From the NCBI RefSeq assembly GCF_000021485.1, contig NC_011761.1, positions 1,146,001 to 1,210,000 on the forward strand: a stretch of 64,000 bases of DNA, read 5' to 3'. Below the pieces are notes generated by a model. The model saw only the letters and a list, made by a program, of their open reading frames with translations, ran no database searches and was not told the DNA's origin. Source of the DNA: Acidithiobacillus ferrooxidans ATCC 23270. GTDB taxonomy: Bacteria > Pseudomonadota > Gammaproteobacteria > Acidithiobacillales > Acidithiobacillaceae. Shown here piece by piece: positions 1-64,000 of this stretch; positions within the stretch are counted from its first letter, which is position 1; the number at the start of each line of letters is the position of its first letter. Both the position numbers and the translations under genes were made by a program.

Positions 1-2
1 AA

Positions 3-689
3 CGTAATCCCTTGGTGATTACCGAGAAAGCGGTTGGTCGCCGCAGCGAAAAGACCGTGAACGCTCGCGACCTGCATGCATTCCTGGAGGTCGGGCGTGA
101 CTTTACGAACTGGATCAAAAACCGGATCAAACAGTGGGGATTTGTGGAGGGGAAGGATTACATTCGCCTTGAAGGTTTGATCTCCCCCATTTTGGCGAGC
201 AAAGGCCGGAAAGAAAATGTTTGCTCGCCCGTTTTGGCGAGCAAAGGTCGTGGTGGACATAATGTCACGGAATACGCCCTGACCCTCGACATGGCCAAGC
301 ACCTGTCGATGATCGAGCGGTCACGGAGGGGACACGAAGCCCGCGAATACTTTATCGAATGCGAGCGCCGGTACCGTGGGCTCAGGGAGCAAACCGCGCC
401 GGTTCCGCCGGATACCACCAGGACCCCGGAAGAGTTGGCCTCACTGTTGCACTTGTACGCGGCGTCCGTGAAGGCCCACAAAGCCAATGGCTTAAATCAG
501 TTCCAGGCCGTGCTGGGCGCGCGTCGGGTGCTGCTGAAACAGTATCAGTTCGATATTAATCATCATTTGATTCTGAATGATGTGGAGTATTTGGCACGGG
601 TCGGGATGGTGTCGAACGAGCGCGAGAAACAAGATCGCCGTTTCTGGTTTCCCGACGAGATTGATGATGGTCCGAACACCACTCACTAA
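3..689 (+). CDS. AntA/AntB-type phage antirepressor, 5' end outside window
   Basis: The frame is open back to base 3. The family usually has about ten residues before the conserved core, so the true start probably lies just left of the window; TTG 12 and GTG 15 are the only starts inside it. The AntA core is clear: VNARDLHAFLEVGRDF, then NWIKNRI and a second block YALTLDMAKHLSMIE. In phages and integrative elements AntA proteins antagonise repressors, by inference here also. The middle holds an in-frame 42-bp tandem duplication (TTTTGGCGAGCAAAGG at 190-205 and 232-247) that doubles the peptide SP(I/V)LASKGR. The C-terminal third is not recognised. A terminator follows directly. Confidence 0.8.
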   Translation, partial: RNPLVITEKAVGRRSEKTVNARDLHAFLEVGRDFTNWIKNRIKQWGFVEGKDYIRLEGLISPILASKGRKENVCSPVLASKGRGGHNVTEYALTLDMAKHLSMIERSRRGHEAREYFIECERRYRGLREQTAPVPPDTTRTPEELASLLHLYAASVKAHKANGLNQFQAVLGARRVLLKQYQFDINHHLILNDVEYLARVGMVSNEREKQDRRFWFPDEIDDGPNTTH

Positions 690-705
690 GCCTGCAGATC
701 TACCC

Positions 706-737
706 AAAACCCCGGTGCAATGTGTAGCGGGGTTTTT
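706..737 (+). terminator. Rho-independent terminator after the antirepressor gene
   Basis: AACCCCG and CGGGGTT form a stem around a loop of about 13 bases, followed by TTTTT. It lies 17 bases after the stop codon. The same CCCC/GGGG plus T-run design follows three other genes in this block. Confidence 0.75.
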
Positions 738-814
738 CCTGAATCGATTAACACTCTCCGCAATCCCCCGGCCGCTCCGTCTGCCCGGATGGTCCGCCTG
801 GCTCCGTGCTGTGC

Positions 815-827
815 GGAAATCTGTCTG
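815..827 (+). promoter_or_regulatory. Recurrent leader motif GGAAATCTGTCTG upstream of the Api92-like gene
   Basis: GGAAATCTGTCTG lies 57 bases before the start codon at 884. Close relatives occur at 4834-4845, 4858-4870 and 5091-5104, each between a terminator or gene end and the next start codon. The recurrence is seen; a role as operator or promoter element is inferred. Confidence 0.4.
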
Positions 828-883
828 CTACCTCCTTTCGGAAATTATCGGGCATTCCGCCCATTTTCGAAAGGAGTAACACC

Positions 884-1639
884 ATGCCGAACCACACCAG
901 CAATATTCTGAACATCACCGGGCCCAAGCCGCTTCTGGACGAAATCCGGGCAAAGCACTTCCGGGTTCCAGAGGGCAAAACAGAACCGTGTCTTGATTTC
1001 GACACCATAATCCCGATGCCCAAAGATCTGGCCGATACAGTAGAGGGCTCAGGCATTGCTTGGGGAATGGATATCCTCAATGGAAAATTTGATCACCTTA
1101 TTCGTCTGGCAAAGGATCATCCGGACGATCCCCTGCCGGAGGATCTGGATATTCCTACAGCCATTGCCATTGGGCTGGATTGGTGCCCGGATGTTATCGA
1201 GGCTGGTTTCCAGGGTGTTCGCAACCTGGAGAACTACCATGCCAAATCCTGGTACGGTTGGTCGGTCAATAACTGGGGCACCAAATGGAACGCCTATTGG
1301 GGATCCATCAATGATCCGGCAGAGCCCTTCATCGAGGCTGCATATTCCACAGCTTGGTCCCCGGGAAGCGAGGCCATCGACGCTCTGGCCGCGATGTATC
1401 CCGGCGCGGAGTTTGAGCACCACTTTCTGGATGAAGGCGGTGGCTTTGCTGGCACACGGGAATACAGTGCCGGCGAATTGGTTTCCGATACGGACATAGA
1501 TTGGACATTCCATGCCCGGAACACCTTTGGGATGGACACTGAGGAGGAGGAAGACGAGGAGGAGACCACGGAAGACGTGCCAGAACCAGATCCAGCAACA
1601 CGGATGGGGATGAAACCTGATAGCCCCTGGGCCTTCTAG
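884..1639 (+). CDS. Api92/DUF1281-like protein
   Basis: Encodes 251 residues. ATG 884 is chosen because AAGGAG sits 8-12 bases upstream, although the frame is open from 806. The N-terminus (MPNHTSNILNITG, then FDTIIPMPKDL) matches the Api92-like/DUF1281 family found on phages, plasmids and integrative elements. The middle carries the family's aromatic WYGWSVNNWGTKWNAY segment, and the C-terminus is very acidic (EEEEDEEETTEDV). The biochemical role of this family is not known to me. The gene has its own terminator and a GGAAATCTGTCTG leader, which indicates an independently expressed cargo gene. Confidence 0.75.
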   Translation: MPNHTSNILNITGPKPLLDEIRAKHFRVPEGKTEPCLDFDTIIPMPKDLADTVEGSGIAWGMDILNGKFDHLIRLAKDHPDDPLPEDLDIPTAIAIGLDWCPDVIEAGFQGVRNLENYHAKSWYGWSVNNWGTKWNAYWGSINDPAEPFIEAAYSTAWSPGSEAIDALAAMYPGAEFEHHFLDEGGGFAGTREYSAGELVSDTDIDWTFHARNTFGMDTEEEEDEEETTEDVPEPDPATRMGMKPDSPWAF

Positions 1640-1651
1640 TCCGACCCCTCC

Positions 1652-1683
1652 AACCCCAGTGCATCTTGCACCGGGGTTTTTCT
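1652..1683 (+). terminator. Rho-independent terminator after the Api92-like gene
   Basis: A strong hairpin, ACCCCaGTGCA paired with TGCACcGGGGT around a TCT loop, is followed by TTTTTCTT. Confidence 0.85.
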
Positions 1684-1736
1684 TTGATCGCTGTCCGGTT
1701 TTCTGTCCGGTACCCATCCTTGGAAATTGAACATCC

Positions 1737-1787
1737 GCCCGCGCATTCCCCCTGCTGGGCCGTAGGCCAGGAGGGGGTCAAGCGGGC
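1737..1787 (+). repeat. Long imperfect hairpin, candidate left end of the TnpB element
   Basis: An outer GCCCGC/GCGGGC stem encloses CCCCCTGCTGG paired with CCAGGAGGGGG (one mismatch) around a short loop. No T-run follows, so it is not a normal terminator. It lies about 35 bases before the tnpB start, where IS200/IS605-type elements carry a subterminal hairpin. Assignment as an element end is inference. Confidence 0.35.
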
Positions 1788-1822
1788 TTGTTTGTCCATC
1801 GTTGTAAGGATAGTATAATTAC

Positions 1823-3202
1823 ATGCAGAAAGTCACGCGAACGGATCGGTGGTCGCTTGTTGCTACGGAGGAGCAGCGGCGCATGGTGCTGAGCACCACG
1901 GCGCTGTACCGGGCCTATTGCCGCGCGCTGATCGGCGTGCTCTGGGTACATCAAAAGGAAATCATCGCGGCACCATTCCCTGTCGCCGTCGTCGAACGAC
2001 TGATTCATGCGACCGCGCGGAACCCCAATCCCCAATACCACTATTTCGACCGGCACTTTCCCAAGTTCCCCAGCTACTTGCGCCGGGCGGCCATCATGGC
2101 GGCGCTGGGTCAGGCGTCCTCGTTCTCCACCCGCTATGATCAATGGCAGGGTGGTATCCGTAAACGGCGCGATGCCTTGCCGCCGCGCCGGACCGGGGAA
2201 AACGCGCTGAACCCCCCGTTGTATCGTGGTCAGTGCATTCGTTTCGATGAGCAGTACCAGCATGCCGAAATCAAGGTCTGGTCCGGTACCGACTGGATCT
2301 GGACCACCTTGCGGATCGCCGCCAAGCGGCACCGGCACGAGGCACCGCAAAACAAGGCGTTGTCTCCGATGCTGCTTGCGGACGGCAGCGGCGTCAAGCT
2401 CGCCATTCCTTTCGAAGTGCCTGTGCAGTTTCCGTCCAGAAAGGCCGCGCAGCGCGTCTGCGGGGTCGATCTGGGCATTCGTAAAACCGCCACCGCATCC
2501 ATTGTCTCCGCAGACGGTACGGTCGTGGCCCGGCAGTTTTTCCACCGGGGCGCGGACATCGACCGTCGGGACAAGGGGCTGGTGACGGTACGTTCCAAAG
2601 CCCGTCTCACCATGGGCAAAAGTGGCACACTCAGCAAGGGTTTTTGCAGGGCGGTCTATCGCAAGGCCCGCCACCGCAATCTGGACATGGCGCAACGCCT
2701 GTCCGGGGAAATCGTGGCGTTCGCCCAGGACCATGGGGCGCAGGTCATCGTATTGGAGCATCTCAAGCAGTACCGGCCCCGAGCCGGACGCAAGGGGTCC
2801 ACCCTCCGGCAGCGCTTCCACGGCTGGTTGCATAGCCTGCTCGCCCGGCGGATACGGGAACGGGCCGAAGAATCCGGATTGCTGGTCGAGTTCGTCAACC
2901 CGGCCGGCACGTCGGAACATGCGTACGACGGCTCGGGTGCCGTCAAGCGCGACGCCCGCAACTGGTCCTGGGTGACCTTCGCCACCGGCAAACGCTACAA
3001 CGCCGACTTAAACGCCTGCTACAACATCGCCGCGCGGTTCTTTGCCAAGATGTTGGGGCTCACGGGCAGAAATGCCCAGGCGTGTGTTCGCGGCAAAAGT
3101 TCCGCGACGCAACCGAGAATCCCGGTCACGCTCTCTACGCTATGGCGGCACGCGCAAGCCATGGCAACAGAGCATGAAGCCCCGACTACAGCACCTGCTT
3201 AG
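1823..3202 (+). CDS. tnpB: TnpB-family RNA-guided nuclease (IS200/IS605 accessory protein) lacking the zinc-finger cysteines
   Basis: Encodes 459 residues, a normal TnpB length. The split RuvC triad is intact: D216 in GVDLGIRKTA, E312 in VIVLEHLK and D395 in YNADLNACYNIAARF. TnpB proteins are transposon-encoded nucleases guided by an RNA made from the 3' end of the gene and element. Between RuvC-II and RuvC-III the usual CxxC...CxxC finger is missing: the segment reads TSEHAYDGSGAVKRDARN, with no cysteines. No TnpA transposase gene is adjacent, so the element is probably non-autonomous. A guide RNA would be expected over the gene end and the next ~130 bases; its boundary cannot be set here because an IS256 element inserted at 3338. 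TATAAT-like sequence precedes the start (GATAGTATAATTAC). Confidence 0.85.
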   Translation: MQKVTRTDRWSLVATEEQRRMVLSTTALYRAYCRALIGVLWVHQKEIIAAPFPVAVVERLIHATARNPNPQYHYFDRHFPKFPSYLRRAAIMAALGQASSFSTRYDQWQGGIRKRRDALPPRRTGENALNPPLYRGQCIRFDEQYQHAEIKVWSGTDWIWTTLRIAAKRHRHEAPQNKALSPMLLADGSGVKLAIPFEVPVQFPSRKAAQRVCGVDLGIRKTATASIVSADGTVVARQFFHRGADIDRRDKGLVTVRSKARLTMGKSGTLSKGFCRAVYRKARHRNLDMAQRLSGEIVAFAQDHGAQVIVLEHLKQYRPRAGRKGSTLRQRFHGWLHSLLARRIRERAEESGLLVEFVNPAGTSEHAYDGSGAVKRDARNWSWVTFATGKRYNADLNACYNIAARFFAKMLGLTGRNAQACVRGKSSATQPRIPVTLSTLWRHAQAMATEHEAPTTAPA

Positions 3203-3337
3203 TCGCGGGAGGATTCACGCCTGTCGTTTGGTCATGGAGAAATTCCAGGGCGAAGCCCGGGAGCAACCCAGTTGTGAACAGGAGCATTTTTGGAAAGAGC
3301 GCTTCGCTTCGATTTTCGAGGTGCAGCCGCCCGTCTA

Positions 3338-4751
3338 GAGCTATGATCGAAAGTGGTGTACGGGCGGGTTACATCTGACTTGAGCAAGGTGGCGCACTGT
3401 TGCTACAAAGGGTTTCGCAGACCAATGAGCAACGAGGAGTACGCCATGAAAGATAGTACCGTTTTTGAGAGTGGTATGGGAGAGCTGGGCCTGGGCATCG
3501 AAGGCGTACTTCGGCGAGCGGCACGTTCCCTGATCGAACAGGCCATAGAGACAGAGGTGTCCGTATTGCTGGAAGAGTTTTCTGCCGTGCGGATGGTCAA
3601 CGGTCGTCAGGCGGTCGTTCGTAATGGCCACCTGCCGGAACGAGAGATCATGACGGCTCTGGGACCTGTGCCGGTGAAGGTCCCCAAGGTTCGGGATCGC
3701 TCAGGCTCGGGGATTAAATTCAATTCGGCACTGGTGCCACCGTATGTGCGTAAATCGCGGACGGTGGCGGCCACGGTCCCCTGGCTGTATCTGCATGGGG
3801 TATCTTCTGGTCACATGCAGGAGGCGCTTTCTATCCTCCTGGGCGAAGAGGCCAAGGGACTATCCCCGGCGGCATTGGGACGCCTCAAGGCGCAGTGGAC
3901 GGAAGAGCATGCCGCTTGGCAACGCCGTTCCCTGGAAGGTAAACGGTATGCCTACTGGTGGGTGGACGGTGTCTATACCAATCTGCGTGCAGAGGAGGAT
4001 CCGCGCATCTGCTTGTTGGTGATTATTGGCGTGACTGCGGACGGGAACAAGGAATTGGTCAGCGTCAGCGACGGCCTGCGCGAATCCAAGGCCTCCTGGC
4101 TGGAGATTCTGCGCGACCTGCAGGCGCGTGGTCTGGAAGCCGCCCCCTTACTGGCGATTGGTGACGGTGCTATGGGCTTCTGGGCCGCATTGGATGAAGC
4201 GTATCCCAAAACCCGCCAGCAGCGCTGCTGGGTGCACAAGACCGCCAATATCCTCAACGAACTGCCCAAATCCAAGCAGGGCAAGGCGAAGGCGGCACTG
4301 CAGGAAATCTGGATGGCCGAGAGCCGGAAGGCCGCAGAGAAGGCCCTGGAGATCTTTGTGCGCAACTACCAGGCGAAGTATCCCAAGGCCGTGGCCAAAC
4401 TGGAAAAGGATCGGGCGGAATTGCTGGCTTTCTATGATTATCCGGCCGAACATTGGCGACACATCCGCACCACCAATGCCATTGAGTCGACCTTTGCCAC
4501 TGTGCGCCACCGGACGTCGCGCACCAAAAATTGTGTATCGCGCAACAGCTTCATTGGATTGGGTTTCAAAATGCTGCAGCAGGCAGAAAAGCGTTGGATC
4601 GCCATTTTCCATCCGGAGAAAGTACGCGATCTGTTTGCGGGGGTAAAATTCACCGATGGATTACCGGCTAATGAAACCCTGCCGGGGGACCAACAGGACG
4701 CCGCCTAAGCTATGTCAGCAAATGCTCATACACCAGAATTGACTATAGCTC
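3338..4751 (+). mobile_element. IS256-family insertion sequence, complete, 1414 bp
   Basis: Imperfect terminal inverted repeats are visible: GAGCTATgaTCgAaagTGG at 3338 and, on the complementary strand from 4751, GAGCTATagTCaAttcTGG. The element is flanked by a perfect 9-bp direct repeat GCCCGTCTA (3329-3337 and 4752-4760), matching the 8-9 bp duplications of IS256-family elements. One full-length transposase gene fills it. The insertion lies 135 bases after tnpB and probably disrupts the right end of that element. Confidence 0.93.
3446..4708 (+). CDS. IS256-family (mutator-type) DDE transposase
   Basis: Encodes 420 residues from ATG 3446, preceded by GAGGAG at good spacing; the frame also opens at 3353 and ATG 3425. 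Mutator-type hallmarks are present: the N-terminal LIEQAIETEVSVLLEEF helix, WVDGVYTNLR with the first catalytic Asp, AIGDGAMGFW with the second, and the NAIESTFATVRHRT block carrying the catalytic Glu. It catalyses cut-and-paste or copy-out transposition of the element. The frame is intact and the ends are recognisable, so the copy may still be active. Confidence 0.95.
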   Translation: MKDSTVFESGMGELGLGIEGVLRRAARSLIEQAIETEVSVLLEEFSAVRMVNGRQAVVRNGHLPEREIMTALGPVPVKVPKVRDRSGSGIKFNSALVPPYVRKSRTVAATVPWLYLHGVSSGHMQEALSILLGEEAKGLSPAALGRLKAQWTEEHAAWQRRSLEGKRYAYWWVDGVYTNLRAEEDPRICLLVIIGVTADGNKELVSVSDGLRESKASWLEILRDLQARGLEAAPLLAIGDGAMGFWAALDEAYPKTRQQRCWVHKTANILNELPKSKQGKAKAALQEIWMAESRKAAEKALEIFVRNYQAKYPKAVAKLEKDRAELLAFYDYPAEHWRHIRTTNAIESTFATVRHRTSRTKNCVSRNSFIGLGFKMLQQAEKRWIAIFHPEKVRDLFAGVKFTDGLPANETLPGDQQDAA

Positions 4752-4833
4752 GCCCGTCTATCTTAACCATCGCCTGCGACATCTTGGTTTGATGTCGTAA
4801 CTTGAGGGATTTCTTCTTGACCCTGGCCCGTGC

Positions 4834-4870
4834 GGAAACCTGTCCATCGGCGTGATCGGAAAACTGTCTG
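4834..4870 (+). promoter_or_regulatory. Two copies of the GGAAA-CTGTC leader motif
   Basis: GGAAACCTGTCC at 4834 and GGAAAACTGTCTG at 4858 lie 24 bases apart, upstream of the small ORF at 4907. They match the motifs before the genes at 884 and 5144. The function is inferred. Confidence 0.4.
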
Positions 4871-4906
4871 ATATCTCCTGACGGCAAGACTCTCAAGGAG
4901 GTTCCC

Positions 4907-4996
4907 ATGGCGCTCGTCGTCATCTTCTGCGTTGTGTCTGGTGTTGCCATTTATGGCAGCATCCGGCCTTCGCTGTATCGGCTCGGTATCATTTGA
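4907..4996 (+). CDS. Predicted 29-residue hydrophobic peptide
   Basis: ATG 4907 follows AAGGAGGTTCCC and opens a 29-codon frame. The product starts MALVVIFCVVSGVAIYG, a single membrane-spanning stretch, and ends SIRPSLYRLGII with two arginines, giving a small single-pass membrane peptide topology. It has its own double leader motif upstream and its own terminator at 5055, which argues that it is a real transcription unit. No family is recognised; it could be a type I toxin-like or regulatory peptide, which is only inference. Confidence 0.5.
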   Translation: MALVVIFCVVSGVAIYGSIRPSLYRLGII

Positions 4997-5054
4997 TACT
5001 GATCCCCTAAGTTGATCCGTATGTAACCCATACGGTTTCAATATTCTCCCACCC

Positions 5055-5086
5055 AACCCTATTGCTTCGGCTTTAGGGTTTTTCTT
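5055..5086 (+). terminator. Rho-independent terminator after the 29-codon ORF
   Basis: AACCCTAttGC and GCtTTAGGGTT pair around a TTCG tetraloop, followed by TTTCTTT. Confidence 0.85.
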
Positions 5087-5090
5087 TGTT

Positions 5091-5104
5091 CGAAAACCTG
5101 TCTG
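5091..5104 (+). promoter_or_regulatory. Leader motif CGAAAACCTGTCTG upstream of the ParB-like gene
   Basis: Fourth member of the GGAAA-CTGTCTG series. It starts five bases after the preceding terminator and lies 40 bases before the start codon at 5144. Confidence 0.4.
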
Positions 5105-5143
5105 CGATCGGCATTCGGCAAAGATTCGATACAGGAGGACGTG

Positions 5144-5512
5144 ATGCATCGCTATCTAATGAGCATTCATGGCGTTAAAAGCAAAGAGCACCTGGAAAAG
5201 GTGACGGAGGAGATGCGAGAACTGGGGGCGCCGATCATTCGTGTGGTGGACTGTGGTGACACCTATTTCGCCCTGGAAGGCACGCATAGGCTCCGAGCAG
5301 CCTGCTTGCTGGGCATAACCCCCACGCTGGATGTTGTTGGCGAGCAGGACCAGGTGGATCTCACCTGGATGGATATTCGGGACAATTTCCCCGATGGAAC
5401 GGTGGCCATGCCAGCCGGCGAGATTGTTGCCGCCTTGCGTGACCCGTACGGCAATGGCAGTTACCGGATCAATGATGATGGGCTGCTGGAGCTGGTACAG
5501 GCCGGAATTTAG
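5144..5512 (+). CDS. Small ParB/sulfiredoxin-fold-like protein
   Basis: Encodes 122 residues from ATG 5144, preceded by AGGAGG; GTG 5141 is also possible. The central motif FALEGTHRLRAACLLG resembles the GxHRxxAA nucleotide-binding loop of ParB N-terminal-like domains. No helix-turn-helix or C-terminal dimerisation domain is present, so it is not a full partition protein. Such single-domain ParB-like proteins are common on plasmids and integrative elements. The fold is inferred from this motif alone. The gene is flanked by leader motif and terminator. Confidence 0.6.
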   Translation: MHRYLMSIHGVKSKEHLEKVTEEMRELGAPIIRVVDCGDTYFALEGTHRLRAACLLGITPTLDVVGEQDQVDLTWMDIRDNFPDGTVAMPAGEIVAALRDPYGNGSYRINDDGLLELVQAGI

Positions 5513-5539
5513 CTTGATCCAGCGGATCTGACCCACCCC

Positions 5540-5567
5540 AACCCCAAGCTTCGGCCTGGGGTTTTTC
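5540..5567 (+). terminator. Rho-independent terminator after the ParB-like gene
   Basis: AACCCCAaGC and GCcTGGGGTT pair around TTCG, followed by TTTC. Confidence 0.85.
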
Positions 5568-5628
5568 TTGTCCTGATCTGTTGGTGTCGTGCTGACGTAG
5601 ATCCAGTGCCCTTGGCTTCTGTGTTGGG

Positions 5629-5762
5629 GTGTGACAAATTTGTGTCAGAGCCAGCAACGACCGAGGCGCCAGTGTAGTAGATTGAGGTAGGTTATGGCTT
5701 TGGCAAGCGGCGCAACTTATTGATAAATATATGGCTATGATGAGAAATACTGAATGGCATTC
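5629..5762 (+). other. att-like island end, copy 1
   Basis: This 134-bp stretch matches 54323-54457. It begins with the near-palindrome TGTGACAAATTTGTGTCA, contains 38 identical bases (5692-5729, starting TTATGGCTTTGGCAAGCGG) and ends in the shared core TACTGAATGGCATTC. After the core the two copies diverge completely. In the second copy the core runs into the 3' half of a tRNA-Ala gene, so this is most simply an integrase-type attachment end. No integrase gene lies in the window. Confidence 0.7.
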
Positions 5763-5794
5763 CGGCGTTTTCACCGCAGACGGGAGATGGATCA

Positions 5795-6244
5795 ATGAAC
5801 AGCATGGGTGCATCACAGCGAAAAAGGGGAATCCGCATGGCCGGCGCGGCGGTGGGTCTCATGATGGCACCGGTTTTAGCCGTGGCGCAGACGGTCGCCG
5901 TCACCACGTCGGGTCCATTAGCGGCACAGGCGGGGCCGGTCGAGCATTTCTACTATGGCCCGGGCATGATGGGCAGTTGGGGTCCCGGCTATTACGGTCT
6001 TGGCATGATGGGTGGTTTCGGACTGTTTTGGGGAATGCTGTGGCTGCTGGTTCTCGTGGGGATCGTGTGCGGCATTCTGTTTCTGATTCGCGGGGCTTTT
6101 GCCTGCAGGCATCACCATGGGTGCAGGAGCGGCCTGTCGGACAACGAAAATGTTACCGCCCTCAATCTCCTGGACGACCGGTATGCGCGCGGCGAGATCA
6201 AGCGTGACGAATACCTGGAAAAGCGGAAGGATCTGGGAAAATGA
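5795..6244 (+). CDS. SHOCT-domain membrane protein
   Basis: Encodes 149 residues. An N-terminal signal-like segment (MAGAAVGLMMAPVLAVAQT after a basic stretch) is followed by a Gly/Met/Tyr-rich region, a transmembrane helix (LFWGMLWLLVLVGIVCGILF) and a C-terminal SHOCT motif (LNLLDDRYARGEIKRDEYLEKR). SHOCT domains are short C-terminal modules thought to mediate oligomerisation. An internal ATG at 5837 is an alternative start. The stop overlaps the next start as ATGA, so the two are probably co-translated. Confidence 0.75.
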   Translation: MNSMGASQRKRGIRMAGAAVGLMMAPVLAVAQTVAVTTSGPLAAQAGPVEHFYYGPGMMGSWGPGYYGLGMMGGFGLFWGMLWLLVLVGIVCGILFLIRGAFACRHHHGCRSGLSDNENVTALNLLDDRYARGEIKRDEYLEKRKDLGK

Positions 6245-6582
6245 GCGGGCATAAGGGGTGGGGGATGATATTGGCCGCGGGATGGCTTACAGTCCTGAGC
6301 GGTTGTGCGGTGGCTCCAGGACCCGCCTATGTGGAGGGATCAATCCCTGAAGCGGTGGTTGTGCCGGGGCCGCCACCCCCTCTGCCAATGTCAGTGGTCC
6401 CGCCAGCGCCGGCAGTGGGAATGGTTTGGCTGCCGGGCGCTTGGGCCTGGCGGGGACGATGGATATGGGGACCAGGGCGCTGGACCTATCCGCCCCATCC
6501 TTACGCCCGCTGGGTACCCGGCCCCTGGTGGCATAGGGACGGACGCTGGTTCTGGGGCCGGGGCCATTGGATAAGGCGGTAG
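6241..6582 (+). CDS. Lipoprotein with Trp/Pro-rich W-x-PG-x-W repeats
   Basis: Encodes 113 residues with a lipoprotein signal ending LTVLSGCAV (lipobox LSGC). The mature part is Pro- and Trp-rich, with repeats such as WLPGAWAWRG, WIWGPGRWTY and WVPGPWWHRDGRWFWGRGHW. These resemble YXWXPGXW-repeat outer-envelope lipoproteins of proteobacteria, whose function is unknown. It overlaps the SHOCT gene by ATGA. Placement beside an EPS operon suggests an envelope role, but this is only context. Confidence 0.7.
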   Translation: MSGHKGWGMILAAGWLTVLSGCAVAPGPAYVEGSIPEAVVVPGPPPPLPMSVVPPAPAVGMVWLPGAWAWRGRWIWGPGRWTYPPHPYARWVPGPWWHRDGRWFWGRGHWIRR

Positions 6583-6689
6583 CGCGTTGTTTTTTCGATC
6601 TGGTCCGCTGGCGTTCATAAAAGCGTCATATTTGTGGTGTATTCTCAGAAGTGGGCACGCCCGCCCGTCCATTGGCCTGGAGACTGATC

Positions 6690-6947
6690 ATGGAACTCAA
6701 CCCATTGCAAACCCGAGTGGCACAACTCTATCAGGAGGGCCTATATGCCAGTATCGGCAGTTGGGAGGATGCCCAGCTCACCCACGATGCGTTGTTTTTG
6801 TTTCTGCTCCAAGAGGCAGGAGGACGTACCGACCTGGATGTCTTAGAGAGTCGGGTCGCTGTGGTCAGTGAACATCTGCAGTATTTTCTGGATGATCTGG
6901 CATCGGCAATAGCGAACGCCGCAGAAGACTCCTCTGACGGCGATTAG
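6690..6947 (+). CDS. Small acidic hypothetical protein
   Basis: Encodes 85 residues from ATG 6690 (MELNPLQTRVAQLYQEGLYA), preceded by GGAG; the frame is open from 6651. The product looks fully helical and acidic, with no signal peptide or membrane segment. The family is not recognised. Codon use resembles the neighbours and the frame covers the whole space, which is the reason for calling it. Confidence 0.55.
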   Translation: MELNPLQTRVAQLYQEGLYASIGSWEDAQLTHDALFLFLLQEAGGRTDLDVLESRVAVVSEHLQYFLDDLASAIANAAEDSSDGD

Positions 6948-6991
6948 CCATAAGCGTTGCCATTCTTTTTCCACGCAGAGGAGATACACTG

Positions 6992-7210
6992 ATGTCCGAG
7001 GAAAATCAGGAAGTCCAGCATCACCAAGTAGCGGGTGAGTCACAGGTTCCCGCGGAGGCGCGCTACTGCATGATCGCCGAAGCCGCTTATTTCATCGCCG
7101 AGCGGAGCGGTTTTGAGGGAGACTGCAAGGCGTACTGGCTTGCCGCCGAATGTGAGATCGACCGGATGCTTGGCGCTACGGCGACGGACGCATCATTCAT
7201 CCTTGATTGA
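6992..7210 (+). CDS. DUF2934-type small protein
   Basis: Encodes 72 residues from ATG 6992, with GAGGAG upstream. The core IAEAAYFIAERSGFEGD followed by YWLAAECEIDRML matches the DUF2934 pattern (I-x-x-x-A-Y-x-x-x-E-x-x-G and W-x-x-A-E-x-E-I). The function is unknown. It stands 45 bases after the previous gene and 166 bases before the EPS operon. Confidence 0.7.
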   Translation: MSEENQEVQHHQVAGESQVPAEARYCMIAEAAYFIAERSGFEGDCKAYWLAAECEIDRMLGATATDASFILD

Positions 7211-7376
7211 CAGGAATTTGGTTTTTTGTTGCCGCAGACAAACGATCTCATGGAATTGGCCTTGGCGCTGTTTCTCAGTGTGGTTTTGGTGGTGTTTCGC
7301 AGAGTGGCATATCGCTTATAAGTTATGTTAATATCCACGCCAAGCAAGCCGGAACAACAACAGGCTGGGAGAAGCG

Positions 7377-8420
7377 ATGCGAGCCGCATGGACGACTAGT
7401 ATACTTTTTGCCTTGTTGATCGGGCAGGGCTCAGCATTTGCGGATGGCCTTTCCTGGCTGGCGAGTTATCCCTATTATGGGCAGCCTGCCTCTTCCAAGC
7501 TGGTTGCTGCAGGCTTGGCGCCGGGCACACTGGAGAAGGTGACGGCCACTCAGCCGAGTCAGCCCTCCGGCGACTCGGCCGTAACTTCATCGCAGCCCCT
7601 CGGTGCCCGGTCGGCCATCACCGAGAGCCACTCCATAGGGGCACAGAACGGGCAGGCCCAGATGCCCGCATGGTGGAACGAGCCGCTGCAATCTCAGGAA
7701 CAGCAGCCCAATCCCGGTCTGGTGCCGTACCATGCCGTCAGTGCGCCCTGGTACGATACCCCCCTGGGTGTGCTCGGCATCGGGGTTGCGGCCACTGGCA
7801 CCACCATGCTTTTTGACCATGGCATCAATAATTACGTAGACAACCATGTAAGCGTTGGTTTTCGCAATCATGTGGCGCTAAACATCGCCGATGTGATTAC
7901 CGACGGCTCTCTCATCATCGCCGGCACCACCTGGTTCCAGAGCCCTTGGGCCAGTGCCAAGCTGGCGCACACCTCCAGCGTGGCGCTGACCTCCGCGGTC
8001 GCCACCACGGTCGAAGTCTTCGCCCTGAAATACGCCGTCGGCAGGGCCAGGCCCGGAGGCCCCAACACTAGCTCCACGCAGTATCATCCTTTCAGTTCGC
8101 GGTACGCCATATTCAGCACTTCTTTTTTATTCAACAACAACGGCCCGGCGACCGCTTCTTTTCCATCGGGCCACACCGCCATCGCTTTTGCGGTCATCAC
8201 CCCCTACGCCCAGAACTACCATCTCCCCTGGCTTTATGCCCTCCCCATGCTCGTCGGGGTCAGTCGTATTGTGGCGGTGGATGGCCATTGGGCGTCGGAT
8301 GTGGTCGCGGGTGGCTTTCTCGGCTGGCTCACGGCCGATCTGACCAACCGATTGTTTCCCAACAGTGACTATGGCTTCATGATTTTTGGCGATGGTGTGG
8401 GATTTCATGGCAAGTTTTAA
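7377..8420 (+). CDS. PAP2-superfamily phosphatase, first gene of the EPS operon
   Basis: Encodes 347 residues with a signal peptide (MRAAWTTSILFALLIGQGSAFA) and a PAP2 catalytic core: KYAVGRARP near residue 218, PSGHT near 263 and SRIVAVDGHWASD near 296-308. PAP2 enzymes hydrolyse lipid phosphates or diphosphates; at the head of an EPS operon the likely substrate is an undecaprenyl phosphate, which is inference. Residues 23-120 form a Ser/Gln/Pro-rich linker. The 166-base gap before it contains AT-rich TTATAAGTTATGTTAATAT and is the natural place for the operon promoter. Confidence 0.8.
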   Translation: MRAAWTTSILFALLIGQGSAFADGLSWLASYPYYGQPASSKLVAAGLAPGTLEKVTATQPSQPSGDSAVTSSQPLGARSAITESHSIGAQNGQAQMPAWWNEPLQSQEQQPNPGLVPYHAVSAPWYDTPLGVLGIGVAATGTTMLFDHGINNYVDNHVSVGFRNHVALNIADVITDGSLIIAGTTWFQSPWASAKLAHTSSVALTSAVATTVEVFALKYAVGRARPGGPNTSSTQYHPFSSRYAIFSTSFLFNNNGPATASFPSGHTAIAFAVITPYAQNYHLPWLYALPMLVGVSRIVAVDGHWASDVVAGGFLGWLTADLTNRLFPNSDYGFMIFGDGVGFHGKF

Positions 8421-8433
8421 ATGGGGAGATCTT

Positions 8434-9567
8434 GTGAAGTTATTCGATAGGAACAGGATCAAGTCGGCCTTATGGCAGGCCTTCCAGGGTGGTGGGTTTT
8501 ACCGCAAGGCTGTGGCGCTGGGCTTGATGAGTATAGCGTTATCGGGGTGCGCCATCATGACCGAAGGACCGAAGCAGGCCTATCCCCAGCAGGTACAGCA
8601 ACCGCAAACGCTCCCCTCTGCGGTGCTTTCCCATCATGAAGACCACCTCTCCCATGCGACCATGGAACGCCTCCTGCACCAGAGCATCACCTATCATCTG
8701 GGGGCGGGGGACGTGGTATCGGTGTCGGTGTATCTGCATCCGGATCTGTCCATTCCCAGCCCCATGACCTCTACAACGGGGTTGGCCGGGGCCATCGTCA
8801 CCAATGATGGGAATATCCAGTTGCCGCTTCTGGGGGTGGTGCATGTGGCCGGTATGACCACGACCCAGTTGCAGACCCGTCTCACCCGGCTCTACGCCCA
8901 ATACGTCATCGATCCCAAGGTCAATGTGCAACTGCAGGTCGCCCACAGCATCCGCTACTATCTGCTGGGAGAATTCATCAAACCCGGCCTGGTCTATTCC
9001 GACCGGCCATTGAATGTGCTGGAAGCCATGGCCTTGGGCGGGTCGGTGAACCTGGCGGATGCCGATCTGCGCGGCGCCTATGTGGTGCAGGACGGCCGGA
9101 AGCTGCCGGTGAACTTCCATAAGCTGATCCTGGCGGGCGACCTCCAGCAAAACATTCCCCTCAAAACCGGGGATACCGTGCTCATTCCCAGCATAACCAC
9201 CATGCGCGCTTATGTCTTCGGCGCCGTCAACAAAGCCGGCCCTGTGCCCTTCGTGAACGGACGCCTGAGCCTGTTGCAGGCCCTCTCGGATGCGGGCATG
9301 AACACCACGAACCTCACTACCGCGCGGCTCAGCGAAATCCGCATCATTCGGTCGGAAGGCGCCACCGGACAGTTTTACGTGGTGGACGCCCGGCGCATTC
9401 TGGAAGGCAAGGCGGCCCCCTTCTACCTGAAGTCGGGAGATATCGTCTACGTGCCGCAAACGACCGTCAGCAGCTGGAATCAAGCCATACTGCTCCTGTT
9501 GCCGTCCCTGCAGGCCATCAACCAGTTGCTCAACCCCTTTGTATCCATCAAGTTCTTGAGCCAATAG
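8434..9567 (+). CDS. wza: Wza/GumB-like outer-membrane polysaccharide export lipoprotein
   Basis: Encodes 377 residues from GTG 8434, chosen because GGGGAGA lies just upstream; ATG 8386 and ATG 8410 are longer alternatives. The signal ends in lipobox IALSGCAIM. The polysaccharide export domain follows (LGAGDVVSVSVYLHPDLS, then GNIQLPLLGVVHVAGMT), then two SLBB-like blocks (YYLLGEFIKPGLVYSDRPLNVLEAM and AYVFGAVNKAGPVPF, each shown in part). The protein forms the octameric outer-membrane channel that exports the finished polymer, working with the inner-membrane kinase encoded next. Confidence 0.88.
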   Translation: MKLFDRNRIKSALWQAFQGGGFYRKAVALGLMSIALSGCAIMTEGPKQAYPQQVQQPQTLPSAVLSHHEDHLSHATMERLLHQSITYHLGAGDVVSVSVYLHPDLSIPSPMTSTTGLAGAIVTNDGNIQLPLLGVVHVAGMTTTQLQTRLTRLYAQYVIDPKVNVQLQVAHSIRYYLLGEFIKPGLVYSDRPLNVLEAMALGGSVNLADADLRGAYVVQDGRKLPVNFHKLILAGDLQQNIPLKTGDTVLIPSITTMRAYVFGAVNKAGPVPFVNGRLSLLQALSDAGMNTTNLTTARLSEIRIIRSEGATGQFYVVDARRILEGKAAPFYLKSGDIVYVPQTTVSSWNQAILLLLPSLQAINQLLNPFVSIKFLSQ

Positions 9568-9575
9568 GAAAGCTT

Positions 9576-12098
9576 GTGACCGACAACCATACGCCACAGA
9601 CCACGCCAACCCAGGCGGTTCATTCGGGCGGCCCCATGGGGTTGATGGGCGCCCACGACGCTGGGGAGGGCGACGAGATCAACCTAGGGCCCATCCTCCA
9701 GGCGATTCGGGAAGGCTGGAAATGGCCCGTGGCCCTGGGGGGCTCCTTCGTCCTTCTGGCCGTGGTCGTTGTGCTCTTCACCAAACCCGTATTCAACGCT
9801 AGCGGCACGCTCTATCTCGCGCAAGCCGAAAAAACCCAGTCTGCCGGTTCGGGATCGGTGGATGGCGTTTCTCTCCTCTCGGGCCTGCTCGCGCAGGGAT
9901 CCAGCATGGAAACCCAGGTGGAGATCATCAACAGCCGGGACATGATCGAACGCGCGGTGCTCGCCTCCGGGATCAATGCCCAGGTGTGGCAAATCGGGCA
10001 CCGCCCTTCGGCCCTGACCTTTGCGGGTTGGAAGCTGGGCGGCCAGCGTCTTTCCCTTTACGCTCCCGGACCCCAGGCGTTGCGGGCACTGTATGCCCAC
10101 GTGACCGACCCCGCTTTGGAAGGCAAAACCCTTACCATTCGTTTTGGTCAGGGGGGGCAGTATCAGATTCTCCATCACGGCCAAGCCTTGCTCACCGGCA
10201 AGATCGACCAGCCTGCCGTTGGACCCGAGTTGCGGCTGATGCTGACTGCGGTGAAGTCGCCATACATTCCTGCAGCCAACACCCAGTATCATATCCAGAT
10301 CAGCAATGCGCTAGGAGTCTACAAGGCATTGGCCAAGACCGGCGCCATCTCGGTCGTGCGGGGCACAGGAGCCGGAGCCGATGCGGCCAAGACCAGTTAT
10401 CTGGTCACCATCTCCGCCAACAGCACAGACCCCTTCGTCGCCAGGCGGCTGACCAATGCGCTCATGCAGACCTATCTGAATCAAACCCGGTCCTGGAGCA
10501 CGGATCAGGCGGCTGCCACCTATGATTACCTGAGCCGGCAACTGGACAAGATCCGTGCCGCCCTGAGCAATGCCGACGCACGCCTCGCCAGCTACCAGAG
10601 CAAGAGCGGCGTGATTGCGGTTTCCGCCGGCGCCAAGGAGATGATTGGCCAATTGGCCGATTACGAGACCCAGCGTTCCCAGGCCAAGATCACCCTCTAC
10701 GGCCTGCAGCGGGTCCAAAAGACGCTGGCTCAGCCCGGTGCTGCCCTGAACCCCTATTTGTTCAGCAGCAAAGATCCCGTCATGAACGGCCTGGCCACCC
10801 GCCTGGCCGAGGCGCAGAGCAAGCTCATCGCCCTGCAAAAGCGCTATACCGCCGCAGCCCCGCAAGTGGTGCAGGCTCAGGCCGATATCGCCTCCATCCG
10901 CTCCGCCATCAGCGCTCTGGTGCAGAACCAGGAAAAAATGGCCACACAGCAACTCCAGTCCATTGATGCCATCATCGCGCAACATCAGTCCGATATGGGC
11001 AAATATCCCCATTCCGAGCTGGAGGTCATTTCGCTGACCCGCTCCAGCGAGGTGCTGGGCAAGCTCTATATGTTCCTCCTGGAAAAACAGGAAGAGGCCG
11101 CCATCAGCAAGGCCAGCACTCTTACCAAAAACCGGATACTGGACACGGCGTTGATCGCCAACCTGCCGGTCGCCCCCAAGGCCGGGAAAGAAGTCGCCTT
11201 GTACGGCTTTTTAGGGGTGCTTCTGGGTCTGAGCATCGTTTTTGGGCGCTATCTTCTACATCCAGGCTTTCGCAGCGATGAGGAATTACGTCGGCGTTAT
11301 CCTTTTTTACCGGTCTATGGACTACTCCCTGCCGCGCATGCGGTATCGCGGCCCACCAAAGAAACCATTTTCTCGATGCCCGACCCGCGTTCGGGCTATG
11401 GTGAGGCCCTGCGCCTGCTCCGCGGCAATTTTTATCTGGCCGTTGGCGAGGCTCGCGGGCAGGTCGTGGCCATGACCTCCGCCATAGCCGGGGATGGCAA
11501 GAGCACCCTGGCCTTCCAGCTCGCATCGGCACTCGCCCAGGACGGCAAAAAAGTCCTCCTGATTGATGCCGATCTGCGCAATCCCCACGCCCATCTGGCT
11601 TTCCACGTCACCCAGGAGCCGGGCTTGGCAGGTATCCTCGTCGGCCGTTCCACCTGGCAGGCAGCCTTGCACCATATCGCGGATGTCGGCATTGATCTCA
11701 TCACCGCTGGCAATACGCCGCCCAACCCCAGCGAGCATCTCGGCTCCGGTCGCCTGGAACAGGTTTTGGCGGATCTGCGCTCGGGCTATGACTACATCTT
11801 TATCGACACGCCGCCCTTCCCCATGGTGGGCGACATCCTGACCATAGGACCCCTTGCCGATCGTCTGCTGATCATCGCCAAGGTCAACCATACCCCGCGC
11901 CGGGCCTACCAGGAACATCTGCAGGGCATTCTGGGACTGAATCGCCCCGTGGGCCTGATCGTCAACGGCATCCGGGTGCAGGGCAGCTACGGTTATGGCT
12001 ACGGCTACGGCTATGGCTATGGCTATGGTGCCAGCGACAAGGCGCTCACCCCGCCCAAGGGATGGCGGCGATACCTCCGACTAAGGCGTAAAAAATGA
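9576..12098 (+). CDS. wzc: Wzc-like polysaccharide co-polymerase and tyrosine autokinase
   Basis: Encodes 840 residues from GTG 9576 (AGGAAAG upstream). An N-terminal Wzz domain starts with a transmembrane helix (about 52-68); a long periplasmic coiled region and GNVR block lead to the second helix (about 537-558). The cytoplasmic BY-kinase domain has Walker A SAIAGDGKST near 635, Walker A' LLIDADLRNPH near 661 and Walker B YIFIDTPPFP near 741. The C-terminus carries seven tyrosines in an alternating Tyr-Gly run (about 805-818), the autophosphorylation cluster. Family knowledge: cycles of Tyr phosphorylation control polymerisation and export. The next gene, a PHP-type phosphatase, overlaps by ATGA. 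Confidence 0.92.
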   Translation: MTDNHTPQTTPTQAVHSGGPMGLMGAHDAGEGDEINLGPILQAIREGWKWPVALGGSFVLLAVVVVLFTKPVFNASGTLYLAQAEKTQSAGSGSVDGVSLLSGLLAQGSSMETQVEIINSRDMIERAVLASGINAQVWQIGHRPSALTFAGWKLGGQRLSLYAPGPQALRALYAHVTDPALEGKTLTIRFGQGGQYQILHHGQALLTGKIDQPAVGPELRLMLTAVKSPYIPAANTQYHIQISNALGVYKALAKTGAISVVRGTGAGADAAKTSYLVTISANSTDPFVARRLTNALMQTYLNQTRSWSTDQAAATYDYLSRQLDKIRAALSNADARLASYQSKSGVIAVSAGAKEMIGQLADYETQRSQAKITLYGLQRVQKTLAQPGAALNPYLFSSKDPVMNGLATRLAEAQSKLIALQKRYTAAAPQVVQAQADIASIRSAISALVQNQEKMATQQLQSIDAIIAQHQSDMGKYPHSELEVISLTRSSEVLGKLYMFLLEKQEEAAISKASTLTKNRILDTALIANLPVAPKAGKEVALYGFLGVLLGLSIVFGRYLLHPGFRSDEELRRRYPFLPVYGLLPAAHAVSRPTKETIFSMPDPRSGYGEALRLLRGNFYLAVGEARGQVVAMTSAIAGDGKSTLAFQLASALAQDGKKVLLIDADLRNPHAHLAFHVTQEPGLAGILVGRSTWQAALHHIADVGIDLITAGNTPPNPSEHLGSGRLEQVLADLRSGYDYIFIDTPPFPMVGDILTIGPLADRLLIIAKVNHTPRRAYQEHLQGILGLNRPVGLIVNGIRVQGSYGYGYGYGYGYGYGASDKALTPPKGWRRYLRLRRKK

Positions 12099-12856
12099 TG
12101 GACCTGCTGCGCCGGTTTCGTCCCCAGAATCTTGCGCCAGAGGCACCCGATGGCGAACGTCTCGCACCCGTCTGGGATTTCCACTGTCACTTGCTCCCCG
12201 CGGTGGACGATGGCCTGCGCAGCCTGGAAGAGACGCGCGCTGCCATCACGGGCATGCTGGCCCTAGGTTACCAGGGAGCGGTGCTCACGCCGCATATCTA
12301 TCGGGGGGTGTACGACAATACCCCCCAAGCGCTCCGTGAACACTTCCGCGCCCTGCGCCAGGAGATCGAAGGGGATTTTAGCCTGCATCTCGCCGCGGAG
12401 TATTTTGCAGATGAAGCGCTGCTCACCGCCATCGAGCGGGACGACATTCTTTATCTGGAACTGGGAAGGCAAAAAATCGTGTTGGTGGAGTTCCCCACGC
12501 TGATGCCCAGCCCGGCGGGGATGGATGTGCTTCTGCAACTGCGCCGTGCCGGCTATCAGCCCGTGCTGGCGCATGTGGAGCGATACCGTTATGTGCAACT
12601 GGAGCAATCACTCTGGCTGTCGCGGCTGGAGCGCACAGGCGTATGGCTGCAATGCGACATCGGCAGTCTGGTGGGGCAATACGGCCCGCATCCCCAGGCT
12701 TTCGCCCGCGCGTTGCTGGATCAGGAACTGCCCACCCTTTGGGGAACGGATCTGCATCGTGTGGCGCAACTGGAACGCTACGTGGCGCCGGGATTGGCCG
12801 TGCTTACGAAAAGCGGGCAACGGATCAACGCCGTGCTGGAGGAATGGCACGCATGA
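12095..12856 (+). CDS. CpsB/YwqE-type PHP-fold protein-tyrosine phosphatase
   Basis: Encodes 253 residues. The metal-binding motif FHCHLLPAVDDG (about residues 28-39) is the signature of CpsB/CapC manganese-dependent tyrosine phosphatases, and further metal ligands appear in LTPH, EYFADE, AHVERY and WGTDLHR. The enzyme should dephosphorylate the Tyr cluster of the adjacent Wzc-like kinase. It overlaps its neighbours by ATGA at both ends, consistent with coupled translation. PHP-type rather than low-molecular-weight (Wzb) phosphatases are best known from Gram-positive capsule loci but also occur in Gram-negative EPS loci. Confidence 0.88.
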   Translation: MMDLLRRFRPQNLAPEAPDGERLAPVWDFHCHLLPAVDDGLRSLEETRAAITGMLALGYQGAVLTPHIYRGVYDNTPQALREHFRALRQEIEGDFSLHLAAEYFADEALLTAIERDDILYLELGRQKIVLVEFPTLMPSPAGMDVLLQLRRAGYQPVLAHVERYRYVQLEQSLWLSRLERTGVWLQCDIGSLVGQYGPHPQAFARALLDQELPTLWGTDLHRVAQLERYVAPGLAVLTKSGQRINAVLEEWHA

Positions 12857-13854
12857 TGACCAGCCCGACAAAAGATGCTGTGTTGGTGGTCGGCGGCGCG
12901 GGCTACATCGGCTCTCACATGGCCAAGATGCTTGCTCAAGCGGGATTTGGCGTTGTCATTCTCGATAACCTCTCTACTGGTTTCCCCGACGCCGCCCGCT
13001 ACGGTGACCTTATTCGAGGCGATCTGTCCAATCAGGCTTTGTTGGACCGCTTGTTTCACGAGCATGCGTTCGTTGCTGTCCTGCACTTCGCCGCTCTGAG
13101 TCAGGTTGGGGAATCCGTTCGCGCACCCGCGCTGTACTACCGCAACAACGTGGCGAACACTCAAAACCTGCTCGATGCCATGCTCCGACACGACGTGCGC
13201 CGTTTCATTTTTTCCTCCAGCGCTGCCATCTTTGGTGAACCAGCATCCGCCTATATTGAAGAGACGCACCCGCAGCGTCCCATCAATCCTTATGGACGCA
13301 GTAAACGCATGGTGGAGGAGATGCTGGCGGATTACGACCATGCTTACGGCTTACGCTCCGTCAGCCTGCGCTATTTCAATGCCGCCGGTGCCGATCCCGA
13401 AGGCGAATTGGGCGAGCGCCACGATCCGGAGAGCCATCTGATCCCCTTGGTGCTTCAGGCCGCCAATGGTCGCCGCGAGCATATCGCCATCTACGGGGAC
13501 GATTACCCAACGCCCGATGGCACCTGCGTTCGGGATTACATTCATGTCTGGGATCTGTGCAGCGCCCACTTGCTGGCTTTAGAGCATTTGCTGGCCGATG
13601 GGAGGAGCGACGTTTTCAATCTCGGCAACGGTGCCGGATTTTCCGTGCAGGAAGTCATCGACACCACCCGCCGGGTGACGGGCCGAGATATTCCCGCAAT
13701 CGTCCAGGGCCGTCGCGCCGGTGATCCGGCTGTTCTGGTGGCGGATAGTCAAAAGGCGCGGCGCGCTCTGGGGTGGGAGCCGCGTTTCCAGGAACTGGAA
13801 ACTATAATTTCCCATGCTTGGGGCTGGGAGCGGGCAAAAGGAGAGGCGTGGTGA
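12853..13854 (+). CDS. galE: UDP-glucose 4-epimerase
   Basis: Encodes 333 residues from ATG 12853, overlapping the previous stop by ATGA; the open frame extends further left but that part is inside the phosphatase gene. Rossmann motif VGGAGYIGSH at about 13-22 binds NAD, and YGRSK at about 146-150 is the SDR catalytic Tyr-Lys pair, with a preceding SSSAAIFG serine block. It interconverts UDP-glucose and UDP-galactose, supplying UDP-galactose to the EPS pathway. The length fits the family. Confidence 0.93.
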   Translation: MMTSPTKDAVLVVGGAGYIGSHMAKMLAQAGFGVVILDNLSTGFPDAARYGDLIRGDLSNQALLDRLFHEHAFVAVLHFAALSQVGESVRAPALYYRNNVANTQNLLDAMLRHDVRRFIFSSSAAIFGEPASAYIEETHPQRPINPYGRSKRMVEEMLADYDHAYGLRSVSLRYFNAAGADPEGELGERHDPESHLIPLVLQAANGRREHIAIYGDDYPTPDGTCVRDYIHVWDLCSAHLLALEHLLADGRSDVFNLGNGAGFSVQEVIDTTRRVTGRDIPAIVQGRRAGDPAVLVADSQKARRALGWEPRFQELETIISHAWGWERAKGEAW

Positions 13855-13882
13855 CTGTCGCGGACATCGGGAGTGAAATGCC

Positions 13883-15205
13883 ATGAAAATCACGGTCATC
13901 GGCACTGGATATGTGGGTTTGGTGACGGGCGCCTGCCTCGCCCAGGTCGGCAATCAAGTGCTCTGCATCGACGTGGACGCCGACAAGGTGGCCCGGCTGC
14001 GCGACGGCATCATTCCCATCCACGAACCGGATCTGCCCGCCGTCGTCCAGGAGGGCATCGTCGGCGGACGTCTGACCTTCAGCACCGACATCGCCGCAGG
14101 TGTGGAGCATGGCGAATTTCTCTTCATCGCGGTGGGCACGCCCCCCGATGAAGACGGTTCCGCCGATCTTCGCCACGTCCTCGCCGTGGCCGATGCCGTG
14201 GGCCGTCATATACAGCGCCCGGCTATCGTCATCAACAAATCCACCGTTCCAGTGGGCACGGCGCAAAAAGTGCGGGAACGCATCGCTGCGGCCCTGCGTG
14301 AGCGCGATACAACCATCCCCTTCGAGGTCGTCTCTAATCCCGAATTCCTCAAGGAAGGCGCGGCGGTGGACGACTTCATGAAACCCGACCGCATCATCGT
14401 TGGCACCGACAGTGAAGCGGTGCGGGAGCGCATGCGCGCCCTTTACGCTCCCTTCAACCGCAACCACGACCGCCTGATCTTCATGGACCCGGCGTCGGCG
14501 GAGCTGACCAAATATGCCGCCAACGTCATGCTCGCCACCAAAATCTCCCTCATGAACGAGCTGGCCGGGCTGGCGGAACACTTGGGCGCAGATATTGAGG
14601 AGGTTCGCCGCGGCATCGGCGCCGATCCGCGAATCGGATATTCCTTTATTTATCCGGGTTGCGGGTACGGCGGATCCTGTTTTCCCAAGGATGTGCGGGC
14701 ACTGGAATACAGTGCGCGGCAACACCACTATGAAGCTCCTCTGCTAGCCGCCGTGGAAAGCGTGAACAATCGCCAGAAACGAGTGCTGGAGCACAAACTC
14801 GTCGACGCCTTAGGCGAAGACCTGAAAGGTTTGAGCATCGCCCTCTGGGGCCTCGCCTTCAAACCCAATACCGACGACATGCGCGAGGCTCCCAGCCGCG
14901 TGCTCATGGAAGGTCTCTGGCGTCGCGGCGCCCACGTCCAAGCCTACGACCCCGCCGCCATGGACGAAACCCGGCGCATCTACGGCGAAAGGGCTGATCT
15001 GCAACTTTGTGCCGACCCCTATGCCGCCTGCCAGGGCGCCGACGCACTGGTCATCTGCACGGAATGGCAGGTGTTTCGCAGCCCCGATTTCAACCGCCTC
15101 AAGGAGCTTCTCCGCCGCCCCCTGATCATCGACGGCCGCAACCTCTACGATCCCGCCAGACTCCGCAAGGCGGGCTTTGCATATCATGGCATCGGACGAT
15201 CGTGA
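13883..15205 (+). CDS. ugd: UDP-glucose 6-dehydrogenase
   Basis: Encodes 440 residues. [14 protein letters not shown] at the N-terminus is the NAD-binding loop, STVPVGTA and [10 protein letters not shown] are UDPGDH family blocks, and [12 protein letters not shown] near 260 holds the catalytic cysteine. It oxidises UDP-glucose to UDP-glucuronate in two NAD-dependent steps, supplying an acidic sugar for the polymer. It lies 28 bases after galE. Confidence 0.94.
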
Positions 15206-15286
15206 TATGGACAAGGGCTTAGACGGCGTGGCTACTTCCGACCAGCTCCAGCAGCCGCTTATCTTATGCGTCTTCCGGGTGCATCG

Positions 15287-16753
15287 ATGAGCATTCGGCG
15301 TAATACCCTCTACAATCTGTTAGGCCGGATCGCGCCACTAGCAGTTTCGCTGGTCACTGTACCCATCTACCTGCACGCCATCGGTGAGGCCCGGTATGGG
15401 GTGCTGGCCATCATCTGGTTGTTTACGGGCTACTTCGGTGTTTTTGAAATGGGGCTTTCGCGCGCAAGCGCCTATCATTTGGCTCGCCAGCATGACGAAG
15501 CGCCAGCGGTGCGCAGCACCACCTTCTGGACCGCACTCTGGATGAATCTAGGTTTTGGTCTGTTGGGCGCGGTAGTGCTCTACGCGATCGCGCAGGCCGT
15601 CTTCACGCATTTCTTCCACATGCCTCAAAGCATGCGGAGCAGTGTGCTTGCCAGTATGCCGTGGATCGCCGCAGCCCTGCCGCTCTCCACCCTCGGTGGC
15701 GTGCTGGCGGGCGCGCTGGAGGCACGCGAGCGCTTTGCTTACATGAACCTCATCGGAGTGTTCAATACCGCCGTGACCCAGATTGGCCCGCTTCTGGTGG
15801 CGCTTTTCATCAGCCCCGAACTCACCTGGCTGATTCCCGCCGTGGTCATCGCCCGCGCTTCCGGCCTGTTGCTCCAGTTTGTCGGCGTCTGGCGTTTTCT
15901 ACCCATCGTGCCATCCACCCTGTTCGACCGTGCGCGCGCACGTGCCTTGTTCACCTATGGGGGCTGGATTTCGATTACCAATATCGTCGGACCGGTACTG
16001 GTCACCTTTGACCGTATACTGATCGGCGGACTGCTGAGCGTGCAGGCCGTCACCTATTACACGGTGCCCTATAATCTTGTCAGCCGCGTGTCTATCCTCC
16101 CTAGCGCTCTCTCCGCCAGTTTGTTTCCCCGTTTTTCGCGTATAGAAAGCGGGGAGGGTAAAAACTTGGCGGAACGCGGATTGCACCTGCTCGTTGCCGT
16201 TATGACACCCATAACCATAACCGGCATCGCCCTGCTTCCCCTTTTTCTGACGTACTGGATCAGCCCGGCGTTTTCCCGGCATGGGTCCATGGTGGGCATG
16301 ATTCTGCTTGCAGGGTTCTGGGTCAACGGATTGGCCTATATTCCCTACGGCCTGCTCCAGGGGCAGGGTCGCCCGGATATTACCGCCAGGCTGCATCTTC
16401 TTGAACTACCATTTTTTCTGCTATTGCTCTGGGGCGGGATTCACTGGTTGGGTTTGGTGGGGGCAGCTATGGCCTGGAGTATGCGTGTAGCTGCCGATGC
16501 TCTCTTGTTGTTTTATTTCGCACGCCTTCCTTTAAAGTTAAGCCATGCACTACCCGCCTTGGCAATGATGGGCGGTGCAGCTGTGGTCGCACCTCACCAT
16601 ATGAACTCTGTGCAAAGCATTTTGGCGGTTCTTCTGGTGGCGTTCAGCATACTCTGGGCACTATGGATCGCACCGGACCTGCGGCAGGTACTTCTACGAT
16701 CCTCACAAGGTCTGCGCCGCTTATCTTCCTCGCAGTGTCGGAGACACCCGTGA
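15287..16753 (+). CDS. wzx: Wzx-type polysaccharide flippase (MOP/PST superfamily)
   Basis: Encodes 488 residues from ATG 15287 (MSIRRNTLYNLLGRIAPL); ATG 15266 is an in-frame alternative seven codons earlier. The protein is hydrophobic throughout, with about 12-14 predicted membrane segments and the typical start of PST transporters: an amphipathic helix, then VTVPIYLHAIGEARYGVLAI. It should flip undecaprenyl-linked repeat units to the periplasmic face. The 81 bases before it hold nothing recognisable. The end overlaps the next gene by GTGA. Confidence 0.85.
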   Translation: MSIRRNTLYNLLGRIAPLAVSLVTVPIYLHAIGEARYGVLAIIWLFTGYFGVFEMGLSRASAYHLARQHDEAPAVRSTTFWTALWMNLGFGLLGAVVLYAIAQAVFTHFFHMPQSMRSSVLASMPWIAAALPLSTLGGVLAGALEARERFAYMNLIGVFNTAVTQIGPLLVALFISPELTWLIPAVVIARASGLLLQFVGVWRFLPIVPSTLFDRARARALFTYGGWISITNIVGPVLVTFDRILIGGLLSVQAVTYYTVPYNLVSRVSILPSALSASLFPRFSRIESGEGKNLAERGLHLLVAVMTPITITGIALLPLFLTYWISPAFSRHGSMVGMILLAGFWVNGLAYIPYGLLQGQGRPDITARLHLLELPFFLLLLWGGIHWLGLVGAAMAWSMRVAADALLLFYFARLPLKLSHALPALAMMGGAAVVAPHHMNSVQSILAVLLVAFSILWALWIAPDLRQVLLRSSQGLRRLSSSQCRRHP

Positions 16754-17445
16754 ACAATTTCGAAGAAGGTGCTAGAGTTTATAGAAGCGAAGCTAACAGA
16801 CCATTAATTGAAATGCTAAATCTAGAATCAATTCGCATCTTAGATATCGGATGTGGGTCTGGTGCTAACGCTGCCTTAATAAATGAACGTAGTCAGTCAT
16901 CAGAAATAAACGGCATTACTTATTCAGCAAAAGAGGCGGAACTGGCACTAAGCCATATGGCCAATGTCTGGGTATTTAATCTGGAAAGTGATATTCCAGC
17001 AGGTTTACTAACTCAAAAATTTGATGCGTTAATCTTTTCACACATTCTGGAACATCTGAAGGACCCGTCTCACATTCTGGCGCGTTTTGTGAAACTGTTG
17101 TCCATTGGAGGGCAAGTTCTGATTGCGGTGCCAAATATTCTTTTTTGGCGTATGCGGGTGCAGTTTCTGCTTGGAGATTTTGAATATCAGTCAGGTGGGG
17201 TTCTAGATGACACGCATCTACGGTTCTTTACCTATCACACAGCAGATATACTTCTATCACAATCTCCAGAATTGCAACTTGAAAACAAGCGAGCAACAGG
17301 AAGCGTGCCTCTCTGGTTGCTGAGAAGACATATCCTTCCCAAAAATTGGTGTCGACAAATCGATCGCTTGGGTAGTGCAAAACTGCCTAACCTTTTTGGC
17401 GATCAAATACTCATCAGTGCCAGAAAAGTTAAAGAAAGCAGCTAA
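16750..17445 (+). CDS. Class I SAM-dependent methyltransferase
   Basis: Encodes 231 residues from GTG 16750, overlapping the flippase stop (GTGA). Motif I ILDIGCGSGANA near residue 33 binds S-adenosylmethionine, with FDALIFSHILEHLKD and GGQVLIAVPN as later motifs, the layout of Methyltransf_11/23 proteins. It probably methylates a sugar of the growing repeat unit. Base composition drops sharply here compared with galE and ugd and stays low through the next gene, which suggests transfer of a two-gene block. Confidence 0.8.
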   Translation: MNNFEEGARVYRSEANRPLIEMLNLESIRILDIGCGSGANAALINERSQSSEINGITYSAKEAELALSHMANVWVFNLESDIPAGLLTQKFDALIFSHILEHLKDPSHILARFVKLLSIGGQVLIAVPNILFWRMRVQFLLGDFEYQSGGVLDDTHLRFFTYHTADILLSQSPELQLENKRATGSVPLWLLRRHILPKNWCRQIDRLGSAKLPNLFGDQILISARKVKESS

Positions 17446-18476
17446 TGAATACGATATTTGAGCAACATCAGAAAGCGCATGGCCAGAGCCTTAGGGTAAA
17501 CAATGCAACACCTCAATATACTCTGCCTGTATTGGTTACTGTCATAGTGACAGTCTACAAGAGAACAAAATTTTTAAAGGAGGCAATCGGAAGCGTACTA
17601 AACCAAAAATTTCACAGTTTTGAGATTATAGTCACGGACGATTCAAATAGTGATGCCGTAATGGCTATATGTGACTTATTTAATAATTCGCAGATTCGTT
17701 ATAGGGCGAATTCTGTTGCGCTCGGTGTGGCGCTTAATTTGCGTGTAGCCATTTCTGAAGCACGTGGTGAATATATTGCCATTCTTAATGATGACGATGT
17801 TTGGGAACCGGATTTCCTAGAAAGTCTTGTGTTTCCGCTTCAAGTAGATTCGGAGATATCTCTTGCTTTTTGCGATCATTGGATTACCTCGGAAGATGGA
17901 AGCCTGGATTTATTAAGAACTAATGCCAATAGCCTGCATTATGGAAGAGATATTCTGCCCGAAGGTTATATTTACAATCTCGAAGAACTGGTCCTCGAAA
18001 AAAATAGTATACCCATGGCGATGGCGGCTATTTTCAGAAAAAATGCGATAGACTTTGGGCTATTAGTTTCGGATGTGGTTGGAGCTTATGACTTCTGGTT
18101 GGCCTGTTTGTTGGCAGCCTATGGAAGGCCTGCCTATTATGTTTCAAGGAGGTTGACGCGATACAGGGTGCACGGGCAAATGGAAACAGTGAGAAAGGCG
18201 CCAGACAAGAATAAGAATATGATATATATATACGAAAAGCTAATTGAATTGAATTTGTTTCCAAAAAAAATTGATTTTCTGCATAGAAAGTGCAGCAAAA
18301 GTTACTTTCAGGTTGGTAAAGATTACCTATGGTTTAACAAGTCGATATTGGCCAGAAATTATTTCTTTGGGGCTTTCGGGTCTGATTTAAATTGCAAGGC
18401 ATTGCTATACATAGCATTGAGCTACCTGCCTAGAAATTTTCGCAACGTGTTGAAAATTACCGCATATGGTTTGTGA
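17445..18476 (+). CDS. Family 2 (GT-A) glycosyltransferase
   Basis: Encodes 343 residues; the start ATG shares a base with the previous stop (TAATG). The N-terminal half shows the GT2 fold: VTVIVTVYKRTKFLKEAIGS, then IIVTDDSNSDA, then AILNDDDVWEPDF with the DxD-type motif for the nucleotide-sugar metal. Acceptor and donor cannot be read from the sequence. The gene is the most AT-rich of the operon, with many AAA, ATA and TTA codons, unlike its neighbours. Confidence 0.85.
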   Translation: MNTIFEQHQKAHGQSLRVNNATPQYTLPVLVTVIVTVYKRTKFLKEAIGSVLNQKFHSFEIIVTDDSNSDAVMAICDLFNNSQIRYRANSVALGVALNLRVAISEARGEYIAILNDDDVWEPDFLESLVFPLQVDSEISLAFCDHWITSEDGSLDLLRTNANSLHYGRDILPEGYIYNLEELVLEKNSIPMAMAAIFRKNAIDFGLLVSDVVGAYDFWLACLLAAYGRPAYYVSRRLTRYRVHGQMETVRKAPDKNKNMIYIYEKLIELNLFPKKIDFLHRKCSKSYFQVGKDYLWFNKSILARNYFFGAFGSDLNCKALLYIALSYLPRNFRNVLKITAYGL

Positions 18477-18494
18477 TTCGCGTTACGGAGCGTT

Positions 18495-19481
18495 ATGATT
18501 CATCTCGTTATGCCGGAGGTGCAAGGTGGTGTCCATGATTTCGCATGCATTCTGCAAGCAGAAATGGGGCCTGACATCGTACACTTGGTGCCGCTTTCTG
18601 TAGGTAATGCCGGAGAATGGCAGACCCGAGCGGGCGATTTGGTTGTGCTGCAAATGAGTGGCTATGGATTTAGTAAGAAAGGTGCCCCACTATGGATTTT
18701 GCGTGAGATGGAGAAGCGTCGACATGAGATTAAAACATTTGGCGTATTTTTCCACGAACTGTACGCCTTTGGCCCACCTTGGAAATCCGCATTTTGGGTG
18801 TCGCCCGTACAACGCTATGTGGTCCGCCGCTTGGCCGAGATGTCGGACTTCTGGATGACCAACCGGGAGGGTTCGGCCCAATGGCTACGCCAGTATGCTG
18901 GTCACAAGCCGCACGCAGTGCTACCGGTTTTTTCCAATGTGGGCGAACCCAAATCGCTGCCTGCAGCCCGAAAACGCCGTCTCGTAATGTTCGGTAGCGC
19001 TGGGCTACGGACCGTTACTTACCGCTCCGCTGGTAAGGAACTGTTCCAATGGGCCAAGCGGCAGTCGGTCGAGATCCATGATATTGGATCAACAGTTATG
19101 GACATGCAGGTGGTGGACACCCTAAAAGCCAACGGAGTGATGCAGCACGGACGTCTTAAAGCGAGCGAAATCTCAGATCTGATGCGGGATTCGCTATTTG
19201 GACTCGTCGCCTATCCCGTGAACTATGTAGCGAAGAGTAGCGTTTTCGCAACCTATTGTGCACATGGTCTCTGTCCGGTCATCCTCTCCAAGGGATATGC
19301 TCCGTCCGATGGTTTGGTCGCCTGGCAACATTATCTACCGGGGGTTCCGACCGGTATTGTCGATACTTATAAGGCGCAACGGATAGGCGAAAACGCGTGG
19401 GAGTGGTATCAGCCGCATGGGATATGGCAACATGCCTCTGTGCTTAATGAACTCCTTCATGCCTCACATGAAATTCTTTAA
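18495..19481 (+). CDS. Putative GT-B-like glycosyltransferase, weakly recognised
   Basis: Encodes 328 residues. There is no signal peptide or membrane segment. The start (MIHLVMPEVQGGVHDFA) and a mid-protein nucleotide-binding-like strand (RRLVMFGSAGLR) recall GT-B glycosyltransferases, and the position inside the EPS operon supports this. The usual GT4 E-x7-E motif is not visible. An alternative is a polysaccharide-modifying enzyme of unknown class. Confidence 0.5.
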   Translation: MIHLVMPEVQGGVHDFACILQAEMGPDIVHLVPLSVGNAGEWQTRAGDLVVLQMSGYGFSKKGAPLWILREMEKRRHEIKTFGVFFHELYAFGPPWKSAFWVSPVQRYVVRRLAEMSDFWMTNREGSAQWLRQYAGHKPHAVLPVFSNVGEPKSLPAARKRRLVMFGSAGLRTVTYRSAGKELFQWAKRQSVEIHDIGSTVMDMQVVDTLKANGVMQHGRLKASEISDLMRDSLFGLVAYPVNYVAKSSVFATYCAHGLCPVILSKGYAPSDGLVAWQHYLPGVPTGIVDTYKAQRIGENAWEWYQPHGIWQHASVLNELLHASHEIL

Positions 19482-19494
19482 ATGAGGTTCTCGT

Positions 19495-20298
19495 GTGAAA
19501 AAACTACTTAAATCGACCTTAGTTATGCTTGCGCCCAATACTGCTATTCAACTGATAGCAGCAAGAGCTAGGCGCCATGCTCAAATGTTGGAAAGCAATT
19601 GGGGCCTTGTCGATGAAACTCATCGTTTTGTGGGTAAGTTTGGCAATGCGGTTTGTTGTGGCCCTTTTTCCGGTATGAGCTACCCCCCTCGTTCATTGGA
19701 CCGTCACGTAACGGACAAACTCTTGGGTACCTATGAAATGGAGCTGCATCCCTTTTTGGAAGAAGCCATCAAAGCGGGGCCAGAACAGGTAATCGATATA
19801 GGTTCTGCTGAAGGCTATTACGCTGTGGGCATGGCGCGAAGACTACCTGACGCTACCATTGTTGCTTTTGATGCGGATGGCTGGGCGCGTGAACGTACCG
19901 CAGAAATGGCGCAAGCCAATGGCTGCAGCAATCTGCAGACGCGAGGTCTGTGCACCGGACAATGGTTAGTTGACAATGTGCGGGATAAAACATTAGTGAT
20001 TATGGATTGCGAAGGTTGTGAGATAGGATTAACGGCGCCTATTGCTTCATGTCGCAGCCACTTACAATCATGGTGGTTGATTGAACTTCATGAAACCCAA
20101 ATGCCTGGAGTAACACGCACGCTTCTGCAACGCTTTAACAAAACGCACCATACCGAGTTGTGTACAAGCAGGAGTCGCGACCGAGAGGATTTGCCGGATT
20201 TCCTAAAATCGGCAATGGATCTTCCCGTTTTGAAGTGGATGGATGAGCATAGAGATCCGGGTCAGCAATGGCTACTGTGCAGGCCAAGACCATCATGA
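19495..20298 (+). CDS. SAM-dependent methyltransferase
   Basis: Encodes 267 residues from GTG 19495. VIDIGSAEGYYAVGMARRL is motif I, IVAFDADGWARERT is motif II, and VIMDCEGCEIGL resembles the acidic block of FkbM-like methyltransferases. It probably O-methylates a sugar or repeat-unit substituent. The stop overlaps the next gene's start (ATGA). Confidence 0.7.
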   Translation: MKKLLKSTLVMLAPNTAIQLIAARARRHAQMLESNWGLVDETHRFVGKFGNAVCCGPFSGMSYPPRSLDRHVTDKLLGTYEMELHPFLEEAIKAGPEQVIDIGSAEGYYAVGMARRLPDATIVAFDADGWARERTAEMAQANGCSNLQTRGLCTGQWLVDNVRDKTLVIMDCEGCEIGLTAPIASCRSHLQSWWLIELHETQMPGVTRTLLQRFNKTHHTELCTSRSRDREDLPDFLKSAMDLPVLKWMDEHRDPGQQWLLCRPRPS

Positions 20299-21431
20299 AA
20301 CATTGCGCGATCATAATGCCCATAGCCCACCAACGAGGTGGCGCGGAAGCCATGCTGATGCACATTTTGCGAGAAAATGCGTCCAGACCGAAGCTTGACT
20401 TATCACTGATTTTTCTCGAAGACGGTCCTATGGTTGGGCATGCGGAGTCGCTGGGATACGCGGTTACTATCATAAATGCTGGTCGATTATCGCAACTACA
20501 TAATTATTTTAGAACAATGTGGAGACTGCGACGGGCACTCGAGCGACAGCATTGTGACGCGGTGCTCTCCTGGATGTCCAAAGCGCAGATCTATATGGGA
20601 CCTGTGAGTCTAGGATTAGGGATATCCGTCTTCTGGTTTCAACACGGCATTACAAGGGGCGGATGGATGGATCGACTTTCTGCCGCTCTGCCAACTACCG
20701 GAATATTCGCCTGCTCCAGCATTGCAGCCCATGCACAGCAAAAAATTTCGCCGCAACGTTCCGTGGCCGTTTGTTATCCAGCCGTGGATTTGCTCCATTT
20801 GGAGAACGCCAGACAACAGGGCCAGGCTCATTGGCGCGCCCATTTAGGATTACCACCTCAGGCGCTCATCGTAGGTATGGTGGCCCGTATGGAACGGTGG
20901 AAAGGAATTGATGTTTTTATCAAGATGGTAGTTCAACTTGCCTCTCATTATCCCAATTTGTACGCCTTTGTGGTCGGTGGCGTCCATTCCCTGGACCCGG
21001 ATTGTGCCCGTGAACTTAATGCTCAAGCGGAACAATCTGGCTTGGGTGGCCGACTGCGCCTTGTAGGACAGCGTCCGCTGGAGGAAGTCGCCGGATGGTG
21101 GTGCGCCTGTGATATCGCCATTCACCCCGTTACGGGCGCAGAACCTTTTGGCATGGGGATCGTTGAAGCCATGGCGATGGGGAAACCCGTTATCGCTAGT
21201 GCCCTGGGCGGCCTCGCAGAGATCATTCAAGATCAAGTCAATGGTCTGCTGTGCGCCCCAGGAGATGTGGACGGGCTGGTGCGCGCTGCCCAGCGCGTTC
21301 TGGACGATCCTGAACTCAGGCGGTCATTGGGTCAGGCGGCACGCGTGCGCGCGCTGGAGTTTTCGCCACAAAGGCTGCTGCGATGTCTCGCAACACGTCT
21401 CTCCGGCGAACCCTGGGAGACTGAAGGATGA
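20295..21431 (+). CDS. Family 4 (GT-B) glycosyltransferase
   Basis: Encodes 378 residues from ATG 20295, chosen for the ATGA overlap with the methyltransferase; an open frame begins at 20268. The N-terminal acceptor domain has QRGGAEAMLMHIL. The C-terminal GT4 donor domain has VGMVARMERWKGIDVFI, RLRLVGQRPLEEVAGW and the E-x7-E motif in EPFGMGIVEAMAMGKPVIAS. The sugar donor is unknown. It overlaps the next gene by ATGA. Confidence 0.88.
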   Translation: MKHCAIIMPIAHQRGGAEAMLMHILRENASRPKLDLSLIFLEDGPMVGHAESLGYAVTIINAGRLSQLHNYFRTMWRLRRALERQHCDAVLSWMSKAQIYMGPVSLGLGISVFWFQHGITRGGWMDRLSAALPTTGIFACSSIAAHAQQKISPQRSVAVCYPAVDLLHLENARQQGQAHWRAHLGLPPQALIVGMVARMERWKGIDVFIKMVVQLASHYPNLYAFVVGGVHSLDPDCARELNAQAEQSGLGGRLRLVGQRPLEEVAGWWCACDIAIHPVTGAEPFGMGIVEAMAMGKPVIASALGGLAEIIQDQVNGLLCAPGDVDGLVRAAQRVLDDPELRRSLGQAARVRALEFSPQRLLRCLATRLSGEPWETEG

Positions 21432-22852
21432 GGACCCTGATTCACCCATCGGCATGGCCCGACCGGGCACGGGAATGGACGGTATTATCGGCATTGGTAC
21501 TGGGTTCTGCGGTCGTCATCTTCCACGGTTACGGACAGTTGCTGGGCGTGGCCTTGCTGGGTTTCTGCTTCCTGATGCTGGGTGTCGTCAACGCCCAACT
21601 GGCGATCATGGTGATGCTCACCTACGCCTTTTTTGACGGGGATATTCGCCGTTTGGTCAACGCAGTATATGGTTGGCCGGCCATTGATCCTCTACTGCTC
21701 CTGGTGCCGGTGGTGGCCACCATATTCGGCCTCAGTGTGCTGTTGCGCGACAAGGTGGATACGCCGATCTCACGCATGGTACTGGTCCTGATCGGATTGA
21801 TGGGGTTGGAGATCTTCAATCCGTTGCAGGGCGGGCTACGGGTCGGTTTGGGTGGAGCCTTTTTTTACATTCCGCCCCTTATGTTCTTCTGGCTGGGACG
21901 CCGCTATGCCACCCCCGCCTTCATTGAAAGCCTGCTCTATCGGTTGGTGCTTCCAATATCGGTATTGGCCGCCATTGCCGGCTATATGCAAACCATTTTT
22001 GGTTTTGCACCTTGGGAGCAGGACTGGATCAACCATGTTGCGGCCAGTTATGCAGCCCTGAACGTGGGAGGCTATATTCGACCCTTTGCGTTTTTTACGT
22101 CTTCCGCCGGGTATGTGACCGTTTTGAGTATCGGGTCCGTCATTGCCTTGGCGGGTATCTGGTTGGGTCATCGGCGCTCCGCCTTGGCACTGGTGCTATT
22201 GCTACCGGCACTGGTCCTGTCATCTGAACGCGGTCCCATCGTCAAATTGCTGGTGGCGGGGTTGGTGGTTTGGGCGTTGCAGCGTGGTGGTGGCAAGGGT
22301 TGGTACCTGCGCGTGTCCTTGGCAGGGCTTGCCACCGTTGGACTGCTCGCTTTTGCCCTGCCGCATTTGATGCCTTCCCATTCCGATTCTGGCCAGGTGA
22401 ATGCTCTATTAGCACACCAGGTAGGCGGGTTTGCGAATCCGCTCAATGCCAAGGATTCGACGCTCATGCTCCATCTGGAGATGCTTGGTAACGGAATGCT
22501 TGCCGGCTTTACCCACCCTTATGGATATGGTTTGGGGGCTACCACCGCTGCAGCTGGTAAATTCGCTGGCGGCGGTGTAGAAGGCAGGTCGACGGAAACT
22601 GATTTTGGCAACATGTTTGTTAGCCTCGGTTTCGTCGGCGGCATCATTTACCTCTTGATTATGGTGCGGGTTTTGTGGGCGCTGATTTCCGATTGGCAAC
22701 GTAGACGACAGCGGACGAGTCTGATGATCCTGGCGATTCTGCTGGTTACGGGAGCGGCTTGGCTGATCGCCGGAGAATACAGCACCCCGCTGCTCTTGTG
22801 GTTGCTGATCGGGGCGACGGATTCCATGACTAGAAAACAGGAGAATACATGA
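21428..22852 (+). CDS. Wzy/WaaL-type O-antigen polymerase or ligase-like membrane protein
   Basis: Encodes 474 residues, largely hydrophobic, with about 11-12 predicted membrane helices and a large periplasmic loop before the last three, the O-antigen ligase/polymerase layout (an RGPIVKLLVAGLVVW block precedes the loop). As the only such protein in the cluster it is the best candidate for the Wzy polymerase that links repeat units in the periplasm. Sequence cannot separate polymerase from ligase. It overlaps neighbours by ATGA at both ends. Confidence 0.75.
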   Translation: MRTLIHPSAWPDRAREWTVLSALVLGSAVVIFHGYGQLLGVALLGFCFLMLGVVNAQLAIMVMLTYAFFDGDIRRLVNAVYGWPAIDPLLLLVPVVATIFGLSVLLRDKVDTPISRMVLVLIGLMGLEIFNPLQGGLRVGLGGAFFYIPPLMFFWLGRRYATPAFIESLLYRLVLPISVLAAIAGYMQTIFGFAPWEQDWINHVAASYAALNVGGYIRPFAFFTSSAGYVTVLSIGSVIALAGIWLGHRRSALALVLLLPALVLSSERGPIVKLLVAGLVVWALQRGGGKGWYLRVSLAGLATVGLLAFALPHLMPSHSDSGQVNALLAHQVGGFANPLNAKDSTLMLHLEMLGNGMLAGFTHPYGYGLGATTAAAGKFAGGGVEGRSTETDFGNMFVSLGFVGGIIYLLIMVRVLWALISDWQRRRQRTSLMILAILLVTGAAWLIAGEYSTPLLLWLLIGATDSMTRKQENT

Positions 22853-24021
22853 ACTCAGCTACAATCGCCCTAGTCACGCACCAGGTGGTAGCTAGGGGTG
22901 ATGGCCAGGGGCGTGTCAATTATGAAATTGCCCAGGCCGCGCTTGCGGCCGGTTTTCATCTGCAAATCGTGGCCATGCTCTGCGATGGGTCCCTGGCAGC
23001 ACATCCGGGCGTGCACTTTACCGAGATAAACTACGGACGGTTGCCCACGCAGTTACTACGTAACTATGCTTTTGCCCGGGCCGGTGGCCGCTGGCTGCGT
23101 ACTCATCGGACGGCTTACAACCTGATCCATACTTGTGGTTATGTGACGGAAGTGCCTGCCGATGTGAACACCGCACACTTCGTTCATCGCGGCTGGCTAA
23201 AAAGCGATGCCTATCCTTTCGCTTGGACCGGTGGCACATACAGCGCTTATCAGCAATTTTATACCGTGCGTAACGCCGCTCTGGAACGCCGTGCCTTCCT
23301 GTCCGCCCGCCGTGTCGTGGCGGTTTCCCGCAAGATCGCCGACGAATTGCGCGGTATTGGTGTAAAGGATGAGCGACTATGCGTCATTCATAACGGTGTG
23401 GATGTGCAGGAATTCCGTCCAGGGACCGGGGACCGGGCCCACTTTGGCCTGCCTGTGGACCGGGTGATCTTTTTATTCGCCGGAGACATCCGCACTCCCC
23501 GAAAGGGGCTAGATACGGTACTTACCGCTCTATCTGCCACTCCCGATTCTCACCTGGCTGTGGCTGGCGCAGTGAAGGGTAGTCCGTTCCCCGCACTGGC
23601 ACGGGCGCTAGGTGTGGGGGATCGTGTGCATTTCCTCGGAAAGATTGATGAAATGCCTGCCTTGATGAGGTCCGTTGATAATTTTGTGTTTCCTTCCCGC
23701 TATGAGCCTATGGGTCTTGTTATATTGGAAGCCATGGCCTCTGGGCTGCCTGTGCTTACCGCCAAAACGGCCGGAGGCGCGGAAATTCTGGGGCATGGTG
23801 GGCGCGTTCTAAGCGACCCTAACGATACGGCTACTCTCGGCCACTGGATGCGGGAGCTGACGGCCGATGAAGGGCTACGCCGGCGCATGGGCGCAGCAGG
23901 AAGGGAGATTGCCGAGCGCCATACCTGGGACCGCATGGCAGCGGCTTATCTGGCGCTTTACGACGAGCTGCTGTCCGCCAAAAAGTCGCCGCGATCGCTA
24001 TTTCAGGGAGGTGATTCTTGA
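22849..24021 (+). CDS. Family 4 (GT-B) glycosyltransferase
   Basis: Encodes 390 residues. The donor-binding half has VIFLFAGDIRTPRKGLDTVL, RVHFLGKIDEMPALM and the E-x7-E motif in EPMGLVILEAMASGLPVLTA. The N-terminal half carries DGQGRVNYEIAQAAL. The start overlaps the polymerase stop (ATGA), and the stop overlaps the next short fragment. Donor and acceptor are unknown. Confidence 0.88.
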   Translation: MNSATIALVTHQVVARGDGQGRVNYEIAQAALAAGFHLQIVAMLCDGSLAAHPGVHFTEINYGRLPTQLLRNYAFARAGGRWLRTHRTAYNLIHTCGYVTEVPADVNTAHFVHRGWLKSDAYPFAWTGGTYSAYQQFYTVRNAALERRAFLSARRVVAVSRKIADELRGIGVKDERLCVIHNGVDVQEFRPGTGDRAHFGLPVDRVIFLFAGDIRTPRKGLDTVLTALSATPDSHLAVAGAVKGSPFPALARALGVGDRVHFLGKIDEMPALMRSVDNFVFPSRYEPMGLVILEAMASGLPVLTAKTAGGAEILGHGGRVLSDPNDTATLGHWMRELTADEGLRRRMGAAGREIAERHTWDRMAAAYLALYDELLSAKKSPRSLFQGGDS

Positions 24022-24206
24022 CGGGGATGGACAGGCCTCTTATGGGCACACTGCAATCGGGCGTGGGCTGTTGGTTTGGCGAGCAGCCGGGCAGGGCCAA
24101 TCGCGTGTATTTCGAACTGCTCCGCCATCTGCCTTGGGCGGACATCACTGCTGGCTATCGGCCTCGGCAATTGCCGGCGGCCCATTTGACGTGGGAGGAC
24201 GTTTAA
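24018..24206 (+). pseudogene. Truncated N-terminal fragment of a GT4 glycosyltransferase
   Basis: A 62-codon frame (TTG 24018 or ATG 24027) fills the gap before asnB. Its sequence MDRPLMGTLQSGVGCWFGE then RVYFELLRHLP aligns with the start of the intact GT4 at 26102 (MDRLRTLQLGMNAF then RVHFELMRHLP). After about 40 residues the similarity ends. It is therefore the stump of a duplicated glycosyltransferase gene, possibly still translated through overlap with the previous stop. Confidence 0.7.
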
Positions 24207-26105
24207 ATGTGTGGCCTCGTGGGTTGGATAGGATCAGATGCGTCCACCCGCGCCGGTGCCGTGGCGTATGCGCGTGACCTTATGGTATCTAGGGGGCCCG
24301 ACGATGCCGGTATTTGGCATGATGATCATGCTTGCATGGGCTTTCGGCGTCTGTCTATCCTGGACTTGAGCATCGCAGGCCACCAACCCATGCTCAGCGT
24401 CGACAGTCGCCTTACGCTGGTCTTTAATGGCGAGATATACAATTTCCGTGAACTACGGAAGTTGCTAGAGAATGAGTACACCTTCCGCTCTCATACCGAT
24501 ACGGAAGTTCTATTGCATGGATACCGTGCCTGGGGCTGGGAGGGGCTGCTGGATCGTATCGACGGCATGTTCGCCATCGCCTTATGGGATGCGAATATGC
24601 AACAGCTACATCTGGCGCGGCATCGGTTTGGGAAAAAACCGTTATTTTATGCGCAGACGAACCTTGGCTTTGCTTTCGCCTCCACCCTGGAGGCATTGCG
24701 ATCTCTCGCAGGGCTAAATGAAGTAGATTTGGCCGCCGTAGATGCTTTCTTGGTGTACCAGGCCGTGCCGGCCCCGTTGACATTCTTCCGGGGAGCGAGC
24801 GCTTTGCTTCCAGCGCACGCACTGACCTACAGCTTGGAAACTAGGGATCTAAGCGTTGAACGGTATTGGGATGTTGCCGTGCGCCCCTTGGAACGAATTG
24901 ACGAATCTGAGGCGATAGATCACGTTGATCACCTGCTGCGTACCGCCGTGCGTCGCAGACTGATAGCAGACGTTCCCGTAGGTGCGTTTCTTTCGGGAGG
25001 GATAGATTCAGGTCTGGTGACCTCCATGATGGCGCAGGAGGGTACCGTGGAGACCGTCACCCTGGGTTTTGCCGAGGCGGCCTTTGATGAGCGTGTCTAT
25101 GCCCGACAGGTTGCCGCGCGGTGGGGACTGCGGACCCATGAAACCGTGCTGAACGTGGAAACTCTGGTAGAACAACTGCCGCGCATACTTTCACAGGTGG
25201 GCCAGCCCCATGCCGATGTGTCTCTGGTCGCCACCGATGCGGTCGCGGCAGCAGCCCACGAACATTTTACGGTAGTCCTCAATGGCGATGGCGGCGATGA
25301 GGTGTTTGGCGGTTACGCCAGACCGGTGGTCGCACGCGCGGCGGCGCAGGTACGTCGTATAGTGCCCGGTCCCCTTCGTGCTACCTTTAGAAGATTTCCT
25401 TGCGGCGGCCCCGGACCCATGCGCAAGCTTGGCTTGCTGCTGCGCGCGGCCAGCCAACCACCTGAGAGCACCGCGATCTATACGCGCGGCCTGCGTGGCG
25501 TACGTGCGCAAGCCTATGCACCTGCCTTTTGGGACACCGTGGCGCAGATTGATCCGGATGCCCTTTATCGCAAAGCCTGGGCACACCTGGACCAAGCCGA
25601 GGATGCCGAGCGCGCCTTATATCTGGATCTGACCACCTATCTTCCCGATCAACTGCTCTCCAAAATGGATACGGCCACCATGGCGCACAGCCTCGAGGCG
25701 AGATCTCCGTTGCTGGATCGTGCGTTGGTCGAGTTCGGTATGCGCCTACCCATTACTCTCAAGCTTAAGCATTACCGGACCAAGTACCTGCTCAAGCGCT
25801 TGGCCGAACGCTATTTGCCGCACGACGTTATATACCGTCGCAAGCAGGGCTTCGTCATTCCCCTGGCGGCATGGTTACGCGGACGTTTGTTGCCCTATGT
25901 CGAGGCGGCATTTCGTCACCAATCCTTTGTGTCTCGCGAATGGCTGCTTGCCGACTTTCTGTCTGAATTGCTGACACGGTTCAAAGCCGGAGATGATGCG
26001 GTGGCGGGAACCTTATGGACGGTCTTCGTGCTGGCCATTTGGGCAGCATTGCTCGACGGGGAATTGAATGCATCCGATTCCCTCGACGCGCTCCTGACTG
26101 GATGA
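24207..26105 (+). CDS. asnB: Glutamine-dependent asparagine synthetase-like amidotransferase
   Basis: Encodes 632 residues. MCGLVGWIG places the catalytic Cys at position 2 after Met removal, with FNGEIYN and RGPDDAG as glutaminase blocks. The synthetase domain has the PP-loop FLSGGIDSGL near 265 and further blocks such as NGDGGDEVFGGYARP. Homologues in EPS operons amidate sugar carboxyl groups or make asparagine; uronic acid amidation is an attractive inference given ugd. The last stop overlaps the next GT4 start (ATGA). Confidence 0.88.
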   Translation: MCGLVGWIGSDASTRAGAVAYARDLMVSRGPDDAGIWHDDHACMGFRRLSILDLSIAGHQPMLSVDSRLTLVFNGEIYNFRELRKLLENEYTFRSHTDTEVLLHGYRAWGWEGLLDRIDGMFAIALWDANMQQLHLARHRFGKKPLFYAQTNLGFAFASTLEALRSLAGLNEVDLAAVDAFLVYQAVPAPLTFFRGASALLPAHALTYSLETRDLSVERYWDVAVRPLERIDESEAIDHVDHLLRTAVRRRLIADVPVGAFLSGGIDSGLVTSMMAQEGTVETVTLGFAEAAFDERVYARQVAARWGLRTHETVLNVETLVEQLPRILSQVGQPHADVSLVATDAVAAAAHEHFTVVLNGDGGDEVFGGYARPVVARAAAQVRRIVPGPLRATFRRFPCGGPGPMRKLGLLLRAASQPPESTAIYTRGLRGVRAQAYAPAFWDTVAQIDPDALYRKAWAHLDQAEDAERALYLDLTTYLPDQLLSKMDTATMAHSLEARSPLLDRALVEFGMRLPITLKLKHYRTKYLLKRLAERYLPHDVIYRRKQGFVIPLAAWLRGRLLPYVEAAFRHQSFVSREWLLADFLSELLTRFKAGDDAVAGTLWTVFVLAIWAALLDGELNASDSLDALLTG

Positions 26106-27259
26106 GCGAAATGGACAGGTTAAGAACCTTGCAATTGGGTATGAATGCATTCAGTGAGTATCCTGGCGGTCTGAGCCGCGTACATTTCGAACTGATGCGA
26201 CATCTGCCTGATGTCGGCGTGGAGTGCGTAGGGCTGGTGGCGGGCAGCGCCGCTGTTGCTGAACAAAGCGGTGGCCAGGTGCGCGCCTTCGCGCCAGCCA
26301 ACGCGCCTTTGTGGCAGCGCTGGCAGGGGGTGCGCCGCGAGATGGCGACCATGACCGCGAACTTTCGCCCGCAACTCGTGGTTTCCCATTTCGCCTTCTA
26401 TACTTACCCTGTCTTGCGGCAGATCAAGGTACCTCTGGTGGTCCATTTTCAAGGCCCGTGGGCGGATGAAGGCGCGGTGGAGGGTGGGCGAGGGGCGGCG
26501 CGCATCATCAAGCGATCCATCGAAACGGCGGTGTATCGGCGCGCGCGGCGGCTGATTTGTTTGTCCCAGGCCTTTGCTACGCTGCTGGTGGAACGCTATG
26601 GAGTTGATCCGGCGCGGGTTCGGATTGTGCCGGGCGGAGTCGATGCGGGGCGTTTTGAGGGGGTTCCCGATCCTGCCGTGGCGCGCGAGCGGCTGGGCTG
26701 GCCGCAGGATCGCCCGATCGTTTTCGCCGTGCGCCGCCTGGTGCGGCGCATGGGGCTGGAAGACCTGATCGAGGCTATGGTGGAAGTGCGCCGCCGTGTG
26801 CCGGATGTTCTGTTGCTCATTGGCGGGCGTGGCCCTTTGCAGGGTGAGTTGACGGCGCGCATTGAGCACTTGGGTCTCACCGACCATGTGCGCCTGCTCG
26901 GCTACCTATCCGACGAGGCTTTGCTGCTGGCCTACCGGGCGGCGGATATCACGGTGGTGCCAACGGTGGCGCTGGAAGGTTTCGGATTGATCGCTGCCGA
27001 GTCGCTGGCGGCGGGCACCCCGACCCTGGTAACGCCGGTTGGGGGCTTGCCCGAAGTGGTGCGCGATCTCTCGGCCAACTTGGTGCTGCCCTCCACCGGC
27101 CCAAGGGCATTGACCGAAGGACTCTCGGCCGCCTTGCGGGGCGACATGGCGCTGCCCGATACGGATGCCTGCCGCGCGTTCGCGCGAGAGCGCTATGACT
27201 GGCCAAACATTGCGATACAAGTGCGCGCGGTTTACGAGGAGGCTCTGCAAAATGACTGA
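26102..27259 (+). CDS. Family 4 (GT-B) glycosyltransferase
   Basis: Encodes 385 residues from ATG 26102, in ATGA overlap with asnB; the frame opens earlier inside asnB. It has the N-terminal GGLSRVHFELMRHLP acceptor block and a C-terminal donor domain with FAVRRLVRRMGLEDLIEAM, VRLLGYLSDEALLLAYRAAD and the E-x7-E motif in LEGFGLIAAESLAAGTPTLV. The paralogous stump at 24018 shows that this gene was once duplicated around asnB. Confidence 0.88.
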   Translation: MSEMDRLRTLQLGMNAFSEYPGGLSRVHFELMRHLPDVGVECVGLVAGSAAVAEQSGGQVRAFAPANAPLWQRWQGVRREMATMTANFRPQLVVSHFAFYTYPVLRQIKVPLVVHFQGPWADEGAVEGGRGAARIIKRSIETAVYRRARRLICLSQAFATLLVERYGVDPARVRIVPGGVDAGRFEGVPDPAVARERLGWPQDRPIVFAVRRLVRRMGLEDLIEAMVEVRRRVPDVLLLIGGRGPLQGELTARIEHLGLTDHVRLLGYLSDEALLLAYRAADITVVPTVALEGFGLIAAESLAAGTPTLVTPVGGLPEVVRDLSANLVLPSTGPRALTEGLSAALRGDMALPDTDACRAFARERYDWPNIAIQVRAVYEEALQND

Positions 27260-28493
27260 GACAGGACTGAAGGCCGAAGTTTTGCCGACGGGAGTTGCTG
27301 TTACATCAGGGCCGCATACGCCGCGGGTGCTCTTTGTGAATCAAGCTTGCGTACTGGGTGGTGGTGAACTGTCGTTGCTGGATATCGCCAGACTGTTACC
27401 TTTTCAAATTCGCGTGGCGTTGTTCAAGGACGGTCTGTTGCGAGAACGGCTGAAACAGGCGGGTGTGACGGTCGATGTGTTGGACCCTACAGGCAACGGG
27501 CTTTCGAAGATACACAAAGATTCGGGCTGGCGCGAAGCCTTTGGCTCTCTGACGCAGCTGGTGCGCATCACCTGGCGTTTGCAAGGATTGGCAAAAAATG
27601 CAGACGTCATGTACGCCAATTCGCAAAAGGCCATGGTGGTGAGCGCGCTGGTCTGCATCACAGCCCGTAAGCCATTAATATGGCATCTGCGCGACATTCT
27701 GAGTGCGGAACACTTCAGTCCGACCATGCGCCGGGTAGCTGTCACGGTGGCAAATGCGCGTGCTTCTGCAGTCATTGTGAATTCCCACGCCACCGGCGAG
27801 GCTTTCGTCGCTGCGGGGGGGCGTCGCAAACTGGTGCGCGTGATACACAACGGCATCGATCCGAAGCCTTTTGATGGTATTACCGCTCATGAGGCGGTTC
27901 TGGCGCGTGCTGAGTTGAGGCCTTTGGACAACAGCTTTTTGATCGGGGTATTCGGGCGTCTGGCTCCGTGGAAGGGGCAGCATGTGGTTCTTGAAGCGCT
28001 TTGCAGTTTGCCAGGGGTATGCGCCGTTTTTGTAGGCGATGCGCTTTTCGGGGAAACGGATTTTGTGCATGTATTGCATAAACGTGCCGAACGAGAGGAC
28101 CTCCGTGAACGAGTACGTTTTTTGGGGTTTCGTAATGACATACCTCGACTGATGCGGGCGGTTGATGTCGTAGTCCACAGTTCGGTGAATCCTGAGCCTT
28201 TTGGCCGGGTCATTGTCGAGGGTATGCTGGCCCGGCGTCCAGTGGTGGCGAGCGCGGCGGGCGGAGTGTTGGAAATCATTGAAGACGGTGATACTGGCCT
28301 ACTTTACCCGCCAGGAGATGGTTTAGCCCTTCGGGCACAGATCGAGCGGCTACGAAATGATCCGGCGTTGTGTGAACGACTGGGTGCTTCCGGGTATAAA
28401 AAAGCGCAGGAGTATTTTTCCATACCTGCGATGATTGATGGTGTCAACAGCGTCATTACCGAAGTTTCTTCGCCAAGACGACGGTCTGTATGA
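27252..28493 (+). CDS. Family 4 (GT-B) glycosyltransferase
   Basis: Encodes 413 residues from ATG 27252, overlapping the preceding gene by eight bases. LGGGELSLLDIARLLP is the N-terminal block; the donor domain shows IGVFGRLAPWKGQHVVL, RVRFLGFRNDIPRLM and the E-x7-E motif in PEPFGRVIVEGMLARRPVV. It ends in an ATGA overlap with a manC stump, so the operon continues without a gap. Specificity is unknown. Confidence 0.87.
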   Translation: MTETGLKAEVLPTGVAVTSGPHTPRVLFVNQACVLGGGELSLLDIARLLPFQIRVALFKDGLLRERLKQAGVTVDVLDPTGNGLSKIHKDSGWREAFGSLTQLVRITWRLQGLAKNADVMYANSQKAMVVSALVCITARKPLIWHLRDILSAEHFSPTMRRVAVTVANARASAVIVNSHATGEAFVAAGGRRKLVRVIHNGIDPKPFDGITAHEAVLARAELRPLDNSFLIGVFGRLAPWKGQHVVLEALCSLPGVCAVFVGDALFGETDFVHVLHKRAEREDLRERVRFLGFRNDIPRLMRAVDVVVHSSVNPEPFGRVIVEGMLARRPVVASAAGGVLEIIEDGDTGLLYPPGDGLALRAQIERLRNDPALCERLGASGYKKAQEYFSIPAMIDGVNSVITEVSSPRRRSV

Positions 28494-28696
28494 ATCCGCT
28501 GATCCCCGTCATCCTCTCCGGTGGTGCCGGCACGCGGCTCTGGCCCCTGTCGCGCCAGAGCCATCCCAAACCCTTCCTGCGATTGCCCGATGGCGAGAGG
28601 CTACTGCAAAAGATCCGGCAGCAGTTCGGACAGTTTGACTGGGATAAAAGCGACGAACAGACCTGGCAGGTGCTTGCGGAGGCTGCGGAAGACTGA
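28490..28696 (+). pseudogene. 5' fragment of manC joined to unrelated 3' sequence
   Basis: The first 41 codons (ILSGGAGTRLWPLSRQSHP) are almost identical to the start of the intact manC at 34676. After LLQK the two diverge and the frame ends 25 codons later (tail QFDWDKSDEQTWQVLAEA). The donor of the tail is not recognised; it may be the 3' end of the gene that originally preceded the next glycosyltransferase. The fragment keeps ATGA coupling before and TGATG coupling after, so it may be translated as a 68-residue remnant. Confidence 0.85.
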
Positions 28697-29847
28697 TGCG
28701 CATCGCTATTGTGCATGACTGGCTGGTGGTTTACGCCGGAGCGGAACGGGTCTTGGAGCAGATGCTCACATGTTATCCCGACGCAGATCTCTTCAGCTTG
28801 GTGGATTTTTTGCCGACCGGTCAGCGCGCATTCATCCGCAATAAGCCGGTCATCACGTCTTTTATCCAGCGCCTGCCCAGGGCGCGCAAGAAATACCGGG
28901 GCTATCTGCCCCTCATGCCCCTGGCCGTGGAGCAGTTCGACCTCTCCGCTTATGACCTGGTTTTGTCCAGCAGCCATGCGGTGGCCAAGGGTGTGCTGAC
29001 CGGGCCGGATCAGTTGCATCTGTGCATGTGCTATTCCCCCATCCGCTATGCCTGGGACCTGCAGCATCAGTATCTGCGGGAGGCGGGACTGGTGCGGGGC
29101 GTCAAGGGCTGGGTGGCGAAGTTGATCCTGCATTATGTTCGTCTGTGGGATGTCCGCACGGCCAATGGCGTGGACTGCTTCATCGCCATTTCCCACTACA
29201 TCGCCCGGCGCATCCGCAAGGTGTACCGGCGGGAGTCCAGCGTCATCTATCCGCCGGTGGATGTGGCGGATTTTCCCATGTACCGGGACAAGGAAGATTT
29301 CTACGTCACCGCCTCGCGCATGGTCCCTTACAAGAAGGTGGACCTGATCGTCGAGGCCTTCAGCGCCATGCCGGACAAGCGTCTGGTGGTGATCGGGGAT
29401 GGGCCGGATTTCGCCAAAGTCCGCGACAAGGCGGGGCCGAACGTGCAATTGCTGGGCTTTGCGGGCGCGGAGGTCCTGCGCGACCACCTGCAACGGGCGC
29501 GGGCCTTCGTGTTCGCGGCGGAGGAGGACTTCGGCATCGCCCCCCTGGAGGCCCAGGCCTGCGGGACGCCCGTCATCGCCTTTGGCAAGGGCGGGGCGCT
29601 GGAGACCATCATCCCCCTGCCGGAGGCGGAGCGCGCCGGGTCGTCCCCCACACCCACCGGCGTATTCTTTTACAAACAATCCGCCGCGGCCATCATCGCC
29701 GCCGTGGAGCGCTTCGAGGAAGCGGGTGCGGCCATCACCCCAGAAGCCTGCCGCGAAAACGCCCTGCGCTTCGCCCCGGAGCGCTTCCGCGCGAAGTTCA
29801 CCGCCTTCGTTGGGCGGGAGTGGGCAGCATTTCGGGAGGACGCATGA
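28696..29847 (+). CDS. Family 4 glycosyltransferase, mannosyltransferase-like
   Basis: Encodes 383 residues. The start MRIAIVHDWLVVYAGAERVL and the block CYSPIRYAWDLQHQYL are typical of WbaZ/WbdA-like GT4 mannosyltransferases. The donor domain has YVTASRMVPYKKVDLIVEAF and EEDFGIAPLEAQACGTPVIA with the E-x7-E motif. Position beside manC, gmd and SDR remnants supports a GDP-mannose-derived donor, which is inference. It starts one base into the previous stop and ends with ATGA into an SDR stump. Confidence 0.85.
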   Translation: MRIAIVHDWLVVYAGAERVLEQMLTCYPDADLFSLVDFLPTGQRAFIRNKPVITSFIQRLPRARKKYRGYLPLMPLAVEQFDLSAYDLVLSSSHAVAKGVLTGPDQLHLCMCYSPIRYAWDLQHQYLREAGLVRGVKGWVAKLILHYVRLWDVRTANGVDCFIAISHYIARRIRKVYRRESSVIYPPVDVADFPMYRDKEDFYVTASRMVPYKKVDLIVEAFSAMPDKRLVVIGDGPDFAKVRDKAGPNVQLLGFAGAEVLRDHLQRARAFVFAAEEDFGIAPLEAQACGTPVIAFGKGGALETIIPLPEAERAGSSPTPTGVFFYKQSAAAIIAAVERFEEAGAAITPEACRENALRFAPERFRAKFTAFVGREWAAFREDA

Positions 29848-30236
29848 CACTTTTGCTTACCGGCGCCAACGGCTTCGTCGGCCGGTATGTGCAGGCGGCT
29901 AGGACATTTGGCCGCGATCGGGGGGGGGTGGGGGGGGTGGAGATCCCGTTGGCGGGCAACCATGGGGAAATCTTCGACTTCAACCCCATCCAGAAAGAGC
30001 GCATGGAGAAGAAGGTGCGCCAGACTAACGCTATCAGCGTCAGATGGCGCGACAGCGCACCAAGGCGGCCAAGGAAAAACGTTCGACCAGCGCGAACTAT
30101 CGAAAGACCAAAAACGTCTCGCCCTGGCACACCCGTATCATTGCCCCGCCAGAGTGAATGCGTTGGCTGCCGACCGGTGATACACTTTCTGCCATTGCTG
30201 GTTGTGCTGAAGCATTTCGAAAGGGGGCGCTCATGA
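29844..30236 (+). pseudogene. Truncated NAD-dependent epimerase/dehydratase (SDR) start fused to decayed sequence
   Basis: ATG 29844 overlaps the previous stop and opens TLLLTGANGFVGRYVQAA, the Rossmann start of a GDP-6-deoxy-4-keto-mannose reductase-like SDR. It is followed at 29920-29937 by G9-T-G8, then LAGNHGEIFDF, after which similarity to SDRs is lost. The frame runs on to 30236 and touches the antitoxin start with ATGA. It is the remains of an rmd/fcl-like gene; the part from about 29990 is unrecognised. Confidence 0.75.
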
Positions 30237-30637
30237 GCACTGCAACTGAAGTGGTGCTTCAAAAGATGAAGGCGGATCGTCTCGCTGTCTGTCGACAATT
30301 GTCTGAGGATTACCTGCAGATCGCCAGAGAAAAGCTTTTGCCATCTCTCATCGATTTGTTTGATCCAGATACTATTTGGGTCTTTGGCTCGGTAGCGCGC
30401 CGCACTGCCACCGAAGATTCGGACATAGACCTTTTGATTGTCAGCGGCCCTGGACTGGATGGCGTTCCTTGGCTAAAAAGACAGCAGATGGCTATGGAGG
30501 CGGTGACTCAGACCGGGATGCCTTTCGGTTGCGATATCATCGTTTGGACGGAATCGGAATGGAAGAAGGAAATGCGAGGATGCAATGGGATACAGCGGGA
30601 ATGCCTCAGGAATAACGAGGTGATTTATGAGCGATGA
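30233..30637 (+). CDS. MntA-type minimal nucleotidyltransferase (antitoxin), copy 1
   Basis: Encodes 134 residues. The nucleotidyltransferase signature GS-x10-DxD is exact: GSVARRTATEDSDIDLLIV. In MNT/HEPN modules the MNT protein is the antitoxin and, in studied cases, AMPylates its HEPN partner. The partner gene overlaps the end by 11 bases. A second copy lies at 32048-32452 with only three base differences (residue changes V19A and T89A). The upstream sequence is degenerate, so the promoter is unclear. Confidence 0.88.
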   Translation: MSTATEVVLQKMKADRLAVCRQLSEDYLQIAREKLLPSLIDLFDPDTIWVFGSVARRTATEDSDIDLLIVSGPGLDGVPWLKRQQMAMEAVTQTGMPFGCDIIVWTESEWKKEMRGCNGIQRECLRNNEVIYER

Positions 30638-31067
30638 GACACGACTGGATCGCAGCAGACAGTGGTTTGATGCAGCATTTGATGAGCTAAAAGCCTCTAA
30701 AACGCTATTGGATAATGGATCTTATGCTCAGTCCTGTTTTTATGCGCAACAGTCCGTGGAAAAAGCCATGAAAGGCGTTATGGCCGCCGACGGCAAAGCA
30801 ATAACCACGCACTCCATTGCGAAGTTGATGACTAATCTGCCCCAGGATAGTCAGCTCGACGATATGGAACCCATCCGGCTGGATAAATTTTATATTCTGA
30901 CGCGTTATCCGGAATCTCTGCCGGAAGGCGCGAGCATAAGGCAGATATTTGGCAGGCGAGATGCAGAAGACGGCTATGCCACAGCATCGGGAACTGTACA
31001 CTTGTTGGCCGGTTGGGCCAAAGAGTTGGGCGTCACGATTCCTGAACTGACTGAATCTCCCCACTGA
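30627..31067 (+). CDS. HEPN-domain protein (toxin candidate), copy 1
   Basis: Encodes 146 residues. SYAQSCFYAQQSVEKAMKG and the later TRYPESLPEG are standard HEPN blocks of MNT/HEPN pairs. The RNase motif R-x4-6-H is not visible, so catalytic toxicity is uncertain and a binding role cannot be excluded. The second copy at 32442-32882 encodes an identical protein. The stop lies inside sequence that also encodes the end of a former gmd gene in another frame. Confidence 0.85.
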   Translation: MSDETRLDRSRQWFDAAFDELKASKTLLDNGSYAQSCFYAQQSVEKAMKGVMAADGKAITTHSIAKLMTNLPQDSQLDDMEPIRLDKFYILTRYPESLPEGASIRQIFGRRDAEDGYATASGTVHLLAGWAKELGVTIPELTESPH

Positions 31068-31137
31068 GCGTGAGGCGAGCTTTGATGCCCTGGTGCGGAT
31101 GATGGCTGAGGCGGATCTGCGGCGAGTGGCGGAGTAA
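31066..31137 (+). pseudogene. 3' end of a GDP-mannose 4,6-dehydratase-like gene (copy 1 remnant)
   Basis: Reading GAG CGT GAG GCG from about 31067 gives EREASFDALVRMMAEADLRR and VAE, then TAA at 31135. This is the typical C-terminus of GMD enzymes (SFxxLVxxMxxADL). The rest of the gene is gone and the HEPN gene abuts it. The paralogous remnant at 32883-32899 plus 34615-34679 reads EREVSFDELVRMMAEADLRR and is the site of the IscB element. Confidence 0.75.
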
Positions 31138-31150
31138 CCGCGCTGTGCTT

Positions 31151-31195
31151 ATCATTGCCTCGCCAGAGGGTAATGATTACAATGAGATCATTGCC
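31151..31195 (+). promoter_or_regulatory. Candidate FitA operator with three half-sites
   Basis: ATCATTGCC (31151-31159), its inverse GGTAATGAT (31169-31177) and ATCATTGCC again (31187-31195) are spaced exactly 18 bases apart, 23-67 bases before the fitA start. Ribbon-helix-helix antitoxins bind such inverted half-sites to autoregulate their operons; assignment to FitA is inference. Confidence 0.55.
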
Positions 31196-31217
31196 ATCAA
31201 TGCTGAATGAGGTTCAC

Positions 31218-31466
31218 ATGGCGTCTTTGACGATTCGTAATCTTGATGATGGTCTGAAATCTATGCTTCGGATGCAAGCCGCGCGCCATGGGCATTCCAT
31301 GGAGGAAGAGGTGCGCAGTATTTTGCGCCAAGCCTTGTCCAGGCCTGCTCCCGACACGGGTTTGGGCCAGCGTTTGGCAAGTCGCTTTCAGGCCGTGGCG
31401 ACCCAGTTGCCTATCCCCGCGAGATCACTCCCACGTACCCCGCCGAACTGGGATATGCCTGCATGA
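31218..31466 (+). CDS. fitA: FitA-like ribbon-helix-helix antitoxin
   Basis: Encodes 82 residues from ATG 31218 (MASLTIRNLDDGLKSMLRMQ); the frame opens at 31155. The N-terminus is a ribbon-helix-helix DNA-binding domain (SLTIRNLDDGLKSML, then HGHSMEEEVRSILRQAL) and the C-terminal tail should wrap the PIN toxin. It overlaps the toxin gene by ATGA and has an inverted-repeat operator upstream. The FitAB module sits between the two MNT/HEPN copies. Confidence 0.88.
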   Translation: MASLTIRNLDDGLKSMLRMQAARHGHSMEEEVRSILRQALSRPAPDTGLGQRLASRFQAVATQLPIPARSLPRTPPNWDMPA

Positions 31467-31891
31467 TTTTGCTGGATACCAACGTCTTGTCCGAGTTCAT
31501 GCGCCCGGCCCCGTCCCTTCAGGTCGTGGCGTGGCTTGATGCACAAGCGGCTGAGCAGGTATGGGTCTGTGCCATCAGCCGTGCCGAAGTTGAACTGGGT
31601 GTTGCCTTGTTGCCGGATGGACAGCGCAAACTGGGGCTGCAAGTGGCAGCCAGAGCGATGTTTTCTGAAGAATTTGTCGGGCGTTGCCTGCCTTTCGACG
31701 AGCAAGCGGCAACCTGTTACGCAGGCATTGTGGCATCGCGTACCCGCCTTGGGCGCCCTATCAGTGTCGAAGATGCACAGATTGCAGCCATCGCCCTGAC
31801 CCATGGTTTGACGCTGGCCACACGCAATGAACGTGATTTTGCATGGATTGAAGATCTTTCGGTCGCGAACCCCTGGCAGACAGAGACATGA
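31463..31891 (+). CDS. fitB: FitB/VapC-type PIN-domain toxin
   Basis: Encodes 142 residues. PIN acidic residues are placed as expected: D5 in LLDTNVLSE, E42 in SRAEVELG and D101 in ISVEDAQIAA, followed by TRNERDFAWI with the last acid. PIN toxins are Mg-dependent RNases; the cognate FitA antitoxin is encoded directly upstream in ATGA overlap. The reading frame is intact. Confidence 0.9.
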   Translation: MILLDTNVLSEFMRPAPSLQVVAWLDAQAAEQVWVCAISRAEVELGVALLPDGQRKLGLQVAARAMFSEEFVGRCLPFDEQAATCYAGIVASRTRLGRPISVEDAQIAAIALTHGLTLATRNERDFAWIEDLSVANPWQTET

Positions 31892-32047
31892 GACCAGGGG
31901 AATGGGTGGCATGATTCTCGCCGCCAACCCCCAGGTTCTGCCGCCCGGCCGGTCGCGAAAAAGCCGCGAATCTGCGTTGGCTGCTGGCCGACGATACATG
32001 GCCATTGCTTGATCAGTTGCGCTGATGCATTTCGAAAGGGGGCACTC
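31892..32047 (+). other. Decayed coding sequence left of MNT/HEPN copy 2
   Basis: No intact gene is present. From about 31948 one frame reads REKAANLRWLLADDTWPLL and ends at TGA 32023, and the adjacent frame begins GGMILAANPQVLPP, so this looks like a gene end broken by a frameshift. The last 70 bases align with 30165-30230 left of copy 1 (GCGTTGGCTGC, GATACA, GCCATTGCT, CATTTCGAAAGGG), showing that both module copies replaced the same ancestral sequence. Confidence 0.5.
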
Positions 32048-32452
32048 ATGAGCACTGCAACTGAAGTGGTGCTTCAAAAGATGAAGGCGGATCGTCTCGC
32101 TGCCTGTCGACAATTGTCTGAGGATTACCTGCAGATCGCCAGAGAAAAGCTTTTGCCATCTCTCATCGATTTGTTTGATCCAGATACTATTTGGGTCTTT
32201 GGCTCGGTAGCGCGCCGCACTGCCACCGAAGATTCGGACATAGACCTTTTGATTGTCAGCGGCCCTGGACTGGATGGCGTTCCTTGGCTAAAAAGACAGC
32301 AGATGGCTATGGAGGCGGTCGCTCAGACCGGGATGCCTTTCGGTTGCGATATCATCGTTTGGACGGAATCGGAATGGAAGAAGGAAATGCGAGGATGCAA
32401 TGGGATACAGCGGGAATGCCTCAGGAATAACGAGGTGATTTATGAGCGATGA
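32048..32452 (+). CDS. MntA-type minimal nucleotidyltransferase (antitoxin), copy 2
   Basis: Encodes 134 residues and is nearly identical to the gene at 30233. The GS-x10-DxD nucleotidyltransferase motif is unchanged. The differences from copy 1 are one base in codon 19 and two bases in codons 88-89. The flanks differ far more than the coding sequence, so the module has been copied or homogenised recently. It overlaps the HEPN gene by 11 bases. Confidence 0.88.
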   Translation: MSTATEVVLQKMKADRLAACRQLSEDYLQIAREKLLPSLIDLFDPDTIWVFGSVARRTATEDSDIDLLIVSGPGLDGVPWLKRQQMAMEAVAQTGMPFGCDIIVWTESEWKKEMRGCNGIQRECLRNNEVIYER

Positions 32453-32882
32453 GACACGACTGGATCGCAGCAGACAGTGGTTTGATGCAGCATTTGATGA
32501 GCTAAAAGCCTCTAAAACGCTATTGGATAATGGATCTTATGCTCAGTCCTGTTTTTATGCGCAACAGTCCGTGGAAAAAGCCATGAAAGGCGTTATGGCC
32601 GCCGACGGCAAAGCAATAACCACGCACTCCATTGCGAAGTTGATGACTAATCTGCCCCAGGATAGTCAGCTCGACGATATGGAACCCATCCGGCTGGATA
32701 AATTTTATATTCTGACGCGTTATCCGGAATCTCTGCCGGAAGGCGCGAGCATAAGGCAGATATTTGGCAGGCGAGATGCAGAAGACGGCTATGCCACAGC
32801 ATCGGGAACTGTACACTTGTTGGCCGGTTGGGCCAAAGAGTTGGGCGTCACGATTCCTGAACTGACTGAATCTCCCCACTGA
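32442..32882 (+). CDS. HEPN-domain protein (toxin candidate), copy 2
   Basis: Encodes 146 residues, identical to the product of 30627-31067. Two full copies of one module 1.8 kb apart are available for homologous recombination, which would delete the FitAB module between them. The R-x4-6-H motif is absent here as well. The IscB element begins 17 bases after the stop. Confidence 0.85.
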   Translation: MSDETRLDRSRQWFDAAFDELKASKTLLDNGSYAQSCFYAQQSVEKAMKGVMAADGKAITTHSIAKLMTNLPQDSQLDDMEPIRLDKFYILTRYPESLPEGASIRQIFGRRDAEDGYATASGTVHLLAGWAKELGVTIPELTESPH

Positions 32883-32883
32883 G

Positions 32884-33202
32884 CGTGAGGTGAGTTTTGG
32901 TCAACTACCCCGGACTGAAGTCCGGAGCTTGCAAGGAGGTACGCAGGTTGGGTTGACCAGGGGGCCGGAGTAATCCGGCAGACGTTGGATACGGGTCGCT
33001 CAGACGCACCAGTGGATGCTTCCTCAGTCCACTGCTCTGCAAGGTTGGGATCGTGCTGGCGAAAGGTAAAACGCCGAAGGTTTCAGCCGCTGCTGGAAAC
33101 AGCAGGAGCCGGTATCCATCCGCCCCGAGGGGATATTGACCGCAAGGTCAGAGTTACCAGGTGCGTAAGCACTGACAGGTCCGTAAGGACATAGGAGAGA
33201 AA
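32884..33202 (+). ncRNA. IscB-associated omega RNA (HEARO RNA) with its flanking guide
   Basis: The element begins at 32900 with GTCAACTACCCCGGACTGAA, the hallmark 5' part of HEARO/omega RNAs. Further hairpins follow (CCGGACTGAAGTCCGG, GCCGGAGTAATCCGGC, CGTAAGCAC, TCCGTAAGGAC) up to the iscB start. Family knowledge: in IscB systems the guide is the roughly 16 bases just outside the left end, here 32884-32899 (CGTGAGGTGAGTTTTG), transcribed at the 5' end of the RNA. The exact transcript ends are not visible. Confidence 0.85.
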
Positions 33203-34614
33203 GTGGCCGTATTTGTACTGGACCGAAGGAAGCGACCGCTGATGCCGTGCTCGGAGAAACGGGCGCGGTTGCTGCTGGAGCGCGGGCGCGCACGGGTGCA
33301 TCGCATGGTGCCCTTCACGATCCGGCTGGTGGACAGGTTGCAAGCGGATTCCGTATTGCAACCTTTGCGTCTGAAGCTCGACCCCGGCAGCAAGACCACG
33401 GGGCTCGCGCTAGTGCGGGAGAAAGAGACGGTGGATGTTTCTACGGGCGAAGTCCTCCGCGCCATCACCATCCTCATGCTGCTGGAACTGAAGCATCGGG
33501 GCCAAGCGATCCGCGACGCCCTTGCCAGCCGGGGCGCGTTTCGCCGGCGGCGGCGTGGGCAGTTGCGGTATCGCCCCGCCCGCTTTGACAATCGGACGAA
33601 GTCGGAAGACTGGCTGGCGCCGTCTTTACAACATCGGGTGGATACGGTGCTGGCCTGGGTAAACAGGTTGATGCGTCTGGCGCCGGTGACGGCGCTGTCT
33701 CAGGAGCTGGTGCGTTTCGATAACCAGACCATGCAAAATCCTGAAATCTCCGGAACGGAGTACCAGCAGGGCACCCTGTTCGGGTATGAGGTGCGGGAAT
33801 ATTTGCTGGAGAAATGGGGACGGGAATGTGCCTATTGCGGGGCGGAGCATACGCCGCTCGAAATCGACCACATCCACCCCCGCAGTAAAGGCGGCAGCGA
33901 TCGGGTGAGCAATCTCACCATCGCCTGTCATGACTGCAACCAGGCCAAAGGCAATATGCCTATAGAGCAGTTTCTGGCGAAGTTTCCGGAGCGTATCCGC
34001 AAGATACTGGCCCAGGCCAAAGCACCATTGCGCGATGCGGCCGCAGTCAACAGCACCCGCTGGGCATTGTTCCAACGGCTCAAGGCGACGAATTTACCCG
34101 TCGAAGTCGCCAGCGGTGGACGGACGAAGTGGAATCGTCATCGGTTGCAGGTGCCGAAAGAACATTGTCTCGATGCCGCCTGCGTTGGGCATGTGGATAC
34201 GATAGAGCATTGGAATCAGTCTGTACTTAGTATCAAAGCGACGGGACGCGGCAGCTATCAGCGCACGCGCCTGACAAGGCACGGATTTCCGCGCGGATAT
34301 CTGACCAGAAGCAAAAGCGCCTTTGGGTTCCAGACCGGGGACATGGTGAAGGCGGTAGTGACCAAAGGCAAGAAAGTAGGTACATACCTGGGCCGCGTCG
34401 CCATCCGCGCCAGCGGTAGTTTTAACATTCAGACCGCAACAGGGCTGGTGCAAGGCATTCATCATCGCTTCTGCACACGAATTCAGTGCGCAGACGGGTA
34501 TGGATATTCGTGGACCAAGATAGCATCGACACAAGGAGAAGCGGGAATGAGGGCGGCTCACGCCGCCGCGCTATCCCTCCCCGGGCTGAACCCCGGGGTT
34601 TCCCGCGCAAATGG
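32900..34614 (+). mobile_element. IscB-omega RNA element, 1715 bp, IS200/IS605-type non-autonomous
   Basis: The ends are defined by reading across the gmd remnant: TGAGTTTTG | element | ATGAACTGGTGCGG, where the paralogous site at 31078-31096 reads GAGCTTTGATGCCCTGGTG with no insert. There is no target duplication, as expected for single-strand IS200/IS605-type insertion. The right end carries the hairpin CCCCGGGctgaacCCCGGGG (34580-34599). Only iscB and its RNA are inside; no TnpA is encoded, so movement would need a transposase in trans. The flank after the right end is ATGA. Confidence 0.88.
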
Positions 34615-34618
34615 ATGA
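33203..34618 (+). CDS. iscB: IscB RNA-guided nuclease (HNH/RuvC)
   Basis: Encodes 471 residues. The N-terminal PLMP domain (VLDRRKRPLMPCSEKRARLL) is followed by RuvC-I with D60 (LKLDPGSKTTGLAL), the arginine-rich bridge helix (FRRRRRGQLRYRPARFDNR), RuvC-II with E168 (ALSQELVRFDNQ), an HNH domain with zinc cysteines C209/C212/C242/C245 and IDHIHPRSKGG at 221-231, and RuvC-III with H321 and D324 (KEHCLDAACVGH). All catalytic residues are present. IscB is the ancestor-like relative of Cas9 and nicks or cuts DNA guided by the omega RNA. The stop TGA at 34616 lies in the target-site ATGA, so the last bases of the gene come from flanking DNA. Confidence 0.95.
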   Translation: MAVFVLDRRKRPLMPCSEKRARLLLERGRARVHRMVPFTIRLVDRLQADSVLQPLRLKLDPGSKTTGLALVREKETVDVSTGEVLRAITILMLLELKHRGQAIRDALASRGAFRRRRRGQLRYRPARFDNRTKSEDWLAPSLQHRVDTVLAWVNRLMRLAPVTALSQELVRFDNQTMQNPEISGTEYQQGTLFGYEVREYLLEKWGRECAYCGAEHTPLEIDHIHPRSKGGSDRVSNLTIACHDCNQAKGNMPIEQFLAKFPERIRKILAQAKAPLRDAAAVNSTRWALFQRLKATNLPVEVASGGRTKWNRHRLQVPKEHCLDAACVGHVDTIEHWNQSVLSIKATGRGSYQRTRLTRHGFPRGYLTRSKSAFGFQTGDMVKAVVTKGKKVGTYLGRVAIRASGSFNIQTATGLVQGIHHRFCTRIQCADGYGYSWTKIASTQGEAGMRAAHAAALSLPGLNPGVSRANG

Positions 34619-34679
34619 ACTGGTGCGGATGATGGCCGAGGCCGATTTGCGGCGAGTGGCGGGAGAAGTTGTGGAATGA
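34615..34679 (+). pseudogene. 3' end of a GDP-mannose 4,6-dehydratase-like gene (copy 2 remnant, split by the IscB element)
   Basis: Together with 32883-32899, this stretch reads EREVSFDELVRMMAEADLRR then VAGEVVE and stops at TGA 34677-34679. The GMD-like C-terminus is interrupted by the IscB element after TTTG. The stop overlaps the manC start as ATGA, which shows that gmd and manC were neighbours in one operon. Only about the last 27 codons of gmd remain. Confidence 0.75.
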
Positions 34680-36118
34680 ACCCCCTGATCCCCGTCATCC
34701 TCTCCGGTGGTGCCGGCACGCGGCTCTGGCCCCTGTCGCGCCAAAGCCATCCCAAACCCTTCCTGCGATTGCCCGATGGCGAGACGCTGCTGCAAAAGAC
34801 CCTGCACCGGGCGCTGGCCCTGCCGGAGGTGACCCGTTTCCTCACCGTGACCAACCGGGAGTATTACTTCCAGAACCGGGACGTCTATGCGCAGGTGCCC
34901 GGAGCGGCGGAGCGGGAGGCATTTTTCCTGCTGGAGCCGGTGGGTCGCAACACGGCACCGGCCATCGCCGCCGCCGCCCTGCAGGCGGAAGCCCTGGTCG
35001 GGCCAGAAGCCACCCTGCTGGTGCTCCCCGCCGATCATCTGGTGCAGGATCAGGCCGCCTTTGCCACCGCCGTCGCGCGGGCGCGGCGTCTTGCCGAAGA
35101 AGGCTATCTGGTGACCTTCGGTATCACCCCCGCCTGGCCGGAGACCGGTTATGGTTACATCGAAAGTGGGGAAGCCCTGACCCGGAGCGGTGACATACTG
35201 GGTTTTGCGGTGCGCCGCTTTGTGGAAAAGCCCGATGCGGCTACGGCTGCGGCTTTTCTAGCCCAAGGGGATTATACCTGGAACAGCGGCATGTTCTGCT
35301 TCCGCGCGGATGCGTTTTTATCCGCCCTTGCGCGCCACCAGCCGCAGGTCAGCGAGGACACCCGCGCCGCCTGGAGCGAGGGGCGCTGCGAGACGGATTT
35401 CCGTGAACTGACGCCGGCATTCGCGCAAGTGACGGATATATCGGTGGATTATGCCGTCATGGAGCACGCCGAACGGGTGGCGGTAGTGCCAGGCGATTTT
35501 GGCTGGAGCGACATCGGCTCATGGACGTCTTTCGGCGCCCTGATCCCCGAGGATGGCAGCGGTAACCGGGTGTTGGGGGAAAGCGTGCTGGAGGATGCGC
35601 AACACTGCATCGTCCATAGCGCGGACCGCCTGACCGCCCTGCTGGGCGTAGAGGATCTGATCGTGGTGGATACACCCGACGCGCTCCTCGTCGCCCGCAA
35701 GGACCGCGATCAGGATGTGAAGCGGATCGTCGCCGAACTCCGACACCGCGGTCACGATGCCTGCAATCTGCACCGCACCGTCCACCGACCCTGGGGTACT
35801 TACACGGTGCTGGAGGAGGGCTCCCGCTTCAAGATCAAGCGCATTCTGGTCAAACCGGGCGCGGCGCTCTCTTTGCAGATGCATTACCACCGCAGTGAAC
35901 ACTGGATCGTGGTCTCGGGCACCGCCAAGATCGTCAACGGCGGCGCGGATCACCTGGTCCAGACCAACGAGTCCACCTATATCCCCGTCGGCACCCCCCA
36001 CCGTCTGCTCAACCCCGGCGTCATCGACCTGGTCATGATCGAGGTGCAAAGCGGCGAGTATCTGGGCGAGGACGATATCGTGCGCTTCGATGATCGCTAT
36101 GGGCGGGTAGCGCCGTGA
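34676..36118 (+). CDS. manC: Mannose-1-phosphate guanylyltransferase / mannose-6-phosphate isomerase (type II)
   Basis: Encodes 480 residues, full length for the bifunctional ManC/AlgA family. The N-terminal nucleotidyltransferase has GGAGTRLWPLSRQSHPKPF and the FVEKPD block; the C-terminal cupin isomerase has LQMHYHRSEHWIVVSGTA. It makes GDP-mannose from mannose-1-phosphate and interconverts fructose-6-P and mannose-6-P. With gmd gone, GDP-mannose itself is probably the donor used by the mannosyltransferase-like GT4. Its 5' end was duplicated at 28490 and its 3' end at 36852. Confidence 0.94.
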   Translation: MNPLIPVILSGGAGTRLWPLSRQSHPKPFLRLPDGETLLQKTLHRALALPEVTRFLTVTNREYYFQNRDVYAQVPGAAEREAFFLLEPVGRNTAPAIAAAALQAEALVGPEATLLVLPADHLVQDQAAFATAVARARRLAEEGYLVTFGITPAWPETGYGYIESGEALTRSGDILGFAVRRFVEKPDAATAAAFLAQGDYTWNSGMFCFRADAFLSALARHQPQVSEDTRAAWSEGRCETDFRELTPAFAQVTDISVDYAVMEHAERVAVVPGDFGWSDIGSWTSFGALIPEDGSGNRVLGESVLEDAQHCIVHSADRLTALLGVEDLIVVDTPDALLVARKDRDQDVKRIVAELRHRGHDACNLHRTVHRPWGTYTVLEEGSRFKIKRILVKPGAALSLQMHYHRSEHWIVVSGTAKIVNGGADHLVQTNESTYIPVGTPHRLLNPGVIDLVMIEVQSGEYLGEDDIVRFDDRYGRVAP

Positions 36119-36128
36119 TGGCGGGGCG
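36081..36128 (+). repeat. Direct repeat of the manC 3' end, copy 1
   Basis: A 48-base stretch over the manC stop codon (starting TGCGCTTCGATGATCGCTAT, including TAGCGCCGTGATGGCGGGGCG in part) recurs at 36852-36899 with only a few mismatches. The two copies bracket the DUF433/DUF5615 module. Confidence 0.85.
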
Positions 36129-36261
36129 CTGTATTTCTGGGTATCCGCATCCGTACTAATTTCATCGGGGAGGCTGCAGCTTGCGACAGGCGATTTGCAG
36201 TCGCATAATCAACACATGAGCGCCCATATGCTCGGCATAGGGAATAACTGGAGGTGTGAGC

Positions 36262-36489
36262 ATGCTTGATAAGCGCATTACGATTGATCCATCTATTTGC
36301 CATGGCAAGCCCTGCATTCGCGGTTTACGTTATCCTATAGAAGATATTCTGGAATGGTTGGCAAGCGGCATGTCCATAGAGGAAATCCTAGCTGACTATG
36401 AAGATCTGGAGCGTGCGGATATCCTCGCGTCTCTTGATTATGCTGCGCGATTGGCGCAGATAAAAAGAGTTGATCGATTGGTTTCATGA
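36262..36489 (+). CDS. DUF433-family antitoxin
   Basis: Encodes 75 residues from ATG 36262 (GGAGGTGTGAGC upstream). ITIDPSICHGKPCIRGLRYP followed by ILEWLASGMSIEEILADY is the DUF433 signature, a winged-helix-type VapB45-like antitoxin. The stop overlaps the toxin gene by ATGA. The module is AT-richer than the surrounding EPS genes and is bracketed by a 48-bp repeat of the manC 3' end. Confidence 0.88.
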   Translation: MLDKRITIDPSICHGKPCIRGLRYPIEDILEWLASGMSIEEILADYEDLERADILASLDYAARLAQIKRVDRLVS

Positions 36490-36839
36490 AATTTTTAGTT
36501 GATGCGCAATTACCGAGACGATTGTCACTCTGGCTTATGAAGCAGGGCTATGATGCTAAACATACATTGGAATTACCGTTAGGCAACCGCACTCCAGATG
36601 CTGATCTAATAGCCATTGCTGATCGAGATGATCGCGTTCTAGTGACGAAGGACGATGATTTTGTGCAGAGTTTCTTCGTGTCTGGCCGTCCGCGGCGATT
36701 ATTGCTGGTGGCTACTGGAAATATTACCAATGAAGACCTTTTCAGCATTTGGCAAAAACATATGGGCCTAGTTCATAATGCTTTCCTGGCGGCGCAGTTC
36801 GTGGAGTTTTCTAAAGCTGAGATTCTCATCCATCAGTGA
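36486..36839 (+). CDS. DUF5615 PIN-like toxin
   Basis: Encodes 117 residues. MKFLVDAQLPRRLSLWL, DADLIAIADRDDRVLVTKDD and the C-terminal helices fit the DUF5615 (VapC45-like, PIN-fold) family, with Asp6, Asp38-40 and Asp57-59 as likely metal ligands. It partners with the DUF433 antitoxin by ATGA overlap. RNase activity is inferred from the fold. Confidence 0.85.
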   Translation: MKFLVDAQLPRRLSLWLMKQGYDAKHTLELPLGNRTPDADLIAIADRDDRVLVTKDDDFVQSFFVSGRPRRLLLVATGNITNEDLFSIWQKHMGLVHNAFLAAQFVEFSKAEILIHQ

Positions 36840-36851
36840 AGCCGCTTATCG

Positions 36852-36899
36852 TGCGCATCGATGATCGCTATGCACGGGTAGCGCCGTGATGGCGGGGCG
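36852..36899 (+). repeat. Direct repeat of the manC 3' end, copy 2
   Basis: Second copy of the 48-base repeat (starting TGCGCATCGATGATCGCTAT). It lies 12 bases after the PIN-like toxin stop and is not part of a gene here, so it marks the right-hand junction of the module insertion. Confidence 0.85.
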
Positions 36900-36967
36900 T
36901 GGCGCCGTTGACAGCGCATTTCTCTGTTCACAAAGTAGTGCCGAAACCTATTCTATGAGGTGTGGTT

Positions 36968-37201
36968 ATGAGAACGGTGACTGCCGCAGATGCCAACCGC
37001 CAGTTTTCCAGCGTCTTGCGCGAGGTAAGTCAAGGCGAAACCTTCACCGTGGTATCCAGAGGCAGGCCGGTGGCGACCATCGCCCCCGCCAGCGCCGATC
37101 ACGCCCGGCGCAGCGCGGCAAAGGCCCGGTTGCTGGTCCGCTTGCGCGCGCAAGAGAGGACGGGGGCGCGCGATTGGTCGCGGGAGGAGTTGTACGAGTG
37201 A
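36968..37201 (+). CDS. Phd/YefM-type antitoxin
   Basis: Encodes 77 residues from ATG 36968 (GAGGTG upstream). MRTVTAADANRQFSSVLREV then GETFTVVSRGRPVATIAP is the Phd/YefM DNA-binding fold. The C-terminal 30 residues, rich in Arg and Ala, should bind the toxin. It overlaps the PIN toxin gene by GTGA. Confidence 0.9.
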   Translation: MRTVTAADANRQFSSVLREVSQGETFTVVSRGRPVATIAPASADHARRSAAKARLLVRLRAQERTGARDWSREELYE

Positions 37202-37668
37202 CGGCCCTGCGGGTCGCGCTGGACACCAATATCCTGGCCTATGCGGAGGGCGTTGGCGACGATGCGCGTTGCACCGCAGCCATCGCATTGATGGAACGGT
37301 TGCCCGCTGAAGGGATTTTGCTTCCGGCGCAAGCCTTGGGCGAGTTGTATCGGGTGATGAGCGGCAAAGCCAAACGCGATGCCGCCGCCGCCAGGGAGGC
37401 CATCCTGGGCTGGGCGGATAACTTCGAGGTCGTCGATTCCACCTGGGCGGCTTTTCAATCTGCGCTGGATCTTTCCGTGGATCATGGTCTGCAGGTCTGG
37501 GACGCTTTGATCCTGTCGGTAGCTGCGGAAAGCCGCTGTCGCCTCCTGCTCAGCGAGGATTTGCAGCCAGGCTTCACCTGGCGTGGCGTGACCGTGGTCA
37601 ATCCCTTTGCCACGCCCCATGCGCCGCTGCTCGGCGGTATTCTGGGCATCGGTCGGCAGGAAAAATGA
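37198..37668 (+). CDS. PIN-domain toxin
   Basis: Encodes 156 residues from GTG 37198, in GTGA overlap with the antitoxin. RVALDTNILAYAEGVGD holds the first PIN aspartate, LPAQALGELYRVM the conserved Glu, and LQVWDALILSVAAE the third acid; LLLSEDLQPGF closes the site. The stop overlaps the start of the initiating EPS glycosyltransferase (ATGA), so a toxin and an EPS gene are translationally coupled, which is unusual. Confidence 0.9.
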   Translation: MTALRVALDTNILAYAEGVGDDARCTAAIALMERLPAEGILLPAQALGELYRVMSGKAKRDAAAAREAILGWADNFEVVDSTWAAFQSALDLSVDHGLQVWDALILSVAAESRCRLLLSEDLQPGFTWRGVTVVNPFATPHAPLLGGILGIGRQEK

Positions 37669-39119
37669 AAAAAAAGCGCGGCAACTCAAGGTCTTCCTGG
37701 CCCTCCCTGCTGCTTTTCGGCGGCGATGCCCTGGCGCTGGCGGTCGCTTTTTGGTTCGGCCGTATCGCCCATGCCCTGTATTACGGACAGGATGTGGTTT
37801 GGGTCCTGTTGCATTGGTGGGGGGAGGCGTACTCCGCCAACCTGCTCCTCTTCCCGCTCATGAGCTGTACCGCCTTGCTCTGGTTTTATTACCGGGGGCA
37901 TTACGCGCGTCAGAAGGCTTTTTGGGACGAGCTGGGGGAAGTCATCCAGGTCATCTCCGTCCTGGCTGTCCTCAATGCGGCTTTCGCCTTTTCCGGCAGG
38001 CTGCCATTGTCGCGGCTGTGGCTGTTCAGTACCTGGGTGCTGGCGCTGATCCTGCTGCCCCTGTTGCGGATGGCCATACACTGGTTCATCTCCCGCCGCC
38101 GCGGCTGGCAGCGCCCTTATGCGCTGCTGGGGTGCGGCGCCAATGCCGCAGAGGCGGCGCGGGCCTTTGCCAGCGAGCCGCTGCTCGGCTACCGGCTGCA
38201 GGCGGTGTTGGTGCCCTCGGAATTGGATGCCGTACACTGCGCCATTCCTGCGGATGTGCCCCGCGTTCCGCTGGGGGCGGACCCGCTGCAGACCATGGCG
38301 GCGCTGGGTAACCCCCATGTGGTGCTGGCGCTGGAAATGGATCAGTGGCAGACCATGGAAAACCTGGTGTGGAATCTCGGCATGCGCTATCCCGACCTGA
38401 CCATCGCACCCCCTTTGCGAGGCCTGCCCATTTTCGGGCTAGAAACTTTGCACTTTTTCAGCCACGAGATATTCATGCTGCGGGCGCGGGACAACCTCGC
38501 CCGCCCCGGGCCGCGGATCATCAAACGCGCCTTTGATCTGGTGGCGGCCAGCATTCTGGTGCTGCTCCTGTCGCCCCTGCTGCTCTTTCTGGCGTGGCGG
38601 ATTCGCCGGGACGATGGCGGGCCGGTGTTTTTTGTGCAGGAACGGGTAGGGCGGGGTGGGCAACCCTTCCCCTGTTACAAGTTCCGCAGCATGGTCATCG
38701 ATGCCGAAAGCCGTCTGCGGCAATATCTTACCAGCCACCCCGAGTTGCACGCCGAGTATCAGCGCAATTTCAAGTTGCGTGATGACCCCCGCGTGACCCA
38801 CATCGGGCGGTTCCTGCGCCGCACCAGCCTGGATGAACTCCCCCAATTGTTCAACGTGCTCCGGGGCGAAATGAGTTTGGTGGGCCCGCGTCCTCTGCTG
38901 GACCGGGAGCTGGAGTGCTACGGCAACGGTTTTGCCCTCTATCGCCAGGTACGCCCCGGAATCACCGGCCTGTGGCAGACCAGCGGTCGCTCTGAGACCA
39001 CCTTCACCGAACGCGCCTCTCTGGATGCCTGGTACGTGAAGAACTGGTCCCTGTGGTATGACATCGTCATCCTCCTGCGCACCGTCAAGGTGGTGTTGCT
39101 CCGGGACGGGGCATATTGA
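37665..39119 (+). CDS. Undecaprenyl-phosphate phosphoglycosyltransferase (WbaP/WcaJ family), starts EPS repeat units
   Basis: Encodes 484 residues. The N-terminal third has about four to five membrane helices; a CoA-binding-like domain follows ([17 protein letters not shown]). The C-terminal bacterial sugar transferase domain starts [20 protein letters not shown] and contains [40 protein letters not shown] and GPRPLL. The enzyme transfers a sugar-1-phosphate (glucose or galactose) to undecaprenyl phosphate, the first committed step. It is the last EPS gene of the region. Confidence 0.9.
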
Positions 39120-39140
39120 TTCCGTGACGAAGGAAGCGCA

Positions 39141-42100
39141 ATGGCGATAACGCTCTCTCAGGATGCACAAAAGGTGATGCAGGCGTCGGCCCTCATCTGG
39201 ACCTGGCATCCCGCCAATCTGACACTCGACGCGCTGGGTGCGCTGATTATGAAGCAAGCCCATGGCAAGGCGTTCACCCATGCGGCGGTCGTTGATGCGC
39301 GAGCGGAACTCTTTGCTGCCGGTCTGCTGGTGGATCAGGTGGTTCGCCCGGCTTACGCCCGGTTGGCAGACTCCGTCCGGCTGAAACAATACCGCGAACT
39401 GCTGAATCGGTTTACCCCCGAAGTTTTGCGTCAGGCCCTGATCCGGGTGGTGGAACTGGACACCAAAAGATCCCATGGCTGGCCCCGCCTGGCGCGGGAA
39501 ACCGGCATTGCCCTGTTGCGCCTGGGCGTATATACAGGCAGCACCCCGCAAGAGATGGAAACGCTGTGGCGGCAACTGCGGGTCATTTACGCATGGAAGG
39601 AACTGATTGCCCCGGCCTGCGTTGATGGTTTTGATCCGGACCGGATGTCCGGGGTGGATGCACGGTTTCGCGAAATCATCCTGCACCAGGCGTTCAATGC
39701 GTTTTCCCACCAATGGGACGCCAGTGCGCTGCCCGCGTTTCAATGGCTGATGACGCAACCCAGGGAATCCCAAATGTCCCCGGCGTTGCGCTATCCACTG
39801 GCGGAAGCCCTGCTGCATCGTGGGGAACTGGGGCACTTGCGGGACGTGCTCAGAGACGATGAAAATCCTGAGGCCGAAGCCTTGCGTGCTTGTGCACTGG
39901 TCCAGGAAGGCCAGTGGGCGGCGGCGCAGAAGATGTTTGAACCCGCGCTGAAAGCCTTGCGGCAGGAAACGGGGGCGAGAAAGCAGCTGCTGCCAGAAAC
40001 CATCCTCTGGATGTATCCGTTGTGCCTGCTGGCCCAGCAAACCCCAAATCATCTGCTATTGGCCCGAAAATTTTGCATTACGGAATCCGGCTCGCGCAAT
40101 CCCAGCACATTGGATCCCTGGGGTGCGTGGGTGCATGGCATCGATGTGCGCCTTGGGGACGCGGCGCTGAACAGCCATGCCCTATTTCACACCGGGTATT
40201 CGCCACTGGCTTTGTTATGGTTCGCCCTGTTGCGCGCCTGGTTGGGCCCTAAAGTCGTGCCCGCCGTAACGGACAAGCGACAAAAGGACCTTCGTCAGAA
40301 GGCTATCGCCACAGCGCACGAACAATTACGGGCCTGCGGTTTCACCTGGCTGGACACCCAATTGACGGCAGCCGACGAGGTCTATGCCGGGGGTGAAGCA
40401 CCGGAAAACTGCTTTATCGGCGGTGGAGCGCAAAGCTGGCAAACCGTTCTCGCCTCCCTGAGGGCATTGGGTGCGCCAGCGGTGGCACCGAACGCCCCGG
40501 ACAAGGCCACCCGTCTGGTGTGGGCGGTGACCTTGAATGACGACGGTGCGATTCAGGACATTCAACCCCTGGAACAGAAACAGGGCGCGCGTGGCTGGGG
40601 TACACCCAAACCCATCACATTGGCCAAACTCGCCAACAGCCAGCGGCTGGAACCCTGGGATGCACAGGTGGTCCTGGCCATTCATGCGCGACAGGGTCGT
40701 TCGCGTGACTACTTCATGGATCGGGCCGCTGCCATCCTGGCTCTCGTAGGACACCCTTCCGTGGTGATGTCTGATGCGATGGATATTCCCGTAGATGTAG
40801 TGGCGGGTACCCCCGACATTGAGGTCACCCACGATGGGAAACGATACATTCTGGAAGTGCGCCCCAATCTGCGTGCGGCCCCGGATACCCGCAACGGATA
40901 CTTTGCCGATGGCAGTCTTGAAAAACGGGAGCAGGAAGCCTTGCGCGCCATCACGGTCGTACGCGACTCCCCGCAACGGATCCGTGTGGTCCAGTTTACC
41001 CCGGCCCAGCGCCATGCCGTCCAGCTCATGTCCGGTCGTCTCAGCATACCGGATGAAGCACAGCCGGAACTACAGCAAACGCTGGAATCATTGGCCGGTC
41101 ATTTTCAGATACAGTCCGACCATGCGACGGCAACCCACGAAATGGACGCGGACCCGCATTTGCGCGCCGAGCTTTCACCGGCGGGCGATGGCCTCATGCT
41201 GCGTCTGGTGGTGGCTCCGCTGGGACTGGATGGTCCCCGGCTGATGCCCGGCAGTGGACATGCGCGGGTGATGGCTGCAGTGAAAGGGGAGACCTTCGGA
41301 GCGAACCGCGATCTGGATGCCGAACGCCAGCATTTGAACGCCGTGCTGGATGCTCTGCCCTTCCTGTCCGCCCCGGGCCAAGGGGATGTTGTGTGCGAAT
41401 GGGTCGTGGATGACCCGGAATCGGCTTTGTCCCTGGTGGAAGTCCTGCCGACCTTGTCCGCAGTGGCAGCCGTGGATTGGCCGCGCGGCAAGGCGTTTCG
41501 GGTACTGACGGTGAACGCTCGACAACTCAGCGTACAGATCAGCAGCGGTCGCGACTGGTTTGCCCTCAAAGGGCGCGCGCAGGTGGAAGAGGACCGGGTA
41601 CTGGAACTGGAAGCTCTACTTGCCGCCGCTGCCGGAAACAGTCGGTTCGTGCCGATGGGTCAGGGGCTTTATGTCGCGCTGACCCGGGATTTGCGGGAGC
41701 GTTTAAGGGATTTGTCCGCCATTGCCGAGCATCGCGCCGACGGTTTGCGGGTGCCGACCCTCGCCGCTTCCTGGCTCAAGGAAACGCTGGAAGGCGCGGC
41801 CACCAAAGCGGATAAGGGTTTTCTGGAGAAAGTCGAACGCTTGCGCGCCGCCCAGGATCGGTTGCCAGCATTGCCGACCAGCCTACAGGCCGACCTGCGG
41901 CCCTATCAGGAGGAGGGCTATGTCTGGGCCATGCGTCTGGCGGAAGCGGGCTTTGGGGCCTGCCTGGCCGATGACATGGGATTGGGCAAGACCCTGCAGG
42001 CCATCGCCGTGATGTTGGCCCGCGCGGATGACGGACCTGCACTGGTGATAGCGCCCACCTCGGTGTGCGGCAACTGGCTGGCGGAAACGCGGCGTTTCGC

Positions 42101-43286
42101 ACCCACCCTGCAGCCTTTCCTTTACGGGGAAAGTGATCGCGACGACCTGCTCAAAAAAGCAGGTCCCATGGATGTGGTGATCGTGTCCTACACCATGGTT
42201 CAGCAAGCCCAGGAAGCCTTTGCCGCACGCGACTGGCATACGCTGATCGTCGATGAGGCGCAGGTCATCAAGAATGCCGTAGCCAAGCGGTCCCAAGCCA
42301 TTTTTCAGATACCGGCGGACTTCCGGATGGCGCTTTCCGGCACTCCCGTGGAAAACCGCCTGGCCGAATTGTGGTCCATCATGCGTTTCTGCAATCCAGG
42401 GCTGCTGGGGCCATTGTCGCGCTTCAATGAGCGCTTTGCAGGCCCCATCGAGCGTAACCGCGATCGGGATGCGCAACGACTGCTGCGCCGTCTGATTGCC
42501 CCATTTGTACTGCGGCGCACGAAATCCCAGGTGCTGGATGACCTGCCACCGCGCACGGAACTGGTGTTGTCCCTGGCGCTGGAGGGGGCGGAATCGGCGC
42601 ACTATGAGGCATTGCGACGGCAGGCCATTGTCGAAGCCGAAGCGGCCATCGCGCAATCCGGATCGCAGGCCCATTTTCATATTCTCGCGCAACTTACCAA
42701 ACTGCGCCGGGCCGCCTGTGATCCACGGTTGGTGAGCCCCAATCTGGACATCGTCGGCGCCAAGGTGCGTACTTTCGCGGATCTCGCTGGTGATCTCTCG
42801 GCCAATGGACACAAGGCGCTAGTGTTCAGCCAATTTGTGGATTTTCTGACCCTGCTGCGTGAACCACTGGACGCGGCGGGAATTCCCTACCAGTATCTGG
42901 ACGGGTCCACACCGGTTGCCGACCGCGAACGGCGCATCCGGGACTTTCAGGCGGAAAAAGGGAACCTGTTTCTGATCAGCCTGAAAGCTGGAGGATTTGG
43001 GTTGAACCTGACCGCCGCGGACTATGTCATCATTACTGACCCCTGGTGGAACCCCGCCGCGGAAGATCAAGCCATGGGCCGTGCGCATAGGATAGGTCAA
43101 TTGCGACCGGTGACGGTCTACCGGCTGGTCGCACAGGGAACACTGGAGGAGCAGATCATTGCGCTGCATCATGACAAACGGGCGCTGGCCGATGGCGTGC
43201 TGGCCGATAGCGGTGAAGCCATGAGTTTGCCTTCCCAGGATGATCTGCTGTCCCTGATGCGGGGGACAGCAGATGAGGCCAGATAA
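39141..43286 (+). CDS. Large SNF2-family DEAD/DEAH helicase-like ATPase
   Basis: Encodes 1381 residues. The C-terminal 500 residues are a full SWI2/SNF2 motor: LADDMGLGKTLQAIAV near 943 (Walker A), LIVDEAQVIKN near 1035, MALSGTPVENRLAELW near 1065, and the helicase-C block GGFGLNLTAADYVIITDPWW to MGRAHRIGQ near 1280-1320. Residues 1-900 are helical and unlike known nuclease or methyltransferase domains. Such stand-alone SNF2 proteins occur in islands, some in defence loci; no partner gene is adjacent, so a defence role is only a possibility. It lies 21 bases after the EPS gene. Confidence 0.88.
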   Translation: MAITLSQDAQKVMQASALIWTWHPANLTLDALGALIMKQAHGKAFTHAAVVDARAELFAAGLLVDQVVRPAYARLADSVRLKQYRELLNRFTPEVLRQALIRVVELDTKRSHGWPRLARETGIALLRLGVYTGSTPQEMETLWRQLRVIYAWKELIAPACVDGFDPDRMSGVDARFREIILHQAFNAFSHQWDASALPAFQWLMTQPRESQMSPALRYPLAEALLHRGELGHLRDVLRDDENPEAEALRACALVQEGQWAAAQKMFEPALKALRQETGARKQLLPETILWMYPLCLLAQQTPNHLLLARKFCITESGSRNPSTLDPWGAWVHGIDVRLGDAALNSHALFHTGYSPLALLWFALLRAWLGPKVVPAVTDKRQKDLRQKAIATAHEQLRACGFTWLDTQLTAADEVYAGGEAPENCFIGGGAQSWQTVLASLRALGAPAVAPNAPDKATRLVWAVTLNDDGAIQDIQPLEQKQGARGWGTPKPITLAKLANSQRLEPWDAQVVLAIHARQGRSRDYFMDRAAAILALVGHPSVVMSDAMDIPVDVVAGTPDIEVTHDGKRYILEVRPNLRAAPDTRNGYFADGSLEKREQEALRAITVVRDSPQRIRVVQFTPAQRHAVQLMSGRLSIPDEAQPELQQTLESLAGHFQIQSDHATATHEMDADPHLRAELSPAGDGLMLRLVVAPLGLDGPRLMPGSGHARVMAAVKGETFGANRDLDAERQHLNAVLDALPFLSAPGQGDVVCEWVVDDPESALSLVEVLPTLSAVAAVDWPRGKAFRVLTVNARQLSVQISSGRDWFALKGRAQVEEDRVLELEALLAAAAGNSRFVPMGQGLYVALTRDLRERLRDLSAIAEHRADGLRVPTLAASWLKETLEGAATKADKGFLEKVERLRAAQDRLPALPTSLQADLRPYQEEGYVWAMRLAEAGFGACLADDMGLGKTLQAIAVMLARADDGPALVIAPTSVCGNWLAETRRFAPTLQPFLYGESDRDDLLKKAGPMDVVIVSYTMVQQAQEAFAARDWHTLIVDEAQVIKNAVAKRSQAIFQIPADFRMALSGTPVENRLAELWSIMRFCNPGLLGPLSRFNERFAGPIERNRDRDAQRLLRRLIAPFVLRRTKSQVLDDLPPRTELVLSLALEGAESAHYEALRRQAIVEAEAAIAQSGSQAHFHILAQLTKLRRAACDPRLVSPNLDIVGAKVRTFADLAGDLSANGHKALVFSQFVDFLTLLREPLDAAGIPYQYLDGSTPVADRERRIRDFQAEKGNLFLISLKAGGFGLNLTAADYVIITDPWWNPAAEDQAMGRAHRIGQLRPVTVYRLVAQGTLEEQIIALHHDKRALADGVLADSGEAMSLPSQDDLLSLMRGTADEAR

Positions 43287-43571
43287 CGAGCGATGGCACC
43301 ATCTCCGAATACCAGGCCAGTCCACTGGGGGGGGGTGGTCAGGATCGGTCTTTGGGGTGGTCCAAGACGGGAAGCGGTCGTTCATTCTGAAGTTTCACCG
43401 AATTTCATATTTCCGTGAGCGCCGACCCTCAAGCCACCATACGCATGAGCGCTTGTGTGAATGATTTATGGAGGGGTTGGCGACGTTCGCCGCACGGAAG
43501 ACCCCGGTAGCGGGAAACCCACTTGTGCAGGCCGCCATGCGGCAACGCAATCACCCGCTGAATGTCCAAGC
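43287..43571 (+). other. Intergenic region without recognised genes
   Basis: The 285 bases between the convergent SNF2 and Fic genes hold a G-rich tract (CTGGGGGGGGGTGG near 43325) but no ORF, tRNA or clear terminator that I can support. Confidence 0.5.
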
Positions 43572-44810
43572 CTATCGATCTGTCTTCTCTGGAAACAGTC
43601 CGGGCATCCAGCGTGAAGCGAGCGTTGCGGGGAAGGTGAGGTGCAGCGGTGCGCGCGTGCTCTCGGAGGTGACCACGCCATAGTCGATAAGGGCGGAAAC
43701 GACGCGGCGGGCCTGACGCTCGCCGGTCCCGACGATGGTGGCAGTATCGCCGCGCGGCAGATCGCCGCGATAGAGCAGCGCTTCGAGGATGTTGTTGGCC
43801 TTGGGCGGCAGCTTGTTCAGGCGCATTTCCTCCTCGGCCCATGTGAGGATGCGCGTACGAAGCTGGTCGGGCTGCATCAGCCCTTCCATGAATTTCACCT
43901 GATCGAGGCAGGTGGTCAGGAAGAATTCCGTGAAAGCTGCGAGGTTTTCTTCGCTGAGGTTCCCCCGCCCATCGAGATCGTTGCGGCGCGTCTCGTCGCA
44001 GGCGGCGAGGTGGCTTTTGTATTCGTGGACGTTGCGCGCGAGCCCGCGCGCAATCGACCAGACCGCGCCGGTATCGAGCGCGTCCAGCAGCGTGGCATGC
44101 GAGACGAGGCGCGCGACGCGGCCGTTGCCGTCCAAGAACGGGTGAATCCATGCCAGGCGATGGTGCGCCGCTGCCGTTGCGATAATGGTCTCCGTCTTGC
44201 CGAGCTTCGCATAGACCTCCTCGTAGCGCTTGAGGAAGTGTGGCACGGCCGGTGCGCTGACCGGGATATGCCGGCCGACCTGCACGTTGCGCTGGCGCAG
44301 TTCACCGGGGATGACCCTGATCTTCTCTTTGGTTTGTGGGTCTTCGATCCACAGCAGTTCTTCGGGCAGCAATTCGCAAAAGCGCCGGTGGATTTCGAGG
44401 ATCGCGTCGGTTGTCGTGGCTGGAGCCTTGAGCCCGCCGGTGTCGATCCAGTGCTGAACGGCGATATGAGCCTTGGCCTCAAGCTGCAGGTCGCGCTTCT
44501 TGGCGTCCTGACTGTAATCGTCCTTGAGCGCGCGCTCGATGTCGATCGGGTGCGTGTCGTGGCCCTCGATCAGGTTGCTGTAGTAGCAGTTCATCGCCCG
44601 CACGAGGGTGGCAAGCGAGCCGAACAAGCTGTCGGGCAGGGAGCGGCGAAAGCCAGCACTCCTGGCGGCCAGTTCGACCGCCAAATCGGTCAGTGCCGCC
44701 CGGTGCTTGGAGTCGGCGCCGATCAGCAGCGGCTCCATGGTCGAGATCAGCTCGCCCCGGTCCTTGGCCGCTTTTGTGTCCGCTTCTATGTCCGGTTTCT
44801 TGTTGGTCAT
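43572..44810 (-). CDS. fic: Fic-domain protein (AMP/UMP transferase)
   Basis: Encodes 412 residues. HPFLDGNGRVARLVSHA is the Fic active motif HxFx(D/E)GNGRxxR in full. SNLIEGHD near residue 80 is the inhibitory helix motif (S/T)xxxE(G/N), so this is an autoinhibited class II Fic protein. A C-terminal winged helix (LPRGDTATIVGTGERQARRV) suggests DNA binding. Family knowledge: Fic proteins transfer AMP from ATP to target proteins. A perfect TATAAT lies six bases before the start codon, suggesting a very short or absent leader. Confidence 0.92.
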   Translation of the reverse strand: MTNKKPDIEADTKAAKDRGELISTMEPLLIGADSKHRAALTDLAVELAARSAGFRRSLPDSLFGSLATLVRAMNCYYSNLIEGHDTHPIDIERALKDDYSQDAKKRDLQLEAKAHIAVQHWIDTGGLKAPATTTDAILEIHRRFCELLPEELLWIEDPQTKEKIRVIPGELRQRNVQVGRHIPVSAPAVPHFLKRYEEVYAKLGKTETIIATAAAHHRLAWIHPFLDGNGRVARLVSHATLLDALDTGAVWSIARGLARNVHEYKSHLAACDETRRNDLDGRGNLSEENLAAFTEFFLTTCLDQVKFMEGLMQPDQLRTRILTWAEEEMRLNKLPPKANNILEALLYRGDLPRGDTATIVGTGERQARRVVSALIDYGVVTSESTRAPLHLTFPATLASRWMPGLFPEKTDR

Positions 44811-44980
44811 ATCTCATTATATAACAATGTATTGGTTCTGAGAAACCTACTTGTCAGGCCGCTTTAAAGTCCGGTTCTGTGTCCGGTTAGATGGACCTTT
44901 GGAAGGTTGGTTCAAGGGGGCGAGCCCGTCTGCAGAGTCTTGCAGGTGGCCCATTGTACTGTAGAGCGCCTGATGCGATC

Positions 44981-45139
44981 TCAAAGTTGCAAGGGGTTCG
45001 GCGGGACCAGCGGCAACGTACGACGATTCCTGGTCCGCTGACTCCTTGTCCTTTGGATCTGCGGCAACGCGCCCATAGAAAGTTTGCTGCCCGGCTTGGG
45101 CATTTCCTGTTCCAACCAGCGATGAAAGCCCAGCCCTTG
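44981..45139 (-). pseudogene. IS1380-like transposase remnant, downstream part (left of IS21)
   Basis: Joined to 51110-51208 by removing the IS21 element and one copy of its 6-bp duplication, the frame continues HGEFI-QGLGFHRWLEQEMPK and stops at 44981. The start (TVLPFKLAATEEPMTAQSG) resembles IS1380-family transposases. Similarity ends near PKPGSKLS, so the gene was already truncated before or after IS21 entered. The family assignment is moderate. Confidence 0.55.
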
Positions 45140-45239
45140 GATAAATGCGCATTCCGGCGATCGTGGGCAGTGATTCCGCTGATCGTGGGCACCCGCGAAA
45201 AGCGTACATTCTGGTCACCGTCATTTTATGCTCAGGTGG

Positions 45240-45998
45240 TCACGATGGGTCAAGTTTTGGTGTTTCGTGAGCATCACGATGACGGCGCAGGGAGTCCCCT
45301 TTCAAATCGAGTCGGTGGGCACTTTGCAGCAACCGGTCCAGCACCGCATCGGCCACGGTCGGTTCACCCAAGTATTCGTGCCAATGGTCCACAGGGAGTT
45401 GGCTAGTAATTAGCGTGGCTCGTTGGTTCACCCGATCCTCAATGATCTCCAACAAATCTCGCACGTCTTCCCCGTTCATGGGGGCAAGCCCCCAGTCGTC
45501 TAAGATAATCAAATCCACCTTGGCGAGCGTATTCAGATAGCGACCGAAGCTGCCGTCACCGTGACGAATCCGGAGCTCCTCAAATAGGCGCGGTAAGCGC
45601 AAATAACGAACGCTTAATCCCTGACGGCAGGCCTGGTGGCCCAGGGCACAGCCCAGCCAGGTTTTGCCGGTGCCGGTGGCGCCAGTAATCAGCAGATTAT
45701 GGCCTTGCCGAATCCAGGTGTTCTGGATCAGTGCCATCACCTTGGATCGGTCCAGTCCACGGGAGCCGCGATAGTCGATATCCTCCACACAGGCATTCTG
45801 CTTGAGATGGGCGAGCTTCAGCAGGCGCGTCAGACGGCGTTGGTCCCGGGCACAGAGTTCTCGGTCCAGGAGCAGACCCAGACGCTCCTCGAAGGAGAGA
45901 TCCTGGATCTGGGGGAGACGAGATTGTTCGTCCAGAGCCTCAGCCATGGCGTAGAGATTGAGCTGACGCAGCGCGTTCAGAGTGGGTTGTTGTAACAT
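45240..45998 (-). CDS. istB: IS21 IstB helper ATPase
   Basis: Encodes 252 residues from the ATG at 45998 (AGGAAGG upstream); the frame opens earlier but that part overlaps istA. MLQQPTLNALRQLNLYAMAE is the usual IstB start. Walker A reads ITGATGTGKTWLGCALG and Walker B LIILDDWGLAPM; the AAA+ sensor block is TLITSQLPVDHWHEYLGEPT (shown to 20). IstB assists the IstA transposase in target selection. The frame is intact. Confidence 0.95.
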   Translation of the reverse strand: MLQQPTLNALRQLNLYAMAEALDEQSRLPQIQDLSFEERLGLLLDRELCARDQRRLTRLLKLAHLKQNACVEDIDYRGSRGLDRSKVMALIQNTWIRQGHNLLITGATGTGKTWLGCALGHQACRQGLSVRYLRLPRLFEELRIRHGDGSFGRYLNTLAKVDLIILDDWGLAPMNGEDVRDLLEIIEDRVNQRATLITSQLPVDHWHEYLGEPTVADAVLDRLLQSAHRLDLKGDSLRRHRDAHETPKLDPS

Positions 45999-46015
45999 GC
46001 GATTTTCCTTCCTGT

Positions 46016-46792
46016 TCAATGGTAGTAGCGGGGTCCGCGGATGTTGTCGTGAGCGGGCAGTGGAGCCGCCTTTTGAGATGTCTCCGGTCTCTGGTCCAGT
46101 CCCTGTTGCAGGATGGATTTGACGCTGTTGGTGGTCGGGGATCCCACCTTCATCGCCCGGAGACAAGCCGCATTCAGGCGGGTTTTGTCATAGCTGCGGG
46201 AAAGACTGAGCAAGCCCAGGCAGGAACGATATCCTTGCTCGGGATGGGGTTTGCTCTCCAGCTGCCAGCGCACCACATCCCGGGTCGCGGGGCCGATGGA
46301 GAGCGCCCAGTTCAGTAGCCGTCCAGGGGTCCATTCGCTGTGCCGCTGATGGGCCTTGGGCATGTGCTCCGTGAGCGTGCTGCAGCGGCCCTGACTGTCC
46401 TCGCGCAGGTGGCTGGCCACCCGTTGCTGCTGATGGAATATTTCTACGGTTCGGGCACTGACCAGCAGATCGACCCGCTCATGGGCCAGACGGTAAGGGA
46501 CCGAGTAACGATGCCTGTTATACTCCACGTGGTAGTCGATGCTGACCTTGGCGGTTTTCCAGACGGCAAAGGCATAATCCTGCGCCGGCAGGGGTTTTAG
46601 GGCGGGTCTATCCAAAGCCTCGAAGGTGCTTTTACGGCTGCCTGGCAGCCGTTTGAACGGACGCTGATTCAGATCCTCCAACAGGCGGCGGATCTCCATG
46701 TTGAGATCCATCAGCGAGAAGAACTGGAAGTGGCGTAGACGCGCCAGAATCCAGCGCTCCACCACCTGCACGCCGACCTCGACCTTCGCCTT
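46016..46792 (-). pseudogene. istA: IS21 transposase istA, 3' part
   Basis: The minus-strand frame [20 protein letters not shown] to the stop at 46016 is the C-terminal half of IstA (259 codons with stop). Its continuation upstream lies at 50097. The apparent start MMTYKKAK comes from the inserted element and is not native. The C-terminal domain with [20 protein letters not shown] is typical of IS21 transposases. Confidence 0.9.
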
Positions 46793-46896
46793 CTTGTAAG
46801 TCATCAACTGCCTGTCATTCCGACAGGCATTCGCCCATAGACGTCACCTTTGAGATCACTCATCCCTTCCACCCGCAGCGGGGACAGCGATTTGTT

Positions 46897-47109
46897 TTGA
46901 CCACGCGGCGGCAGAACTGGGGTGAGGACAGAGTCATGTATTACAACGCCCAGGGCCGTCTTTGCTCGATTCTGGCGTCGTGGACCAACGTTCCGGAAAT
47001 GGATTTCTTTGCTCAGGCATCGGCAGGTCGGTCATGGTTCAGAACCGATGACCTGCTGCAACTGTCTGCGCTGATTCGCAGTTTACGGGAGGCTCATGGT
47101 GACAAGTAA
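46897..47109 (+). CDS. DUF5372-like protein
   Basis: Encodes at least 70 residues from TTG 46897. RRQNWGEDRVMYYNAQGRLC then SILASWTNVPE matches the DUF5372 family that accompanies serine recombinases in small elements. The frame continues upstream with family-like [18 protein letters not shown] from 46843, but no ATG, GTG or TTG lies between the element end and 46897 in this frame. Either a non-canonical start (ATA 46837) is used or the 5' end was lost at integration. The function is unknown. Confidence 0.65.
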   Translation: MTTRRQNWGEDRVMYYNAQGRLCSILASWTNVPEMDFFAQASAGRSWFRTDDLLQLSALIRSLREAHGDK

Positions 47110-47110
47110 A

Positions 47111-47250
47111 TTATGCCGCACATGTCAGCATAATTATGCCGCAGGTGCACTCCTATACCCAGCCTGGCAAAGTGTTAACCGCTACTATATGACATTAAAC
47201 ACGAAGTTCTGTGGATTTATTGGGCTTGACATGAATTATCATGCGGCATA
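47111..47250 (+). promoter_or_regulatory. Repeated TTATGCCGCA sites before the HTH gene
   Basis: TTATGCCGCA occurs at 47111-47120 and 47134-47143, and inverted as TGCGGCATA at 47242-47250, between the DUF5372-like gene and the HTH gene. The spacing of 23 between the direct copies suggests same-face protein binding. They may be operators for the HTH protein or recombinase sites; this is inference. Confidence 0.5.
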
Positions 47251-47285
47251 TTTTATATTACACGTATGCTGCGGAGATTACCGAT

Positions 47286-47738
47286 ATGCCTCAGCCCGAT
47301 CCAAAGTGCGAACGTTTGCGACGCTTGGGCGTTCTCAACCCCGATGCGCAACGCGTGCGAGCGCCTTTATTCCAGTCTGGCGATTTCTTCGATCCCCAGG
47401 ACATGGTCCAGGTCAAATACGAAATGCTGCGCCACGCGCAAAATGGTGCCGCTTCCAAGTCCGTAGCCGCCACCCTGTTTGGTCTGTCGCGTCCCGCGTT
47501 CTATCAGGCAGAGTCCGATTTCAGGCGCGATGGCCTCTCTGGCTTGCTCCCCAAACAGCGCGGTCCCAAAGGCGCTCACAAGCTCACGGCCGAGGTGATG
47601 GCCTTTATCGAGGCGCGGCTAAACGCCGACGGTGGGATTCATGCCCGCACCTTGGCACAAGAAATTACCACGGCTTTAGGGCTTACCGTACACCCCCGCA
47701 GCATCGAACGCGCTGTGGCGCGCAAAAAAAAACGGTAA
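47286..47738 (+). CDS. Helix-turn-helix protein of the recombinase element (frame 0 product)
   Basis: Encodes 150 residues from ATG 47286 (CGGAG upstream); ATG 47241 is an alternative. AASKSVAATLFGLSRPAFYQ and the following RDGLSGLLPKQRGPKGAHKL form a transposase-type helix-turn-helix, as in the IS481/IS3 N-terminal domains, and HPRSIERAVARKKKR closes the frame. It ends just after a run of nine A (47724-47732) where a -1 shift would extend it through 48010. Confidence 0.75.
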   Translation: MPQPDPKCERLRRLGVLNPDAQRVRAPLFQSGDFFDPQDMVQVKYEMLRHAQNGAASKSVAATLFGLSRPAFYQAESDFRRDGLSGLLPKQRGPKGAHKLTAEVMAFIEARLNADGGIHARTLAQEITTALGLTVHPRSIERAVARKKKR

Positions 47739-48010
47739 CAGCCAGCGCGCCACGGCCACTGCCATCCTCTGCTACGGCCACTTACGAGGCGCTACGCCAG
47801 GATGTCCTGCAGGGATCTCCGTGTCATGAAGGCCGTGCGGCCTTACGCTACCATGGGATGCTGCCAGGTCTACAAATCTTGCTGCAAGCCACTGCGCCAA
47901 TGCCAACGACACGGCAGACATCCCCTCGCCCAGTAAGCGACCCAGAACTGGTCCGCCTGCTCGCCAATCTCGTTTTACAAACCTACTCGGAGGCTACCCA
48001 TGTCTACTGA
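47739..48010 (+). CDS. -1 frameshift extension of the helix-turn-helix protein
   Basis: Shifting -1 on A9 at 47724-47732 continues KKK-TVTASAPRPLPSSATAT and ATYEALRQDVLQGSPCHEGR, to a stop at 48008-48010. The fused product would have 241 residues. The extension has no good start codon of its own (ATG 47858 is late), overlaps the recombinase start by 11 bases and keeps an open frame of 90 codons, so expression by frameshifting is likely. No family is recognised for this part. Confidence 0.6.
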
Positions 48011-50084
48011 CCGGCTTCAGAAAATCACCACCGACCATCTCCGGCGCGACGCCTTTCTGTACGTCCGACAGTCTTCCTTGCGTCAGGTCATGGAAAACAC
48101 CGAGAGCACCAAGCGTCAGTATGCGCTACGTGATCGCGCCATTGCTCTGGGCTGGCCGATTGAGCGTGTCCACGTCATTGATAGTGATCTGGGTTTGTCC
48201 GGTGCTCATGCACAGGATCGCGATGGCTTCCAGCATCTGGTCTCTGAAGTAGCGAATGGGCATGCCGGTATCGTCATCGGTCTGGAGGTGTCCCGTCTTG
48301 CCCGCAACAATGCCGATTGGCACCGTCTGATCGAACTTTCCGCGCTGAGCCAAACCCTGATCCTTGATGAAGACGGGATCTACGATCCCGCCCATTTTAA
48401 TGATCGCTTGTTACTGGGCCTGAAGGGCGCGATGAGTGAGGCCGAATTGCACGTGCTCAAAGCCCGCCTGCAGGGTGGCATTCGCAATAAGGCCCGCCGC
48501 GGCGAACTCGAAATTCCCTTACCTATCGGCCTGACCTATCACCCTGGCGGCTCGGTCGTGTTGGATCCAGATGCCGCCATTCGTGCAGCCATTCAACTGG
48601 TTTTCGATACTTTTCGGCACACCCACTCAGCGACTGCGACGGTAAAACGCTTTCGTCGCGAGGGCTGGTTATTCCCACGTCGAATCCGACGCGGTATCGG
48701 CAAAGGAGAGGTGATGTGGGGCGCGATGGAACACTGTCGCGTTATCCAGGTGCTACACAATCCCCGCTATGCCGGTGCCTTTGTCTATGGACGCACACGA
48801 GGGGCCTATCGTCCAGGGAGCAGGCATACGGCCGTCACCGTTCCGCGGGAGGACTGGCAAGTCCTGATCCGCGATGCCCATGCCGGTTATATCGATTGGG
48901 AGGACTTCGAGCGCAATCAGATGATCTTGAAGCAGAATGCCGCAGGGTTTGGTCAATCCCAAAGAGGCAGTGTCCCACGGGAAGGGGTTGGCCTTCTGCA
49001 AGGTCGGGTCGTATGCGGTATTTGCGGGGCTCGCATGCGGGTACGGTACCAAGAGGTGGCGGGGAGGTTGGAGCCTTACTATATCTGCACCGAGAACGCG
49101 GTGCGGCGTGCCGGCAAACCCTGTCAGTCCATTCGTGGCCGCGCGGTCGATGACGTGATCAGCACCCTGTTATTGGATCGCGTAGCACCAACTGCCATCG
49201 AGGTGACACTGGCCGTCGAGGAAGAAATCGCCGGTCGTATTGCACAAGCGCAGGCCCAGCGGACACTCCAAATGGAACGTGCGCGTTACGATGCCGAGCT
49301 TGCGAGGCGTCGCTATCTGCTTGTTGATCCCAGCAACCGTCTTGTTGCGGATACCTTGGAGGCGGACTGGAATGAACGCCTGCGCCACCTGGATCTGCTG
49401 CAACAGGAACAAGATCGTCGACAGCAGGCAGACCAGAAATTGCTCAGTACACAGGAGTGCGCACAAATTCGCCAATTGGCAGAAGATTTCCCGCGAATAT
49501 GGAACGATAACCGAGTGGCGCCGTTGGACCGCAAGCGCATGGTGGCTTTACTGATCGATGATGTCACCTTGATTAAGGCCGAACGCGTGACCCTCCAAGT
49601 GCGTTTTCGCGGTGGCCAAACCGCCACTCTGGAAGTCGACAAACCCAAACCCATCGCGCAGATCCGCAAGACGCTTCCTGAAGTCGTTGCCAAAATAGAT
49701 GCTCTGCTGGAAACTTGTAGCGACCGGGAAGTTGCCGCAGAACTCAATGCGTTAGGCTATATGAACTGGCGTGGCGACACTTTCACCGCCAAGAAGGTGA
49801 CCAGCTTGCGCAATGCTTACCACCTCGTCAGCCGCCATGATCGGCTGCGCGCCCGAGGTATGCTGACAGCTCATGAGGTGGCGGCCCAACTGAACGTGTG
49901 CGCGACGACAGTACATGATTGGGGCCGTGTGGGCGTACTGCAGGTGCATCGGTACGGTAATGACCGGCGTTGCTTATATGCGCCCCCAGGCGACGTTGTT
50001 GTAGTAAAAGGACAAGGCGGACGATACTGTGCTGTGCCGCCGAGGCTTATTCCTGTGCAATCTACTGAACAAGGTGCAATCTGA
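48000..50084 (+). CDS. Large serine recombinase
   Basis: Encodes 694 residues. The catalytic domain has FLYVRQSSLRQVMENTEST with the nucleophilic serine, IGLEVSRLARNNADW and LLGLKGAMSEAELHVLKAR. A recombinase domain follows, then a zinc ribbon (VVCGICGARMRVRYQEVAG with later Cys), a coiled-coil region near 400-480 and a C-terminal helix-turn-helix (LTAHEVAAQLNVCATTVHDW). It should integrate and excise the element through a short core, here the CCTT in istA. The frame is intact, so the element may be active. Confidence 0.93.
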   Translation: MSTDRLQKITTDHLRRDAFLYVRQSSLRQVMENTESTKRQYALRDRAIALGWPIERVHVIDSDLGLSGAHAQDRDGFQHLVSEVANGHAGIVIGLEVSRLARNNADWHRLIELSALSQTLILDEDGIYDPAHFNDRLLLGLKGAMSEAELHVLKARLQGGIRNKARRGELEIPLPIGLTYHPGGSVVLDPDAAIRAAIQLVFDTFRHTHSATATVKRFRREGWLFPRRIRRGIGKGEVMWGAMEHCRVIQVLHNPRYAGAFVYGRTRGAYRPGSRHTAVTVPREDWQVLIRDAHAGYIDWEDFERNQMILKQNAAGFGQSQRGSVPREGVGLLQGRVVCGICGARMRVRYQEVAGRLEPYYICTENAVRRAGKPCQSIRGRAVDDVISTLLLDRVAPTAIEVTLAVEEEIAGRIAQAQAQRTLQMERARYDAELARRRYLLVDPSNRLVADTLEADWNERLRHLDLLQQEQDRRQQADQKLLSTQECAQIRQLAEDFPRIWNDNRVAPLDRKRMVALLIDDVTLIKAERVTLQVRFRGGQTATLEVDKPKPIAQIRKTLPEVVAKIDALLETCSDREVAAELNALGYMNWRGDTFTAKKVTSLRNAYHLVSRHDRLRARGMLTAHEVAAQLNVCATTVHDWGRVGVLQVHRYGNDRRCLYAPPGDVVVVKGQGGRYCAVPPRLIPVQSTEQGAI

Positions 50085-50096
50085 TGCAGACTCCTT

Positions 50097-50861
50097 GTCT
50101 TTGGGTTTATAGGGGCGTGTCGGAAGCACTACGGCCCCGTAATGGGTGGCCAGATCCTGATAGCTGCGATTGATCTGCGGCTCATAGCGAGACGCCTTCG
50201 TAACGGCGGCTTTGAGGTTGTCGGGGACCAGCAGTACGGGGGCTCCGCCAAAGTACCGCAGGGCACGCACATGGGAGCCCAGAAAGTCGCTGAGGCTCTG
50301 GCTCCAGGTGGCTTCGCAATAGGTATAGCTGGAAGCCCCCAGCACCGCTACAAAGATCTGGGCCTGGCGAATCTCGCCGGTGCCGGGGTCAATGACTGGC
50401 ACCGTGGGGCCGGCATAATCGATAAAGAGCTTGTCACCAGCCAAATGGTTCTGGCGCATGCTGCGCTTGAGACGGCCTTTCCACGCCCGATAGTGGGTGC
50501 AGAACTGGGAATACTGATAAACACGTTGCTCGTCATGCGCTGCTACATACTCCTCCCACAGCAGCTGTAGGGTCATCCCCTTGCGCCGCATCTCCGTGTG
50601 GATAGCCGCAAAATCAGGCATCACCGGCGCCGTCACAGTGGCGGATCGATGGCCGGGGAAAAGCAGCGCTTCCAGTTTTGCCGGGTCCATTTCGGGGGGC
50701 AAAGGCCATGAGACACTGGCCTGTTCGGCCTTCTGCAAATATTTGCCAACCGCTCCCTTAGAAAGCTGGCAGGCCTGCGCAATTTGCCGCTGGCTGAAGC
50801 CTGCGGCATGTAAACGGATTACTTCTTGAATTGCTCTCATGGTCATCCTCGGTGTGGGCAT
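50097..50861 (-). pseudogene. istA: IS21 transposase istA, 5' part
   Basis: Starts at the ATG at 50861 (MPTPRMTMRAIQEVIRLHAA), after GGAG. The HTH (FSQRQIAQACQLSKGAVGKY) and the DDE domain (LFIDYAGPTVPV; VLLVPDNLKAAV; TRPYKPKD) are complete to codon 255, where the serine-recombinase element begins. The continuation of this frame past 50096 encodes foreign residues. Removal of the insert restores the gene. Confidence 0.92.
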
Positions 50862-50952
50862 CCCTGATCTCCTGTAAAAAGAGCCAAGGATGCCGTTTAA
50901 GCCAATGAATGACCAAAATGTTTTCTTTTCGCCAAGGGGAAACCGGGACACC

Positions 50953-51109
50953 GTTCCGGCATCGTGGGCAGTGATTCCGGCATCGTGGGCACCGATTCCG
51001 GAAAACCCACAAAAGTGCCCACGATCAATCGTAATGGCTGCCCACGATCAATCGGAATCACTGTCCACGATCAAACGGAATGGGTGCCCACGATGCCCCG
51101 GAATACGCA
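50953..51109 (-). repeat. IS21 right-end repeat cluster
   Basis: GATCGTGGGCA-type repeats occur six times: two as ATTCCGGCATCGTGGGCA-like copies at 50953-50999 and four in the opposite orientation between 51017 and 51102. They are the multiple transposase-binding sites of IS21 ends. The left end (45146-45195) holds two copies. Confidence 0.8.
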
Positions 51110-51208
51110 GATAAATTCTCCATGGAGCACCAACCCCGATTGTGCGGTCATGGGTTCTTCCGTTGCTGCCAGCTTGAAAGGAAGCACGGTTCGTGCCATT
51201 TTCTTCAT
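51110..51208 (-). pseudogene. IS1380-like transposase remnant, upstream part (right of IS21)
   Basis: The ATG at 51208 follows AGGAGGGTCCG and encodes 33 codons, starting MKKMARTVLPFKLAATEEPM, before IS21 interrupts at GATAAA. This N-terminus resembles IS1380-family transposases (TVLPFK-x-EATEE). The continuation is at 44981-45139. Confidence 0.6.
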
Positions 51209-51501
51209 CGGACCCTCCTGCAAGTCTCCCGGTTGGTGATCAGCTTGTGCAAAGCCATTATACCGGAAACCCTTACAGATTGGGTCCTCCACGCTATTTT
51301 TCCCTTACTCCATCGCGGAATTAGGGATGCCTTATCCTCTTCCGGTTTCAGCCAGTCTTCAGCCAGCGCGGATTCCGAAAGCAAGGCTGCTTTTTTGGCA
51401 GGCGACGTCAGCAAGGCGCGCCCTGGCGGCAACGGCTTGTTGAGCCCTACCGGATGCACCTGTCCCTGTGCATCGATCTCTACCTCAATAGTCTGTAGCA
51501 T
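51205..51501 (-). CDS. Small antitoxin-like protein with altered C-terminus
   Basis: Encodes 98 residues. MLQTIEVEIDAQGQVHPVGL then ALLSESALAEDWLKPEEDKA is the pattern of a short antitoxin family that normally ends a few residues after EEDKA. Here the frame runs on with SLIPRWSKGKIAWRTQSV and reaches the IS1380-like remnant, so the native end was replaced at a junction. No toxin partner follows. The family assignment is moderate. Confidence 0.5.
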   Translation of the reverse strand: MLQTIEVEIDAQGQVHPVGLNKPLPPGRALLTSPAKKAALLSESALAEDWLKPEEDKASLIPRWSKGKIAWRTQSVRVSGIMALHKLITNRETCRRVR

Positions 51502-51504
51502 GGC

Positions 51505-51720
51505 TCAATCCTCGGATTCTTCATCCAGTTGAAGATACACCACAAACTCACCCTCGACATCAACGGCCAGCATTTTACCCTCATGCAGGGCGCTTAATTC
51601 CTTCGTTGTGATCCTGATGAGGTCCCCGTTGCCCCAACGCTGGCCGAACACCGTATCCCCTTCCAGGGGACCCAAGGCTTCATTGACGATGGCTACCCCA
51701 CGTTCCCGATCAACACTCAT
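51505..51720 (-). CDS. Small hypothetical protein in the HigBA operon
   Basis: Encodes 71 residues (MSVDRERGVAIVNEALGPLE), overlapping the HigA-like stop by ATGA. It is acidic, beta-rich (WGNGDLIRITTKELSALHEG) and ends LQLDEESED. No family is recognised. It lies four bases before the antitoxin-like gene and probably belongs to the same transcript. Confidence 0.6.
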   Translation of the reverse strand: MSVDRERGVAIVNEALGPLEGDTVFGQRWGNGDLIRITTKELSALHEGKMLAVDVEGEFVVYLQLDEESED

Positions 51721-52037
51721 AGCGCACCGCCTTGTACCACCATGATATTTCCGGTCCCCGCGTGTTCCGGACCAATGACGATCTGGACATCTCGCCCTAG
51801 CCGCGCCAGACATTCCAGCATTTTGGCCTCGCTGATCCCCCGGAACTGCCCGCGTAGCATCAGGGACAGCTTGGGCTGCGGGATACCCAGCAATTCCGCA
51901 GCCTGGGATTGTGTCAGCCCTTTGCCCTGAATCATGTCGGCAATCCGGGATGCCAGTTGTGCCTTCAACAGCATCTCTTCCGCATCGGGCACACCGATGT
52001 CCGCATAGACATTGCCACCGCTCATCTCGATGTTCAT
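51717..52037 (-). CDS. higA: XRE-family HigA-like antitoxin
   Basis: Encodes 106 residues. LTQSQAAELLGIPQPKLSLM is an XRE helix-turn-helix, followed by LRGQFRGISEAKMLECLARL and a C-terminal beta strand (VQIVIGPEH), typical of antitoxins paired with Gp49-like toxins. It overlaps the toxin by ATGA; the toxin-first order matches higBA operons. It should repress its own promoter. Confidence 0.88.
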   Translation of the reverse strand: MNIEMSGGNVYADIGVPDAEEMLLKAQLASRIADMIQGKGLTQSQAAELLGIPQPKLSLMLRGQFRGISEAKMLECLARLGRDVQIVIGPEHAGTGNIMVVQGGAL

Positions 52038-52375
52038 TCAGTCATCCCCTTGGCGTGTCGTTCCGCCCATTTCAACCGCTCGTGTATCTTGTCCATGTCC
52101 GGTTTGGGTGTACGGATGCCCTGCGTAGATTTCTTCTGAAAGCAGTGAAGGACGTAGATCCTCTCTTGAAATCGCACCGTGTACACCGCCCGAAATGTAT
52201 CCCCTTTGGAATCCTCGACAATCTCAACCACATCCGCCGAGCCAAAGCCCTTCATCGGCTTGGCCTGCACATGCTTGCCGCCAATTTGCGCCAGATGCAG
52301 CGCATACCCAAAGGTATCCCGCACGTCCCCAGGCATGTCCATGAGGTCCTTTTTGGCAGAGGCCACCCAGAGCAA
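52034..52375 (-). CDS. higB: HigB/Gp49-like RelE-superfamily toxin
   Basis: Encodes 113 residues from TTG 52375; no ATG or GTG exists upstream in frame before a stop. WVASAKKDLMDMPGDVRDTF, GYALHLAQIGG and YTVRFQERIYVLHCFQKKST are the signature blocks of phage-derived Gp49-like/HigB toxins, ribosome-dependent mRNA nucleases. A promoter-like TATAAT stands upstream. Paired with the overlapping XRE antitoxin. Confidence 0.9.
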   Translation of the reverse strand: MLWVASAKKDLMDMPGDVRDTFGYALHLAQIGGKHVQAKPMKGFGSADVVEIVEDSKGDTFRAVYTVRFQERIYVLHCFQKKSTQGIRTPKPDMDKIHERLKWAERHAKGMTE

Positions 52376-52399
52376 ATGGCGTTGCGATGAAACTATGGA

Positions 52400-52430
52400 T
52401 CAAATTATATCTAATTGGGTATAAAGCGCA
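52400..52430 (-). promoter_or_regulatory. Candidate sigma-70 promoter of higBA
   Basis: On the minus strand TTTGCG, a 17-base spacer and TATAAT are found, with the -10 about 25 bases before the TTG start. The -35 is weak. Overlap with the start region would allow repression by HigA. Confidence 0.45.
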
Positions 52431-52442
52431 AACAGGGGCCGC

Positions 52443-54025
52443 TCACAGTTCATACCCCAGCATCCCCAGATTCTTCCGAATCTCATCTTCCAGCCGCCGT
52501 CCTTCTGCGAATTGTTCCGAGAGTTCCTTGGTCAACCTCGCCATCTTTTCTTCGAAAGGCTCATCGTCCTCATCCTTGGCCGCCGCACCCACATAGCGGC
52601 CCGGCGTCAGAACGTGACCGTTCTTGTGGATCTCGTCGAGGCTGGCCGCTTTGCAGAAGCCGGGCACATCCGCATATTCCCCGTCACCATCACCCCGCCA
52701 GTTATGGTAGGTGTCGGCGATCTTCTGGATGTCCTCGTCGGTCAGTTCCCGATGGGTGCGGTCGGCCATGAAACCCATGTTGCGGGCATCGATGAACAGC
52801 ACTTCGCCTGACCGCTCAAAGAGTTCCTTGCCAGCCATGCCGCGTCCGTCATCCCGGTTCTTCGCCAGAAACCACAGGCAGACGGGGATCTGGGTGCTGT
52901 AGAAAAGCTGGCCGGGTAAGGCCATCATACAGTCCACCATATCCGCTTCGATGAGGTTCTTGCGGATCTCGCCCTCGCCGCTGGTGTTGGAGGACATGGA
53001 CCCGTTCGCCAGCACGAGGCCCGCGATGCCATAGGGGGCCAGATGATGGACCATGTGCTGCACCCAGGCGAAGTTGGCGTTGCCGGTGGGTGGTATGCCG
53101 TACTGCCAGCGTTTGTCATCCCGCAGCAGATCGCCACCCCAATCGGAAATATTGAAGGGCGGGTTGGCAAGGATGTAATCGGCACGCAGGTCGGGATGCA
53201 GGTCTTTGTGAAAGCTATCCGCCGCTTCCGGTCCCAGATCGGCCTCGATGCCGCGAATGGCCAAATTCATGAGGGCCAGCTTCCAGGTGTTGGGATTGGA
53301 TTCTTCCCCGTAGACGCTGATGTCGCCCACCTTGCCGCCGTGGGCTTCGATGAACTTTTCGCTTTGTACGAACATGCCGCCGGACCCACAACAGGGGTCA
53401 TAGATGCGTCCCTTGTAGGGGGCCAGCATGGTGACCAAGGTTCTGACCACCGATGCCGGGGTGTAGAACTCACCACCGCGCTTGCCTTCCGCGCTGGCGA
53501 ACCTGCCCAGAAAATACTCGTAGACACGGCCCAGGGTGTCGCGGGCCTGATGTTCCGCCGTGCCGAGGCCAATGGTACCGATGAGGTCCACCAGTTCACC
53601 CAGGCGGCGCTGATCCAGCGTGGGACGGGCATAGCCCTTGGGCAGGATGTTTTTCAGGTGGGGGTTTTCCCGCTCGATCTCGGTCATGGCATCGTCGATG
53701 CGCTTGCCGATGTCCGGCTGTTTGTCGGCGGCCTGCACCCTGTCCTAGCGGCCCGATAAGGGCACCCAGAACACGCCTTCCGCCGTGTATTCGTCGCGGT
53801 CTTCTGCTGCGTAAGTTCCGGCCTCTTCCCGAATGATTTCCGCATGCCTTTGGGCGAAGCGATCCGGGATGTACTTCAGGAAAATGAGGCCCAGCCCAGC
53901 ACCACATGCTTGTAGTCGGCGGCGTCCAGATGGCCGCGCAGTTTGTCGGCGGTGGCCCAGAGTTTGGATTCGAGGCTCTGGCTGGTGGTGTCTTCGGTTT
54001 TCTTCTTGGCTGGTTCGCGCGGCAT
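52443..54025 (-). pseudogene. hsdM: Type I restriction-modification methyltransferase hsdM, broken
   Basis: The N-terminus ([20 protein letters not shown] then [16 protein letters not shown]) starts at the ATG at 54025. A tandem 5-bp duplication (CCCAG twice, 53890-53899) shifts the frame, and an in-frame TAG lies at 53745-53747 (VFWVPLSGR stop [10 protein letters not shown]). Downstream, motif [12 protein letters not shown] and catalytic NPPFNISDW are intact to the natural end. Undoing both lesions gives about 525 residues, normal for HsdM. Neither hsdS nor hsdR is present; higBA lies where they would be. Confidence 0.9.
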
Positions 54026-54089
54026 GGTGTCCCCTTTGCTTTTGTGGTGTTATAGCATGGAATGGCGGGGTGGTAAGAGGGGGGCTGGG

Positions 54090-54248
54090 ATGGCGGGTGT
54101 GATTTATCTGATGACCAACATCGCCATGCCGGGGATGGTCAAGATTGGAAAAACCGAAAATGCGGACACCCTCTTGGGCTTAAATCGAATTCTGTTTGCT
54201 GAGGGTCGGCATAAATGGACCGTGTTGCAGACAAGCGAACAAGATTGA
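54090..54248 (+). pseudogene. Truncated GIY-YIG-type (T5orf172/MUG113-like) fragment
   Basis: The 52-codon frame begins MAGVIYLMTNIAMPGMVKIG and KTENADTLL, the start of T5orf172-type GIY-YIG domain proteins, then changes to unrelated sequence and stops. The full domain needs about 90 residues and its later catalytic residues are missing. It lies just inside the att-like end and is probably a truncated island gene. Confidence 0.55.
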
Positions 54249-54322
54249 ACTGCGCCGGCCTCATACTTGACCGCAATAAATCGGCGTCAGTGCGCTACGG
54301 TTGCTGTTTCGCACCCTGCGAG

Positions 54323-54457
54323 GGTGTGACAAATTTGTGTCACGATGTAACCTAAGTTCCTGGTGTGTGACATTGATTGACGTAGATTATGGCTTTGGCA
54401 AGCGGCGCAACTTATTGATAAATAAAGGGCTAAGATGAGAGTTACTGAATGGCATTC
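54323..54457 (+). other. att-like island end, copy 2, abutting tRNA-Ala
   Basis: Matches 5629-5762 over its whole length: the TGTGACAAATTTGTGTCA near-palindrome, the 38-base identical block at 54387-54424 and the core TACTGAATGGCATTC. The core enters the anticodon loop of a tRNA-Ala 3' half, so this is the chromosome junction of an island. Confidence 0.75.
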
Positions 54458-54493
54458 AAGAGGTCGGCGGTTCGATCCCGCCTGGCTCCACCA
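54449..54493 (+). tRNA. 3' half of a tRNA-Ala(GGC) gene (attachment-site fragment)
   Basis: ATGGCAT is the anticodon loop with GGC, followed by TCAAG (3' anticodon stem), AGGTC, the T arm GGCGGTTCGATCCCGCC, the acceptor strand TGGCTCC, A and CCA. The 5' side of the anticodon stem is not complementary (ACTGA against TCAAG), so the 5' half of the tRNA is missing here and the sequence left of it belongs to the island. A functional copy must exist elsewhere. Confidence 0.8.
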
Positions 54494-54496
54494 AAT

Positions 54497-54520
54497 CAAA
54501 AGGCTGATCAGCCTTTTTTC
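54497..54520 (+). terminator. Terminator after the tRNA-Ala 3' end
   Basis: AAAAGGCTGATCAGCCTTTTTT is a perfect palindrome with a T-run, three bases after CCA, suited to end tRNA transcription. Confidence 0.85.
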
Positions 54521-54630
54521 CTCCCCGAAACGCAAAGCATGCATCTCGCCTGTTCCTGACAGGGCGCAATTCTTACAGGTTAAACTGATGGCGATATGGT
54601 GGCTGATTCCTTTGCTGACGAGGTTTTCCC

Positions 54631-55767
54631 TTGCAGGATGATCGGCTTTTTCCCTATGGTCATGCCCGCGGGGCGGGTTGGCGCGAAGCATTGTCCAGCG
54701 CTCTGGAGATGGCGGGACCGCGGGTGCGTGGTGGTACGCTGGGCTTTCTCTACGTCACCGACAGCTTTGAGTCCGATTTGCCGGATATCCTGAGCGCTGT
54801 GCGGGAACAGACCGGGGTACCCCACTGGACGGGATGCGTGGGGGCCGGCATCTGCGCGACCGCGCAGGAATACCTGGACGAACCGGCACTGGCTTTTATG
54901 GTGACGGATTTTCCCGAAACGGAATTTCGCCTCTTTGCCGGTATGGGCCCTTACCGGACCGGCAAGAGTTGGCCGACCGGACCGGGTCGTCCACCCTACT
55001 TTGCTATTGTTCATGGTGACTCCCAGACGCCGGATCTGCCTGATCTGGTCCGTGATTTTGCCGGGCAGATGGGCAGCGGTTTCATTACCGGGGGAATATG
55101 CAGCAGTCGCACCGACGGCGCGCAACTGGTGGATGAAGTCGTGCATGGCGGATTGAGCGGGGTGACGTTCAGCGAAAATATCGCCGTCGCTACCCGTCTG
55201 ACCCAGGGCTGCAGTCCCATCGGGCCGATCCATCACATCAACGAAGCCCACAACAATGTAATTTCCCGTCTGGATGACCGTCCGGCGCTGGATGTGTTTA
55301 ATGACGAGACCTGCGACATCCTCTCCCGGGATTTGCAGCGGGCGGCGGGCTTCATTTTTGTTGCGATGCCGGTGAAGAATGATGACCGTGGCGACTACAT
55401 GGTGCGTACCCTGGTGGGCATCGACATCGAGCGCAAGCTGCTGGCGATCGGCGAATATGCAGAGGCCGGTCAGTCCCTGATGTTCTGCAAGCGGGATAGC
55501 GGTACGGCGGGCGAGGATCTCGAACGTATGCTCTCGGACATCAGCCGCCTGGCGGATGGAAGAAAGATCCGTGGGGGTCTTTATTTCACTTGTGTTTGGC
55601 GCGGCCAGAATCTGTTTGGCCCCGATTCTGCGGAATTGCGGATGATCCGGGACGGTCTGGGTGACTTCCCGTTGGTGGGTTTTTTTGCCAATGCCGAGAT
55701 TTCTCATGATAAAATATACGGTTATACAGGGGTGCTTACCCTGTTTCTGGATGCACCCACTTCCTGA
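54631..55767 (+). CDS. FIST-domain sensory protein
   Basis: Encodes 378 residues from TTG 54631; no ATG or GTG with a good RBS is in frame nearby, so the start is uncertain. The N-terminal FIST domain has GGTLGFLYVTDSFESDLPDI and WTGCVGAGICATAQEYLDEP; the FIST_C part has LLAIGEYAEAGQSLMFCKRD and FTCVWRGQNLFGPDSAELRM near the end. FIST proteins are predicted small-ligand sensors. It is the first gene of conserved chromosome after the island end. Confidence 0.82.
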   Translation: MQDDRLFPYGHARGAGWREALSSALEMAGPRVRGGTLGFLYVTDSFESDLPDILSAVREQTGVPHWTGCVGAGICATAQEYLDEPALAFMVTDFPETEFRLFAGMGPYRTGKSWPTGPGRPPYFAIVHGDSQTPDLPDLVRDFAGQMGSGFITGGICSSRTDGAQLVDEVVHGGLSGVTFSENIAVATRLTQGCSPIGPIHHINEAHNNVISRLDDRPALDVFNDETCDILSRDLQRAAGFIFVAMPVKNDDRGDYMVRTLVGIDIERKLLAIGEYAEAGQSLMFCKRDSGTAGEDLERMLSDISRLADGRKIRGGLYFTCVWRGQNLFGPDSAELRMIRDGLGDFPLVGFFANAEISHDKIYGYTGVLTLFLDAPTS

Positions 55768-55845
55768 ACCGTCAGTTGACTTTCAGCCATGGTGATCAGG
55801 CACCCGCTCTGTGCTAGAGTACACCGCTTATATTAGAGGTTGATA

Positions 55846-57603
55846 ATGGCACAGATACCGGCGCAGCGGATGGATCAGCGGTTGATGCGGGAAGGGCGGC
55901 GCACCCGGGGTACGCTCTATTTCGGCATCGGACTGGGCCTGGCGGCTGGCCTGCTGATCATTCTCCAGGCCTTTCTGTTGGCGCACATCGTCGACGATGT
56001 CTCTTTTCATGGCTGGAATCTCGCGGCGGTGATGCCGCTGCTCTGGATCATGCTCGCTCTTTTCGTCGTGCGTGCGGGGTTTTCCTGGGCGAGCGAACTG
56101 GTCGCCTTTCACGCCAGCGCGCGTATCAAGACCTACCTGCGCGAGCGCCTGCTTTCCCACCTTCTGAACCTGGGGCCGGTGGCCGTGGCGGGTGAGCGCA
56201 GCGCCGACATCGCCAGCACCATGATTGAAGGTGTCGAGGCGCTGGAGCCTTACTTTTCGCGTTACCTGCCGCAAATGGCCTTGGTCAGCCTCATACCGCT
56301 GGCCATCCTCGTGTTCGTTTTCCCCGCAGACTGGATCAGCGGCCTGATTCTCCTCATCGCCGGGCCGCTCGTGCCCTTCTTCATGGTGCTGGTGGGCTAC
56401 AAGGCGGAGGCCATCAACCAGCGTCAGTGGCGCAAGATGCTGTTGATGAGTGCCCATTTTCTGGATATGGTGCAGGGCTTGACCACGCTGAAAATCTTCG
56501 GCCGCGCCAAGGACGAGATCGAGATCGTCGCACGTATTTCGGATGACTACCGGCGCACCACCATGGCCGGGTTGCGGGTGGCCTTCCTGACGTCGGCGGT
56601 GCTGGAATTTTTTGCGAGCGTGTCCATCGCTCTGGTGGCCGTATCGTTGGGTGCGCGTCTGCTGGAGATCCCTCCCCCGGTCACCTTTTATACCGCCTTC
56701 TTCGTTCTTTTACTGGCACCGGAGTATTTCAACCCGCTGCGTGGCCTCGCCATCCATTATCATGCGCGGATGAGCGCCATTGCCGCCGCCAGACGCATCT
56801 TCGATATCCTCGACACGCCGCTGCCGGCACAGGGTACGCAGACGATGGCGTACCCCGACACCCAATCCGTCAGTCTCTCGGTGCACGACCTGCATTTCTC
56901 CTATGAGGAGGGCCGGGTGGCGCTGGCGGGTGTCAATGCCGAGTTCCCGGCGGGCAAGGTCACTGCGCTGGTGGGCGCCAGCGGAGCGGGCAAGAGTACC
57001 CTCGCCAATGCGTTGCTCGGCTTTGTGCAACCGGATTCGGGAGAAATCCTGATCAATGGCCGGATCCCTTTGGCCGTCCTGGACCGGGAAAGCTGGTGGC
57101 GGCAACTGGCCTGGGTGCCGCAGAATCCCCGCCTGTTTCACGGTACCATCGCCGAAAATATCCGCATCGGGCGCCCTGATGCGGATATGGCCGCCCTGCG
57201 GGAGGCCGCGAAAAACGCTCACGCGCTGGAATTCATCGAGGCTTTGCCCCAGGGCTTCGATACCCCGGTGGGGGATCTGGGGCAGGGCCTTTCCGGCGGC
57301 CAGATTCAGCGCGTCGCCTTGGCCCGCGCCTTTGTCAAAAACCCACCGATCTTCATTCTGGATGAGGCTACGGCGAGTCTGGACATGGAGAATGAATCGC
57401 TAGTCCTGGACGCCATGCAGCGGCTGATCCAGGGACGAACGGCGATCGTCATTGCGCACCGCCTGGCGATGGCAGAACGCGCTGATCAGATCCTGGTCAT
57501 GGACGCCGGGAAAGTGGTCGAAGCCGGTACCCATAATGCACTTTTGGCGGCTGGCGGTGTCTACGCAAGGCTGGCGGCAGCCTATCGGGGGGACCATGCG
57601 TGA
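55846..57603 (+). CDS. cydD: CydD subunit of the cytochrome bd-assembly thiol exporter (ABC)
   Basis: Encodes 585 residues from ATG 55846; TTG 55840 is possible. Six membrane helices precede an ABC domain with Walker A VGASGAGKSTLANALLGF, signature LSGGQIQRVALARAF and Walker B PPIFILDEATASLD. In the family, CydDC exports cysteine and glutathione and is needed for cytochrome bd oxidase assembly. It overlaps cydC by eight bases, as expected for the heterodimer. Confidence 0.9.
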   Translation: MAQIPAQRMDQRLMREGRRTRGTLYFGIGLGLAAGLLIILQAFLLAHIVDDVSFHGWNLAAVMPLLWIMLALFVVRAGFSWASELVAFHASARIKTYLRERLLSHLLNLGPVAVAGERSADIASTMIEGVEALEPYFSRYLPQMALVSLIPLAILVFVFPADWISGLILLIAGPLVPFFMVLVGYKAEAINQRQWRKMLLMSAHFLDMVQGLTTLKIFGRAKDEIEIVARISDDYRRTTMAGLRVAFLTSAVLEFFASVSIALVAVSLGARLLEIPPPVTFYTAFFVLLLAPEYFNPLRGLAIHYHARMSAIAAARRIFDILDTPLPAQGTQTMAYPDTQSVSLSVHDLHFSYEEGRVALAGVNAEFPAGKVTALVGASGAGKSTLANALLGFVQPDSGEILINGRIPLAVLDRESWWRQLAWVPQNPRLFHGTIAENIRIGRPDADMAALREAAKNAHALEFIEALPQGFDTPVGDLGQGLSGGQIQRVALARAFVKNPPIFILDEATASLDMENESLVLDAMQRLIQGRTAIVIAHRLAMAERADQILVMDAGKVVEAGTHNALLAAGGVYARLAAAYRGDHA

Positions 57604-59353
57604 TCTTTACCGGCTGCTGAAACTGTTTGGGCCCTTTAAGTTCTGGATGCTGGGAGGCGCCTTTCTGGCCCTGCTGACCATTCTTTCCAATTTCGGTCTG
57701 CTGGCCCTTTCCGGCTGGTTTCTGGCGAGTGCGGCGCTGGCCGGACTGGGTGGTTACGCCACCATGAATTTATATAACTTCTTCCTGCCGGCTGCCGGGG
57801 TGCGCGCTTTTGCGACGACCCGGGTCATCTCGCGCTGGCTGGAGCGCATTGTCACCCATGAGGCGACGTTCCGTCTGCTGGCCCAGTTGCGCACCTGGTT
57901 CTACACCCGCCTCGAGCCGCTCGCGCCCGCCGGGCTGCAAGGTTATCGTTCCGGCGATATTCTTTCGCGCCTCGTCGCCGATATCGATATTCTGAATAAT
58001 TTTTACCTGCGGGTGTTTACGCCGTTTCTGGTGGCCGGGGTGGCGACGCTCACGATGGCGGGCGTCTTCGCTTTTTTCTCCTGGCGGTTGGCCATTGCAC
58101 TCTTTCTTTTCCTCGCGGTTACCGGCCTGCTTCTACCGCTCCTCACGGAGCGGCTGGGTGCGCGCAGTGGCGCCGAGATGACCGGCATCCAGTCGGATTA
58201 CCGGGTACAGGTGGTGGACGGCATGCAGGGCATGGCTGAACTGTTGACCTATAATGCCGGGCCGGAGATTCTGCGACGCACGGGCACACTCAACGATGCG
58301 CTGCTCCGGCGGCAGGCCCACATGGCGCAGATCGCCGGATTCGGCAACGCCGGCATGGGATTCATGGGCAATCTGGCGATTTGGGTTGTCGTGGTGCTGG
58401 CTATTCCTCTGGTCCATGGCAGGGTTCTGGGCAATTCGGATCTGCCCCTCCTGGCCCTCGGCGTGATGGGTTCCTTCGAGGCCATCGCCGCCTTGCCGCT
58501 GGCCTTTCAGTTTCTGGGGCAAACCCGCGCGGCCGCGCGCCGTATTTTTGAGGTGGCGGATACGCCCTTGCCGTTTCCGGATGCATCGGGACCCGCACCG
58601 CGGGTGGACCGGCCGGATCTGGAGCTCAAGGATCTGCACCTGCGCTATCCCGGCGCCCAACGCGACGCCCTGGCAGGCGTGGACCTCAGCATCCCGGCGG
58701 GCACATGGGTTGCGATCCTGGGGGCGACCGGGGCTGGCAAGAGCAGCCTCGCCAACCTGCTGCTGCGTTTCTATGACTATCAATCGGGCAACGCGTATCT
58801 GGGTGGCCATGAGTTGCGGGATTTCCCGGCAGACAATCTGCGCGCATATTTCGCTGTCGTATCCCAGCGCTCTTATCTCTTTCACAGTACGATCCGCGAC
58901 AACCTGCTGGTGGCCAAGGGCGAGGCGGAGGAGGATGAACTCTGGGCGGCGCTGGCCACGGCACAGCTTGCGGAGTTCGTGCGCAGTCAGCCCCAGGGCC
59001 TGGATACCATTGTCGGCGAAGGCGGGGTGAAACTCTCCGGTGGTCAAGGCCGGAGAGTGGCCATTGCCCGGGCGATTCTCAAGGACGCTCCGTGGCTGAT
59101 TCTGGATGAGCCGACCGAAGGGCTCGATCCGGTGACCGAGATGGAGTTCCTCAAAGACCTGCGCCAGATCATGGAAGGCCGCACCGTGCTCTATATTACC
59201 CATCGTCTGGTGGGCCTGGAGCACATGGACTGCGTTCATATTCTCGACGAGGGGCGGATCGTGGAGTCGGGGACCTATGGGGAGCTTTTACAGCGGGATG
59301 GACAACTCAGCCATTTCGCCACGTTCGGACAGGCTATTCCGGAGATTCACTAA
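57596..59353 (+). CDS. cydC: CydC subunit of the cytochrome bd-assembly thiol exporter (ABC)
   Basis: Encodes 585 residues from ATG 57596, inside the end of cydD. Membrane region GWFLASAALAGLGGYATMNL and VRAFATTRVISRWLERIVTH are typical of CydC. The ATPase shows ILGATGAGKSSLANLLLRF, signature LSGGQGRRVAIARAI and LILDEPTEGLDPVTE. It forms the heterodimer with CydD. No cydAB genes are in the window. Its stop overlaps the end of a convergent gene by four bases. Confidence 0.9.
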   Translation: MRDLYRLLKLFGPFKFWMLGGAFLALLTILSNFGLLALSGWFLASAALAGLGGYATMNLYNFFLPAAGVRAFATTRVISRWLERIVTHEATFRLLAQLRTWFYTRLEPLAPAGLQGYRSGDILSRLVADIDILNNFYLRVFTPFLVAGVATLTMAGVFAFFSWRLAIALFLFLAVTGLLLPLLTERLGARSGAEMTGIQSDYRVQVVDGMQGMAELLTYNAGPEILRRTGTLNDALLRRQAHMAQIAGFGNAGMGFMGNLAIWVVVVLAIPLVHGRVLGNSDLPLLALGVMGSFEAIAALPLAFQFLGQTRAAARRIFEVADTPLPFPDASGPAPRVDRPDLELKDLHLRYPGAQRDALAGVDLSIPAGTWVAILGATGAGKSSLANLLLRFYDYQSGNAYLGGHELRDFPADNLRAYFAVVSQRSYLFHSTIRDNLLVAKGEAEEDELWAALATAQLAEFVRSQPQGLDTIVGEGGVKLSGGQGRRVAIARAILKDAPWLILDEPTEGLDPVTEMEFLKDLRQIMEGRTVLYITHRLVGLEHMDCVHILDEGRIVESGTYGELLQRDGQLSHFATFGQAIPEIH

Positions 59354-59697
59354 TTCTGGCGGCCGCCGCGGAAGCCGGAGAGCAGTTTCCGTTCCGTGGC
59401 CTCAGCTTGCTGCACGCTGGACTGGCAGGCCGCGCCGGAGGGGTTCCGCACGCACTTCAACTCGTCATCCAGCACCGCCGTGCCCGCTTTTTGCAACTGT
59501 GCCTGGCTGCTGCGGCTCCGGGGAGTGCTGGTTACCCACGACACCCCGTAACCGAGCGCCGAAGAGAGCAGTGTAGCCACCAGGAACACCAGCATCATAC
59601 GGGTAAAACCGTGTTCTAGTCCCTGCTCGTCAAAGTAGCGCCTGCTGTACCAAGCGAATAGCGGATAACTGACCGTGCCCGCGACCAATCCCCACAT
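59350..59697 (-). CDS. Small membrane protein of unknown function
   Basis: Encodes 115 residues with two membrane segments (LVAGTVSYPLFAWYSRRY and MMLVFLVATLLSSALGYGVS) and a Cys-containing periplasmic-type tail (DDELKCVRNPSGAACQSSVQ). Two cysteines could form a disulfide. It starts four bases after ygfZ ends, so the two probably form one transcript. No family is recognised. Confidence 0.6.
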   Translation of the reverse strand: MWGLVAGTVSYPLFAWYSRRYFDEQGLEHGFTRMMLVFLVATLLSSALGYGVSWVTSTPRSRSSQAQLQKAGTAVLDDELKCVRNPSGAACQSSVQQAEATERKLLSGFRGGRQN

Positions 59698-59700
59698 AGG

Positions 59701-60666
59701 CTATTCCTCGCTGACAATGTCCAGAGGCAGGGTGTAGGGAAGTTTCCCCAGACTCAGAGGCGTGCCGCCCGGCGCCCCGGCCATCAGCGACTCCCCGGCG
59801 TTGGCGGCACGTAAAACGGCCAAGGCGGCAAAACCGCCCAGGGGATCCTGTGCGGCGTTGATAACGATGCCGATGCTCTGTGCACCCATGCTGGTGCAAA
59901 AGATTTCTTCGCCCGCCTGCAGTGGCGCCGACGCCGCGACCCGGTAGGTCTGGTTCTTGAGCTTGCCGAGATAGTGGGAGCGGGCGACGATCTCCTGCCC
60001 AGGATAGCAGCCCTTCTTGAAATTGATGCCCCCCAGCACCTCCAGATTCAGTTCCTGGGGAATGATTTTTTCCGTAGTGGCGCGGCTGATCATACCGACA
60101 CCCGCCTGTATGGCCCACAGGCGCCAGTCCTCCGCGGCGCCGGATCGCGCGCCCGCTGCCCCCAGCTTGGCGCTCAGGGCCTCCACACGGGATGCGGGCA
60201 GAATGATCAGGAAGGCCTCCGCTTCCGCCCAGGGCAGGCGGGTAATGATGGCGTCGTCATGAACCACCCCGCTGTTGCCGCTTTTCCCCAACGCGATACC
60301 GAGGGCGCGGCCGAGTAGTTCCCCCGCACCGTTGCCATGGACGGCCAGCAAGGTGAATTCCGGTTCCCCCCGTTTGATCTCCAGCTTGGCCATCATTCGG
60401 AACTTGCGCAGACGCTCGATGACGGTATCGGCCATATCGTCGGCCAGACTCAGCCAAAAGTCGCTGCCATCGCGCTGTACGTAAAAATTGGCGATCATGC
60501 GTCCTTTGGCCGTGCTGTAGCTGCTCCATTGTCCGTGACCACTGGCCAGGGCACGCAGATCGTTGGAGAATTGCCCCTGTAAAAACTTTTCGGCATCCAC
60601 GCCACTGGCGTGAATCAGGCCCAGTTCCGTATGCAGGGGGACAAAGGTAATGACGGCTGAAGACAT
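59701..60666 (-). CDS. ygfZ: YgfZ/GcvT-like tRNA-modifying folate-binding protein
   Basis: Encodes 321 residues. The signature K-G-C-Y-x-G-Q-E is exact (FKKGCYPGQEIVARSHYLGK), and VDAEKFLQGQFSNDLRAL at the N-terminus is typical. YgfZ binds folate and supports iron-sulfur enzyme maturation such as MiaB. Neighbours ygfX-like and nadB match the arrangement seen in other proteobacteria. Confidence 0.92.
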   Translation of the reverse strand: MSSAVITFVPLHTELGLIHASGVDAEKFLQGQFSNDLRALASGHGQWSSYSTAKGRMIANFYVQRDGSDFWLSLADDMADTVIERLRKFRMMAKLEIKRGEPEFTLLAVHGNGAGELLGRALGIALGKSGNSGVVHDDAIITRLPWAEAEAFLIILPASRVEALSAKLGAAGARSGAAEDWRLWAIQAGVGMISRATTEKIIPQELNLEVLGGINFKKGCYPGQEIVARSHYLGKLKNQTYRVAASAPLQAGEEIFCTSMGAQSIGIVINAAQDPLGGFAALAVLRAANAGESLMAGAPGGTPLSLGKLPYTLPLDIVSEE

Positions 60667-60715
60667 GCGGATCGACTCCCGTTTGCAGAAACAGCACGGC
60701 CCCGATCATACCCCC

Positions 60716-61180
60716 ATGGCCGACGGCGACAAAGTCCTGCCAGATCTATGCTTCGGCAGTGCCGGGCGACAACGCTGGTTGCAAAGTATTCCCTGCATCC
60801 TGGCTTTGCTTTGCGCGGGCTTTACGATGCTGCATGACTGGCGCTGGGGGCTGGTGCTGCTCGTCGTGCTGCTGGCATGGGTGGTCTGGCGCTGCCCCTG
60901 GAGTCTGCGCACGAATCAGGACATGCCGGAGGCCCTGTTGTCCGGCAGGGACGGCGGTCTGCAGGTACGGATGGACAGCGGCAGCGTGCTGCCCGTTCAT
61001 CTGCGCGCCCGGCCATTTCTGCACCCGCGCCTCGGCATGATCCCCCTGCGGAGCGGCGATGGCCGTCGCGCGGTGCTGATTGGTCTGTTCGCCGCCGGGA
61101 ACGATCCCTGGCGCCGCTGGCGCCTCAGGCTGCGCCAGGAATGGGACGCAAAAACGGAGACTGCTGATCCCGCTGGCTGA
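60716..61180 (+). CDS. YgfX/CptA-like membrane protein
   Basis: Encodes 154 residues from ATG 60716; ATG 60665 would give 171 and overlap ygfZ. Two adjacent membrane helices (IPCILALLCAGFTMLHDWRW, GLVLLVVLLAWVVWRCPW) are followed by a soluble C-terminus with RRWRLRLRQEW, the layout of YgfX proteins. The place between ygfZ and nadB supports this. YgfX of E. coli is linked to SdhE and cell division; the call rests mostly on context. The 3' end overlaps nadB convergently by 56 bases. Confidence 0.6.
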   Translation: MADGDKVLPDLCFGSAGRQRWLQSIPCILALLCAGFTMLHDWRWGLVLLVVLLAWVVWRCPWSLRTNQDMPEALLSGRDGGLQVRMDSGSVLPVHLRARPFLHPRLGMIPLRSGDGRRAVLIGLFAAGNDPWRRWRLRLRQEWDAKTETADPAG

Positions 61181-62714
61181 TACTGTCCGCCGCGACGGCA
61201 CGGCGTTGCGGGTGGTCACTGTTGAAATGGCAGCCGCGGGATTCTTCTCGCAGCAGCGCGGCACAGGTGAGGATTTTCGCGCATTGGCAGAGGTTGCGCA
61301 GTTCCTGATACGGCTGCGGTCCACACAGGCTGTCGCTGATGTGCGTACCCCGTTCATCCCAATACGCGCAGGCGGCGCGCAAGCCCTCGTCGTTGCGGAC
61401 GATGCCCGCCGCCTGCCACATATTTACCTGCAGGTTCTGCCGCAGGGCGTTGATGTCCGTCCGGCGTGCGGCAGTGGTTGGTTGCCCCGGCGATCGCCCC
61501 GGCGTTTGCCGTGGTCTGTCGGGCAGGCGCGCTTGCCCTTCCAGGTCCGCAACAATGGCCGCCGCACCCACCACACATTCCAGCAGTGAGTTGCTGGCGA
61601 GACGATTGGCGCCGTGCAGTCCGGTAGAACTGACCTCGCCTGCCGCATAAAGGCCCGGAATGGTACTGCGCCCCGCCTCATCCACGACCACGCCACCACA
61701 GCTGTAATGGGCAGCGGGAACCACTGGAATGGATTCTCGTGTCAGATCATAGCCTTGTGCGCGGCAGTGTGCAAAGATGGCGGGGAAATGCCGGCGCACC
61801 AAGGTGGCTGGCTGTGCACTGATATCCAGAGTGACATAGTCGAGTTGATGTTGCTTCATCTCCAAATCGATGGCGCGCGCGACGATATCCCGCGGCGCCA
61901 GCTCGGCACGCGGGTCGTAACGCTCCAGAAAAGTGCTGCCATCCGGTAGACGCAGGATGGCACCCTCGCCCCGTAAGGCTTCAGACAATAAGAAAGGTTG
62001 GCTACCCGGCTGGTAAAGCGTCGTGGGATGAAACTGGATAAATTCCAGATTGGCAATTTCCGCGCCCGCCCGCCAGGCCAGCGCGATGCCGTCTCCGGTG
62101 GCCACCAGCGGATTGCTGGTGTGCAGATACAACTGTCCCGCCCCGCCGCTGGCGAGCACTACTGCCCGTGCCGTCCACAACTCGGGATGATCGCCCTTTG
62201 GGGGAAGCACCCAGGCGCCCTGGCAACGGTCCTCGGTGAGCCAGAGATCACTGGCATAGTGTCCTTCGGCCATCTGGATGGCGGGTTCCGCCAGCACCCG
62301 GCGCAGCAGGGTGCTTTCGATGACGTGGCCCGTGGTATCGGCACTGTGCAGTACCCGACGGGCCTGGTGTCCACCTTCACGGGTGAGATGCCAGCTTCCA
62401 TCCGGCTGGCGGTCAAAGGGTACCCCCCAGTCGATTAATTGGCGCACGGCGTCCGGGCCCCGGCCGATGATCTGCCGGACTGCCTGCGGGTGACAAAGTC
62501 CCGCTCCGGCTCCCAGGGTGTCTTCGATATGCAGGGCAATGCTGTCGTGATCCATATCCATGACCGCTGCAATGCCGCCCTGCGCTCTGTCACTGGCGGA
62601 ATCATCCGCCCGCCCTTTGCTTACGAGGCCGACACGGCCGAGTCGGCTGAGCCCCAGAGCCGTGCTCAGCCCGGCGGTGCCGGAGCCGATAATCAGAAAG
62701 TCGAAAGAAGGCAT
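61125..62714 (-). CDS. nadB: L-aspartate oxidase
   Basis: Encodes 529 residues, normal length. The FAD-binding GSGTAGLSTALGLSRLGRVG, SDRAQGGIAAVMDMDHDS, and REGGHQARRVLHSADTTGHV blocks, the conserved EFIQFHPTTLY region and SCGGVVVDEAGRSTIPGLYA follow in the right order. NadB oxidises L-aspartate to iminoaspartate, the first step of de novo NAD synthesis. It is divergent from rpoE with a 116-base intergenic region. Confidence 0.95.
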   Translation of the reverse strand: MPSFDFLIIGSGTAGLSTALGLSRLGRVGLVSKGRADDSASDRAQGGIAAVMDMDHDSIALHIEDTLGAGAGLCHPQAVRQIIGRGPDAVRQLIDWGVPFDRQPDGSWHLTREGGHQARRVLHSADTTGHVIESTLLRRVLAEPAIQMAEGHYASDLWLTEDRCQGAWVLPPKGDHPELWTARAVVLASGGAGQLYLHTSNPLVATGDGIALAWRAGAEIANLEFIQFHPTTLYQPGSQPFLLSEALRGEGAILRLPDGSTFLERYDPRAELAPRDIVARAIDLEMKQHQLDYVTLDISAQPATLVRRHFPAIFAHCRAQGYDLTRESIPVVPAAHYSCGGVVVDEAGRSTIPGLYAAGEVSSTGLHGANRLASNSLLECVVGAAAIVADLEGQARLPDRPRQTPGRSPGQPTTAARRTDINALRQNLQVNMWQAAGIVRNDEGLRAACAYWDERGTHISDSLCGPQPYQELRNLCQCAKILTCAALLREESRGCHFNSDHPQRRAVAADSISQRDQQSPFLRPIPGAA

Positions 62715-62830
62715 TTAGGATCCTGAGAAGGGTGTCGGGTGCGGGCGTTGCGAGAATTGGAATAAGTCATGATACGATGGTAAACGAATAAGGTGAATAA
62801 CGGCATCCCAAGAAGAAAGGAAACGGCTGA

Positions 62831-63457
62831 ATGGGTAAAATCATGGGACGCAGCACGGCGGGTGGTCAGGAACATGGCGCCCCCAGTGACCTGCTCCTCG
62901 TCCAGCGCGTACAAAAGGGAGAAAAGGGGGCATTTGATCTCCTGGTACGCAAATACCAGCACAAGGTGATTTCCCTGGTCGGGCGTTTTGTGCGCACTCC
63001 GGAGGAGGCCGAAGATGTGGCCCAGGAAGCCTTTGTCAAAGCCTACCGCGCGCTTGCCAATTTTCGCGGCGATAGCGCGTTTTACACCTGGTTGTATCGT
63101 ATCGCCGTCAATACGGCAAAGAATCACCTCGTAGCCCAGGGCCGGCAGGTTTCCATTGTGGATGTGGAAACGGAAGATGCGGAACAATTTGCCAGTGCCG
63201 ATGGACTAAGAGAATACGATACTCCGGAAGGGTTATTACTCAGTAGGGAGTTGGCGGAATATATCAACAAGGCATTGACTGCGTTGCCGGAGGATTTGCG
63301 CATGGCGGTCACCTTGCGGGAGTTTGAAGGCTTGAGTTACGATGAAATTGCCCAGGTCATGGAGTGCCCGGTGGGGACGGTGAGGTCCCGGATTTTTCGG
63401 GCGCGTGAAGCAATTGCCAGGGTTCTGGCCCCTTTGTTGGAGCGGGAAAAGTCATGA
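62831..63457 (+). CDS. rpoE: ECF sigma factor RpoE/AlgU
   Basis: Encodes 208 residues. Region 2 has FDLLVRKYQHKVISLVGRFV and AEDVAQEAFVKAYRALANFR, region 4 has LPEDLRMAVTLREFEGLSYD and MECPVGTVRSRIFRAREAIA, all as in RpoE/AlgU. The sigma factor directs the envelope-stress regulon; in Pseudomonas AlgU drives alginate production, so EPS control here is possible but not shown. The start overlaps nothing; the stop overlaps the anti-sigma gene by ATGA. Confidence 0.95.
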   Translation: MGKIMGRSTAGGQEHGAPSDLLLVQRVQKGEKGAFDLLVRKYQHKVISLVGRFVRTPEEAEDVAQEAFVKAYRALANFRGDSAFYTWLYRIAVNTAKNHLVAQGRQVSIVDVETEDAEQFASADGLREYDTPEGLLLSRELAEYINKALTALPEDLRMAVTLREFEGLSYDEIAQVMECPVGTVRSRIFRAREAIARVLAPLLEREKS

Positions 63458-64000
63458 ACGATGAAACGCAAAAAGAACTGATGGCGTTCATGGAGGGCGA
63501 GCTCAGTGGGCTGCGCGCCAGCCGTCTTGCCGCACGTATGCAGTGTGAGAGCGGTTTGCGTGAGGCATGGGAGTCTCAGTACCGCGTTTCCTTTCTTCTG
63601 CAAAATGACGGGAAAGGGGTTCGTCTGGCATCGGCTGGTTTCGCCGATCGGGTAGCCTGGGCGATCGTGAACGAACCCAGTCTCCTGGCGCCGCAACGTC
63701 CGCTGCGGCAGGGCAGTTCAAGAAGTTTCTGGGTGAAGACCGGTTCTGTGGCTGCGGTGCTGGTGGTATCAGTGACCTTGGTAGGTCTCCTGCCCCATCA
63801 AGGGGTGGGGCCATCCGTTGCTGGCGGCGGATCTGGTCATTATGCGCAGACCGCCGTGCTGAGGGGGTTTTCAACCCGTGGTGAAGAATTTCATCTCAGC
63901 CCCGTAGCGGATTTTGCGTCGCCGCCTGTCGGCACAAACGTGGTTATCCAGAGAGATATTCAACGGCTGTGGGTGCCCGGTGGTGGTAACTACCTCGTTT
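63454..64000 (+). CDS. rseA: RseA/MucA-type anti-sigma factor, 3' end outside window
   Basis: ATG 63454 overlaps the rpoE stop, and the frame is open to base 64000 (182 codons seen). It starts MNDETQKELMAFMEGELSGL, the sigma-binding RseA_N domain, has a transmembrane segment near 97-112 (VAAVLVVSVTLVGLLP), and continues into a periplasmic domain. Family knowledge: it holds RpoE at the membrane until cleaved by DegS/RseP-type proteases. Confidence 0.9.
   Translation, partial: MNDETQKELMAFMEGELSGLRASRLAARMQCESGLREAWESQYRVSFLLQNDGKGVRLASAGFADRVAWAIVNEPSLLAPQRPLRQGSSRSFWVKTGSVAAVLVVSVTLVGLLPHQGVGPSVAGGGSGHYAQTAVLRGFSTRGEEFHLSPVADFASPPVGTNVVIQRDIQRLWVPGGGNYLV

What the first reader, a model, noticed from the sequence alone, without database searches (positions are those of the whole stretch)
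32884..34679. IscB-omega RNA element with exact ends, guide and empty site readable from one window
The host gmd remnant reads through the insertion (TGAGTTTTG | element | ATGAACTGG), and the paralogous remnant at 31070-31096 is an uninterrupted version. This fixes the ends to within a base and shows no target duplication. The predicted 16-base guide (32884-32899) is the left flank, and the right flank begins ATGA, a target-adjacent motif type reported for some IscB proteins. The iscB stop codon is supplied by that ATGA, so the gene end is completed by the insertion site. The paralogous remnant matches the guide with two mismatches and is followed by ATGC, not ATGA, so it may escape targeting.
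Basis: partly seen in the sequence, partly recalled or inferred. Interest (0 to 1): 0.78.

Follow-up and report, generated by a model that had tools for sequence, protein, structure and literature searches.

The report
IscB RNA-guided DNA-cutting mobile element
The window holds an intact mobile element of a known kind (an RNA-guided DNA cutter called IscB), and comparing it with its nearer relatives suggests that such elements often sit directly in front of a host gene's start codon, at a motif that in many of them also completes the stop codon of the element's own gene.

Summary
Window 32900-34614 (1715 bp) is an intact IscB/HEARO element: omega RNA at 32900-33140 (RF02033), iscB at 33203-34618, motif ATGA at 34615-34618. 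Eleven uninterrupted copies of the site were aligned: ten without a gap, one with a single-base indel off the junction, so no target duplication. The iscB stop really is the flanking ATGA. As a locus it is a new member of a known kind.

The relatives are more interesting. In 82 related insertions with both ends placed, 78 abut ATGA. In 55 of 82 the ATG of that motif looks like a host start codon, against 265 of 2267 control ATGAs; downstream genes include alaS, argS and lptA. Junction-supplied iscB stops occur in 35 of 82, but do not explain the start-codon bias (23/35 versus 31/45), and the tail they close is not selected as protein. The window copy itself is not at a start codon.

In passing: an Acidithiobacillus IscB lineage, including this genome's second copy, lost its RuvC-II glutamate, keeps HNH and stays under purifying selection.

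Cutting, guide use and translational coupling are inferred, not shown.

The parts
32900..34614 (+). complete IscB/HEARO element, 1715 bp
   Evidence: left end = start of HEARO model and GTCAA end shared by relatives; right end by homology of the end region and empty sites
32884..32899 (+). predicted 16-nt guide = left flank (host DNA); length 16 taken from OgeuIscB
   Evidence: directly 5' of the omega RNA model; same place in the uninterrupted sites; 16-nt optimum of OgeuIscB seen in a passage of PMC13180657
32900..33140 (+). omega RNA (HEARO, RF02033)
   Evidence: 92.8 bits, model 1-211 of 211
32910..32925 (+). left-end hairpin (CCGGAC TGAA GTCCGG)
   Evidence: read from sequence; similar stems in relatives by eye
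33203..34618 (+). iscB, 471 aa, GTG start; RRXRR, HNH; catalytic D60, E168, H223, D324 kept
34579..34598 (+). right-end hairpin; resembles the TnpA-side end of IS605-type elements in two relatives
   Evidence: L036 (E 2.6e-4) and L032 (E 0.003), sequences
34615..34618 (+). target-adjacent motif ATGA (host DNA); supplies the iscB stop TGA
34615..34679 (+). right part of the interrupted gmd-like remnant; its TGA overlaps the ATG of the next gene (34676-36118, nucleotidyl transferase / mannose-6-phosphate isomerase domains)
31066..31132 (+). uninterrupted paralog of the insertion site (2 guide mismatches, ATGC)
32442..32882 (+). HEPN gene whose stop codon ends 1 nt before the guide; possible source of transcription into the omega RNA (not tested)

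Best explanation
An intact, non-autonomous IscB/HEARO element. Host transcription entering from the left (here perhaps from the nucleotidyltransferase/HEPN gene pair) makes an RNA whose 5' end is the 16-nt left flank and whose body is the omega RNA. IscB uses it to find the same 16 nt followed by ATGA. The element splits that target from its motif (guide is followed by GTCA), so its own locus is safe while an empty allele is cut and repaired from the element-bearing copy. Movement needs a TnpA supplied in trans, since none was found in this genome. Among the nearer relatives, elements sit more often than chance directly in front of a host start codon, because ATGA contains ATG; this would give them a promoter in the right orientation. 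Where the iscB frame stays open through the right end, the stop is completed by the target motif and overlaps the host ATG, so the next gene may be translated by termination-reinitiation. SHOWN by sequence: anatomy, ends, empty sites, stop at the junction, start-codon enrichment. INFERRED: transcription, guide use, cutting, trans-mobilisation, translational coupling.
For: HEARO model match; RRXRR + HNH Pfam hits; match to solved IscB structures; four catalytic residues present; empty sites; no perfect self target in the genome. Mobility: two identical copies (0 of 1697 differences) at two sites in G021. End similarity to TnpA-bearing IS605-type elements in 2 of 10 such loci examined. Start-codon preference: strict start 55/82 insertions vs 265/2267 control ATGAs, p=4e-30; start:noncoding 53:10 vs 117:201, p=3e-12, with coding sites set aside; 18 of 55 left flanks at strict starts hold a 5-nt or longer Shine-Dalgarno match vs 2 of 55 in a window 40 nt further up; 19 of 20 downstream proteins that I chose match NCBIfam models at E<=1e-15, 16 of them from residue 1-9 of the protein; annotated CDS starts at the junction in plasmids.
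Against: The window copy is not at a start codon (5 codons from that ATG). No transcript data. The strict-start rule overcounts: in L348 the ATG is codon 19 of the CDS annotated in the empty plasmids, and two of the 55 (L086, L143) have poorly placed left ends. Shine-Dalgarno matches are not clearly rarer at insertions that are not strict starts (6 of 27 against 18 of 55). Junction-stop and start-codon placement are independent (23/35 vs 31/45, p=0.81), which speaks against coupling as the cause. ORF-less HEARO elements show a weaker bias (21/60). Of 153 survey loci scanned, 61 gave no right-end match and were not tested. The tests treat insertions as independent.
Confidence: 0.8

Rival explanations
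1. Start-codon placement is only survivor bias: insertions inside genes are purged, and what is left are starts and intergenic sites.
For: Coding-interior sites are indeed depleted: 15/78 insertions vs 597/915 controls in the IscB set, 1/47 vs 451/734 in ORF-less elements.
Against: With coding sites left out, starts remain in excess over other noncoding ATGAs: 53:10 vs 117:201 (OR 9.1, p=3e-12) for IscB elements; 20:26 vs 65:218 (OR 2.6, p=0.006) for ORF-less ones. The classes are mechanical (open frames), not gene calls.
Confidence: 0.27
2. The junction-supplied stop is an adaptation: the C-terminal tail or the stop-start overlap is selected.
For: Found in 35/82 loci spread over the tree (four stop classes need 23 changes); reading on past the motif is rare (2/82).
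Against: In ten copies, tail differences fall evenly on codon positions (263/228/279 vs 3790/2537/9022 in the core), dN 0.233, dS 0.205; start placement does not differ between junction-stop and upstream-stop elements. The rarity of read-out may reflect selection against chimeric tails rather than for this stop.
Confidence: 0.25
3. The element's right end carries a ribosome-binding site for the host gene.
For: Seen by eye in a few other lineages (Trichormus L359, Chroococcidiopsis L361, Deinococcus L365).
Against: A 4-nt or longer Shine-Dalgarno match in the right end occurs in 1/35 junction-stop, 0/45 upstream-stop, 0/2 read-out and 4/60 ORF-less elements.
Confidence: 0.05
4. The window element is an inert relic with no activity.
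For: No TnpA family match in the genome; the insertion lies in a decayed gene tail.
Against: Intact ORF and omega RNA, catalytic residues kept; pairwise omega about 0.13 among RuvC-intact relatives and the window copy.
Confidence: 0.15

Closest known systems
IscB-omega RNA / HEARO elements (OMEGA family; Altae-Tran 2021 and Weinberg 2009 recalled, not seen; PMC9755519: section 9 read, passages)
   Same: RRXRR + RuvC + HNH protein, HEARO RNA upstream, guide from the left flank, motif at the right flank
   Different: Nothing in the window copy itself. The start-codon preference and the target-supplied iscB stop did not show up in the listings and passages I saw; the founding papers are not held.
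IS200/IS605 elements of the ISDra2 type (TnpA + TnpB; the type name is recalled)
   Same: Right end of the IscB element resembles the TnpA-side end of such elements in two Acidithiobacillus genomes
   Different: No tnpA or tnpB in the element; motif ATGA instead of the ATCAA (TTGAT) seen beside L036 and L032
IsrB elements
   Same: L014 in a relative has a similar left end (GTCAA), the same kind of right end and ATGA, with an IsrB-like ORF (assignment by eye)
   Different: That ORF seems to lack HNH (by eye); the window protein has it
Insertion sequences whose transposase stop codon is made by the target (IS870 type; recalled, no call)
   Same: Stop codon completed by the target
   Different: There the gene is a transposase; here an RNA-guided nuclease whose target motif is the stop

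Membership tests
IscB (OMEGA) | RuvC split by HNH with RRXRR region | tested here: met
   PF14239 1.2e-69, PF01844 1e-12; D60, E168, H223, D324
IscB (OMEGA) | HEARO/omega RNA directly upstream | tested here: met
   RF02033 32900-33140
IscB (OMEGA) | Left flank equals target, right flank begins with the motif | tested here: met
   uninterrupted sites; 1 of 11 of them has ATGA, 8 have ATGC and 2 ACGC
IscB (OMEGA) | RNA-guided cutting of target + motif | not testable with these tools
   needs biochemistry
IS200/IS605 transposon | no target duplication, subterminal hairpins | tested here: met
IS200/IS605 transposon | encodes Y1 transposase TnpA | tested here: not met
   only iscB fills the element; PF01797 has no match in the whole genome (the same search is positive in 5 of 14 control genomes)

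The most novel reading that the evidence does not exclude
IscB/HEARO transposons are start-codon-parking elements: they insert precisely in front of the AUG of host genes, essential ones included, so that the host promoter makes the guide-bearing RNA; in many of them the iscB stop codon is completed by the target's ATGA and overlaps the host AUG, making the host gene translationally dependent on iscB and so protecting iscB from decay.
Probability: 0.33. Interest if true: 0.8.

Novelty: new member of a known kind. Interest (0 to 1): 0.56.

Why it matters
If the family-level pattern is right, it gives a simple, testable answer to two questions about the relatives of Cas9's ancestor: where the promoter for a guide that lies outside the element comes from, and how such elements persist without harming the host. 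It would also bias surveys that infer target motifs or guides from insertion sites, because the flanks are then leader sequences and start codons rather than random DNA.

Tried and rejected
Element-borne ribosome-binding site at the right end: not supported as a general rule. Stop-start overlap as the cause of start-codon placement: not supported. Protein-level selection on the C-terminal tail: not supported (ten copies). TnpA in this genome: none found; G021 has two identical copies and also no PF01797 match, so the mobiliser was not identified. E. coli genomes: no match to the element. An exact empty site for a chromosomal start-codon insertion (alaS) was not obtained; plasmid empty sites were used instead. 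In the traU plasmids the element copy carries ATGA on both sides while the empty site is ATGAATGA, a 4-nt discrepancy left unexplained. Shine-Dalgarno matching used three rules, so those counts are not interchangeable.

Rows dropped before the counts. Of 159 survey loci (80, 79) 158 were read (L199 left out), 153 had a frame of at least 390 codons and were scanned, 92 gave a right end at E<=0.01 and 61 did not. To the 92 I added 5 loci by hand (L001, L004, L016, L005, L008); of these 97, 15 were left out: L126, L134, L135, L125, L080, L127, L131, L137, L053, L055, L129, L116, L162, L171, L188 (duplicates, no left end, unclear ends or short flanks). Part of the Acidithiobacillus copies are the same insertions fetched twice under other ids; each was counted once. 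The junction was placed at the nearest ATGA within -2..+5 of the projected end, so the ATGA count leans that way; without adjustment ATGA lies exactly at the projected end in 44 of 92 and within 0..+2 in 75 of 92. One search used 78 of the 82 and 47 of the 48 ATGA rows of the second set (short flanks). Of 80 fetched loci of G256, G141 and G353, 60 entered the second set (35 of G256, 25 of G141); 20 had no end that my patterns found, and the patterns required ATGA or GTGA. The 20 downstream proteins were chosen by me from 55.

Full report
What was checked. The window was read at 30601-35400, ORFs listed at 28000-38500 and the whole window scanned against Rfam. One family passed its gathering score: HEARO RF02033 at 32900-33140, over the whole model, 92.8 bits. 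The iscB ORF runs 33203-34618. Pfam gives RRXRR (1.2e-69) and HNH (1e-12); the best solved relatives are IscB proteins (TbaIscB 2.3e-45, OgeuIscB 1.3e-25). RuvC-I D60, RuvC-II E168, HNH H223 and RuvC-III D324 are present. The genome is one contig of 2,982,397 bases, which I recall as the size of Acidithiobacillus ferrooxidans ATCC 23270; no call names it.

Ends and empty site. A search of this genome and 39 relatives with the joined flank and alignment of 11 uninterrupted copies gave ten contiguous across the junction and one (L222) with a base inserted 7 nt left of it; weaker rows were not aligned. So there is no target duplication. Relatives of the element start with GTCAA in 77 of 82 loci, after all four bases, and end just before ATGA in most, which fixes 32900-34614. 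Guide+ATGA with up to three mismatches occurs in the genome only at the element (guide followed by GTCA) and at the window paralog (2 guide mismatches plus ATGC). Only L222 of the 11 uninterrupted copies reads ATGA (8 ATGC, 2 ACGC).

Mobility. The genome has a second, 72% copy with another right end and no PF01797 match (the same search positive in 5 of 14 control genomes). In one search, 14 of 40 genomes, this one included, had a match, some only to an end. G021 carries two identical copies (0 of 1697 differences) in different flanks and also lacks PF01797. In 2 of 10 TnpA loci fetched from relatives (L036 of G015, L032 of G006) a stretch beside tnpA matches the right end, weakly (E 2.6e-4 and 0.003), and looks like the same kind of end by eye. 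L014 in G004 is an IsrB-like element with similar ends (by eye). A TnpA acting in trans is the likely mobiliser; this is inference.

The junction stop. In Acidithiobacillus relatives the iscB frame often runs to the last base and its TGA is completed by the flank. In the wider survey 153 loci with long frames were scanned with a profile of the right end; 92 matched at E<=0.01 and 61 did not. In 82 with both ends usable, 78 motifs are ATGA, 2 TTGA, 1 GTGA, 1 ATGG; the iscB stop lies at the junction in 35 (20 wholly in the motif, 15 across the junction), upstream in 45, beyond in 2. The tail is not selected as protein: among ten junction-stop copies, differences at codon positions 1/2/3 are 263/228/279 in the tail and 3790/2537/9022 in the core; tail dN 0.233, dS 0.205. 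So the tail is the transposon end read through.

Start codons. The ATG of the motif begins an open frame of at least 80 codons in 65 of 82 insertions, against 629 of 2267 ATGAs in the same flanks; with an in-frame stop within 60 codons upstream (strict start) 55 of 82 against 265 of 2267, p=4e-30. Two of the 55 (L086, L143) have poorly placed left ends. Setting coding sites aside, start:noncoding is 53:10 against 117:201, p=3e-12. At the 55 strict starts the left flank holds a 5-nt or longer Shine-Dalgarno match in 18, against 2 in a window 40 nt further upstream; but the 27 other insertions have 6, so this sign does not separate the two groups. Of 20 downstream proteins that I chose from the 55, 19 match NCBIfam models at E<=1e-15, among them AlaS, ArgS, GalE (twice), LeuB, PyrB, HisH, PurM, XthA (twice), RsmE, LptA, YbaK, CheB and RmlD; the match begins at residue 1-9 of the protein in 16, later in PyrB (37), LptA (25) and the YdiJ-like protein (13); L115 has no match.

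Plasmid annotation. I fetched 18 iscB regions at 16 distinct sites. A CDS is annotated to start at the junction at 4 sites with a defined end: pPNAP01, pRK1-2 and Polaromonas JS666 plasmid 2, where it starts on the last base of iscB, and the Pseudomonas traU site. At 3 more the CDS starts right after what looks by eye like the right end: parB in Trichormus and Deinococcus, where iscB stands between parA and parB, and a Chroococcidiopsis gene. At 3 the annotated start is within a few bases of the motif. At 6 there is none or it is unclear. Five of ten loci from the Acidithiobacillus searches, the window copy among them, have no frame of 80 codons there.

A second set. I fetched 80 of them; in 60 an end was found, giving elements of 343-395 bp, too short for iscB, ending before ATGA (48) or GTGA (12). 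Strict starts: 21 of 60 against 281 of 3631 controls, p=3e-9, but fewer than for IscB elements (p=2e-4). With coding sites set aside and ATGA only, 20:26 against 65:218, p=0.006, and 1 of 47 lies inside a coding frame against 451 of 734 controls. So survivor bias explains part of the pattern, more so here; a further start-codon excess remains. All 60 come from two genomes.

What does not fit. Start placement is the same for junction-stop and upstream-stop elements (23/35 and 31/45, p=0.81), so coupling through the stop is not what selects the site. A ribosome-binding site in the right end is nearly absent in this group. How alaS or argS is translated 3' of an element with an upstream iscB stop is not explained. 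In the traU plasmids the empty site ATGAATGA became ATGA-element-ATGAATGA. In L348 the empty site is exact but the ATG is codon 19 of the CDS annotated in the empty plasmids, so the strict-start rule overcounts somewhat, in controls too. The 61 loci without a right-end match, mostly more distant, were only looked over, so how far the pattern reaches is open.

Literature. Searches for IscB/HEARO with stop codon, start codon or ATGA, and for IS605 with start codon listed no paper that by title or the start of its abstract reports either property; one search listed 20 of 35 papers, and I looked into one (PMC13180657, passages: its one 'start codon' passage is about choosing protein starts). The founding papers are not held (Altae-Tran 2021; Kapitonov 2016) and Weinberg 2009 was not seen. 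I recall from it that HEARO elements integrate before ATGA or GTGA. Of PMC9755519 I read section 9 and saw passages: few HEARO nucleases lie near TnpA. Other papers were seen only as search listings.

The family-level start-codon preference is the point of interest; I have not shown that it is unknown.

Noticed in passing
L002 (own genome), L007, L009, L010, L017, L018, L027; also L003, L004/L016: IscB lineage in Acidithiobacillus with RuvC-II Glu lost (to Met, in L010 Leu) and in five of seven RuvC-I Asp lost too, HNH intact; one side of a branch (SH-aLRT 93, quick tree), pairwise omega 0.13 as in intact relatives. L003 and L004 have Asp to His only. Natural HNH-only nickases or binders are possible. 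Of 157 distinct proteins 145 keep both residues.
   Followed up: partly
window 30158-31067 and 32009-32882: Duplicated nucleotidyltransferase + HEPN gene pair (949 of 967 aligned bases identical, gmd-like tail included), each followed by a gmd-like tail, on either side of a FitA-like RHH / PIN pair (31155-31891).
   Followed up: partly
G256, G141, G353 (L261-L340): Many ORF-less HEARO elements of 343-395 bp, up to 114 RNA-family matches in one genome.
   Followed up: partly
L346, L347, L349 vs L351-L354: Pseudomonas traU plasmids: element flanked by ATGA on both sides, empty site ATGAATGA, host start codon intact.
   Followed up: partly
L359 and L365: iscB placed between parA and parB, right before parB, in plasmids of a cyanobacterium and a Deinococcus.
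   Followed up: no

Follow-up and report, generated by a model that had tools for sequence, protein, structure and literature searches.

Small Serine-Recombinase Elements That Very Probably Integrate at the Catalytic-Glutamate Motif of DDE Transposase Genes

Small (about 3.3 kb) autonomous elements encoding a large serine recombinase (LSR) are widespread and very probably integrate, in a fixed orientation and with a TT exchange core, at the DNA that encodes the [K/N]xxxE motif of DDE transposases. The member from which this analysis started splits the istA gene of an IS21 element in Acidithiobacillus ferrooxidans ATCC 23270, in a window of 64,000 nucleotides (NC_011761.1, positions 1,146,001 to 1,210,000) whose numbering is used throughout (Table 1). 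The host genome is a single contig of 2,982,397 bp, in which the inserted element is present as a single copy.

Table 1. Features of the split IS21 and of the element inserted in its istA gene (window positions).
Feature	Position	Strand	Remarks
Host IS21, approximate extent	45159..51097		Terminal motifs of 19-22 bp, repeated and inverted at the two ends (inverted repeats I1-I4, direct repeats D1, D3)
istB of host IS21, intact	45240..45998	-	NF038214, 259 bits
istA, C-terminal part	46016..46792	-	Starts K-AKVE with the catalytic Glu; contains Mu-transpos_C_2
Integrated element	46791..50094	+	3,304 bp with TT counted once; empty site aligns gap-free in sister genomes
Left crossover core TT (attL)	46791..46792		Within Lys codon of IstA PKD-K-AKVE; divergence point between istA targets
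DUF5372 gene body	46792..47109	+	Open from the junction; domain about 46855-47085; PF17342, 90.8 bits, profile 1-77/78
HTH gene (HTH_28/HTH_32; PF13518)	47286..47738	+	Start chosen by similarity to relatives; longest ORF from 47241
A9 slippery run	47724..47732	+	GCG CGC AAA AAA AAA CGG TAA
-1 frame ORF, candidate fusion to HTH protein by slippage	47732..48010	+	End overlaps recombinase start
Large serine recombinase, 694 aa	48000..50084	+	PF00239, PF07508, PF13408; phrog_95 integrase
Predicted Shine-Dalgarno (AAGG) and ATG for DUF5372 in the circle	50071..50086	+	ATG 50084-50086 overlaps recombinase stop 50082-50084
Right crossover core TT (attR)	50095..50096		Divergence point between copies at different targets
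istA, N-terminal part	50095..50861	-	255 codons, ends ...RPYKPKD-K; NCBIfam NF033546, 226.6 bits on longer ORF

Results

An element in istA with a two-base exchange core

The insert lies on the strand opposite to istA and contains a DUF5372 gene, an HTH gene, a short ORF, and the gene for a 694-residue LSR; the element, its junctions, and its gene content were all found as the original prediction had described them. The host has the istA, istB, and terminal repeats that define IS21 elements, with its istA split. Joining the flanks at one copy of the repeat gave a single open IstA frame of 513 residues, as had been predicted, in which 50097-50861 supplies 255 codons and 46016-46792 the other 258 with the stop (minus strand). 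The break falls exactly four codons ahead of the last catalytic residue, a Glu. Empty sites occur naturally in three sister Acidithiobacillus genomes (G014, G005, and G002), where the intact istA genes encode proteins of 95-96% identity and align to the joined flanks at 91-92% nucleotide identity with no gap across the junction.

The bases CCTT, expected at the junctions, are indeed common to both ends (46789-46792 and 50093-50096), and the distance from repeat to repeat is 3,304 bp. Comparison of one element in two different target genes narrowed the exchange to the TT of this repeat. An identical 3,333-bp element is present in two different istA genes of Paraburkholderia phymatum pBPHY02, where the right-side divergence is exactly at TT, and the same type of element in two different istA genes of Caballeronia narrowed the core to TT from the left too. 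Comparing several insertions, as the original prediction had proposed for defining the core, thus placed the exchange at TT. The proposed need for CCTT in targets held for the TT core, which is kept in 48 of 48 distinct targets not of the IS91 type, and failed for CCTT itself. Like other LSR elements, this one has the same short core at each end and a single copy of it at the unoccupied site, as shown by the TT core, the in-frame rejoining, and the natural empty site.

Related elements have a common anatomy of a TT core, a DUF5372 gene, an HTH gene, and an LSR of ≈690 residues. Defined from element sequence only, the left end is TT followed by 12 bases and a sequence like CAACTGC, and the right end is a sequence like GAGGTGCAGTATGAAGCGTAGCCC followed by TT. 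Copies appear to share these ends, in that the matches listed among 204 places in 74 plasmid records, obtained with the joined ends of one element as the query, stop at the core from either side. No contiguous attP or excised circle of the Sinorhizobium element, the one element type searched for, was found in plasmid records.

A DUF5372 gene predicted to be whole only in the excised circle

The gene that had been called 'DUF5372-like' is more than that: it matches the DUF5372 family with 90.8 bits against a Pfam gathering score of 25, and it is missing its start codon when integrated. No ATG, GTG, or TTG lies between the core and the DUF5372 domain in the integrated form of the window element, and only 3 of 56 distinct integrated elements have an in-frame ATG ahead of the domain. 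When the ends are joined as in a circle, the window element reads ATG CAG ACT CC-TT-CT TGT AAG..., in frame into DUF5372. The conserved right end consists of a Shine-Dalgarno-like sequence and ATG or GTG, and the circle ORF runs into DUF5372 in all of 68 loci but three (L048, L072, and L073). The predicted products are mostly 100-120 residues long and begin like M-K-R-S-P. Four loci fetched after these rules had been fixed (L156, L157, L158, and L166) all have the circle ORF, together with the A run considered below.

We infer that DUF5372 becomes complete only once the element has excised as a circle and that its product is made there. An unlikely but not negligible alternative is that the right-end start codon arises incidentally from a conserved site that the recombinase binds, given that the motif sits in the attP arm and would be conserved for binding anyway, and that DUF5372 is not made from the circle. 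This account does not fit well with the conservation of the frame: start-to-core and core-to-domain distances vary, by whole codons only, and yet the DUF5372 frame across the circle junction is open in 56 of 56 distinct elements, all of which keep a start codon and a Shine-Dalgarno-like sequence, compared to only 32 of 112 for the other frames. If DUF5372 is expressed from the circle, as we favor, annotated DUF5372 products in public records are probably truncated, because the true start would lie across the circle junction. The earlier impression that the element has no obvious cargo did not hold, since it overlooked this circle-dependent gene and the frameshift described below.

Mycobacteriophages that show integration-dependent immunity have attP inside a gene, and their integration alters the gene that spans attP. 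In the elements described here, by contrast, the start codon and ribosome-binding site would be moved away, and the gene affected is DUF5372 rather than a repressor. The predicted DUF5372 fold (pLDDT 81.5) is an SH3/KOW-like barrel with a C-terminal helix (best VIA-align Z 5.8; Foldseek E 0.02); assignment of a function from the fold search was dropped, as the matches were only to generic barrels. Separately, the right-end motif may double as a recombinase binding site, in which case its conservation would not be purely translational.

An HTH gene with a conserved slippery run

The HTH protein resembles the N-terminal DNA-binding part of IS481, IS630, and ISNCY transposases. Shortly before its stop codon, all 56 distinct elements contain a run of A7-A10, nearly always in the phase A AAA AAA C, and the -1 frame is open from this run to the recombinase start in 51 of the 56, with a product that is homologous throughout. 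The second ORF is in the +1 frame, not the -1 frame, in Sinorhizobium (L101-L103) and in L058; a +1 reading of the run, prompted by Sinorhizobium, was rejected as the rule given the 51 of 56 with an open -1 frame. The IS3 orfA/orfAB genes have the same layout of a short protein and a slippage fusion. By this arrangement, the HTH gene would give a short HTH protein and, when the reading frame slips by -1 at the A run, an HTH fusion.

The target position across transposase families

More than 20 loci in a first alignment, drawn from the Alpha-, Beta-, and Gammaproteobacteria, the Acidobacteria, and other groups, had IstA split at query residue 317-319. The original prediction had suggested that the KPKDKAK codons are a preferred attB in IS21 transposases and that insertions should be sought at the PKDKAK codons of istA, and the site indeed recurs in other istA genes, more than 20 of them, across several phyla. 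IS21 was borne out as a target; as the only target it was too narrow, as several families of DDE transposase are used.

In 48 of 48 distinct sites not of the IS91 type, the TT core falls within a minus-strand codon for Lys or Asn, and exactly four codons on comes a Glu, which is the catalytic one wherever the target could be identified as a DDE transposase. This pool comes from many recombinases, and the needs of the enzyme and the conservation of the transposase motif are inseparable in it; three Bradyrhizobium-like loci (L055, L062, and L069), whose left motif is weaker, were added by hand. Shifts of the core by 1-12 bp gave 0 of 48, random TT positions satisfied the rule in 3.0%, and both target halves were open in 40 of 42. 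A KxxxE motif was likewise present on the left flank in three of the four loci fetched later; the fourth (L157) has a transposase-like right half and an unreadable left half. The flanks of L065, L059, and L048 matched no assignable transposase. A position-weight score of the pooled sites, which set most of them apart from 117,404 background positions, was dropped as a proof of enzyme specificity, because homology among target genes inflates it.

Targets that obey the rule belong to the IS21, IS3, IS481, ISNCY, and IS66 families, and the rejoined motifs are KPKDKAKVE (IS21), SRRGNCWDNAVMESFF (IS3), SPQAKGRVER (ISNCY), SPQTNGIVERF (IS481), and APLDNNIVERS (IS66). Rejoined proteins scored above NCBIfam cut-offs (in parentheses) for IS3 with 329 and 191 bits (160), ISNCY with 374 and 496 bits (250), IS21 with 208 bits (160), and IS481 with 282 bits (224); rejoined IS66 targets are two short pieces that match partially, below the cut-offs. 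Because the rejoined proteins show the textbook motifs and pass these cut-offs, we conclude on sequence grounds that the preferred site is the DNA of the [K/N]xxxE catalytic-Glu motif in several DDE transposase families.

It is very unlikely that this distribution reflects survivorship, in which a recombinase inserts fairly freely and only the copies in dispensable transposase genes persist. Transposases are certainly abundant and dispensable, and a large survey reports loosely specific LSRs that use many targets and have a TT core (PMC10083194). Nevertheless, survivorship cannot yield 48 of 48 sites at one codon phase and one motif position in several transposase families, and intergenic sites would persist equally well.

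In a recombinase tree whose target labels were assigned by eye from junction motifs, IS21, IS3, ISNCY, and IS481 targets alternate among close relatives, such as L017 (IS3) and L010/L011 (IS21), or L101 (ISNCY) and L102 (IS21). This alternation implies that the enzymes recognize the DNA of the motif and not a particular IS family. One recombinase subclade (L057, L066, L071, L074, L075, L077, and L079) is found in ISCR/IS91 transposases, on the other strand, at RRAF-DVLxCPxCG, and its six members long enough for the tree form one branch.

Recombinase class and related mobile elements

The recombinase has the domain order of LSRs, with resolvase, Recombinase, and zinc-ribbon domains at residues 18-169, 197-313, and 332-389, respectively, and its nearest solved structures are complexes of the SPbeta integrase YokA and isolated recombinase catalytic domains. 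The LSRs of phages and integrative elements (SPbeta YokA, phiC31, Bxb1, and TndX/TnpX) have the same domain order, a 2-bp core, and insertion in a fixed orientation; unlike those, the present element is 3.3 kb long, lacks phage or conjugation genes, and targets the catalytic motif of other mobile elements. A search of 50,697 phage records found no relative that spans 80% of the recombinase. A Pfam scan at E 0.001 found no match to DUF4368 in the recombinase; this domain is reported in 63% of a TndX-like multi-targeting LSR clade (PMC10083194), and 37% of that clade are also without it.

IS607-family serine transposases likewise move a small element, and are described as having an inverted domain order and minimal target specificity (PMC4058570). 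By contrast, the catalytic domain here is N-terminal, not C-terminal after a DNA-binding domain as in IS607, and the target is precise. Scores against the NCBIfam equivalogs for CcrA, CcrB, and CcrC of SCC cassettes were 39.9, 23.5, and 26.6 bits, compared to cut-offs of 700-900.

The exact in-frame restoration, with XisF as the nearest NCBIfam model, could suggest that the element is retained, as the fdxN element is, for programmed excision that repairs the interrupted gene when needed. We regard this as highly improbable: XisF scored 72.5 bits against a cut-off of 375, which places the recombinase outside the XisF/fdxN equivalog; what is interrupted is a transposase gene; and there is free variation in host, phylum, and target family. 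Least credible of all is the idea that the recombinase genes belong to IS21 itself, as passengers or accessory genes situated between the istA halves. With both ends and istB kept, the host IS21 could be moved in trans with the element inside, but the same element occurs in different istA genes, close relatives occur in IS3, ISNCY, IS481, IS66, and ISCR genes, and sister IS21 copies lack it.

Sampling and distant relatives

A genome scan by species yielded 140 loci that encode relatives, of which the best 80 were kept, and 592 plasmid records contained a match. Random samples of genomes gave 2 of 199 and 2 of 299 with members, genomes already in the set included.

More distant relatives, with 34-52% identity, occur in the same and other plasmids inside other mobile-element genes. 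Judged by eye from junction motifs, their targets are the IstB P-loop (L133 and L136), the YNxxRPH region of IS3-type transposases (L140, L142, and L146), IS66 at DNNAAE (L137 and L141), IS66 TnpB (L150 and L159-L161), and group II intron reverse transcriptase (L135, L152, L153, and L163). For the IstB pair, the one case examined among the distant subfamilies at 34-44% identity, a hand check did not obtain frame restoration upon removal.

Discussion

We propose that the recombinase joins the attP of an excised circle to an attB made of [K/N]xxxE-encoding DNA, with strand exchange at TT. Integration would break the host transposase four codons short of the catalytic Glu and thereby keep the host transposon from moving itself; the same event would leave DUF5372 cut off from its start codon and ribosome-binding site. 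Excision would restore the transposase and DUF5372 genes to the base. The performance of this reaction by the recombinase, the formation of the circle, and the reversibility of integration are inferred from genome sequences, as are the making and the roles of DUF5372 and the HTH fusion. Control of direction or expression would most likely fall to the HTH protein, the HTH fusion, or DUF5372. A split IS21 could still move in trans via another IstAB and carry the element along, because it keeps both of its ends and istB.

LSRs are known for inserting into host genes at single safe sites. Inteins, homing introns, and group II introns insert at the most conserved codons of their targets, and group II introns often reside in IS elements; in contrast to all of these, there is no splicing here, and the target gene would stay broken until the DNA is excised. 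A survey of LSRs describes LSRs at one conserved coding site as well as a TT core (Durrant et al., 2022; PMC10083194), and its main-text passages on targets name genes for a prolyl isomerase, Mg-chelatase, and competence rather than a transposase-specific group. The enzyme class is thus well known, and our search of open-licence PMC papers for DUF5372, LSR insertions in istA or transposase genes, and rhizobial relatives returned nothing on point and no earlier account of this element group.

A broader reading, which has about equal chances of proving right or wrong, is that a broad LSR superfamily colonizes mobile elements through the DNA of conserved motifs (the DDE Glu, the IstB P-loop, the IS3 YNxxRPH, IS66 TnpB, ISCR, and group II intron reverse transcriptase) and silences transposition reversibly, and that its DUF5372 members sense their own state through a gene that is intact only in the circle. 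Elements whose safe site is the catalytic motif of other mobile DNA would form a clade of hyperparasites with near-unlimited targets and little cost to the host cell, and would disable transposons reversibly. Recombinases with dozens of natural attB sites that differ across IS families would be a useful set for learning how LSRs read DNA, and the circle-dependent DUF5372 gene would provide a way to test how an element of this kind senses that it is integrated or free.

Sequence around the element in Acidithiobacillus

Sister Acidithiobacillus genomes contain uninterrupted copies of this IS21 (loci L104, L105, and L106); the match at L105 has one TAA within the frame. A 20-bp sequence in our window resembles the right junction and is possibly the relic of an older insertion. 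Ahead of the HTH gene within the element, the direct repeats and their inverted partner may form an operator. In the Sinorhizobium loci L101-L103 and L124, the A9 slippery run is followed by an ORF that has an ATG of its own and lies in frame +1 instead of -1.

Coordinates of repeats, the candidate relic, and the second istA insertions
Feature	Location	Description
20-bp sequence	window 45037-45056	85% like right junction (GCTGACTCCTTGTCCTTTGG); minus strand encodes DPKDK
Direct repeat, two copies	window 47109-47143	AATTATGCCGCA; ahead of HTH gene
Inverted partner of AATTATGCCGCA	window 47242-47255	ahead of HTH gene
Second istA insertion, ~3.4 kb	L060 7509-10909	at PDGYRYSR codons
Second istA insertion, ~3.4 kb	L062 7508-10895	at PDGYRYSR codons

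Related and more distant insertions in other genomes

The second istA insertions of L060 and L062 contain no LSR match and therefore represent a different kind of element; AACATAA-type repeats flank them. The element at L020 (and L067) has an ISNCY transposase on one flank and an IS3 transposase on the opposite flank, the pattern that recombination between two copies would give. Contigs L024 and L026 consist entirely of the element, exactly TT to TT, as expected for multi-copy repeats that break assembly, or for circles.

Several more distant LSR elements are identical and multi-copy. Junction motifs read by eye place more distant LSRs in the IstB P-loop (L133 and L136), IS3 YNxxRPH (L140, L142, and L146), IS66 DNNAAE (L137 and L141), and IS66 TnpB (L150 and L159-L161). 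Again read by eye, those at L152, L153, L135, and L163 lie in a group II intron reverse transcriptase gene. In each case, the insertion lies at a conserved motif of a mobile-element gene.
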